Part shown: one piece after another, positions 1-46,518 of the stretch
How the letters are laid out: each line of letters starts with the position of its first letter
How positions within the stretch are numbered: the stretch's first letter is position 1
Assembly (NCBI RefSeq): GCF_025602895.1
Contig: NW_026516428.1
Coordinates: forward strand, 1-46,518
Origin: Polychytrium aggregatum
Lineage: Eukaryota; Chytridiomycota; Chytridiomycetes; Polychytriales
Reading direction: 5' to 3'
DNA length: 46,518 bases
Program-made: the position numbers and the translations under genes
The notes under the pieces: generated by a model
The model's input: only the letters and a program-made list of their open reading frames with translations
Databases searched by the model: none
What the model was told of the DNA's origin: nothing

Positions 1-1603
1 AAGCAGGATGTTGGCGATCTGGGCGGCAGCGACGGACTTGCCGACACCGGCGACGGCATTGACCCACAGGACAGTGTCGGCGTTGTCGTCGTCGTCGACC
101 CAGGCAGTGACATGGTCAAACAGCCACTGGCGGGTGCCCTCGACATACAGATCCTTGAGCGCCTTCCGGTCGGGGTCAAAGTCGATGGGATCGAGCAGCA
201 CGCGGAGCTGCGAGTCTTCGTCGGCAGCGAGGACGATGGGTCGGCTCTGGTGGTAGAGCTCGCCATCGAACGTTGCTCTCTTTGACTTGGAAACGAGCTC
301 GCGGATGTTTGGCACAAGTCTGTGGTACTAGAGATAGATCAGAAGTGTGTCATCTTCACTTCTTATTGCTTGGTCTTGGACCTACCGCTTCAATGCGTTT
401 CCGTCAACAGCATCAAGTGCCTGAATCTGCATCAGCTCCTTGAAAGTCTGACGGATGGTCATTGGACGGCCGTCAAACAGCGGGCTCTTTCGGTGAGCCG
501 GAGCTGAATCCGGGAAGTCGTTTGGGTTGGGAAAGTATTTCTTCTGGAGGACCTCGCCGCCCAGTTGCTTTGTCGACCAGACGTAGACGGGTTGGGTGAT
601 GATAGTGCTGCCAGAGGCAGCAGCGTCCATCATTGCCTTGAGAGCATGTTGCACCTGCGACGAAAACGTTTCTGGCCATCAGTTTCACCCGATCTGGCGT
701 TGTGGAGACAACGCCGTTGGGCCGATGCACGATTGGCCTACCTCGAGAAATTGGTTATCGGGGACCAAATGGGCTTCATGCGTTCGCTTTAACCCCTCCT
801 CGGAGAGCAGCAACACAATCACTGGCGATCGATGGAGGCCGTTGATGAAGCCCTGCTCCCAGTCCTGGCCGTCGCGAAGGCACAGGTGGTCGAGATAGGG
901 ATGCAGCTCCTCCTCGCTCTTCTTCCTGGACGTGAGCGCGCCGACGAGCAGATTGGCTTTATCGCTCTCGCTCGAAACTCGATAGCTGCATGGCGATCGA
1001 TGTCAGTATAGTCTGGTGCTATGATGTTGAGTGTCCAGGTGGCTGTTGACGGATCGTACCTGATGAACACATCGTGGTTGCTGCACTCAAGCTGGCACTC
1101 CCAGCGTGGTAGAATCTCGGCTGGTTGATAATATTCTGGGCCGCGAGAGACTGGCACGAGGCTGTAAGTCTCGCCGGTAACTCCAGAAGTGCCGTGCTGG
1201 CTGCTACTCGCCACAGCGACCCCAGTTACCGCTGCGAGGGGTGGAGCATCTGGGCCGCCAAGTCTGTGTTCTTTCTGTGCCTTGAGGACCTTCTTGATGG
1301 TGCCGCCCTTCATTTCCATCTCCTTCATGTCCTCCTCGGTCAGCTCAAGGATCTATGATGGCAAGAAGCATGAGCCGCAGTCCTGTTTATCTGCAGATCG
1401 GAATGTCACTTACAAGATCGATTGTGTCATAGTCGTTCTCCAGGAACAGGTTTTTGCTCTTCTCCAGCCCGTATCGCTTCAAAAATTCATCAAAGTCGGC
1501 TGTTCATACGAATCCCGCAGAGTCAGCAGCAAGTCCCTTCGGCGGTGCATGAGTCTTGGTTGGATCCGCGGAGGTATGGGGGTCGATACAAACCCTGGCT
1601 CAT
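1..1603 (-). CDS. SAM-TIR-NACHT-like receptor (5' part, runs off the left edge)
   Basis: Six exons can be joined in one frame: 1594-1603, 1414-1499, 1352-1060, 985-742, 654-386 and 319 to the edge, all with GT..AG introns. The joined 407 residues begin MSQADFDEFL. Residues about 4-60 read as a SAM domain (FLKRYGL, ENDYDTIDL, LTEEDMKEM). Residues about 124-250 are a TIR domain: the HDVFISYR strand is restored only by splicing. WEQGF places a glutamate (E173) where NAD-cleaving TIRs such as SARM1 carry their catalytic one. Then come GTRQWLFDHV and a Walker A at about 388-396 (NAVAGVGKS), the start of a NACHT-like NTPase. In the families this architecture is that of an NLR-type signalling receptor whose TIR may act as an NADase; both are inference here. 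The C-terminal sensor lies outside the window. The start ATG at 1603 was chosen because it splices directly into the SAM domain. Confidence 0.88.
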
Positions 1604-1689
1604 CTTGGTGGTGGGATCGATGGGAATGCAGATCTGAGCGGGACACTGTTTTGTCCCAAAAGCATCCACAATCCGATGCCCAAGAGCAC

Positions 1690-2135
1690 CATCCATTGCC
1701 GGCGCACCGCCTTGGCTGATTGATCGTGTGATGCACTTCTGGAACTGAATCAAGGACACTTCTGTGAGCAGCATCACTGCCAGCCCAAAATGCGCTGGTT
1801 TCGAGGATATTCACCCTTGCCGAAGGGCAGAACCAGCCATCGGCGCTTCTCTCTCGCACAGATGGAGACATGCTGGACTGCACTTCAGCCTGACGAGGCG
1901 ACGGCGACTCAAGCGACTCGATCTCCAGGTGTGCTCACAGTGCTGGGAAGCCAAGCGACTCGAGAAGGCCGAGTATCTTGATGTCGAGAAACCATGGAGC
2001 TGTCCACAGAGTCGAATGCATCCATCACACTCCCACATCACCACAGGAGATCAAGTGTATTCAAGACCATGCTTCCAAAACCAATCAAAACAAAGAGATT
2101 GCCAACCAGGACGGGAAATAACCGCACAGCTGCAA
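1690..2135 (+). repeat. Dispersed repeat, copy 1 (leader plus decayed small Cys ORF)
   Basis: About 1700-1870 matches 26960-27110: both contain the GAATCAAGGAC element and a shared stretch around CCCAAAATGCGCTGG. About 1895-2130 matches 40870-41095, a different copy, including the stretch encoding LDLQVCSQC. So this copy combines the leader of one subtype with the body of the other. The start codon after the leader is out of frame with the conserved Cys-containing reading frame, so this copy looks decayed. It lies immediately upstream of the SAM-TIR gene on the opposite strand and may overlap its promoter. Confidence 0.75.
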
Positions 2136-3161
2136 GCCAACAGCAGCCTACGGAAGTTCCGCAGGCTTCAGGCCGCTGATGCCAGACAGTGACTGTTCCG
2201 TTTCCCTTTGGATTAAATGTGGTATAGCTGCCATATGGAACTACTTCTCCCACCAGGTGCCGATGATGCCTTCTTGAAGCCAATTTGATCATATATATGT
2301 CGATAGCGACAGATTGTCTAACTTTTTTGGTCGGCCGTACTTATGTGAACCGAGATGCATTTAGCCACCGTCCGAGTGAGAGCTGCTACAATCCTCCTCC
2401 TGGCCGGATATGGGCACGAGTGTTAGAGGCAAAGGTTCTGCTCTCACAATCAAGACTCGCTGGTTTCCTCAAGCTTCTCCTCCCACCGTCGCTCTGTCCT
2501 CTCGAGTTCCTGCCGCCCACCTTGCCGCTGTCCTCGGGCCACGCTACACGTTTTCAATCTCCAAGGAAAGCTGCAGTGGCACCTGGCCTCATGTGGAAGC
2601 GCCCGGTCTGCTGCTTCCGCAGGCAGTTCGCCTCGTTGTCACTACCTTGGTCAGTACCGTGGGCCGTGGGTGTGTCTGGCAGCGGCAGTCTCCTGGCATC
2701 CCAGTGGCCCACCAATCTTTGGCTGGCAGCGGCGTGGGTCAGGGCCCATTTGTCTTCTCTTTCTTGCTCTGTGTGGTGTGAACCGACAACGCCTGACTCG
2801 TCATTTTCCCGCTCAAGGATATCCCGCCTGACTGCGCGGATTGGCCTTGGAGGCTCCGAGTCTTTGCTCTGATCTCCACCGTCTGCCCGTTGGTGCCTGC
2901 GGATTGCCTCCTGCAGAGATACACATCGTCTACAATGCTACTGCAATTCGTCTCTCGGGGTCCCTGTGCCGTTCCGGCGCTTTCTTCTTTTCGTTCGTCG
3001 GCCGGTGGCGCCAGGTGGCCGCAGAACGTGCTCAAGCACCTCGTCCCTCTTTCCGCAGCATAAATTTCGCGCCCGCGATCCTCCCAGTCGCAAAATCCAC
3101 TCGCTTCCATCGTTGGCTCGCCCTTCTATCTGCCTCCCTCTCCAAGCCTCGAGCCGTATCC
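2136..3161. other. Intergenic, 5' region of the ferric reductase gene
   Basis: No reading frame here has recognisable homology or domain character. An in-frame extension of the reductase upstream to 2841 exists but lacks any family-like sequence, so I treat it as 5' leader. C/T-rich stretches near 2480-2520 and 3100-3150 fit a promoter/leader role. I see no clear TATA box. Confidence 0.5.
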
Positions 3162-4901
3162 ATGTCCTTGGCGCAGAAACCCGTCCCCAAGGCCACCGGC
3201 AAGCCTTTGACCGCCGCGACTACTGCCCTTGCGGTTGTGTCTTTCCTCTCGTTTGTGTTTGGCTGGATCTTCGTCTACTTCCTGATTGTCAATAAGACTT
3301 GGTGCTTTGCCGACTTTTGTGTCGAGTCAATGGGGTCTCGCAAGAACCCCGTCCGAAACACCTTGGCTGTATTTTACGGCTTTCTTATCCTCTCTGCCCT
3401 GGTTACCCTTACCGCGAAGTATCGCCCGTCCTTCAAACGGGTCCTTGAAAGCCGCCCCTTCGCCACTTCGACCCTGACTGTCGCCGAGATTACCTGGTTT
3501 ACCTTGGCGATCGTGATATCCAACATTGTCATCCCCGGAATGATCTGGGTTCCCTACTGGAACATGTGGGTCTCGATGTTATCCATGACAGGCATGGATA
3601 TGGGCCGTGGATTCCAGGACATGAACTGGCCATGGATCCGTATCGTCTGGCAGACTCTGACCCTGACCACAGGCGACTCGCTTGCGGTTCTGCTTGGATT
3701 TGTGGTGCTGTTCATCTCCAAGCACTCATTCCTCTTGAGCCTTTTGGACCTTCCCTACCCCTCCACGCTTCGGATTCATCAGTGGCTGGGATATTCCATT
3801 TTGGTTCTCACATGCATCCACTTGATTGTCACAATGCTTGCCTATTCTCTTGATGTCACCCCTTTGTACCAGCTCTTCTTCACCGTCCCCGCGGGCTCTC
3901 CTTGGGGTTCTTCACAGTACCTCTACGTTCTCGGACTTGCGTCGTTCCTCTTTCTGGCTGTGGTCACTTTCCTGTCGCTCCCTCGCATCCGCCGACTGCA
4001 CTTCAATCTTTTCTACTTTGTCCATTTCCTCATCTTCGTTTCGGTCGTCTTTGCATATCTTCATGCCTCCATGTCCATTTTCTACATGATCCCTGGACTC
4101 ATCATGTACGGCCTGGATGTCGCTGTGCGCCTCTACAAGAGGTACACACGCTCGCTGGTTAAGTCAGCACGCCTGGAATGTGGCTACTGGATCGTCTCGG
4201 TTGATGTTGCCTGTACTGGGCCGGACTGGAAGCAGTTCAAAGCCGGCCAATTTGCGCGCGTCTGTGTGCCCTCCGTCTCTAGCATCGAATACCACCCTTG
4301 GAGCATTGTCGCCTTCAAGGACGGATCAGCAAGCTTCATTGTCAAGTCCACGAAAAATCCAAACGAGTGGACCGCCCGTGTTGTCCAAGTACTCAAGTCG
4401 TCGGATGCCACCTATTTGAGTGTCCAAGGCCCTTTTGGAAATCCAATCCATAAATTTGCCTCTCAATCCGATATCCTGGTTGCGTATGTGGCTGGCTCTG
4501 GAATCGCCCCAGCTATTCCTTTGATTTCTCAGGCCAGGGACACCGGTGACCATGTGCCCAAGCAAACGATTCTCATCTGGGTCGCGGCTGCCGACAATAT
4601 GCACGAATTTTCCCCCATTCAGGATCTCAGGGAACACGGCGTCAAGATCATCCTCTTTAACACCTCGCCCAAGTCCTCTGCCGAACCTCGGGCTGACACA
4701 CACCAAGGCCGACCCTATCTCCACTCCCTTCTCACCGCACATGTCGCCCCTGCCTTTGCTAACGAGGCTGTTAAGCCCAAAGTCGGTCTATTCGTGTGTG
4801 GGCCCGAGCGCTTCACTGAAGATGCTCTGGTTGCAGTTGATCGCTTCGGAGCGGACCAGAACTCCAGGGTTGCAGTTCACGTAGAGTCCTTCGAAATGTA
4901 A
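3162..4901 (+). CDS. Ferric-chelate reductase / NADPH oxidase-like flavocytochrome b
   Basis: A single exon encodes 579 residues; the ATG at 3162 (MSLAQK) opens the family-like part. The N-terminal half holds about six to seven membrane segments (residues about 22-45, 65-85, 110-130, 165-190, 205-232, 252-275, 285-315). Haem-ligand histidines sit in the RIHQWLGY...CIH motif (H206, H220) and in FVHFLIFVSVVFAYLH (H288, H301). The C-terminal half is a ferredoxin-reductase module: an FAD motif HPWS at 378-381, a pyridine-nucleotide motif AGSGIAP at about 444-450, and a terminal CGPE motif. The family moves electrons from cytosolic NADPH through FAD and two haems across the membrane, to Fe3+ or Cu2+ chelates (FRE) or to O2 (NOX). 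Sequence alone does not settle which; no EF-hands are present. Confidence 0.9.
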   Translation: MSLAQKPVPKATGKPLTAATTALAVVSFLSFVFGWIFVYFLIVNKTWCFADFCVESMGSRKNPVRNTLAVFYGFLILSALVTLTAKYRPSFKRVLESRPFATSTLTVAEITWFTLAIVISNIVIPGMIWVPYWNMWVSMLSMTGMDMGRGFQDMNWPWIRIVWQTLTLTTGDSLAVLLGFVVLFISKHSFLLSLLDLPYPSTLRIHQWLGYSILVLTCIHLIVTMLAYSLDVTPLYQLFFTVPAGSPWGSSQYLYVLGLASFLFLAVVTFLSLPRIRRLHFNLFYFVHFLIFVSVVFAYLHASMSIFYMIPGLIMYGLDVAVRLYKRYTRSLVKSARLECGYWIVSVDVACTGPDWKQFKAGQFARVCVPSVSSIEYHPWSIVAFKDGSASFIVKSTKNPNEWTARVVQVLKSSDATYLSVQGPFGNPIHKFASQSDILVAYVAGSGIAPAIPLISQARDTGDHVPKQTILIWVAAADNMHEFSPIQDLREHGVKIILFNTSPKSSAEPRADTHQGRPYLHSLLTAHVAPAFANEAVKPKVGLFVCGPERFTEDALVAVDRFGADQNSRVAVHVESFEM

Positions 4902-5325
4902 ACAGTGTTTCTCTCGAGATTCCGAGGTTCTGGATAGGCCGAATCGTCTCATTCCCTTCTCAGCACCACCTCTCCTCTCAGTCCCTCCGCTCAGTCCATC
5001 CCCTCAGTACCCTTTGAGCACTGTCTGCTCGGGATCTTTCGTCACTTTGGTCCTTATGATTCTTCGTGTCAATTCACATTTCTCCAACTCACATGCCAAC
5101 ACAACCCTGTCGACAATCGCTCCTCAGCCCAAAAAAAATACATGCTTTGATCATCCCATGCACGGTGAGGTGGAATGGGTCCCATTCCTCTTGTCGCAAC
5201 TTGACCGAGTATCACTGACCTGCAATATCAATTTTGATATCAGCCTCTGACAACGGGAAAACCGCAATTGATAGCGTTGTATGCGATGTGCTTGCGTCAA
5301 GCAAAGCCACAAGAAATAAAACAGA
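4902..5325. other. Intergenic between reductase and Fanzor ORF
   Basis: This stretch holds the 3' ends of two convergent genes. There is an A-rich run (Ax8) near 5131-5138 and no coding signal. The guide (omega) RNA of TnpB/Fanzor elements usually overlaps or follows the nuclease 3' end, so this segment is where one would be expected. I could not recognise one by eye, nor element ends. Confidence 0.4.
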
Positions 5326-6348
5326 TCACTTTGGCAGCCTCCGAGTGAACACCGCCGGTCGCTCTCCGATCTCCACAATCGACCTGCATACTGTGATCAT
5401 GTTGCGCGCCGCATTGACGTCGCGATTCCACACTGTCCGGCAGCTGGGATTCTTGCAGCTCCTGACAAAGTGGGAATTCGCAACACTGGGCGCATCGAGT
5501 CCTTCCAACCGAACTGGCTCCAGGCACTTGGAGCACACCTGCGAGGTGTTGAACTCGTTCGTCGAGACTACCTTGACGCTTCCATGATGGTGATTGGGAC
5601 GGCGTCGGTGGTGCTCGAATTGCTCAAAGTACCGAGCAAACCGCTGCCTCCGAGGGCTGGATGCATAGCCCTTGCCCTGTCGCCATGACGCATTGCCAAA
5701 GGCGATCACCACATCGGTCCGTATTGGGGCGTGCTTCAGGACGGCCTTGCACATCTTGTCGACGGTCACTTGGCGTCTCCTGTGGCCCGTGAATCGATGG
5801 TGACGGGCCTTCTTGCCAAGGTGGAAGTCGAGCTGCACTCGCAGCTCCGGTCGCAGGACATGGGTGAGATGGACCTTGAAGGCCTCCGAGGACGACACCT
5901 TGGGCGAGGGAGTGGTCGACATCCAGGTCTCGATGCTGAGTCGATACTTCATGATATTGTGCCACTTGGTGTTGGACGTATGGCCACACATTTGCTGGTA
6001 GTGGCCATTGGAGAATGAGACCACCTCGTCTTGGTGGCCTGGTGCTTGGATGACCGCCGTGAAGATGGAGCCGACTCCAGGATCGATGCCAATCCAAGTG
6101 GTGCGATCGGGGTTTGGGTCGCCGATGTGGGCCTGGATACGCTGCTCGGCAGTCGGAGGAGGCTCGATGGTCTCGGTGTGATCGGTTCGAGGCAGAAACT
6201 TGACGAGACCGATGGTGCATCCAATGCCATCGGTGCTGATCTCGTAGTTGAACAGCTTCTTGTCCCTGACCCGCTCTTGGAAGAGGGAACTACGCAGCTT
6301 GAAGCAACTGCGCCAGAGACGATCCTGGTTGTTGATGCCGTCCGTCAA
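5326..6348 (-). CDS. Fanzor (eukaryotic TnpB-like RNA-guided nuclease), N-terminally truncated ORF
   Basis: The open frame of about 340 codons carries the C-terminal core of a Fanzor/TnpB protein. RuvC-I is WIGIDPGVGS (D89). The region VVIAFGNASW follows, then NEFNTSQVCSKC (E265; C272, C275), a second Cys pair (C298, C303) completing the zinc finger, and WNRDVNAARNM with the last catalytic aspartate (D310). The canonical RuvC-II Glu position appears occupied by the FG of AFGNA. E265 would then be the alternative acid, as reported for Fanzors with a rearranged active site; this is from memory. Family members are typically longer, with N-terminal wedge/REC parts that are missing here. The frame opens at TTG, the first internal Met is at about residue 120, and an in-frame TGA lies just upstream, beside a dispersed repeat. 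It is a broken copy, or its upstream exons are unrecognised. Confidence 0.85.
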   Translation of the reverse strand: MTDGINNQDRLWRSCFKLRSSLFQERVRDKKLFNYEISTDGIGCTIGLVKFLPRTDHTETIEPPPTAEQRIQAHIGDPNPDRTTWIGIDPGVGSIFTAVIQAPGHQDEVVSFSNGHYQQMCGHTSNTKWHNIMKYRLSIETWMSTTPSPKVSSSEAFKVHLTHVLRPELRVQLDFHLGKKARHHRFTGHRRRQVTVDKMCKAVLKHAPIRTDVVIAFGNASWRQGKGYASSPRRQRFARYFEQFEHHRRRPNHHHGSVKVVSTNEFNTSQVCSKCLEPVRLEGLDAPSVANSHFVRSCKNPSCRTVWNRDVNAARNMITVCRSIVEIGERPAVFTRRLPK

Positions 6349-6450
6349 CCGACCGCGGATTCATTCCAACTTTTGCTGCACCTTTGGTCTACAGCGTGTA
6401 TTCATATTCGAGATGAGCAGCCGCGAGGGGCCGGAAAAATTGATTGTGTT
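6349..6450 (+). repeat. Dispersed repeat abutting the Fanzor 5' end
   Basis: This segment matches 26638-26760 (opposite orientation) and 27780-27915 (same orientation). Shared landmarks are CCGTCAACCGACC, ATTCCAACTTTTGCTGC and GAGATGAGCAGCCGCGAG. Similarity to the 26.7 kb copy ends at about the first codons of the Fanzor frame. Confidence 0.75.
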
Positions 6451-6480
6451 GGTGTCTGCTTCGTTGATCTGGGTCGCACT

Positions 6481-6532
6481 CAACTTTGCTGCGCACCCAA
6501 CTCTGCTGCGCACCTTACCTTGCTGCGCCGCT
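6481..6532 (+). repeat. Short tandem repeat around TTGCTGCGC
   Basis: Three imperfect units of about 17 bp, each ending in (T/C)TGCTGCGC, lie in tandem upstream of the coiled-coil gene. A single similar unit (CAACTTTGCTGCGCC) occurs in the repeat copy at 27835-27850. The rest of 6451-6784 shows no coding signal and is probably promoter and leader of the next gene. Confidence 0.55.
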
Positions 6533-6784
6533 ATCGACTTGCAAAGCCAGCGGGGAGGGATGGCTCGATCCACGTGATTGGCAACGGGACAGCGCGACTT
6601 CGCAGCCCCGCTTTTCTTGGTCGTGGCCTCGGTTCGCTGAGCGGCCGCCCTTCCTTCCCGTCGCTTTTCTGGGGTGCGCTCTCCTCTCTCCCGCTCGCTT
6701 ACTCGTAGATCTGCTGTGCCGGGGTATCCGCCGCTTCATCTTCCGATCAGCGACCCCTGGTCCCCCTCCCCATTCTTCAGCAAC

Positions 6785-9700
6785 ATGAGCCAAGACTCCC
6801 CCGCCACCTCTGTATCTTGGCCCGGTGCCGATCAGACTGATCTGGCTGCTGAGTGTGCCCTGCAGGCCCAGACATCAATCGCCAATCTCCTCCGAGAGTA
6901 CGATTGTCTCAAAGCCAGCTCCCGAGCTCTGGGTCAGCAGCTTTTCGAAACCGAGCAGGAGCGCCTGCGACTGGAGCAAGCGCTCTCCGAGCTGGGGACC
7001 GCACGCCAAGCGGACCTTCACTTGCTCGACGAGGAGCGGTCGGCCGCCGAGTTTGAGCGAGCTGAGTTTCTGAAAAAGGTTGATCAACTCACAAGCTCGG
7101 CTCATTCGCATGAGGCTGAGTCGGAGCAGCTGAAATGTCGCATCGACGTCCAAACCAAGCTCGTTATCGCAGCCCTGGGCGATCAGCGTCAGATCCAAGA
7201 TGGCTCCGCAACAAGTCATTCCTGCGATCTTGGAACCATTGACGAAGGTCTTAGCCGCGCTTTGGATGAAAACCAACAGCTTATTCGAAACTTGAGCCGC
7301 TCCGTTGATGAACGATCTGCTGAAATGTCAATACTGCAGACTCAGCACCAAGTGGCCCTCGAGAGGCTGCAGGAGCGATTCAGCAGCAGTCGGGACGATA
7401 AAATCAGGTCAATGCAAGCCCTGGTCGAAGAAAAGGAGCGGCACTCATCCTCTCTCCAGGATCAGCTCCAGTCTTTACAAGCTCGGTCTGTTCAGCTGGA
7501 GGAGTCGCTGCAACTGCTCCAAGACCAGCTGGCAGCCCGCCAGGCCGAGTTCGAGGCCCGCACAAATTGCTTGCATGACCAACTTGCTGAAAGCACAGTG
7601 CAGATCCAGAGCAAGTCAGAAGCACTTGAGGCCCTTGCCGTTGACCTGGTAGGCACCCGTTGAAAATATGCCCTTTGTTGTCGATGCCGTGTTGCTATAT
7701 CAAGCTATGACTGATGAAACTAACATCGCTGCGTATAACAGCATGCGCAAAAGATGGACATGGCCTTACTCAAAGCCCAAAATCAGGAATCTACCGAGCA
7801 GAGTGCCCATTGGCATTCAGAGTACCTGGCGACGCTGCGCTGTCTTGACGCTGAGAAGGTCGTCTCTGCTGATTTGCGTAGGACAATTGAGACCCTTGAA
7901 GCCCGAATCGTCGATCGAGATGGCGAGGTTGAGTTGCTCAGCGCACAAGTAGATCGGCACTCAGCCGCCCTTGTGGAGAATTCGACACAACTCAAAATGG
8001 CCCATGAGCAGAGACTAGATCTTCAAGCTCAAAGTGAATCAGCGCTCCATACGGCTCGTCGAGAGCATGAAGCGGCGACTCAGGCTCTCGCGAATCGGCT
8101 TAGCAGTGTCGAAAGCGACCTTGTCTGCGCCTTGAGCGAAGTTAAGGTGTGGAAGGATAAACGTGAATCACTAGAGTATATTTCTGCGCTGGAGATCCAC
8201 GAAGCCTCCGTGAGCGAAAAAATAGCGAAGCCTCTCGACGAAGTTGCCAACAAATTTCTTCAACGCCGACTTTGTGAACTCGAACGAGATAAATCACTGG
8301 CACTCTATGCCCTTGGGCTTTCAAAGGGGATCCGCCAGATCCAGAAGAAAGTGCGAAAGTTGGTGCCGCCTTCATATGTGAACCATGACATTATTCAAGA
8401 CTATCCGGTACTCCGATCATTCGTCGAAAGCGCCTCGGACTCTGAGTCTGATTCTGAAAGTGACCGCCTCTCAGAATCGACAGCATTCTCACATGGCGAT
8501 GGTATGCATCACTTGCAGTTGGCGGGAGAGTGGACGTTAGCTCCAGCAACGAGCTCCATATCTGACGCGATTATTGCTTCACACTTGATGCTTCCATCAC
8601 CGACTGTTCTCCGTTGCCTTAATGCAGTCGTGCTGCCAGAGGCCACGGAGAGATGTGATCTCGGTGTTGAAACGTTCCCCCACCCCCAAGATGATCCATC
8701 AACATGTCCGTGCCCCTTGCCTGCACAGCTTGATGCTGGCCTTCGTGACCTTGGCAAGGTGTCCCATGCCATGACCGAGCTCCAAACTGTCTTTAGCATC
8801 TATATCGCTGAGAAATCTCGACCTGAAATCCAAGAGCAATATTACAAGCTGCATAACGACCACACAGACCTTCTTTGCGAGTTTGAGACGACCCAAGCGC
8901 GGCTTGTCAAGCAGGAAAAGGATCTTGAAATCGCTCATGACGCCCACAGAGAATCGCATCGCTCCATAGTTTCGTTGAATGAAAAGATGGCAAGCTTAAC
9001 TAAGGATCTCCGCGAGAAAACCGAGACTATTGAGGCGCAACAGGCCCAATCGTATCGAGATTCGCAAGCCTGGAAGGAAAGGCTCGATCGCGTCGCCCAT
9101 GAGGGCCAGACGACTCTTGCGGCTGCTCGCTCTCTTGCAGAGCAACATCAAGCGGAGTTGGACGTTGTTCGACAGAACTGTCAAGAGAGAGAAGAGGAGA
9201 ACGACTTACTGCGTGCTGATATTACCAATATCCGCGATGCTCTCGAGGCTCGAGTCGCCGAACTTGGTACCACAGCGAAGCAGCTTCTCGATTGCCAGAA
9301 AGACCTCCAAACGAACCAAGACGAGCTAAAAGATCTTCGCAAAGTCCACCGTAATCAAACGACTGAGCATATGAGCACTCTCGCATCTCACCAAGCCGAA
9401 ATTGCCATGCTGAAAGAATCGAACGAAGACCTGAGAGCCTCGCTTTCCAAAGCCCAAGAACTGTCCGAGCAGTTTGAACAGGAAAGCACACGCTTCAAAA
9501 ACGAATCGGCCTCTCTGAGCGGCCGGCTGGCAGAGGCGACGCTGCAACTGACTCGAGCTCATGAGCAGGCGGATGTCCTGAGAAAGACCCTCGAAGATGA
9601 GCAACGCAATCAACAAGATCTGATCAGCAGCCATTCACTGACTCAGCAGCAGCTGATCGACAGTCAGAATTGCGCACAAGCGGCTCAAGAACGTCTGGCA

Positions 9701-12700
9701 TTCCTCCAGGGAGAATTACTAATTGCCCAAAGTTCACTCGATTCGGCGCTCACCAGTCAATCGGCTTCTGCCCAGCTTCACGCACAGGAGCTTGAAACTC
9801 TCCGATTGTCAGAGGACGCAGCCAAGGCTGTTACCAGAGCCTTGGAGAACCAAATCGAAATAGAAAAGCATGAACGATCCTCAGCGCTCCTCCGCGAGGC
9901 CGAACTAAAGAATAGGCTCGATCAACTTTTCATCGATCTAACCGAGTCGCAAGATCGCACTCGACAGCTCGAAGCAACCTTAGGGCAATCTCAAGAGACA
10001 GCTAGTTCTTTGAATATTCGCCTCGCTGAAGCGGAAAATAGCAATGCCGCCCTTCAGGAGGAGCTTGCGGCCGCCAAAACATCCTTGTCCGAATTGGCGG
10101 AAGCCAAGGCCAGTATCGAAGCGACGTGCACACAGCTGCAACACACATATGAAGTAGAAACATCCTCGCTCAACGAAATCATCAGCGCCCTCAAAGAGCA
10201 GCTCTGCGAGCAAGATCTGGCCGTGTCGCAGGAGCGAGCAATGGTCCGCCAGCTGCAGGAGAGAGTTGGTTTGCTCACAGAGCAGTACAGCCTTGCCGCA
10301 AACGAATCGTCCGCGATCCAAAGCAAGCTCGAGGCTCTCGTAACTGAACACGTCAACTCAATTGATCAGCTCAAGGTTCAGCAGGAGTCTACCAACGAAG
10401 AAGTTGCGGCACTCCGCGAAGCTGTACGCTCCGAAAAAGCGCATACGACAGTGCTCGCCGCAGAGAACACCACCCTCCTGACTCAGCTTCACCTTCTGGA
10501 AACAATTCAACTTGAGCTTCAGTCTGTCCAGACGGAGTGTGTCGAGCTTCGCCAGTCTCGTGATGAGCTTGTGACCAAGCGCACGAGTCACCTTCATCAA
10601 ATCGACGAACTAGAAAGTCTTGTGAAGTTGCGCTCTCAAGAAACGGATCAACATCTCAGCAAGTGTGCGCAGCTTCAGAGCTTGCTCGAAGCGAAAGAAC
10701 AAGCTATCGAAACCCTTTCCTCGGAGATGAAGGCCCTCCGTGACTCGTCCGAAGCGCAGCTCAGCGCGCTTCAGGCAGAGCTTGAGTCGCATCGATTGCG
10801 GCTTGAATCGTCGCTCAAGGAACAGCAGCAGGCCCTTCGGGAGCGGGACGAGAGCCGAGCACATCACGCCCAGGCCTCAGCAGCACTCTCAGATGTCGAG
10901 GCTCAGATGTCGAATCTCAGACAATGTAACGAGGTTCTGACAGTAGAGTACGAGGGTCTCAAGCAAACCCACGAAAAACTCATTGCCTTCAAAAATTCTG
11001 AACTGGCTCGTCTGGAGCAGCAACTTGGTGCTTCGATTTGCACCGGCGAAGAGCTCACTGCCGAGGCAACCTTATTGAAGAACGACATTGCGCAAAAGCA
11101 AAACCAAATTGATGAGATCTCACTGGATCTCGAGCGACATCGCACTCGCGCTGAAGTGACTCGGGTCGAATACAAGGCACTGCAAGATGAAAGGGACATG
11201 AAAATTATCAGCCTCGAGGCCCAGATGACAGACTCGCTCTCCAAAATCAATGAGCTCCAATCCCAGTTTGAGGAATGTCGGCATCGAGAACAAAATGTCC
11301 AGAGCAAACTCGCAGAGGCTGAAGCACAGATTCTCCAGCTCCAGCTCCGCCATCAGCCCAGCCCGGCTAACGGTGCCGAGGACATCCAAAAGCTCCAATC
11401 AGACAATCAGATGTATCGGGAAACGATCAAAGCTCTGGGTGTAGCAAGTGAAGATGCAGACCATCGCGTTGCCCGCATGCAGGAAAGACTTGATGCTGTC
11501 CAGCGCCAGTTCGAGCTGGAAAGAGCCTGCCGTGAACGAACCGAAAGAACGATGAGTGAGCTAGAGAGCAGATTATCGATATCTGGACGATCAGAGAATG
11601 CCCCACTCGTCGGAATGTTGCGGGTCCATCCCATATCTCCGCAGGAGAAACTCGAGGCCGCCATGGGTGGAGCTGCATACGACCTTTCTGCAGCAGGGGC
11701 GAGTCCAGAAGCAAGTCTCCACGATAGCCTTGGAGCAAAAGCCAGGTTGTCTGGTCACCGATTTACTCTCAAACGCCAAGGTACCTGCCCGCATTATCAG
11801 TGCGGTCTGGGGTCGCCGAGTGGATAACCCTGCATGTAGGAAGACCCGTGCGGCTCACAGTTGGCACTCGCTCCCTAGGTGATGATCTTGAATCCACCGT
11901 CAAGTCCGAGTTCCCGGATCATCGTCAAGCCGAGACAGTCGGTGGTCTTGCCATGTCTGACACCAAATCGCCCAAGAAAGCTCGGATCGTCTCCGATTCT
12001 GGTATTTCAGCCCGTGGGAGCAAGTGGGGAGCGAGTGGGAGGGGGTGGTATCGAACATATCCTTGGTTCAGCAATAGAGTCTGGCAGCTTAATCTCGGAC
12101 CATTCAATCAACAGCACATATTGGCGACAAGTCCGAGGAGCATTTCCCGGTCGTAAGTACCAACAAGCCCTGCTCATGGCTTTGCAAGCGCAGGTCACTC
12201 TCTGATATAGCGGCGACCAATTATTCACCTATAACCTCCCATCTGGTCATCAAATTGCTGTAGGCGACCACTACTCCAACAAAACCACCAAAGATCGACG
12301 CCTACAAGATCGCCATTTCGTTTTCCGGCTTCAAGGAAGGCACAGAGTGGAATGCGGCTCTGAAACAGGTACGAGTGAAAATTCCACAGATATGCATCCG
12401 TACCTGCACTGTTTTCGCCCCAAGGCAAGACAGTGGAACACTGGCAAGGACACCCTTCCTCGGTTTTTGCTAACTTTTTTTTTTTTTTGCAAACACCGGC
12501 TCTCGGTTTAGAAATTGGCAAACTGCATCAAGCAACTGGGCAACGCCGTGATTCTTCCCTCATCCGAGGAGTATGATAAACGAACCAGTAAGGACTCGCT
12601 TCTCCTCCAACCGTGCACCCGGCCTGTGTTTCAAACTGGAGTTGGCCGACCCTCTAAACGGCGGCGATACTTAGCGGCTTTTGGTCTGATCACGACCTTG

Positions 12701-13490
12701 CTTCAGCACATCTGATCAGCCCACCCACATCCAAGACCGTCAAGGCATATTCGGCCTGTCTTATGTCAAGTTGGGTCATCCACGATTACAACTGGGTTCT
12801 GCATTCGGCTGCTCGGTAGGCCAATGGCGAATCTGCTTGTGGCAATCGAGGTTTCACCGCTTAATCTACTCCGTGCACGATTATCAGGGGACGATGGGTC
12901 GAGGAAGATCCTTACGGCTTCAAGAGTACAGAGACGCCATTCAAAGGTAGGTTTTGCCATTCATACATGGGCATCGCGATCCTGCCGCTTTGGATACCTT
13001 GTGCTTGTTCGACTCACGAATCGTTGTTTGACACACACCCCTCACGCCCACTTTAACGGCATCGCACATTCAGGCAAAACATTCTTCATCGCCGATTCTT
13101 ATCGCGTCGAGAACGCAAAGAAAGAGTTCAGAATTCGCTACCTGAAGCAACTTGTCGAAGACTACGGCAATGGTCATATCGGAACTGATGCTGCTTCGAC
13201 TGACTTCATCATCCGGGCGGCAGACGATCGAGGGTGAGTGGCCGCTGCAGCGGACTGCATGTCCGTGAATCTGGAAAATGCCGTTTCGTCAGCGCAGAGT
13301 GCTCCGCAAGTCCACAATGGCCGGTGGCATCCGTCATACAATGCTAACCCGAGCCTGGCCTGGGTGCTGTGCTGGCTTGTGTGTGTTGTCCAGGCTCTAT
13401 GATAAACCTACTCTGGACTGGAACCACTTTGTCCAGATGATCCCGCTCACTCCAAGCCCAAAGGCCAAAGCCCGATCCCAAGACACATGA
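6785..13490 (+). CDS. Giant coiled-coil protein with C-terminal tandem BRCT domains
   Basis: Ten exons join in frame: 6785-7648, 7742-11780, 11879-12001, 12072-12130, 12264-12368, 12512-12587, 12707-12815, 12888-12946, 13074-13233 and 13298-13490. They total about 1928 residues. Residues about 20-1600 are almost entirely Glu/Gln/Leu-rich heptad sequence, a long parallel coiled coil, broken by an acidic Ser-rich patch (SESDSESD). Residues about 1696-1925 form two BRCT-like repeats. The first contains KIAISFSGF, THLISPPTSKTVKAYS and WVIHDYNWVLHS; the second contains PFKGKTFFIADSYR, STDFIIRA and PTLDWNHFV. BRCT pairs usually bind phosphopeptides in DNA-damage or cell-cycle complexes; long coiled coils suggest a spindle-pole, nuclear-basket or scaffold role. 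I do not recognise a specific orthologue. The border of exon 4 is the least certain, and the last exon may hide another intron (13340-13390). Confidence 0.8.
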
Positions 13491-13929
13491 CGAGCCGCTG
13501 CCTCGCTTCACTTGCCAACAGTCGCCGCACAATACAGAGCACCGTTCTCGTTTCGCTTGCTGCACCGGGCCGCTCTCTGCTCTGGTGGATGGATCGGCGT
13601 GTGGGAGTCGGAATTTGGGACGCGACACAGCGCCCGATTTGGCTGGGGGCGAGGGCACGTGATCGAGGGCGCTCTCGCTGCAACGAGACCAGCATCTCGC
13701 CGGACCGGCCTCGGCTTGCTCCGCCCACCCACACCCCAGCCAAGTTTCCTTCTCCCAGCCGCGCTGGCTTGTGTCCATCTGGTCGCCCATCTCTCCGTGC
13801 CTCTTGCATTTCCCTTTCCATCGACCACCACCCCGAGCCTCTTGATTGGCCGCCCCAGTCGCATCCCCTCCATCCAAGCCGCTGCCCAGCGTTGCATCGC
13901 CCACTTCTCTGCTTGGCGAAGCTGACCTC
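13491..13929. other. Intergenic, NTE1 promoter/leader
   Basis: C-rich sequence between two genes on the same strand. An in-frame ATG at 13846 would add 28 residues to NTE1 and is an alternative start. No other feature is recognised. Confidence 0.45.
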
Positions 13930-16900
13930 ATGGATCCAACTGGCTCTCTCGCGGCCGCGGATGCAGCCCCTCTCGCTGCAAGCACTCCCTCATCGCCCTT
14001 GTCACTGCCCTCCCACATCCTCGGCTTCTTTTCCTATTCATTTACCCTGACGCTTTCCTATAGACTCATTGTGTTTGTCGTTACTGCAACGGCACTTCTG
14101 CTGTACCTCATCGTCCGCTATGTTGTCTTGAACAAGTACACTCGGCTTCCTCCTGCCCACTCGGCCACCAAGAGCGTCGCTCCTCCGTTTGATCTGCAAC
14201 CGCCCGACCACGCCGAAGACGACAAAGACGGCCACTCTCAAGGATATGCTGAAGATTTTATGAGTGCATTCCTGTCGTCCATCAAAATCTTTGGCTATCT
14301 CGATCGTCCGGTGTTCCACGAGCTTGCCCGCCACCTACAGAGCCGGAAGCTCAAGGCAGGCGAGATCCTGTTTGGAGCAGACGACGACAAGACCGATTTC
14401 TATGTCGTCGTCGAGGGCTCTGTCCAAGTCTTTGTCAAGGCTCAGAACTCTGAAGAGGAAGACCCCGCCCTGGAGCCCATCGATGATGAAGATGCCGAGT
14501 TTGGTGTCCCTGGGCATCACCTCCTCAACGAGGTTGGTCCAGGTGGCTCAGTCACCAGCCTCTTCAGCATCCTCTCCATCTTTACTGCCGATCTTACTCT
14601 GCCCAAGGAAACAGTCCTCCGAAGCCGCTCAGCCGAGCAAAGCCCCCATGAAGGTACCTTCCCCGACGCTTGGTTGCGGGTGCGTGGCTGTTGGTTGTGT
14701 GGCTGTTGGTTGTGTGGCTGTGTGGCTGTAGTATCCGAGTCTCGATGCGACTTTGCCTGTTTTGATTGAGCATTAGTTTCTCACCCAGCATCTCTCATTA
14801 TGCCTTTAAATGACCGATCGAACACACCCCGACTTGACCTTCTATGTTGGTATTGTCACTGATTCATGTTGCTGACCCATGCTCTTGGCCCATCGGTCCC
14901 TCGACCGATTCTCCCCAGGAGAAACCCGGGTGTCCCCCGAGCCCACACCTTCGTTTCCAGTATTTCCTGAGCTCAAGCGCATCGAGTCCGGCAACGCCAT
15001 CAACGACCCTACCCCAACCCTCGGCGACTATCGCCCTGATGAAACGGATCCCAGTCTCGAGTCCGCCCCAGATAGTGGCCGCCAGTCTGTCTTGACTGAC
15101 ATTGTGGCCCGAGCCGCAATCGACACCACCCTTATCGTTATTCCGGCTGAAGCCTTCCGAAAGCTCACCGAAAAGTTCCCAAACTCTGCCGCCCACATCG
15201 TTCAGGTGATTTTGACGCGCTTTCAGAGAGTAACCTTCTTGACGCTCTATCGCTATCTCGGTCTCACCAAGGAGCTGCTCAAGATTGAGAAGACCGTCAA
15301 CGAATTTGCTGGATATGGCCTACCTGACGGCTTCTTCAGACCCGGCACCCTCGAACGCCTGCACAGCTACAGCGCAAACACCTATCGAGCTTCGTTTGAG
15401 ACCGTATCCTTCACAGACATCGAGGCTGTCGGGAACCACAGCGTCTTGCGCAAGCCCCATCGGCCCCCGGGCCTTGCGTCTCGAACTTCGCACTCTCGCC
15501 TGAAAGTGGTCAGAAAGCCACAAGCCGAGGATTCGGACGCCGAGCCGCCCCGCATCAAAACCTCTGCCATCCCAGGCCTTTTACCCAGCGTCAAAACTCC
15601 AGCATTTACCAGCGTATCGGCCATGATCCCGCCTGAAGACGAGGAATTCATCAAACAGTCGGTCATGGATTGTATGGCTCAGATCCTGGGTGTCGGCAAT
15701 ACCCCCGTCGACATGCTGCTGCGTCGGCCGGCTCTATCGACCAAATCCAGTGAAGCCCCTACACCTATCAAAATCGTTATGGACGATTCGGAGGCCAGCT
15801 CAGCCCAGTCATCGACTTCCTCCTTGCCGCATGCAGCGCCACTCTCTCATGCCTCGTCTCTCTCAATGACGACCGCCGATACCGCCACGGATATGATTCA
15901 GATCATGTACTTTGAGCGCGGCGCGACACTGATAAAAGAAGGCGAGCGCAACGATGGCCTCTACTTTGTGATTGATGGCATGCTCCAAGCTTCCATGAAA
16001 ACCCAGGTTGAGGTCTCTATGCAGCCCAAAGCTCGCCAAACCACCTACGATGCCGAAGTTACTGAACCCCGCGGAGTTCAAACGCGGTCTTTTCGCAAGA
16101 GTCTCTTTTTGATCAAGCCTGGTGGTCTGGCTGGATATCTTGCCGCCCTGACAGGTATGAACGTTTGTAATGGCACTCACCTCCACCGGCGGCATCTGAG
16201 AACCGATTCTGCCCTGCTCGTTCGCAATCGATTTGGGGAGGAGGCCCGCTTGGTCGTGCTGAGCAATCCTCCAGCAGCTTTCAGCACCCGCCACACTACG
16301 GCCGTTTCATGGACCATTACCGTCTAACTTGTCTCGATCACGCTTCGTTTACCACGATGGAACTAAGGCCATGCCTCATTCGTGACAATCCGAGCAAAGA
16401 AGGATACCCTCGTCGGCTTCATGTCTCGAGCCAATCTTGACCGCCTCGTGGAGCGTCATCCTGCTATTCTTCTGACTCTAGCTAAGCGACTCATCAGTCA
16501 GCTCTCCCCAATCGTTCTTCACATCGATGTCGCCCTCGAGTGGACCACAATCAGTGCCGGCCAGTTGCTCTGTCGCCAGGGTGACCACTCGGATGCACTC
16601 TACATAGTGCTCAACGGGCGACTCCGCAGCATCGCTGAACACCAGCGGAATGGGGAGAAGCAGCTTGAAATCCTTGGTGAGTACGGCCAAGGTGAATCAG
16701 TTGGCGAACAAGAGGTGCTCACGGACGTGCGCCGACCAGCAACTATCCACGCCATTCGAGACACCGAGATTGCGGTTATGCCCAAGACCCTGTTCAATAC
16801 GCTGTGTCTTCGCCATCCCGAGATCACCATCCAAATGGCCAAGATCATTGCCACCCGCTCGATTTCGACCCCTCAGCGTCTTCCAGCCTCGTCCATTATT

Positions 16901-19375
16901 TCCGATTCTCTTGGCGCTGCTGCAGACCTTGGCAAAAACAACGTCAACCTCAAGACCGTGGCACTGCTGCCCGTCAATGGAATCACCCCCATAGCCGAGT
17001 TTGCCGACAAGCTTGGCGATGCCCTCGAGCTCATCGGCGCCAGTGTCGCTCGTCTCAATACCTCTGCGGTTATGAGCAAGCTTGGAAAGCACGCTTTCAA
17101 TCGCCTTGGAAGACTCAAGTTGAACAACTGGCTTGCCGAACAGGAAGAAAGCTACAGGATCGTTCTCTATATTGCCGACGGCGGCGTGAACGCACCGTGG
17201 ACACAACGGTGCATCCGTCAGGTAGATCAAAGCCCACGCGGCAGTTGCTCAGCAGCTCCGCCTGGATACCAGTCCAGGCGAACGCACTGAGTTCGGCCTG
17301 TCCTGTCCTGTCCTGTCCTGTCCTGTCCTGTCCTGTCCTGTCCTGTCCTGTCCTGTCCTGTCCTGTCCTGTCCTGTCCTGTCCTGTCCTGTCCTGTCCTG
17401 TCCTGTCCTGTCCTGTCCTGTCCTGTCCTGTCCTGTCCTGTCCTGTCCTGTCCTGTCCTGTCCTGTCCTGTCCTGTCCTGTCCTGTCCTGTCCTGTCCTG
17501 TCCTGTCCGCGTTGACTGATTTGTTTCTAACCAGCCTTTGATCACATCCCCATTCTTATGGCGCCTCCTCCAACCACGGACTCATTATCTCATCCTTGGT
17601 GGCGATGATGCTTGCCACATAGGCCGACTGTATTCTGTTAGTTGGTCTCGGTGACGGCGATCCATCGATTGGAGAATTTGAGCGACTCCTGCTCGGTATG
17701 AAGACTACGGCTCGCAAAGAACTCGTTCTTTTGCACTCAGAGCGCCGATGTCAATCAGGAAGCACCGCACGGTGGCTGAAAAACCGGCTCTGGATCCATG
17801 CCCATCATCATGTATGTCGTCGGCCTCAATGCCGGTTCATCCACTGGGCGGTACCGTGGTATCCCACCCCAAACCAACCGAGTTCCTTCGACTAGATGTT
17901 GTGGCTTGTTGTTTCCGGGTTCGTTAGGCTGATCCAATAACTACAAAGACGCATCCTCGCTCACAATTCCCACCCCCGTTACCGATCCTGCTGGTGTCCT
18001 AGGTCCACATGCCGATCATTGGTCCCAAGATCTTCAATGACAGCCGTCGGCAGGGTACTCTTCTTCATTTGCGTCATCTGCGAGGCCAGCTCTCCAAGTA
18101 TTATGCTCAGGTGACCGCAAAGGACTTCAAGGCAGATCACTCTGCCATGACCTCGCCCAATATCTATACCGGCATTCGATCGGACTTTGCGCGTCTTTCG
18201 CGCAGACTGCTGTCCCGCTCAATCGGCCTTGTCCTCGGCGGAGGTGGAGCCCGTGGCTTGTCTCACCTCGGTGTGATCCGAGCATTCGAAGAAGCCGGCA
18301 TTCCAATCGATATGGTGGGCGGCACAAGCATCGGCAGCTTCGTGTCGGGCCTCTACGCCCGCGAAAACGACCATGTCTCGATCTATGGCCGAGCAAAATC
18401 CTTCAGCGGCCGAATGACCAGTGTCTGGCGCCAGCTTATGGACCTCACATACCCTGTCACCAGCCTATTCAATGGCCACGAGTTCAATCGTGGTATATGG
18501 AAGGTAAGCTTAGTGTCTCGTCTGGGAACAGCAAGGCCGTTTTTCGTGTGTAGCTGGGAGGGTATTGGATCGCGACATTCAGGTACAGATTGATTCTCTT
18601 GGAACCATCCGGGGTTGCCAGCGCCACCGTCCAGCGGCTGGCTGGGTGAGCGGATAGGCGTGTACTTGCTAATGGGACGGCTCAGGCCAAGTCTGACTAA
18701 CACACACGGCTCGATGCGCGCCAACAGTGCTTTTCCAATACCCAGATTGAAGACTGTTGGCTCTCCTTCTTTGCAGTGACCACCAACATAACGTGGTCTC
18801 GAATGGAAATCCACCAGAAAGGCTACATGTGGCGCTACATCCGCGCGTCAATGTCGCTCTCGGGATACCTGCCGCCACTGTGCGACAACGGCAACATGCT
18901 TCTGGACGGCGGTTACCTCAACAACCTGCCGGCAGATGTTATGCGATCGCTTGGCGCCGAGACGATCGTGGCTGTAGACGTTGGCAATGTCGACGACACT
19001 TCACCTGTGAACTATGGCGACACGCTCTCGGGCTGGTGGGTGCTACTGCGGCGCTACAATCCCTTTGAAAAAACCGACTATGGCAAGATCCCACAACTCG
19101 CCGACATCCAGTCGCGCCTGGCGTACGTGTCGAGTGTCAAACAACTCGAGGAGGCCAAGCGAGTCGAAGGGTGCTACTACCTGCATCCGCCTGTTCACAA
19201 GTACGGCGTCCTGAGCTTTGATAAGTTCCAGGAAATTTACGAGACCGGCTACCGGTTTGGTCAAGACATTGTCCAAAAGTGGGAGAAAGACGGTACCCTG
19301 CAGAAACGGTTTGGGGTTCGTAAGGACGACGGCAAACCAGGCAAGACTGGGCACGCTCGTCGTGCCTCTATATAG
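13930..19375 (+). CDS. NTE1: Lysophospholipase NTE1 (patatin-like, cyclic-nucleotide-binding domains)
   Basis: Six exons join with intact frame: 13930-14653, 14919-16154, 16368-17221, 17623-17811, 18003-18503 and 18728-19375, giving about 1383 residues. A membrane segment at about 38-65 anchors the N-terminus in the ER. Cyclic-nucleotide-binding-type domains follow (starting near residues 120, 590 and 690). The C-terminal patatin domain has LGGGGARG at about 1079-1086, the nucleophile elbow GTSIG with S1110, and the DGG dyad aspartate D1228. The family deacylates phosphatidylcholine and lysophosphatidylcholine to glycerophosphocholine. Segments such as [10 protein letters not shown] and WLKNRLWI match the family well and confirm the splices. 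The length is in the usual range, somewhat shorter than the yeast protein. An upstream in-frame ATG at 13846 is an alternative start. Confidence 0.93.
17297..17508 (+). repeat. (CCTGT)n microsatellite in an NTE1 intron
   Basis: About 42 uninterrupted copies of the pentamer CCTGT fill half of the 401-nt intron 17222-17622. The unit is strongly strand-asymmetric (no A on the + strand, pyrimidine-rich), which places a C/T-rich block upstream of the acceptor at 17621-17622. The flanking exons join RQ to ADCILLVG, as expected for NTE1, so the tract is intronic. Confidence 0.95.
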
Positions 19376-20117
19376 AGAGAACTAGTGCTGTTGCTGTTCC
19401 AGCATATCTGGTATAGGAATGCCGGCCTGTCGCCTGTCGCCTGCCACCTGCTGCACTTCATTTCATTTCCTGGTGTACTTTGTATGCACACTTGCTTTCT
19501 TTTTACTTTGTCGCGCCATCGCTTTTGTCTGTCTCGCCTGGTCGGCCCAGTCTTGGGTCCCCCTGTCAAGTCACCTCGAATGTCTGCAGCGCACCCGAAA
19601 CGGGTCACTCGTTGTCGAGTCCAGGGTGTCACTTTTTTTTTCAGATTTCGGAATACACATCCATACATTGGCAGTGGTGTACATAGCCCCGACCTCATGA
19701 CGAGCGCCGTCCAAGACCCACACGGAGGTCGATCGGCTTGGTCGACGAACTGCCTTGATGTTGCCACCCCGCCCCACCCCCCAAAAAACTCTTCCCACAT
19801 CGACCTCCATCCGAGTAGATGAGTTGAATCGCACCGACGGCGGAGCAGCTCGAAAGAACCAAAGAGCCTCAGGAAATGACAGGCTTCGCCCGGCTTCCGT
19901 GTAGTAGATAGCATGTGATTCCCTTGGATGACCTCAATAATACGTGTATTCTCGTCTAAAAGATTGTTCGCCAACAAGAAACCAAGTGTCCTGTTGCATT
20001 TGCACGGCTGTGCCGGGTCTCCAAGGCCAGGGAAGACAGGGTGTCCACACTTTGACGACATGGAGCGCATGTCTCCCCATGATCATGTCAGCCGCAGCGG
20101 CGTCCCTGTCTCGGCGA
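19376..20117. other. Intergenic between convergent NTE1 and nitrilase genes
   Basis: This stretch contains the 3' flanks of both genes. T-rich and A-rich stretches (for example a T run near 19631-19640) are the only visible features. No conserved reading frame is seen. Confidence 0.5.
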
Positions 20118-21347
20118 CTATTCCAGCTCGAGGAGGGTCTGTCGCTTTCGGTTCACCACCAGTCGAGTTACATCGGGGCGGGAGTAGTGACCGGCCAAGT
20201 CAAAGTTCTGGCGCTCCTCGCGAACGCGCTGATGATTCAGGACCACAACGACAACGGCTTCTCTGCCGACGATGGGCTCAAGGACCCATCGACCGTCGGG
20301 ACCGGCGACGCACGAGCCGCCGTTGGCAAACGATCCCGATGAATGGGCCTTGATTTCGGCTGCCTTCGGGATATCGTCCGGAATATCATCGGCGTGCATT
20401 GTGCTGCTGACAGAGATGACAAAGGATCGGGATTCTTGGGCAATGAAGCGAGTGATATCCTCGGTGTTGCGCAGATTGCCAGGCCAAAGGGCAATATGGA
20501 GATCCTCGCCTGGAAGCAAGGAGCGGAGAGGTCAAGACGAAAGCGTTGATGGTGAGTGGTAGACATGGAGGGTCAGAGCCTGGCGAAACCTGACCGACAA
20601 GACTCAAACCATGCGAGCCAATGAGAAAAGCAAGCATCTGGATCATAGTCCAAGGCAGGCATCAATGGCCGATCGTCCAATATCCGGAACAAACCTACCT
20701 TGAGCATAGAGGGCCGCTCTGGAGAGAGGCATCCAGTTCTCGAAGCAGTTGAGGGTTCCGCAGGTGAAGCGGCCGAGTGGATGCACAACTAGACCATTGC
20801 CATCCCCCGGCGACCAGGCCAGACGTTCCTGTTTGGGATCAAGAGGTGTCAGCGACAAGGCTCTCCGATAGTCGTCCGCCACCAGCCCAATGCCGGTCTT
20901 TACCTCATAAGTTGGGCAGAGCTTGCGATGAGCGCTGGCAATCGTGCCGCGGGCGTCGATCGTGACTGCCGTGCAGTAGAGGCTGTGTCCTCCTCGGTCC
21001 TTTGGACGCTCGATGGTGCCGAGAACGACAGCGATGCTGAGCTGCCGGGCAAGAGCGCAGACAGAGTCAAGGTGGCCATCTTCGATGCAAACAGCTTGAT
21101 CCATGTAGTGCGCATGGATCTCCTTCTGAAGCGGATGGTCCCAGCGAGCGGCATCGGTGCGCTCAAGCCACCAGGGATAACCAGGGACGAGAGCTTCGCC
21201 AAAGACGACCAGCTGGGCGCTCTGTTGGGCAGCCTCGCGGATGGCCTCATGGACCTTGGCAAGGGTTTTGGTGCGGTCGAGCCAGACGGGGGTGATCTGG
21301 GCCAGGGCGACCCGGACTTCGTCGGTGGAGGCGTCTGCAAAGGCCAT
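20118..21347 (-). CDS. Nitrilase (carbon-nitrogen hydrolase)
   Basis: Two exons (20699-21347 and 20118-20509) join at a split glycine codon to give 346 residues. The catalytic triad is visible: E51 in FGEALVPGYP, K142 in HRKLCPTY and C201 in LNCFENW. The protein closes with family-like sequence (ESRSFVISVSS, GSFANGGSCVAGPDGR). Nitrilases hydrolyse nitriles to carboxylic acids and ammonia through a Cys thioimidate. Between the Lys motif and the ERLAWSPGDG segment lies an extra stretch of about 25 residues compared with typical nitrilases, where PT is followed closely by ER. The cysteine context CFEN differs from the common CWEN. The ATG at 21347 (MAFADAS) was chosen since VRVALAQ follows within ten residues, as in the family; the frame stays open farther upstream. 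The substrate is unknown. Confidence 0.9.
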
Positions 21348-21818
21348 GGGAGCAGCAGAATCGATCGGTGCAATCCGAGATGAAAAAGACGGATCTGGAG
21401 CAGCGCTTGTGGGGACGAGATCTTGGGCGACGGCGTTGTCGTGGGTCCTTCCCGAGAATGGCGTCAACGAGAACCACGATCGCCGAGCAGCGCCGGGTGA
21501 GACGGTTCAGGGCTCGGGTGTCGATCAGAGTCGTCCGATTCACAGCCCACACAGCCCACGCCGGCCAACAAGTCGGTCATCCGCGTGTTGGGGGTGTATT
21601 GTTTCCGAGTGAGTTTGCTGCCCAGAGCGCAGGTTCTCGATATCGATAAATGGGTGTGTATTTGGAGCGCCAGGGAAAACAAAAGGCAGCAACCAGCAAT
21701 CGAATCAGGCGTGCGCGTGATCCGTGTCGTTCATGGCATTAAGGAAAAAGAAAGAAATGCATACAGGGGAGGAGTTGTGGAGGGGACGCAGCGATGGCAC
21801 ACATCTTTGCCAGATCAA
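21348..21818. other. Intergenic between nitrilase 5' end and OTC 3' end
   Basis: This stretch probably holds the nitrilase promoter/leader and the OTC 3' UTR. The nitrilase reading frame remains open to about 21467 but without an ATG. The A-rich segment around 21740-21760 lies just downstream of the OTC stop. No other gene is seen. Confidence 0.45.
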
Positions 21819-23246
21819 TCAGTCATCGCGGGCACGGATCATGAGCATCTCATAGACAGACATGACCGTGTACTTTCGGTTCTCAGCCTCGGGGAAGACG
21901 ATCGACCGGGCAGGGTTATAGAAGACCTCGTCGTCAACCTCTTCTTTCTTGCGGGGCAGGCAGTGCATGAACTTCCAGTTGGGTTTGGCATGGCCAGACT
22001 TGGCCATGGCCTCGGTGATCTGGTGACAGAGGAAACCGAGAGCGGCAGGGAGCGAGTCAGCAAATATCACAGCATGTGACAAATCGCGACAACGGCAGCA
22101 GCAAGAACAGGGTGATAAGCAGGGTCAGACCCAGGGCACGAGTGTTACCTGGTAGCCGGCAAACTCCATCAGGCGCTTGGCTTTCTCGGCCTCTTGGCCC
22201 ATCGAGACCCAGGTATCGGTGATGATGACATCGGCGCCGTTGATGGCGACGAGCGGGTCGGTGGTGAAGCTGATCTCGCCATACGATTCGTCGCCGTTTT
22301 CGCCGCCACGCGAGTTCTTGAGGGCGAACTCGACAACGTCAGACTCGGGCTGGTAGCCCTTGGGTGTGGCAACCGAAAACGAAATGCCAACACGGGGCAA
22401 AGTGGTCATGAGAGAATGCAGGATGTTGTTGGCATCGCCAACCCAGGCGACCTTCAGGTTCTTGAATAGCGGAAGGGGAAGGGGGCCCTCGTGATCGAGA
22501 CAATCGGGAAGATAGGTCTCGTAGAGAGTCATCAGATCGGCAAGGATCTGCAGCGGGTGGAACTTGGCCGTCAACGCGTTGATGACGGGAACCGTAGAAT
22601 GAGCCGCCAAGGTCTGCAACAGGGAGGACATGGAAACGGTGAGAAGTGACGCACAAAAGGCGAAGCAAGGATTGGGTGGTCAGAAGACATGCGATACGGG
22701 CGAACGAGCGACAGGACGGAACCACCAACACAAAACACCTACCTCAATCTCAGAGTGCTCGCCAACTCGGGCCAGGATAGCGTCAACCATGCTACTGACG
22801 ACAATGGCAGTGTCCATCAGGGGCTCTCCGCCAGAGATCTGGATGTCCTCCTTGCCCAAAAACATGGGATGGCCACCAAAGTAGGCCCATCCGGCCTCGG
22901 CAGAAACACGAGTACGGGTGCTTCGCTTGGTGAAGATCATGGCAAGAGTCTTGCCCTTGAAAGGGAGAGAATTGGGGGTCGAGTGCGTCGACTCGGCCTT
23001 CATGAAGGCCTTGATTTCCAGGGCCCGGCGCACGAGCGAGAGAACCTGAGGAGTCGAAAAGTCCTTGAGGGCAACAAAGTGCTTGACGCCGCCAAAGCAG
23101 ACATCAGGTCCGCCGTAGGGGATGTGGTAGAATGCCTTGCGCTGGGCAAGAGAGTTGGACAGGGTGGGAACAAGACCCTTGGGGGCGGGGCCGCCGAAGG
23201 AACGGGCAACGGAGGCCTGGGACGAATGCTTGAGGATGGTGTTCAT
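21819..23246 (-). CDS. Ornithine carbamoyltransferase, mitochondrial
   Basis: Three exons (22743-23246, 22149-22613, 21819-22019), all in phase 0, encode 389 residues. OTC condenses ornithine and carbamoyl phosphate to citrulline in arginine synthesis. The carbamoyl-phosphate loop is STRTR at 109-113. HPLQ at about 187-190, VSMGQE (the ornithine-side SMG loop) and HCLPR at 342-346 are all present. The first 35 residues are rich in Ser, Arg and Lys and lack acidic residues, fitting a mitochondrial presequence. Residues 37 onward ([17 protein letters not shown]) begin the mature part. The ATG at 23246 is 47 nt downstream of the stop of an arginine-attenuator-like uORF, which suggests translational repression by arginine. 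A gene symbol such as ARG3 or argB depends on the species convention. Confidence 0.95.
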
Positions 23247-23293
23247 TGCAGCAGATCGATACGAATCACAGAGAGGACGGTGCGGGATGCGAT

Positions 23294-23587
23294 TTATAGA
23301 CCGGAGGTTTTCCAGATCTGGCGGGGCACCAAGGTGAAGCGAAGGTCGGGTCAGAATCAACGAGCAGACTGCGAGAATCGATGAGGGAGAGGGATGGGAG
23401 ACCGGTGGATTGGCAGCATCATTCGTGATCGGGCGCAAAGCCGAGCGGGGACTGGGGGGGTGTGCGACGGCAACCAGAGAGGCGAGCGAAACACGGCGAT
23501 AACACCGAGACAAGCAGCGGCACTTACTTGGTCAGAGATGTAGTCAAGCTGGACTTTTTCAGACGTGTGGATGTAGCAACAAATCAT
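23294..23587 (-). CDS. Arginine-attenuator-peptide-like uORF in the OTC mRNA leader (spliced)
   Basis: The ATG at 23587 opens a frame whose exon runs to 23528 and ends LDYISDQ. A canonical intron (GTAAGT donor at 23527, CAG acceptor at 23318) is followed by exon 23294-23317 reading IWKTSGL and a TAA stop. The spliced peptide is 27 residues: D15-Y-I-S-D19, then I21-W-K-T-S25. Fungal arginine attenuator peptides on CPA1/arg-2 mRNAs have the core DYxSDHxW; yeast has DYISDHIWKTS. The near-identity appears only after joining two exons, which makes chance unlikely. The known peptide stalls the ribosome at the uORF stop when arginine is abundant, which blocks reading of the main ORF and triggers mRNA decay. 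If the intron is retained, the frame instead runs about 76 codons to 23357. That this leader controls OTC is inference from position. Confidence 0.85.
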
Positions 23588-23699
23588 CGACCTTTGATCT
23601 CTTCAAAGGAAGGAGATAGGTCCGAGGTTGCGGAGAACGAACGAACGAGCGGGTGGGTGGCGAGAGAGATGCAAGACAGCGATCGGGCAGCGCCGCAGG

Positions 23700-23707
23700 T
23701 TATATAT
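23700..23707 (-). promoter_or_regulatory. Candidate TATA box of the OTC transcript
   Basis: TATATAA on the minus strand lies about 115 nt upstream of the uORF ATG, in an otherwise GC-rich region. This spacing suits a transcript carrying the uORF. It was recognised by eye only. Confidence 0.4.
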
Positions 23708-23763
23708 TCCCGCCGCTGGCGCGAAAAAACGCAGTCGCCTCCGCGATAGGCCAGATAAGAGCA

Positions 23764-23771
23764 TTACGTCA
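23764..23771 (-). promoter_or_regulatory. Candidate CRE/ATF-type bZIP site
   Basis: TGACGTAA (minus strand) lies about 60 nt upstream of the candidate TATA box. It is the CREB/ATF half-site combination rather than the TGACTCA Gcn4/CPC1 site typical of amino-acid biosynthetic genes. A second TGACG is close by at 23776-23780 on the plus strand. Confidence 0.3.
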
Positions 23772-24040
23772 GCGATGACGGGCCGGACACATGACCGCGC
23801 GCACAAGGCCGTGCGCAGCGCGTTGCCGTGCGACGGCGGGCGGACACGGCGTGGCGCAGGCGCACGGGACGCGCCACGGGACTGGCTGCGGCTGCGCATG
23901 TGCGGCTGGCCACGGGCTGGCCGGGAGGGACGTGTGGCAGTGCCGGTGCACGTGGTCAGCGATGGTGTCGCCGAGTGTGGCGGTGAGTGTCGCAGAGAGT
24001 GGACGATGGGCGTCACCGACCATGTGAGTGCACAGCCGAA

Positions 24041-24132
24041 GATCAATGCCACAGACCAATGCTGCAGACCAATGCTGCAGGCAAATGTCGCAGACCAATG
24101 CTGCAGATCAATGCTGCAGGCAAATGTCGCAG
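24041..24132 (+). repeat. 13-bp minisatellite
   Basis: Seven tandem units alternate between ACCAATGCTGCAG-like and GCAAATGTCGCAG-like versions. The last six form two copies of a 39-bp higher-order unit. Five of the units contain CTGCAG or a one-base variant. The array sits 200-300 bp upstream of the SH3-protein start. Confidence 0.85.
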
Positions 24133-24338
24133 GCGCTCTGCGCCCAAGGGCACATGCGTGACAGATGCGTCACAGCCTCGCGATTTTGGCCCGCGCCGTG
24201 TCACCAGTCGTTTCGTCACCAGCCTCATTTCTCCACCATCTCTCCTCCACCATCTCTCCTCCTGCATCGTCTCTCCTCCTGCATCATCTCTCCTGCACCA
24301 TCTCTCCGTTCCGCACATCGCCATCGGCACTCGTCGGC

Positions 24339-26375
24339 ATGGCCCTGTCCCTGCTTCCTTGGCTGCTGGTCCTGGTGCTTCCAGCATCCTCTGTCGTTGC
24401 TGCCTCGCTCGATCCCTCTGGATGCACCGCCATCGCCTCGGCCAATCCTCCCCTTTCCAAGGACTATGCCGTCCCAGATCCCTCCGACAACAATGTCCTT
24501 ATCAACTGCATGAACTTTTGCCAGGACCGCAACAGCAACATCGCCCCCGCCCGCATCGCGGTCTTCTGGCAGCAGTGCTCCTCCAGCCCGCAGATGTATT
24601 GCACATGTTTCCCGACCTATGTCAGCTATCCATCGACCACCTGTGGCAGCAAGAGCCCAGGCACATGCGGCGGTGTGCCCTGCGGAGACTGCACAGCAGC
24701 CCTCTTCTATGATGTACGTTCGCTCGGCTGCTCGCCATGTTCACTTGGATTGGCTTGAGACATCTCATACCATCAACACATGTCTGTACAGATCACCGGT
24801 GTTGTTCGACCACCACCACCACCTCCTCCTCCTCCTCCTCCTCCTCCTCCTCCGCCGCCGCCGCCGCCGCCTCCGGGAACCACCTCGCAAGCCCCAGGAT
24901 CCACCGGCCCGCCGTCTCCTGCCAGTACCTCGGTCTCGAGTGGCGCACCATCTGGGTCCATGTCGGCGGCGTCAACACAAGCAACCGCCTCGGTGTCCGT
25001 TTTGCCCCCGTCGTCTGTCACCGGCTCGGTCATGTCTGAAGCATCGCAGAGCGTCACATCCAATCCAGCCGACACAAGCCTACCCTCCGGGCTGCTCCCG
25101 CCCACACCGGCTCCGAGCGGAGGCAGCACCACCGGCAGTACTGCTACTGGCTCCTCTGCGAGCACAACCGCGGTTGTCATGTACGCCACCATTGGCATTC
25201 TTATCATCCTTCTCGGCAGCCTCATTATCTATCGGTCGAGGAGAAAGCTGAACCCGTCCCGCAAGCCGAGATCCAGTCCCGACCAGGAGCCTGTTTCGCC
25301 ACTGATCAGTCATGCCGCCGCCATTGCCATGGTCCCCCTTGGCCGCCAGTCCTCCGATGATGGAATCGGCCTCGTGTCTTTCCGCCAACAGACGCTACCA
25401 CCGGATTCGTCCTCCCAAGCGCATGCTCAAGTCCAAGCCCAGGATCCAAGCTCTGTGTCTCGAGCGTCTGCGATAGCTGTAGAACCAACAATAGTGTCTG
25501 TACCATCGACTTTGACGGAGGAGCGCTTGACATCCGCAACTGCCCAGTCCGACATTATAACGGAGCCGAGCCCAGCCACAGAATCCGACGAAAAGTTCAT
25601 CTTGTTTGTCGCGATGAGTGCTTACCACCCAACCGCTGACGACGAGCTCGAGATCAACACCGGAGACATCATTGGAATCCGGTTAGTGCCTCGTTTGCGA
25701 TGACGACGGGCCCTCTTCTCGATTGGGGTACTTTTTCAACAAGCATGGCTCTGCGCAAACTCTGATTGCTCATGCTGGTCCTGTCTGTTCGATCCTCACC
25801 AGAAACGGCGACACCACCAAGTCCCGCATGAAAGGCGTCAACACCACCACCACAAAAACCGGATTCTTCCCTGGCCGCCTCCTGACCAGCTCGCTGAGCG
25901 CAACTGGGACTGAATCTGCCGGGTCGGTGGTGTCTTCTAGGGCTTACCAACAATCCGTCGAACCCAATCAGCCCGATTCGCAGGATTCTGCCCATGCGTC
26001 CCGCTACATCGTCTCGGTGCCGTTTCAGTCCCAAAGACCCGACGAAATAACCCTCCGCAGCCACGATACCGTGCAAGTCCGGTGAGTAGCCCTGTTCAGC
26101 AGAGGCGTCGATGGCTGTGCTGGAGCCGGATGCCTACTGCAAGTTCCTAGCAGCTCGTTTACAAGCCTTTTAACCTCTCGCCGCTCTGTTTCTTTCGCCC
26201 ATGCATCGCCATCTCCAGCCATTGGTTTGAAGATGGTTGGGTTTATGGCACGAACGAAGCCACTGCTCAATCCGGGATCTTTCCATCAACGTATCTACAA
26301 CCTCTGGACCCTGTCGATGCGCCCCCGGAATACTCTGAGAGCGGCCAGCGGTCGCCACCAGGGAACAAACTCTAG
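24339..26375 (+). CDS. Single-pass membrane protein with Cys-rich ectodomain and two cytosolic SH3 domains
   Basis: Four exons (24339-24713, 24792-25681, 25803-26081, 26219-26375) give 566 residues. A signal peptide (about 1-22, LLPWLLVLVLPASSVVAA) precedes a Cys-rich ectodomain (about 25-125) containing CMNFCQD, MYCTCFP and GGVPCGDC. Next are a run of 22 prolines, a long Ser/Thr/Pro stalk likely O-glycosylated, and a membrane segment at about 253-275 followed by RSRRKL. Two SH3 domains lie in the cytosol. SH3-1 (about 394-445) contains ELEINTGDIIGIR and TGFFPGRLL; SH3-2 (about 480-545) contains EITLRSHDTVQVR, DGWVYG and GIFPSTYL. Each SH3 is interrupted by an intron. The tail has a PPEY motif, a WW-domain ligand. 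The layout suggests a cell-wall or adhesion sensor; no orthologue is recognised, and similarity to WSC-type ectodomains is weak. Confidence 0.85.
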
Positions 26376-26637
26376 ACAGACCCGTTGCCTGCGTGTCGAC
26401 CTATTTGGGTGTGGCAGCTGCAACGGACACTCGCCGCACGGGCATCATACGACTCTGGATTCCGTGTGATTCCAGATCATGCACGAATCTATGACACTGT
26501 CGCTGATTCTGATACATTGTAATTCCATTGCCGCCGTGTTTAACATGGGACGAGGCGGGGCTGCTTTGTCCGTCCCGAATACATGAATGCATGAATGCAT
26601 GCACACTCTTGTGATTCTCACTGGCAATTTATCACAA

Positions 26638-26790
26638 TCAATTTTTTCCGGCTGCTCGCGGTTGCTCATCTCGAATATGAATACACGCTGTAGACCAAGA
26701 TGCAGCAAAAGTTGGAATCCGGCCATGGTCGGTTGACGGCATTTGGTATCATCTTGAGCCAATTGACGGTGGTGGTGGGCAATTGGTGTG
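26638..26790 (-). repeat. Dispersed repeat (same family as 6349-6450 and 27780-27915)
   Basis: Read on the minus strand it carries CCGTCAACCGACCATGGC, CCAACTTTTGCTGC and GAGATGAGCAACCGCGAG. It forms the outer end of the left arm of the inverted-repeat structure. The interval 26376-26637, between the SH3 gene and this repeat, contains a small GAATGCAT tandem (26583-26604) and nothing coding. Confidence 0.75.
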
Positions 26791-26959
26791 GAGGAGTGAC
26801 CAATTGTATCATTGTTGGAAGCTCCACTCCGATTGCGGACAAGAACCACCACCATCTGAATCTCTCTGGTTGGAAACCTAGTCAAGCGTGGCTGTGTGTC
26901 AGCGAGATGGCATGATCGTTTGGCTATCAGGCAAGACTCACCTTGACAAGATGTCTTCC

Positions 26960-27560
26960 CACGACTGATTGAGCGAGCGATGCGTTTCTGGATCTGAATC
27001 AAGGACGCCAGTGTGAGCATCTCTGCCAGCCCAAAATGCGCTGGTTTTGAGGAGATTCTTTCTTCCCCAAGGGCGGAGCCAGCCATCGCTGCTATTTTCT
27101 CGCCAGATGGCTCCCAAGAGAAAGACACCCCGACCCCGACCCAGGATCACCCAATGACTCTCCTGTGGCCAAGAAACCCGTCATCAAATCGTGTCCTGTG
27201 GATTGACCAACCGCGTCAGACCCTTCACCAAGAAGTGCACAGCCAGAGTCGACAGCAGCCCTGCCTCTGGCTGTGCACTTCTTGGTGAAGGGTCTGACAT
27301 GGTTGGTCAATCCACAGGCGGAACATGATTTGATGGTAGACTTCTTGGCCACAGGAGAGTCATTGGGTGATCCTGGGTCGGGGTCGGGGTCGGGGGGTGT
27401 CTTTCTCTTGGGAGCCATCTGGCGAGAAAATAGCAGCGATGGCTGGCTCCGCCCTTGGGGAAGAAAGAATCTCCTCAAAACCAGCGCATTTTGGGCTGGC
27501 AGAGATGCTGCGCAGTGGCGTCCTTGATTCAGATCCAGAATTGTATCGCTGAGCAATGAA
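26960..27560. repeat. Large inverted repeat (arms about 270 bp, 16-bp spacer)
   Basis: Arms at about 26978-27248 and 27265-27545 are reverse complements with scattered mismatches and small indels. The innermost 34 bp (27215-27248 and 27265-27298) are perfectly complementary around the spacer 27249-27264. Both arms carry the GAATCAAGGACGCCA leader element and a start codon in ATGGCTCCCAAGAG (left 27107 on +, right 27418 on -), so two small ORFs converge tail to tail. The outer flanks (26638-26790 and 27780-27915) are also inverted copies of one repeat, giving a symmetrical unit of about 1.3 kb. Confidence 0.85.
27092..27418 (-). CDS. Small basic protein with CCHC-like zinc-knuckle motif (repeat-borne)
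   Basis: The ATG at 27418 opens about 108 codons beginning MAPKRKTPPD, with a DPDPDP tract and then SCSACGLTNHVRPFTKKC. This C-x2-C-x4-H-x6-C spacing resembles a zinc knuckle. The frame then runs through the spacer into the complementary arm, so only about the first 55 codons are likely meaningful. In the left arm the same ORF is broken just after MAPKRKTP by a small indel. The leader before the ATG is shared with other dispersed copies. Function and expression are unknown. Confidence 0.4.
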   Translation of the reverse strand: MAPKRKTPPDPDPDPGSPNDSPVAKKSTIKSCSACGLTNHVRPFTKKCTARGRAAVDSGCALLGEGSDAVGQSTGHDLMTGFLATGESLGDPGSGSGCLSLGSHLARK

Positions 27561-27779
27561 TGAAATGACGCGGTATCAGTGCCTACCGACCAATAGAAAA
27601 GCAGAATATAAATGAATGAAACCAAAAGAACCCCTGCTGTCTACATTGGAGCCGGCTGGAGCCGGATGGGAGCGGGAAGAAACAATCCAGAATGCATCCA
27701 GGATCGAATGCATTCTGCGCAGCATGAGACACGTGATAAAGTACTTCTGGGCGAATGCCGAGGATCTGGTACCCACCAC

Positions 27780-27915
27780 CGTCAATCGGCTCAAGGTGAT
27801 ACCAAATGCCGTCAACCGACCATGGCCGGATTCCAACTTTGCTGCGCCACATACAACGTGACTTTCAGGTGACCGAGATGAGCAGCCGCGAGGAGCCGGA
27901 AAAAATTGATAGTGG
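27780..27915 (+). repeat. Dispersed repeat, copy upstream of SPT4
   Basis: It contains CCGTCAATCGGCTCAAG, CCAACTTTGCTGCGCC and GAGATGAGCAGCCGCGAG, as at 6349-6450 and, inverted, at 26638-26790. It ends about 195 nt upstream of the SPT4 ATG, so it probably forms part of that promoter or leader. The stretch 27561-27779 between it and the inverted repeat has no coding signal. Confidence 0.75.
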
Positions 27916-28109
27916 GGCTGGCTCCACAGCAAATCCGCCCCGGCTGCGGCCCTTGTGGCACGCCGGCTTTCGGCCTTGGGCGATCTCGCCGCTGCCTCGA
28001 TTTCTTGCCCTTCTCACCACCACCCCGATCAGACCGCTCCTGCATCGGCTTGCTGCTGCTGCTGCTGCTGCCGCTGCCGCCCAACCATCGCTGCAACAAA
28101 GCTTTACCC

Positions 28110-28451
28110 ATGTCCGATGACACACCGAGAGACCGACGGCGCCAGCGTGCCTGCCTGTTATGTGGTCTGATCAAATCCACCAGCCAATTCCAGAACGACG
28201 GCTGCGACAACTGCTACGTTTGGGTCAAGACCGACGTATCCTACTTTGAGTACACCTCCGCAAAGTTTGATGGGGCCATCGCCATGCTGGAGCCCGACTC
28301 ATCTTGGGTAGCCCGCTGGCAGCGCATCGACAAGTTCTGCAGCGGCATTTATGCCATCCGAGTATCTGGCCGCATCTCCAAAAACCTGGAAGATCGCCTG
28401 GCTGATGAAGGCTTCAAGTATCGTCCGCGCGACGGATCGGCGCAAGAATAG
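28110..28451 (+). CDS. SPT4: Transcription elongation factor Spt4
   Basis: One exon encodes 113 residues. The zinc site is CLLCG near residue 15 with the second pair in GCDNC near 32. The characteristic core follows: PDSSWVARWQRIDKF, GIYAIRV and GRI. Spt4 pairs with the NGN domain of Spt5 (DSIF) on RNA polymerase II and supports processive elongation. Length and domain are those of the eukaryotic family. The ATG at 28110 leaves the usual short basic N-terminus (RDRRRQRA). The frame is open upstream to 27906, but that part is low-complexity and Cys-poor and is treated as leader. A dispersed repeat lies about 195 nt upstream. Confidence 0.95.
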   Translation: MSDDTPRDRRRQRACLLCGLIKSTSQFQNDGCDNCYVWVKTDVSYFEYTSAKFDGAIAMLEPDSSWVARWQRIDKFCSGIYAIRVSGRISKNLEDRLADEGFKYRPRDGSAQE

Positions 28452-28982
28452 GGGACCTAAAGACACAACCGGATGGATCGTCGCCATCGACTCAGCGCTG
28501 GTGCATCCGCACGATGCAGTCTCGCCCCTCGGAATCCTCACACGGCCCCCAGAGATCATTTCCCCACATCCTCCCATTCACCTCCTCGCCTTGCAAGTCC
28601 TCGGGCTCCAGAAATTGACTCCTATACTCCCCCTCGTCATATCATTCTCTCCCGCTCGTATCATCCGGTGCCGTATAGGTGTTACGTTGATGTGCATGAA
28701 CGCAGCGACCACAATACAGTGGTCGAGCAGAACGTTGTTCGGACCAGAGAATCTGCTGAATGTCTTGTACCTTTCTGTCCCCGGCTTTATTCAAGACTCC
28801 ACAATCGATTGGGAGCGGGGTCTCCGAGTCGGGACGTCGACTCGGACAAAGTCTAGGCAACACGAGCCAATTTGCCATCGTCTGTGTTGATTCGAGGCTT
28901 GACTCTTGTTTTTGCGGTTCAGTGAGCCTGAGGCCTTCGGACTTGGACGTCCGCAGTGGCAGCGATCCCGAAGCCATGATTG
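28452..28982. other. Intergenic between convergent SPT4 and the 28983-30285 gene
   Basis: No conserved reading frame or RNA structure recognised. The sequence is C/T-rich and likely contains both 3' UTRs. Confidence 0.45.
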
Positions 28983-30285
28983 CTAGTCAAGCAACTCGAC
29001 CGCCACCTTCAGAAGCTCCAGCATCCTCATGTATGTCGCTGCTTCAGCAGTTTTGCTCTGCTCCTCCAGATAGGCTGGAGGGAGAGCCAGATCGCCGATC
29101 CTGGAGTCCAGGTCTTGGAGCTTTTCGCTGTCCAGTCGCATGTATTCCTGGAGAATCAGGTCTCTCGCTTCGATGTAGGCCAGCTGCATCTGCTGGCCCA
29201 GGAGCTGCTTATCAGCATCGGGGCTGGTAATCATGTGCTGAAGCTCCTGACGGAACTGCGAGTCAACGCTCTGCCAATCCTTGTACAGGCTGCCGCTCGA
29301 GTCCATCGGCTGTATGCCGCCGGGCAGCTCGCTCTCGACGCCCTGTAGTTCAGAGGGCCCGATGGTCGCAATGGCCGAATCCGACAGCGCCGCATTTGGA
29401 GCCATCGCAGCTTCGGGTGGGATTGAGTTGGAGTGGCATTCGGGGTCCTGGCTTTGGGAGCGATGGGCGGAGAACATGGCTCCCAAATCGACATGTTCAT
29501 GCTCGCTCTCCGGCTGGTACCGACTGTGCTGAAACCGAGGGACTTTGTTGCGACGGAGGGCCAGCCGGCTCTGCATCAGAGTCACACCGAGACAGTCGGG
29601 AACCATTTCCTCAAGTTTCGTACAAAGCTCTGCCAGTGTCTTGTCTGGCTGGCACCTGCATGACGAGGCGATACCCGCAGCGGTCAGTATTCGACGACTC
29701 CAGAACCAGCAGGGCTCTTGGTGCACTCGTTCATCGACTCTGAATTCGATTCCCGGTCCGGCTGCATACATGACCCGAGGCCCGCTCTCCATGGTGAAAT
29801 TGGCTGTGTCGCGACGAGTGTGTCGATGACGAATATGTCGTCGAAGGGAGCAGAGACCAAAGTGTGCAGATGGAAAGGCAGTTTTCCAGAGCTGAACCCG
29901 GGGCACATAGCCGTATCTGTTGGCATGGAGGGCTTCTCCGACACCAAGCAAAGCCGTGAAGGGGACGACGAGAGAGCCGGTGTCGCACGACACAATATCT
30001 GTCAAAGACATCCGTCAAAGGATCGGCCAGGTTGAGGAGACATGGCGATGCCGGTCCTGCCGAGGCATGGCTGGATCTTGTGTCCAAACGCACAACTAGA
30101 ATGTAATTGCCTTTGTGCGGCTCGACAGGCTCGATTTTCCGTCGGTAGGTTGGGTTGGCTTGCAGGGTGATGTTGAATAAGCAGCGGGACATCTTGCTGT
30201 CGAATCGCAATGCTGTCTCCATCTGGGTCCTGAATACACAATCACCAGTCGCTCGCCATGACGAGTCACAGTACCCTCGATTCAT
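28983..30285 (-). pseudogene. Unrecognised gene, coding signal switches frame several times
   Basis: The 3' part (28983 to about 29655) is an open frame ending with a predicted helical segment (YIEARDLILQEY, LKVAVELLD). Upstream, protein-like stretches lie in different frames without obvious introns between them. NYILVVRLDT is near 30090 and KLPFHLHTLVSAPFDDIFVI near 29860. RVMYAAGPGIEFRVDERVHQ (near 29760) is followed at once by ALLVLESSNTDRCGYRLVMQ in another frame, then KTLAELCTKLEEMV in a third switch. Very short introns cannot explain this. I read it as a decayed gene or a region with indel errors. The product is not recognised and no function is offered. The 5' end is placed at the first ATG at 30285, with low certainty. 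Confidence 0.4.
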
Positions 30286-30602
30286 ACGCCGTGGGAGGAC
30301 GGAGGGCGATCCACACTCATCATTCGGAGGCTGTCGAGGCGGTTCTCTTGATTGTGCATGGCCTGGTGCATGGCCTGGCGCATGCGGCCTTTCAGGAGCC
30401 GCAGGTTCGATTAAAATAGCACAGCATCCTGGACGAGCCGACCGCCCATATCGGACGATGTGGATGTTCGTCGAGATGGGCTACATGAATCGCTGTCGGA
30501 CACCATGCTCTTCGGTTCTCAAACCAACGGTCAAGACGACATCCCGAGGTCCAGCGTCCCATCCGAGTCGGAACAGACCACATCGTGTTGGCGCAAAGCC
30601 CT
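30286..30602. other. Intergenic
   Basis: No coding signal. A short direct repeat (CATGGCCTGGTGCATGGCC) occurs near 30358-30380. Confidence 0.4.
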
Positions 30603-33600
30603 TCAATTGCCTGATGGATTCAACGCCACTTGCACATTCATGAAGATCACCACGATCACACACGCCGTCATAAACAGCAAGCAAAATATAGCAACATAGA
30701 CCGACGGAATGTAGCGGGTGATAAAGTACGGGAGTGCTTCGAATGGCCTCTGATCGATCACGACGGATTGATGGATCGATTGCGTGCCCATTTCCGGATC
30801 GTGCAGCTTGATCGAGATGATTTCAGTGCGATGGCTGGCGATGGACATGCGCTTCTCGTTCAGAGCCCCCGAGGTTCCAGTGCGGCTGGTGTCCTCTCGA
30901 CCGGCTCCAGTTGTCATCGACACCATTGAAGACTTCGACAGCCCACCTGCAGCAAGGCGCTCGTTGCTACTGGCCATGATTCTGCGGCTCATTTGGGCAG
31001 CAGCCATCTGCCGTCTGGGATCAGGAGTCTCGAGCAGAGCCCGGTTGCGGGGGCGTTTTCCCGTGAGGGCCGCACCGACTGACGACTGACCAGAGACTCC
31101 GCCAGAACTGATACTCGTCCCAACGCTCACGGCCGAGACTTCGTTGATGCACCAGGTTCTCGGCCGCATTTGTGTGCGAGAGATGCTGGTGGAGTTCATG
31201 CGCGACATTGGGCGGGGCATGTTCATCATGTCGTCGTTGCTGCTCTTGACAATGTCGATCACCGGGATCTCCATGTGCTTTCGGTCCTTGACTTGGGCCT
31301 CAATAGAGCCCGACTCGAACGGCACCACCTCCGGCAGCTTAGAGTCGGATTTGGATGCGAGTGGGAGCTCCAAGTCCTTGCCGGAGGAGACGTTTGACAG
31401 CCGGTCAGGTCTGGATCCATCCGCTTCGCTCCGTACATCGTTATTGGACTTTGCCATTCCCATCATCCGTGGCGCCAGACGCCCCATGGGAGCCGGCGAA
31501 AGCCCCGTGGCTGAGTGACTACTGGTCATTCTCGACACTATTGGCTGTTCAACCGTCAGCTCGTCCCGAGAGGTTCGCATGGAAGGCTGGGACGGTGTTG
31601 CGCGAATCAACGACGATAGTGGAGGACTCGCTTGAGCCACCGCGAGGACCAATTGCCCCGGAGGCGGCGTTTCGTGCTCTTCAGCACTGGGTTCTGAAAA
31701 TTTGATTCCCTCATCAACCGAAGAGTAGCGCGGAGTCCCGTGCGAGAGCGAAGTATTGCTCTTGGAAGTAGTGGCAGCAGCCTGGGATCCCATTGGAGAT
31801 CCCATTGGAGATCCCACTGGGTATCCCACATGGCTGTCGCTCAGATTGGCAAAAGTCGGCGACTTGAGACTCTCGCTGAGTCGCGAACAGTATCCCGACG
31901 AATCTCGGGCCTTCTCTTCGACGCTGGTCTGGTACTCGGACCCCACGCTCTGCTGTCGTTCCAAATTGCGCTGGATGACTTGAGCTACGCTGATGGCTTC
32001 TTCGCTATCGATGGTCATCAATGGGCTGAGCATCTGTATCCGGCTGAGACTGTTGCGACTAATCGAGCTTGGCGGACTTGCAGCAACCAGATTGACAGAA
32101 ATGTTCTTGAGATTGGCTCGTATGGGAGCATTGGGCGATAATTGGGAGGTTGCATGCACAGCTGTCGAAGTGGCCTGGCCGGCCGCCGCCTCCTTCTCCA
32201 TGGCATCGAGATCTATCACCCTTTCCTTCGAAGGGACTCTTGCGCTGGCGCTGATGCTCTGAACGCTATCGGCATGGGCTGGTCGGATAACGGACCGCTC
32301 TCGCGGGGCGGAGGAGTACAGAGACCCCCTGCTGATCCCAGGTGCAATTGACGTGTTTGTGTGCTCAGCCAGCGAAAGCTGGGGGTTCGTTTCTTGAACC
32401 GAACTGATCGATGCTTCTGAGTTCAGACGCTGGTGAAGTTTTCCGTATTCGAATGTCTTTCCGCGATCGATTCCAAGTCTTTCGAAGTTGGTATGAGGCA
32501 GATGATAGACAAAGTCAAAGTCGTCTTCGTCGTCGTCAGATGCCTTCTTCTTATAGTTTGTATCCATGTACAGAAACTCGAGCTCATCCAAGACACTTTG
32601 GTTGAGCTCTGGCGTTCATTCAGCATGTTCATCCGAATGCATGTTCATTCAAAGGCACCAGCTGTCAGCTTTGATCGGTGCGTATCAAGTGCGGACTGAA
32701 CGATGCTCAAACGACACTCAAGCGTGATCCACAGAAGGTCGCTCTCAGGTAGAGCTCCAGCGCAGCCTGAGCTATCGTCGCGCGATGGCATTTCCACCGA
32801 CATGGGTCATAAGCACGTATACATGTATGTGTGCCACGATGATGATATTGCCGGACGAGCCCTCGAATGCCTGGTACTTACCCTTGTTGCGCCTTGAGAG
32901 AAAGATATATACCATATACGGAATGATGAAGTTGGACAGACTTGCAAAGAACAGCGAGCTCCAATTGACAATTTGTGTGAGCCAGTCACCCGTTTGGAAG
33001 GGGATAACGAGAATGAACGGCAAAACGGCAGCAAAGAAGGTTGCCCACTCTGAGCAACGTTCGAGGCAGGCGCCGTATTTGTTTCGCAGTTCGCCACGGA
33101 TTCCGCACAGAGATCGAGTCGGCGAATTAGTGAATGAGTCAAGTTGAGTGAGGGTGGAGTGGGTCAGTTTGAAAGGCTTGAAGATCCAAAGCAAGCCAAA
33201 TGTCGCCGTGGGTGCCTGCACAGGTGTTTCTCTGGCACAAGCACCATGGCCGAGGTCCTAGTTCACAGCTTACCATGAGAACAAAATCCGCTCGTAACAA
33301 GGTTGAGTCGCATAATGATTATATACACAGGTATCGTCGGTAGAAGCACGGTGATGGAAAAGATGAGATTCAGAATCACAATCATGAGCACGAGAACTGG
33401 GCTATTGGCTGCGGTGTTGGTCAGAAACGAGCTGATGATGTTGGAGTTTTCTGGAATCGGCACCGTCACGGCTCCTAAGAGAGTTGTTTGTACGATGAGA
33501 TGCTGTGGAGACGAAGGCCAGCGCGCAATTTGCCCACGACCCCGTGTTGTTGACCATACTGACGAGCACTATTGGTATCCAGCCCGTCGCAACAGATTCT

Positions 33601-35725
33601 ACGGGCACTTTGGGATTACCAATGATTCCGACAAAGATGAATTGAATGGTGGGCAGCCACAGCGACCAAAATATAGATTTGAATATGGACACATCCTTGT
33701 GCTTTGTGTTGAGCCACGAGGGTATCTGAGTGATGAATGCTGTGTTGTGATGGTATTCATGTCAGTAAAAACACGTCGAGCAACTCCAACGACTGCACTT
33801 GCTCGAGCCCAGGTGAATTGGTGCCAGACGGGCATGAGAAATGCCACCTATGATGCGTGCGGATAGTGCAGCGTGCGAGCATGATGCAGCGTGCAGAGTT
33901 GGTGCAGCGCAGGGTCGAGGTGAGCGGATGATGTCATTACCATAGTTGAACATCACGGTTCCGACGACTTGCGAAACGTCCTTGGTCTCAGGGTGGATCA
34001 GGGACCAGTTGAGGCCTTGCGAGATGAACATGATGCACCAAATCACGATTACCGACACTGTCAAGAGGAACGAGACTGGGAAAGCCAACCAAGCATCGTG
34101 AATAACCTCAGCTCGGACGAGAAGGCAGCTATGCGATACATTACGCAAACTCGGTCACCGTACACCGCATGCTTCGGGCCACTCTACGCCCCGCCACAAG
34201 ACTGTGGTCCTTCCCATTACTTACAAAATTGGACGATAATGTTGTCATTGAGGTTGAGGGCCGACAAAGGTGCACACACAAATATGAAAACCTGCCGGTT
34301 CACAGCACCGTTGGAAAGTAAAGCCACAGCATCACAGGTGAGTTTGAGTGCAACAGTCGGGGTATGCCCATGCTCACGCCAATGCTAATCCGGGTTGATT
34401 TGATCCGTGTTCATTGCCAAGGCACTGCGGCAGCTACCACCGCGCTAGCGAGTCAATGGACAGCACGCATTACCAAATATCCAAGAGTGAAGAGCATGAT
34501 CGTGTTCTGAAACGGTGAGTTTGCATCGATGTTTCCGGGTTGGCAGATGAATCCAGATTGACTCCATGGGTAGATTGCGAATCCACAGGTCTGCCCAAAG
34601 ACGACGCCGATAACTGCGTCGAGTTGCTGGTCGAACAAGCATCAGTACGGAAGTGCAAACATATGGAAAGATCAGCCAGTGGCCAAAGGGTTGATTCGGC
34701 AGCTCAGGCTATCACGGAGGCAGGTGCGTGCAAACGACTTGGTAAAGCAGACCATCGTGAGCACACGCCGACGGTTTGTGGCATAGCGAGCCTTGAGACC
34801 CGCAGCAGCTGCCCATGCTTTACCTGGCACGCCAAAACAATCGTGGCGATGTTGACGGACTGCATTGACAAATAGAGAATGACGTGCATGGCATAGTACG
34901 CCTTGCGGCCGTAGAATTGATGCACCAGTGTCACGTACTCGACATTGCGCTGGAGTAAAATACACGGCCACAGGCCGAGATGGAGCTGCAGTCAATGTCT
35001 GAAGAATCGTCCACACGCCAACCTGCAACGGCCAAGGGTGTCTCGCCGAGTGCACAACAGATGGCTGAAGTGAATCGAGAGTGGACGCAAGCATGCCGCG
35101 CAGAGCAGTGGGTACCCCACCTGGAATCTCTCATTCCCAGGAAATGCCGTGAGGGCTTCAGTCAAATAGAGGGATCCCAGGCCAGAGAGCAAGGCGAAAA
35201 CGAGAAAGGCTATGGTTGGGCTACAGTCAAGAGCGTTGGGGCAATAAAAGCAAGTCAGATATGCGCCTGAGGACAGCGAGCATAAAACCTCAATCGAGGG
35301 TTTTGTCCTGGTGCAATCGCTTGGCGCTGCAATGGTATCATGGCTGGACACTCGCTCCTGCTCAGTACTTACGCAAACCACCCGCACTGCTGATAGAGAA
35401 GGGGTATGGTCACGATTCCTGTGGAATGACGAGTCGCCGTTGACGACGGGTTATCATCAGACAATGGCGGCAGAACCGCGGATGCTTGGTAAACCGACGA
35501 GCCGCGGCAGGGAACCGAGGTGATTGTCAAACTGATAGACCTACCCGGCCCCATGATGCTGCTGGCAAGCAGCCCAACACTGCCGACAAAGCCGCTGGAA
35601 GCGATTGAACAAATGCAGATGAGTTCCATTGCTACTGCTCCTCCCCGCAGGACCAAGATGGACCACGGAGGCCTTTGTTGTGGGTATCCCATCGACCACC
35701 AGAGTCCTCGTCGAGCTGTCCCCAT
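30603..35725 (-). CDS. AAAP-type amino-acid transporter with a giant cytosolic loop
   Basis: About eleven exons, each ending at a GT and starting after an AG, join in frame from TM1 to the stop. TM1 is SVGLLASSIMGPG joined to IVTIPLLYQQCGWFA. Then come PTIAFLVFALLSG, YAMHVILYLSMQSV, DAVIGVVFGQTCGF, NTIMLFTLGYLVFIF, SFLLTVSVIVIWCIMFI, SIFWSLWLPTIQFIFVGIIG, VLVLMIVILNLIFSI, ATFFAAVLPFILVI and LSNFIIPYMVYIFL. The large last exon (30603 to about 32610) starts in the loop after TM10. It encodes about 600 residues of Ser/Thr-rich, presumably disordered sequence before a final segment (IPSVYVAIFCLLFMTACVIV). Eleven segments fit the amino acid/auxin permease family, which moves amino acids with H+ or Na+. 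The loop is far longer than usual. The first exon is uncertain: the ATG at 35725 or a spliced start at 35795 (MSDIYIK) are both possible. Confidence 0.8.
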
Positions 35726-36429
35726 TCAAGCTCTCCGGAGAATCATCGGCGATTGCTGTGTCGGCTTACACATTTTTAATATAGATATCGGACATGCTTC
35801 GCTGTCTGAAGAATCTCAGTGCAACTAGGAGGGAGTGATGACGATCGTTGTGGCAAGATTTGCGAGCGTCGAGAAAATGCAGAGGATGAAATCGACAAGA
35901 CGAGTAAATGGAATTGAGACGGCGAGAACGGGAGAACGAAAGAGGGAGGGTGAGCAGAAAGTTGAATCGGCTCGGGCAGTGGAGATGCACACCCGTTCGT
36001 CATCGCCCGACATGTCGCAGCATATCTAAGCTTGACCATATCTTCACGCACTGCCGATATACCCCGGATCTAGAGCCTGACATCACATCCGGCAGAGCGC
36101 CATCAGCTGATTCGCAGGCAGGCGCCCGACGACATATTGAACAAGCGTGATTGGGCCGATGTGAAGTTGTGTGCTCCGATAGGGTCTGCTGCTGAGGCCG
36201 GCGATCCAAGCGACAAGTCCGGCCCACAGACTTGCCCACACCTTGACAAAGCCCTATTACTCTCCTTGAACTGCTTGCGCCGATCAGGTCCTGGTCGATT
36301 CCATGGACCGCAAGAGAGACTTTCTCAATTATCTAGTGCAAAGTTTACCATGAACTGCTGTGCCGACAGGTCAAAGCATCCAGGCTCTCATATCGATACA
36401 GCCAATCCAGCGAGAAACGGGACTATCTC
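35726..36429. other. Intergenic upstream of the transporter
   Basis: Probable promoter and leader of the transporter, read leftward. It includes the alternative first exon (MSDIYIK, ATG 35795) and an open frame from 36013 with no family resemblance. Nothing else is recognised. Confidence 0.4.
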
Positions 36430-36745
36430 CTGGCATAAGGCTCCAAGCACAGTCTTGAATACACTTGGTCGATCTCCTGCGTCGATGTGGGAGTGTAGTG
36501 CATCCACTCGATGTGGGAGTGTAATGGATGCATTCGACCCTCTGGACAGCTCCATGATGTATCGATATCAAGATACTCGGCCTTCTCGAGTCGCTTGGCT
36601 TCCTGGCACTGTGAGCATACCTGGAGATCGAGTCACTTGAATCGCCGTCGCCTGGCGGGTGTCTTTCGCTTGCGGAGAGCCATCTGAGCGAGAAAGCGTC
36701 CTTGATTCCGATCCAGAAACGCATCTCACAAGTGGCCCATTTGTG
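36430..36745 (-). repeat. Dispersed repeat, minus-strand copy with nonsense codon
   Basis: On the minus strand it matches 40795-41110 closely, including GAATCAAGGACGCTTTCT, the start MALRKRK and the CSQCQEAKRLEKAEYLD frame. The codon for R in FKRLD is TGA instead of CGA, so the ORF is broken. A 22-bp-scale duplication (GATGTGGGAGTGTA repeated at 36484-36522) is private to this copy. The rest of 36746-37083 shows nothing coding. Confidence 0.8.
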
Positions 36746-37083
36746 GGTCATCTGGTCACCGAATGCAAACGATGGCTCTCAGTGCAGCGATGCGGAAATC
36801 GAGTGTGTGGCGAATGGTCGTGGCCAGCGCGCGTAACAAAACATTTGATCAATCGTCAAAATCACGGGTGTCCCGTTTCATATTGGATTGACTGTAAAAC
36901 AGCACTTGCCCCCAAGCCCTGTCGGGATGCAGATCCTTGATCAAGGAAACTCATCTTTTAAGTGTGGATGAGCATCATTCCGCTGTCATTAGCCTACCCA
37001 GGGTAGATGGAGCGCTCAGTACCGCCAGGGTCCTTACAGTCATCGAGGAGACAGTATTCTACTTTAAAATCCGATCATGCTGT

Positions 37084-40000
37084 TTATTGAGAGTTCCAGC
37101 GGCTCTGGGGATGTCTTGATCGACTCACATGGAGCTGCGGTGATATCTGTTTGAGACGGCGCTCCAACTCGCCAAACAGTGATGACTCCATATCGCCACA
37201 GTCTAAATGCTGGAGGAGGGGCATGCGGGGGAGCCCTTCGACCGAGGACAAGTTGGAGCAGGCGCGCAAATCTAGTTTCTCCAGGTTTGTCAACTCAGCG
37301 GGAAGGCCTTGGAAGGATCGAACCGAGGCAGGAAGCTGAAGATGCCGAAGGGCAGGCATGAGGGGGCAGCCGCGAAGGCTTGTTGCATGAACTGGGTGCC
37401 TTTGCTGGCAATACTCGAGAGTCTCCAAGCGAGGCAAGATGTTTGGAAGGCCACGCATGCTGCTGATTGACGGCGGCAGCATCAAATGTCGAAGATTTGG
37501 CGTGGGCGGAAAGCCTTCGAGCGATGTGAGCGAACGGCAATGGATGTAAATCCCCTCAATGAACGGTAGATGTTCTGGGAGGCCATGAAGGCTGGAAAGT
37601 ACTCCGTCCAAATACAAGATCTTCAGATTGGGTGTGTATGGAAAAGCTTCGAGGGATGCAAGTTTACTACATCCGCTGAGGCTCATCCAGTTGAGGGACG
37701 GCAGGAAGCTTGGCAGTCCATGAAGACTGGAAAATGAACCGCTCAGTCTCAGTCTCTTCAGACTTGGCAAACCTTCCAGGGACTCGGGCTCGGATGACGA
37801 TGGCAAATCAAGCTCAACAAGTGGTTCCCGATAGGTCGTTGGCATGTCAGGGACCACGAGTTCCATTGTGATTCTTGGCACCCACAACCTTGCAAGCTGA
37901 GTAAAACCTTGGAGAGACTCGAGTTTGCTACATTGTGAGAGATCCATGGTCTCAAGGGACCTCAGGACTTTTGGCAGTCCTTCCAAGCTTCGTATTGATG
38001 GAGGCAATGTTAACTTGACCAATTTGGGCATCTCTGGCATTCCATCGAGCGACAAGAGTGAATGGCACATGAGCTCAAGGCTCTCGAGGGATGGCATGGA
38101 GCTTGGCAACCCACACAGGCTGGATATCAGTCCACCCAGCTTCAATCTCGTCAACTTGGGTGTCTGTGGAAAGCCTTCGAGGGACTCAAGCATCGAGGCC
38201 TTCGACAGGTCGAGTTCATCAAGCGAGCATAGGCGGGCCATTGGCATTCCAAGGACTTTAAGGCCACTTGGAGGCTTCAGCACCGTCAATTTTGGCAAGT
38301 TGAAGAGACCCTTGAGTGATGCAAGTTCAGTGCACCGCGACAAATCCATCACATCAAGTGAATTCAAGATCTCTGGCAGCTCTTCCAAGGTGGCAATTGA
38401 CTGAGGCAGGATCAACTTTGTCAGCTTCGGCATCTCGGACATCCCGTGAAGTGTTTTCAGTTGAGTGCAGCCCTCGATATCGAAGCGGCAAAGCGACGGA
38501 AGTATTGAGGGCAATCCTTGGAGACTCCCAACATTTGTAACGAGTTTGAGGTGCTCGAGCATGGGCATATCGGGCATTCCTCTGAGCGACGTAACGTTTT
38601 TTCCCTCAAGCTCCAAATCCTTCATGAAATCGAACCTCCGCGGCATTCTGAGGAGAGGTTCGGTGTCTTTGGGGGCCAATAACTTCATTTTGGGCTGCTG
38701 CTCAATGCTCAACACAACGGAGCGACGGCTTTCTCTTCGGCGCCATCTCGAATGTTCCTCATCAAAGTCATACCCATCGGGCTGGATTGCGACGTCCATC
38801 AAAGGAGGCTCCCACTTTGCCACCGCGTTGGGAACCTCCAGCACCGATAGACTGCCGTCGCCACCTTTGTGCTGATATCCGATGTATGTTGCATTTTGGT
38901 CGACGCTCAACAGGTGGAGTGTCATGCTCTTATCGGAACTATCTGCCTTGTGGCGGCTTCCGGTGCTCTGCTGCGGGATCCCTACTTCAGAGGCCGCTGC
39001 CCCCAAGAAACGTTCGAGAATCTCGCGCGACTGTTCCATGACCACTTTGAGGATGTTGCCTGACAAGCTCGCTTCGGAAAGCGCTTCGGTGACGACAAGG
39101 GCCAACGATATCCAAAATCCATTCGGGACTCGATCGGCGGCAGATACGGGCGGCTCTGATTCAGAACCATACTGCTGCTGGGACGACGCTCGGAACCAAG
39201 CCATTTTCTTGGCCATACCCTTCAGATAGAGCGATTGAGGGAGTTTGATGGCTGTTAAGTTCGCGATCGGAGGCAGACCTCGGATCGATTCCAATTGATC
39301 GCACATCCACATGTCCAAGATCTTGAGCGAGTTTAGTTGGGTCGGGAATCCACTGAGCGTCTGGAGTGAGCCCGGGAGACGGAGAGTCTGCAGCTTGGGC
39401 AAGGGCGGGAATCCTGCGAGAGTCTCCATTCGGCTGCAGCGACCCATGTCTAGCAGTATAATTTGATCAAAGTATTGATAGAGGCAGTCGATGCTCTGGA
39501 CAAGCGGAGGCAGGTATACGACTCGGATGTTCGGCAATTGTGATAGTCCTTTGAGGCTTTCGAGCTTTGCGCACCCGGACAAATCGAGAGAGGCTAGAGC
39601 GGGTAGACGCTCTGGCATTCCCTTGAGGTCAAAGATGTTGCACCGAAGTGTCAAGGATTCAAGTTGGGGCATCTCTGGACATCCGGTCAAGTCTATGACT
39701 CTGCCGACAGAGTCGTCGACGGCAAGATCTTTGATACGCCTCATGATTCGTGGCCTGTCCGATAGCATGGAGGCTGCGCAGTTGATCAATCGGAGGTGAG
39801 CAAGTCCCTGAAGATTATGCAAGATGCACAATTCGTGCGGGAGCAGCTTGGAAACTTGCTCGTCGGTGTGGAGTGGATGGTGTTCGAACCGGACGATGCT
39901 GTATGTTGAACGGCAGTCAGTAGCGCCGCATTTGCCCTTACACCGCAGCTGCCCGTTTTCAACCAGCACAATGGAGCTGTCGAGGATCTTGAACTGATCC

Positions 40001-40575
40001 TGTGGACTGAGTGAGCGGAAAGCGTCGTGGGCATCATCGTGGCATATTTTCCAGTAGCCGACAGTGTCGAAGGGATGGCCGAGACCCAGGCCCTTGCTTC
40101 GGGACGTGATGGCTTTGCGGAGGGCCTTGTGCCGAGGGACAGCCGCCCAGAGCGACAGCTCCTTCTGATATGTCTCGAAACTCGTGGGATATCCGTTCTT
40201 GCGTGTGAGGAAGTGGCATATTCCCTGGAGGATGCTCTTCCGACCTATCGATTTCTCAACCTTGCCAAAGATATCGCGGACTTTCACCCTGTCTCCAAAG
40301 TGGGACTGGGCAACTCGAAACCAGGCGTCCTCAGAAACAAGTGAGAGTACATTCTTGTACTGTGGCGCCAGGTCGGGAAGGAGAGCCAGGGTTCCGCCAT
40401 CGATGGCAGCGATGAAGGCGCCGTTGCAGATCAAGATCGTGAGGATGTCATGGCTGGCGAGAGAGGCACAGACACGGCTGGGATGGCCGGAATGAGGGCT
40501 GTCCTGTTGTTCGGCTTCGGTAATGGAAATTATGCCACCCGTCGGATCGTCCTCCGATGTGCTCTTGTGGGACAT
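37084..40575 (-). CDS. Large leucine-rich-repeat protein
   Basis: A single exon encodes 1163 residues from ATG 40575 (MSHKSTSEDD). Residues about 20-240 are non-repeat. They include an F-box-like stretch (ALLPDLAPQYKNVLSLVSED followed by AWFRVAQSHFG), a weak resemblance only, and a Cys cluster CKGKCGATDC. Two LRR blocks (about 260-480 and 650-1140) flank a linker of about 170 residues. The repeats alternate units such as LESLKGL..LPNIRVVYLP and GLP..LPSLESLELMC, about 23 residues each, with conserved Leu, Gly-Leu/Met-Pro and Cys/Asn positions. No signal peptide or transmembrane segment is seen, so it is probably cytosolic. LRR arrays bind proteins; with an F-box it would be a substrate adaptor, but that is speculative. 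The neighbours are two copies of the dispersed repeat. Confidence 0.88.
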   Translation of the reverse strand: MSHKSTSEDDPTGGIISITEAEQQDSPHSGHPSRVCASLASHDILTILICNGAFIAAIDGGTLALLPDLAPQYKNVLSLVSEDAWFRVAQSHFGDRVKVRDIFGKVEKSIGRKSILQGICHFLTRKNGYPTSFETYQKELSLWAAVPRHKALRKAITSRSKGLGLGHPFDTVGYWKICHDDAHDAFRSLSPQDQFKILDSSIVLVENGQLRCKGKCGATDCRSTYSIVRFEHHPLHTDEQVSKLLPHELCILHNLQGLAHLRLINCAASMLSDRPRIMRRIKDLAVDDSVGRVIDLTGCPEMPQLESLTLRCNIFDLKGMPERLPALASLDLSGCAKLESLKGLSQLPNIRVVYLPPLVQSIDCLYQYFDQIILLDMGRCSRMETLAGFPPLPKLQTLRLPGSLQTLSGFPTQLNSLKILDMWMCDQLESIRGLPPIANLTAIKLPQSLYLKGMAKKMAWFRASSQQQYGSESEPPVSAADRVPNGFWISLALVVTEALSEASLSGNILKVVMEQSREILERFLGAAASEVGIPQQSTGSRHKADSSDKSMTLHLLSVDQNATYIGYQHKGGDGSLSVLEVPNAVAKWEPPLMDVAIQPDGYDFDEEHSRWRRRESRRSVVLSIEQQPKMKLLAPKDTEPLLRMPRRFDFMKDLELEGKNVTSLRGMPDMPMLEHLKLVTNVGSLQGLPSILPSLCRFDIEGCTQLKTLHGMSEMPKLTKLILPQSIATLEELPEILNSLDVMDLSRCTELASLKGLFNLPKLTVLKPPSGLKVLGMPMARLCSLDELDLSKASMLESLEGFPQTPKLTRLKLGGLISSLCGLPSSMPSLESLELMCHSLLSLDGMPEMPKLVKLTLPPSIRSLEGLPKVLRSLETMDLSQCSKLESLQGFTQLARLWVPRITMELVVPDMPTTYREPLVELDLPSSSEPESLEGLPSLKRLRLSGSFSSLHGLPSFLPSLNWMSLSGCSKLASLEAFPYTPNLKILYLDGVLSSLHGLPEHLPFIEGIYIHCRSLTSLEGFPPTPNLRHLMLPPSISSMRGLPNILPRLETLEYCQQRHPVHATSLRGCPLMPALRHLQLPASVRSFQGLPAELTNLEKLDLRACSNLSSVEGLPRMPLLQHLDCGDMESSLFGELERRLKQISPQLHVSRSRHPQSRWNSQ

Positions 40576-40794
40576 GCTGAACTGCAGCGGAATCGGGCTG
40601 GCGACCAACGATGGAGGAGAGGGCAGCTGCTTTTCTGGATGCCTGGGCTTGGTGCTTTTATCTTACGTTCGGACATTCGGCTGGCTGGGCCACCCATCGG
40701 ACATCCCGCCTGGCTGCGCCGGTTGTCTTGCTCCCCGATTTTGAGCATTGGCGCATGTTATCACTCAAACCATTTGCGTGCTGGCCATAACCGT

Positions 40795-41110
40795 TCAGTG
40801 ATGCGTTTCTGGATCTGAATCAAGGACGCTTTCTTGCTCAGATGGCTCTCCGCAAGCGAAAGGCACCACCCAGGCGACGGCGATTCAAGCGACTCGATCT
40901 CCAGGTATGCTCACAGTGCCAGGAAGCCAAGCGACTCGAGAAGGCCGAGTATCTTGATATCGATACATCATGGAGCTGTCCAGAGAGTCGAATGCATTCA
41001 TCACACTCCCACATCACCACAGGAGATCAAGTGTATTCAAGACTGTGCTTCCCAACCCAACTAAACATTGAGATTGCCAACCAGGACGGGAAATAATCGC
41101 ATGGCTTGCC
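40795..41110 (+). repeat. Dispersed repeat, intact copy
   Basis: Contains GCGTTTCTGGATCTGAATC, the short form of the leader, and the most intact body. It matches 1895-2130 (+) and 36430-36745 (-). Relative to the 1.8 kb and 27 kb copies, about 90 bp between the GGACG element and the start codon is absent. The rest of 40576-41248 is intergenic between two divergent-to-tandem minus-strand genes. Confidence 0.8.
40842..41096 (+). CDS. Small basic Cys-containing protein carried by the dispersed repeat
   Basis: 84 codons from ATG 40842, starting MALRKRKAPPRRRRFKRLD. Then come VCSQCQEAKRLEKAEYLD and SWSCPESRMHSSHSH, which provide Cys and His residues that could bind a metal. The same frame is conserved, though interrupted, in two other copies (near 1900-2130 and 36500-36690), where third-base and conservative changes are mixed with nonsense or frame damage. 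The Arg/Lys-rich N-terminus suggests nucleic-acid binding. I do not recognise the family and have no proof that it is expressed. Confidence 0.4.
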   Translation: MALRKRKAPPRRRRFKRLDLQVCSQCQEAKRLEKAEYLDIDTSWSCPESRMHSSHSHITTGDQVYSRLCFPTQLNIEIANQDGK

Positions 41111-41248
41111 CACTAGAGCCAACAGAAGGAGGGTATTGATGCCATAGTGATCATTTCTGAGGGGAAAGCTGTAGATATTGATATGGGCATTCGTCCAGGT
41201 CGGAAAGGCGAGGCTGGTGAGCTTGGCAAGACCGCTTGTTCTCGAACC

Positions 41249-43604
41249 TCACCACCAGATGTAACCCAGCATCCCTCGCTTGCTCTTCTCAATGGCTTTG
41301 ATCTTGGGGTCGGCTTGGTCATTGCCATGTTGGTGAGTCCTCTTGTACCAGCTGAAGGCAGTGTCAACGTCCTTGGTGACGCCAAGACCACTTTCGTAGC
41401 AGAGACCAAGGCTGAATTCGGCAGGCGCATATCCTTGGTCCGCTGCTTTGGTATACCATTCAACCGCCTTGCGGTAATCTTGGGTAGTTCCCCTGCCCTT
41501 CTCGTAGCAAACGCCGAGCATGTGTTGGGCAGCTGCGTCGCCATGCTCTGCGGCCTTGTTGTACCATTCGACTGCCTTGACGTTGCTCTGAGCAACCCCT
41601 TGGCCATTCTCAAAGCAGGAACCGAGCCTGTATTGCGCAGTGGTGTCGCCTTGATCGGCTGCCTTGGAGCACCACTCGACAGCCTTCTCGTAACTCTGCA
41701 CGACTCCACGGCCGTGGTAGTAGCAATCGCCGAGATGGCTCTGGGCAGCGACATGTCCCTGGTCGGCCGCTTCGCTGTACCAGTGAGCAGCGTTGATGAT
41801 GTTTTGGGACACTCCCTGACCTTCCTCGAAGCAGCGGCCTAGTTTGTACTGAGCGTCTGCGATTCTCTGGTTGGCCGCCTCTGTGTACCACTTTACGGCC
41901 TTGGTGTAATCTTGGTCGATGCCATGCCCTTCGTAATAGCATTCGCCCAGGCTATACTGAGCAGAGGCATGGCCTTGCTCGGTAGCGCTGGTATACCATT
42001 CCACTGCTTTGACATAGTCCTGGGTGACTCCTTGGGCGTTCTCAAAGCAAGTACCGAGCGAATATTGCGCTTTTGCGTTGCCGCGCTCAGCCGCCATGGT
42101 ATACCATTCGATGGCCGCGGCATAGTTGCGTTCGACGCCCCGACCATAATGATAGCAGAGCCCGAGCATGTACTGGGCACCCGGATTCCCCTGTTCGGCC
42201 ACCTTTGTGTACAGTCTGGCGGCCTGGACGTAGTCTTGATCGACTCCCCGACCGTAAAAATAGCAGGAAGCGAGGCCGTGCTGAGCGGCCATGTTTCCCT
42301 GCTTTGCGGATTTTGCGTACCACTCTGCGGCCTTGGCGTAGTCACGGACAACGCCACGGCCGTGGTGGTAGCATTCGCCAAGATTCCACTGGGCGACGGC
42401 GTTTCCTTGATCGGCGGCCTTGGAGTACCACTCGGCAGCTTGGCCGTGGTCTTGCACCACTCCTTCTCCCTTTTCGTAGCAAGTGCCAAGGATCAACGAG
42501 GCGGCGGCACTTCCCTGGTTGGCGGCTTTGGTGTACCACTGGACGGCTTTGAGATGATCCTGGGAAGCCCCTTGCCCCATTTTGTAGCAACTGGCCAAGA
42601 TTAGTTGAGCAGCGATGTGGCCTTGTTCGGCAGCTTTGGTGTACAGCTCGAGAGCTTTGTTCTCATCTTTGCTGAAGCCGATGCCGTGATGATGGCAAGA
42701 TCCGAGCTGAAACTCTGCATACATGTTGTCTTGTTCAGCAGACTTGCGCATCAACTTGATGGCCATCCACGGGTTCTTTGCGAGCCCCCAGCCGTTGAGA
42801 TAGCAGGACCCTGTCCAGTATTGGCTATCGCTGAGGCCCTCGCCGTCGAGCTTTTCAAATAGTTCTACTGCTTTGGCTTGGTTCTGGGCCGTTCCGAAGC
42901 CGTGGATCAGACATACGGCCACAAGATGCCTGGACAGCCTATCCTGCTCCGAGCCGAGCTGGCAGAGCTCAAAGAACCTGCGGGCGACAGGAGAGCTCGA
43001 AGACGACAGCTTTCCCTCGACCGCAGCCATGCATTCGTCCTCACCAAGAGGAAATTCCGCCGACTTGTTCTCCCGGATGAGTCTGGCGCCCATCATGCGA
43101 TCCTGCTGAGTGCCTAAACCAAGATAGTACATCCAGCCGAGCATGTGGGTTGCGATTGGCCTGAATACTTTGTCGGTGGACTTGCTACTGACTTCATTCC
43201 AGTACGAAAAGGCGTCTGTGTGCCGCTGCGCACACACCGAGCCCTGAGAGATGGAGCCAACCCAGATAGAAGTAGGCCTCGAGGCTCTTGGATTTGGCAA
43301 GATTGCGGTAGATCGGCCGGCGGTATCCAGCAGAGGTGTCTGTTCCTTGCTGATCGGATCGACCCCTGCTCAGTTTGAAGAAATCCTTGATTGCCTTGGG
43401 TGGTCTCTTCGCGCGGAGCTCTCCAGCTTGGGTCAGGAGACGGGCAGCGACTTGATGATGAGCATCCTTGTCGCCAGCCTGATATCGATCTATGAGGAGG
43501 AGCGGGATATCGTGATTCACCGGAAGGTCGTCATCGCAGAGCCCGAAGGTGGGGGGCGGAGGCTGGGGTGTTTCGACGGGCTGGGTTTCTCCGCGTGCTG
43601 CCAT
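41249..43604 (-). CDS. Sel1-like repeat protein (frameshift near its N-terminus)
   Basis: The long frame 41249-43300 encodes about 680 residues with at least a dozen 36-residue Sel1 repeats (A.AQY.LG.CY..G.GV.QDY.KAVEWYTKAA), for example YMLGLCYHYGRGVERNYAAA. Sel1/TPR-like solenoids are protein-binding scaffolds. The first repeats lie in another frame. The frame from ATG 43604 (MAARGETQPVE) contains LEAYFYLGWLHLSGLGVCA, which should continue into QRHTDAFSYWNEV in the main frame; the switch occurs at about 43225-43240. The ATG overlaps the stop of the upstream kinase frame (TAATG). In fungi such repeats often follow a kinase domain in one protein, so kinase and Sel1 parts were probably one gene. 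The end is IWW before the stop at 41249. Confidence 0.8.
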
Positions 43605-44647
43605 TACGGCTCATACTGCTCAGGATTCTGGACATGGGGATTGGGGAAGTAACTGGGGAAGCAATTGGCGAGGCGATTGGGGAAGCAATTGGGGAAGCAA
43701 TCGGCGATGTTGTCGTGAACAGCTTCAGGGGCAGCGGCGATATCGGAGAACCAGGGCCGCTGCGCAGGGTCTTGGTGCCAGCAGCATTCGATCAGCTGCC
43801 ATACTTCATCCGGGAGGCCCTCGAATCGCCTGGGTCGGTTGCCACGGATGACTCGAGTGGCAATCTGACCCGACTGCATAAGCTGTCCGTCGACTGTCAC
43901 CCAGATCTCGGCCGTTATTGAGTACTTGGTACATGGTGATGCCGAATGCGTACACGTCCGTCTTCTTGGTCGAGGCCTGTAGGGTGGTCGTCGTCGAGCA
44001 TCTCGGGTGCCAGAAAGTCGGCCGTTCCACAGAACAGAGCCGTCGAGTGCGTCCGCGCTGCTGCAACCGTCGCAGTCCGCTGGCCGTGCAAGACCAAAGT
44101 CTATAATGACGGCGTTGAAATATTTGTCAAGAAGAATGTTTTGTGCCTTGATATCGCCGTGGGACCAATGTTTTTCATTGTGGAGGTTACTCCATGCCAG
44201 AGGGCAACCCTGGCCGAGGAGTCGAAGGCTTTTTCGGCAAGATCGCGGGGGGCGGCTCGGATGTATTTTGCCCAGAGAGCCGTTGGGCCATGAGCGGCGA
44301 GACCATGAAGGGGCGGATGGCACGACCCCTCGGCATCTCGATTTGCAGGCCTCCCCGAGAGCGGCAGAACGTTTGGGATGGCTCCAACCGATGCCACACA
44401 TTGACTTCGCGCTCAAAGCTCGTCTGTTCGTCGCTGTTTCAAGGTGGTTCTTCAGCCTGTTTGACGGCGACATCCATGTTGCCCAAGGCGAGGCCAGTGT
44501 AAACATCGGCAAAGCCTTCCCGCTGTCGATAGGCTCGGGGGACCGATTCGTGACAGCCTCGCTGGACAGATACCAGGGAGGGCGGATGGATGACACTGGG
44601 GCTGGGGCGACTGGCTGCGGCTTGCTTGTTTCAGTTCGATCGGCCAT
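43605..44647 (-). pseudogene. Disrupted protein kinase domain upstream of the Sel1 repeats
   Basis: Kinase landmarks occur in order but in different frames. FADVYTGL (glycine loop) and VAVKQAEEPP are followed by an in-frame TGA (44439-44441) where homologous frame would read Trp, then NSDEQTSFERE. MVSPLMA, KYIRAAPRDLAEKAF, LHNEKHWSHGDIKAQNIL (catalytic loop, HGD instead of HRD) with DFGLAR, then CGTADFLAPEM, KKTDVYAFGITMYQVL, and ECCWHQDPAQRP follow. At least five frame switches lie between 44300 and 43930, some too close for introns. The sequence resembles tyrosine-kinase-like (TKL-type) kinases of fungi. It is either a true pseudogene or an indel-rich stretch of assembly; neighbouring long ORFs are intact, which favours decay. 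A 12-bp tandem (GGGGAAGCAATT) at about 43640-43705 encodes the tail. Confidence 0.75.
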
Positions 44648-45093
44648 GACCTGCCAAAACCAAAGCGATGACGAAAGGCAGGACCGTGGTAGATTGAGAG
44701 GGCCGCGCGAGACGACAGGAAAGACAGAGGCCGCAGGGGCCTTTTGGAGTTGATGGCAAGCCTGAGGAGGCCGGGGGATGTGCTGGGCCACTTCCATCTT
44801 TGGCAGGCGTGGGGGGCGTGGGGCTTGTTTGGGTGGCGGATGACCAGCCGCACACAGGGATTCAGTTGATGGGGCCCTTCCTCCAACGAGACCCAGGGCT
44901 GGGCCCCTCTCCCGTCCCGGCCGCATAGCTGGTTGTCGTGGAATGGACCTGTGTATTCAAGGAAACGATAGGCGCCGCCAACTGGCCATGCATACAAAAG
45001 TTGGCACGGATCCTCTAACTTGACCCGGTCGGGCGCAATGGTTGTATAGCAAAATAGAGATTATGGCCTGCCACGAGAGAAGGCCGAGGCAGG
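44648..45093. other. Intergenic between the kinase remnant and the PRL phosphatase
   Basis: Minus-strand frames remain open up to about 44926 without domain-like sequence. I see no gene. Confidence 0.4.
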
Positions 45094-46442
45094 TTATGGC
45101 GATCGACCAAGTGTCGTTGTCGGACGACACTCTAGGCCACGAGGCTTGTGACGGCTGAGGCAGGGAGGCGGATCAAAGGCCGATGGCTCCTCCACAGACT
45201 TGCGGCTCGGGAGGCCAGACCGCATCGCCGGTTGGCCGGCCGAAGAGGATTGGTTTCGTCCGCGATGTACAATCTTGAAGACCTTGGCAAAGCTCTCTTT
45301 GAGAGGAGTGTGCCGAGGACGACGGGCGCCAGCTTGCCGTCGCCCTCCGCCCTGTGCTGAGTCGAAGAGGCGATCTCGCCCCATGCCTGAGGCGCCCGTG
45401 TTTGGCAGGCTGGCCCCAGAGGCAGAGAGCGAGGCCGGCGCTGGCGTCGAGGAAAAATGTGCGTCTCGGTTGGGAGGAGAGATTGAGCGGCGTGAGAGGA
45501 AGCTCCCGAGGCTGCCAGTCATGGCGCCCTTTTTCTTGTGATGCTGGCGCCTGTAGTCATCCATCAGGTACTTGATCTGGATCGAGTTGAACGCGCCGCG
45601 CCGTTTCTGGCGGATCAGGGCGATCGCATCGATCGGGGCGATTCCGGCCTCGACCAGGGCGATTGCGACCATAACCGGAGCACGGCCAAGGCCAGCAACG
45701 CAGTGCACAGCCTGAGCGTGCGTGCATGAGAGGGACGGAAGCAGTCAGCAAGTGAGGCACATCCATCTGGCGAGGCACAGGAATACGGCAGGCGATTCAA
45801 GGTCGAAAGAGCTGTGGCACTTGCGCGATCCACCAATCTCACCCTGCGCTCACACCAAGCCGGGATACCTACGATAGCTGGACCGGACTCGGCGCTGAAC
45901 GTCACAGGAACATGCGATGCCGTCGGGAAGGGGCCAAATCGACTCTCGCACAGCTGCAGGAAGGTTTCGATGGCACAGGGAGCCGGGATTCCGCCGTCCT
46001 TGATCATCAAGTCGGTGACGTGAATGCCGCCGTTCTGGAAATACTCTCTGGAGTACGTAGGCTCACACAGACGCACAATGTCGCTCACGGTATGCTTCTT
46101 GAGCTCCTGCAGATTCCACACAGTATCGAGTCTGTTAGTGAGGGCGCATGGCAAGGCGTACGGCAGGCGGCTCCAACCCAATCCGCAGCGACAAGTCCAA
46201 GGGTCAGAGAACACTGGTCCAGGAAAGCACAGATGACACTTGATTCTGAGTCCACAAAGGGCATGCTGGCTCTTAGGCTGGAGAGCCGCGGTACAAGGCA
46301 GATGGGTCCGTACCTCCAAATAAAATCCTAGGCTGTCCTCGGTTGGGCAATCCATGATAACGAAACGCATGTGATTTACTTCGACGAGGGACATGGCACG
46401 GACCAGTAAGCCGGTACGGCTCGAGGGCTGCACGCTTGTCAT
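45094..46442 (-). CDS. PRL-type (PTP4A-like) protein phosphatase with long C-terminal tail
   Basis: Three phase-0 exons (46314-46442, 45873-46106, 45094-45711) encode 326 residues. Family sequence starts at about residue 18 ([18 protein letters not shown]) and continues with [19 protein letters not shown] and [10 protein letters not shown], whose D80 is the likely general acid. The signature loop [10 protein letters not shown] gives catalytic C125 and R131; the splice rebuilds it exactly. PRLs are dual-specificity-like phosphatases that in animals bind CNNM magnesium transporters and are farnesylated at a C-terminal CaaX box. Here the catalytic domain is followed by a basic, Ser/Pro-rich tail of about 130 residues ending GRSP, with no CaaX, so membrane attachment by prenylation is not expected. 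An alternative start is M17. Confidence 0.9.
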
Positions 46443-46518
46443 GTGTGAACGGTGAGGATGGCTGAAAGCGATACGGTCGCGAATGGCGGTGGGCGATTTG
46501 CAGCGGCGAGAACGATAT

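Follow-up and report, generated by a model that had tools for sequence, protein, structure and literature searches.

Ornithine carbamoyltransferase (OTC) in Polychytrium aggregatum is encoded behind a short upstream open reading frame (uORF) whose predicted spliced product resembles the fungal arginine attenuator peptide (AAP), and related uORFs precede the genes for both subunits of carbamoyl-phosphate synthetase, CPA1 and CPA2. The AAP-like character of the OTC uORF is well supported as a sequence prediction, with a resemblance far beyond chance. We assign a probability of about 80% to the reading that the three uORFs form a set of AAP arrest peptides that would co-regulate the synthesis of carbamoyl phosphate and citrulline by arginine. 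The window analysed (i.e., the whole stretch of 46,518 nucleotides) carries the OTC locus on its minus strand; the sequences, reading frames, positions, common residues and stop spacings given below are direct observations. The features of the locus, in order of transcription, were as follows.

23701..23706 (minus strand): TATA-box-like TATATA in the sequence, 119 nt 5' of the uORF start codon (uATG), a candidate promoter element
23528..23587 (minus strand): uORF exon 1, MICCYIHTSEKVQLDYISDQ, 20 codons, ending in phase 0
23318..23527 (minus strand): predicted intron within the OTC uORF, 210 nt, GTAAGT...CAG
23294..23317 (minus strand): uORF exon 2, IWKTSGL followed by a TAA stop in the sequence
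23247..23293 (minus strand): spacer of 47 nt from the uORF stop to the OTC ATG
21819..23246 (minus strand): ornithine carbamoyltransferase gene, 389 aa, TIGR00658 at 332.8 bits against a cut-off of 280.85

The OTC gene model has two predicted introns of 129 nt each (22742-22614 and 22148-22020), beginning with GTAGGT and GTAACA and ending with CAG, with CTCAC/CTGAC sites that precede their ends by 30-70 nt. By eye the N terminus of the protein is of mitochondrial type; its best solved relative, 3sds, is named as a mitochondrial OTC and is presumably the enzyme of the fungus Coccidioides. A carbon-nitrogen hydrolase (nitrilase-like) gene follows OTC on the minus strand (20643-21383, PF00795), and a GCAGACCAATGCT-like unit occurs upstream, at 24040-24140, in short tandem repeats.

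The uORF reads MICCYIHTSEKVQLDYISDQIWKTSGL before its TAA stop when positions 23587-23528 are joined to 23317-23294. The original prediction had placed a uORF of 27 codons 47 nt before the OTC ATG, and its coordinates, codon count and spacer were borne out by the sequence; the two exons also meet at a GTAAGT/CAG junction as claimed, where splicing is predicted. A branch-point-like CTGAC (23354-23350) begins 37 nt before the 3' end of this leader intron. Counting from the TATATA (23706) to the OTC ATG (23246), the spliced leader has only two ATGs, that of the uORF and that of OTC itself. With the intron retained, the uORF would extend to 76 codons and be without the C-terminal half of the core. 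A second copy of OTC was located on another contig (C51), where the uORF query matched at equal score; aligned over 3,069 columns, the two loci show 99.7% identity.

Genome-wide, a DNA pattern for DYIxDQ found 6 sites in 64.7 Mb (418 contigs) compared with 2 for the reversed control; since this count alone is not strikingly enriched, the weight rests upon the positions of the sites, all six of which are in the leaders of OTC, CPA1 and CPA2 (three loci, present as pairs of near-identical copies). The paired copies of the OTC, CPA1 and CPA2 loci (99.7%, 99.8% and 99.5% identity) are taken as haplotypes. The two further uORFs are the following.

L008:3402-3476 = G000:C364:448901-448975: CPA1 AAP-like uORF, 24 codons, unspliced, with F in place of the classical W
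L011:1814-1477 = G000:C1 exons 1376971-1376948 and 1376684-1376634 (minus strand): CPA2 AAP-like uORF, 24 codons, predicted to be spliced

The CPA2 uORF (loci L011 and L013) reads MYHHISEK, is interrupted by a 263-nt GT..CAG intron, and continues as VSNDYISDQVYKSLSA to a stop located 132 nt before the CPA2 start; unspliced, it would run for 227 codons and overlap CPA2, ending 214 nt beyond the first base of that gene's start. Two further ATGs are found 235 and 223 nt upstream of its uATG. CPA2 was identified with TIGR01369 on the first 230 residues, and CPA1 with TIGR01368 on a fragment of 163 residues and with PF00988 above its cut-off; the TIGR01369 and TIGR01368 scores fell under the full-length cut-offs because pieces alone were scanned. 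The N terminus of CPA2 looks mitochondrial, its frame continues as two long open stretches (256 and 1,014 codons) and then a stop, and the gene would encode a free-standing large subunit, probably of the arginine-specific type. A third PF00988 locus, on contig C24 with a frame of 2,080 codons, was taken as CAD/URA2. The separate CPA1, CPA2 and CAD-type loci fit a fungal genome, as does the fungal transcription-factor domain PF04082, which scored above its cut-off here and occurred in 0 of 14 prokaryote genomes used as controls. The suggestion that the sensor controls OTC either as well as or instead of CPA1 can thus be narrowed to its first half: CPA1 and CPA2 carry AAP-like uORFs of their own, and "instead of" falls away.

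Several unrelated features were recorded in passing. An ORF at 5326-6348 of the window (minus strand) has a Cas12f1-like/TnpB domain (PF07282) and is possibly a Fanzor-type protein; a similar ORF was seen by eye downstream of CPA1 (L008:6452-7858). A protein with 14 Sel1 repeat stretches is encoded at 41249-43300 (minus strand), and a simple repeat at about 17290-17541 gives a frame of CPVLS repeats.

The C-terminus of the OTC peptide, DYISDQIWKTSGL, was compared by eye on the alignment with the yeast AAP, DYISDHIWKTSSH, and 3 of the 13 positions differ. The Neurospora crassa AAP was verified here as PDB entry 2xl1. In classical AAPs an aspartate is needed for stalling (D12 in N. crassa), and the tryptophan following the core is also necessary. 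From this core aspartate to the stop there are 13 residues in the OTC, CPA1 and CPA2 peptides and in 2xl1; the aspartate is D15 at OTC, with a corresponding D at CPA1 and CPA2, and the residues M, D, Y and D are invariant across the five aligned peptides. The tryptophan position (W19 in 2xl1) is W22 at OTC, F at CPA1 and Y at CPA2, so that OTC alone of the three keeps W. The predicted leaders give uORFs of 27 (OTC), 24 (CPA1) and 24 (CPA2) codons, compared with 24-25 in classical AAPs; the yeast peptide has 25 residues according to PMC8370653, and its critical aspartate is D13 (PMC7969011). At two positions where yeast and Neurospora agree, the peptides of this genome depart from them, H being replaced by Q in all three, and W by F or Y at CPA1 and CPA2, respectively. 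Thus the OTC core is AAP-like as originally proposed, with the sequence, the core-to-stop distance and the pathway of its gene in agreement.

With the three peptides aligned at the stop, the residues H, E, K, V, D, Y, I, D, Q and K are common to all within the last 21 codons. Their codons differ synonymously at 7 of these 10 positions, which points to selection on the peptide. The EKV sequence is common to the three peptides of this genome and absent from those of yeast and Neurospora, which suggests either common descent inside the lineage or co-evolution. Introns are predicted after Q20 at OTC and K8 at CPA2, with none at CPA1; since they stand at different places they were probably gained or lost independently. 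Interruption of the peptide by a predicted intron, first noticed at OTC, recurs at CPA2 in another position. BLAST comparison of the three leaders gave a 42-nt match of 88% between the CPA1 and CPA2 uORFs and elsewhere between genes only stray matches of up to 18 nt, so that a recent duplication of whole leaders is unsupported. A PDB sequence search with the OTC peptide returned five chemokine matches with E of 1 or more and did not retrieve 2xl1, and a profile built from the three peptides gave 0 matches; 2xl1 was found with a profile that itself included the two classical AAPs.

The substitutions bear upon what the peptides would respond to. They may descend from an AAP and slow or arrest ribosomes without sensing arginine, or they may sense another compound (e.g., ornithine or citrulline, both of which OTC handles), in which case the Q, F and Y residues would represent a changed ligand or decay; the change of H to Q in three copies and the missing W of CPA1 and CPA2 are what might be expected from this. 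However, OTC keeps the W along with 10 of the 13 residues of the yeast peptide, the genes involved belong to the part of arginine synthesis that leads from carbamoyl phosphate to citrulline, and the synonymous differences at 7 of 10 common residues oppose decay. We regard such a loss or change of ligand as unlikely, and arginine-responsive AAPs as the preferred reading.

The splice sites in the OTC leader permit another arrangement, in which the upstream exon, wholly or in some transcripts, is the start of a longer OTC isoform (e.g., one with another targeting sequence). There are 38 ways to place a single intron of at least 50 nt between the uATG and the OTC ATG, and nine of them give a stop-free, in-frame extension of OTC; among these, a GTGCCG donor at 23523, lying 4 nt past GTAAGT (window 23523-23527), would fuse the exon in frame to OTC using the same acceptor. 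The donors for such extensions (GTTGCT, GTCTGA, GTGCCG, GTCTCG and GTGTTA) are nonetheless all less like GTAAGT/GTRAGT than the donor that gives the AAP; an AAP core within the extension would be without reason, OTC already has a presequence-like N terminus, and the intronless CPA1 copy forms a closed uORF. A longer isoform is accordingly very improbable next to the AAP-like uORF.

The resemblance was measured against chance as follows. Every unspliced or singly spliced uORF of 15-45 codons was taken as a candidate (donors GT[AG], acceptors [CT]AG, introns of 50-600 nt), and BLOSUM62 was used to score its last 13 residues against the AAPs of N. crassa and yeast. The scores were 53 for OTC, 40 for CPA2 and 37 for CPA1. 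In 283 tiles of 600 nt, taken from both strands of the window and six other loci with the tiles containing the OTC uORF excluded, the maximum was 18; in 4,000 dinucleotide shuffles of each leader the maxima were 23 (OTC), 18 (CPA1) and 23 (CPA2). Across six whole loci of 6-9 kb, both strands, no score exceeded 24, a value reached on the antisense strand of one 9-kb locus. Although uORFs are common in fungal leaders, a chance likeness (i.e., an ordinary uORF whose peptide has no role, or an unused intron and hence no uORF) is highly implausible with a score of 53 against control maxima of 18 and 23 in which single-intron choices of the set kind were allowed, and with the core repeated at CPA1 without an intron and at CPA2 with the intron elsewhere.

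Five further loci of the arginine pathway and CAD/URA2 (one copy each) gave no AAP-like uORF in a scan of 1,500-2,700 nt lying 5' of the codon first matched by the profile, or directly before it. The scores were as follows.

C7: argininosuccinate lyase, best upstream score 14
C79: argininosuccinate synthase, best upstream score 5, whole-locus sense maximum 18, downstream of the first matched codon
C47: N-acetylglutamate synthase/kinase NAT-domain locus, best upstream score 16, whole-locus sense maximum 12
C19: N-acetylglutamate synthase/kinase NAT-domain locus, best upstream score 13, whole-locus sense maximum 11
C386: ArgJ, best upstream score 5, whole-locus sense maximum 11
C24: CAD/URA2, best upstream score 8, whole-locus sense maximum 5

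Other patterns were applied to the genome. A stricter one, DYhSDxhW, gave 0 sites, as expected because the intron splits the OTC core and because CPA1 and CPA2 are without W. A relaxed one, D[YF]hxD[HQ]h followed by an aromatic-like codon, had 8 sites compared with 1 for the reversed control; four of these are CPA1 and CPA2, and the four at C11/C83 and C112/C407 were set aside as chance, their frames far overrunning the AAP stop distance (one copy each, L021 and L024). The pattern EKVxxDYh gave 6 sites against 0 in the control, four being OTC and CPA1 and two being C124/C401, of which the C124 site was rejected as lying inside a frame of 941 codons. In viral_contigs, DYISD[HQ]IWK had 0 matches and the OTC protein 0 relatives; DYIxDQV[FY]K had 7 matches there, none of which (0/7) stops at the AAP distance, with downstream frames of 43 to 562 residues. 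No relative from a fungus emerged from these scans.

The classical AAP stalls the ribosome at the uORF stop and its aspartate is required (PMC7969011); the stall in yeast and Neurospora is caused jointly by arginine and the nascent peptide, low arginine permits leaky scanning to CPA1, and the stall feeds mRNA decay (PMC7969011, PMC6492140 and PMC11550727, with PMC7049704 on Cryptococcus). The uORFs described here share with the classical CPA1/arg-2 AAP a length of 24-27 codons, a D-Y-I/L-S-D-x-I/L-W-K/R core, 13 residues from D to stop, and a place in the leader of an arginine-biosynthesis gene. They differ in occurring on OTC and CPA2 in addition to CPA1, in the peptide introns at OTC and CPA2, and in having Q for H, and F or Y for W at CPA1/CPA2.

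The original prediction knew of no AAP on an OTC gene, and our search was in line with this: neither OTC nor CPA2 was found to be described with an AAP in the open literature searched, a body of work that leaves some key studies of AAP evolution, requirements and mechanism outside it. None appears in the available text of PMC5487733, PMC2075485, PMC3368165 and PMC5640933, and "arginine attenuator" combined with "chytrid" gave nothing in the open literature searched. Within that literature, the nearest published AAP-like uORF away from CPA1 is that of the Toxoplasma arginine transporter (PMC8370653). The Toxoplasma gondii ApiAT1 uORF is likewise AAP-like, on a gene other than CPA1 and dependent upon its aspartate; the yeast AAP partly substitutes for it, and arginine-dependent repression was demonstrated for ApiAT1. 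There, the gene is one for uptake in a protist and the peptide has 33 residues, whereas here the genes are biosynthetic, the organism is a fungus, and there are three per genome. The MAGDIS uORF of mammalian AdoMetDC, as described in PMC4505036, provides a more distant likeness, i.e., a nascent peptide stalling at a uORF stop on a biosynthetic mRNA in response to a product of the pathway, as proposed here; MAGDIS is polyamine-responsive, and its peptide and ligand are unrelated.

By analogy with the classical cases, the nascent AAP together with arginine would hold the ribosome at the uORF stop of OTC, CPA1 and CPA2, and under arginine scarcity OTC would be made through leaky scanning (or reinitiation). 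For these leaders we infer the transcription start, splicing, translation, arginine dependence and stalling. Since a sensor of this kind also stands on the mRNAs of both carbamoyl-phosphate synthetase subunits, a single signal would attenuate all three proteins. Splicing would assemble two of these sensors, those of OTC and CPA2. The retained-intron forms, with 76 codons and an incomplete core at OTC and 227 codons reaching past the start at CPA2, would thus repress without arginine. At CPA2 this could provide a second gate, where intron retention would give arginine-independent repression and splicing would give arginine-dependent attenuation.

Somewhat less firmly than the co-regulation itself, we favour the view that one arginine sensor spread over CPA1, CPA2 and OTC, which are on different contigs, constitutes a translational regulon, that the sensor at two of these genes arises only through splicing, and that splicing may serve as a second gate. 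A sensor that seems to govern several genes invites two questions: how a peptide of this kind moves from leader to leader, and why it should be common to three proteins in a single segment of the pathway. The W/F/Y series at a single position, together with Q for H, would provide natural variants for learning how the ribosome and peptide recognise arginine, and the three-gene AAP set is amenable to existing cell-free assays.
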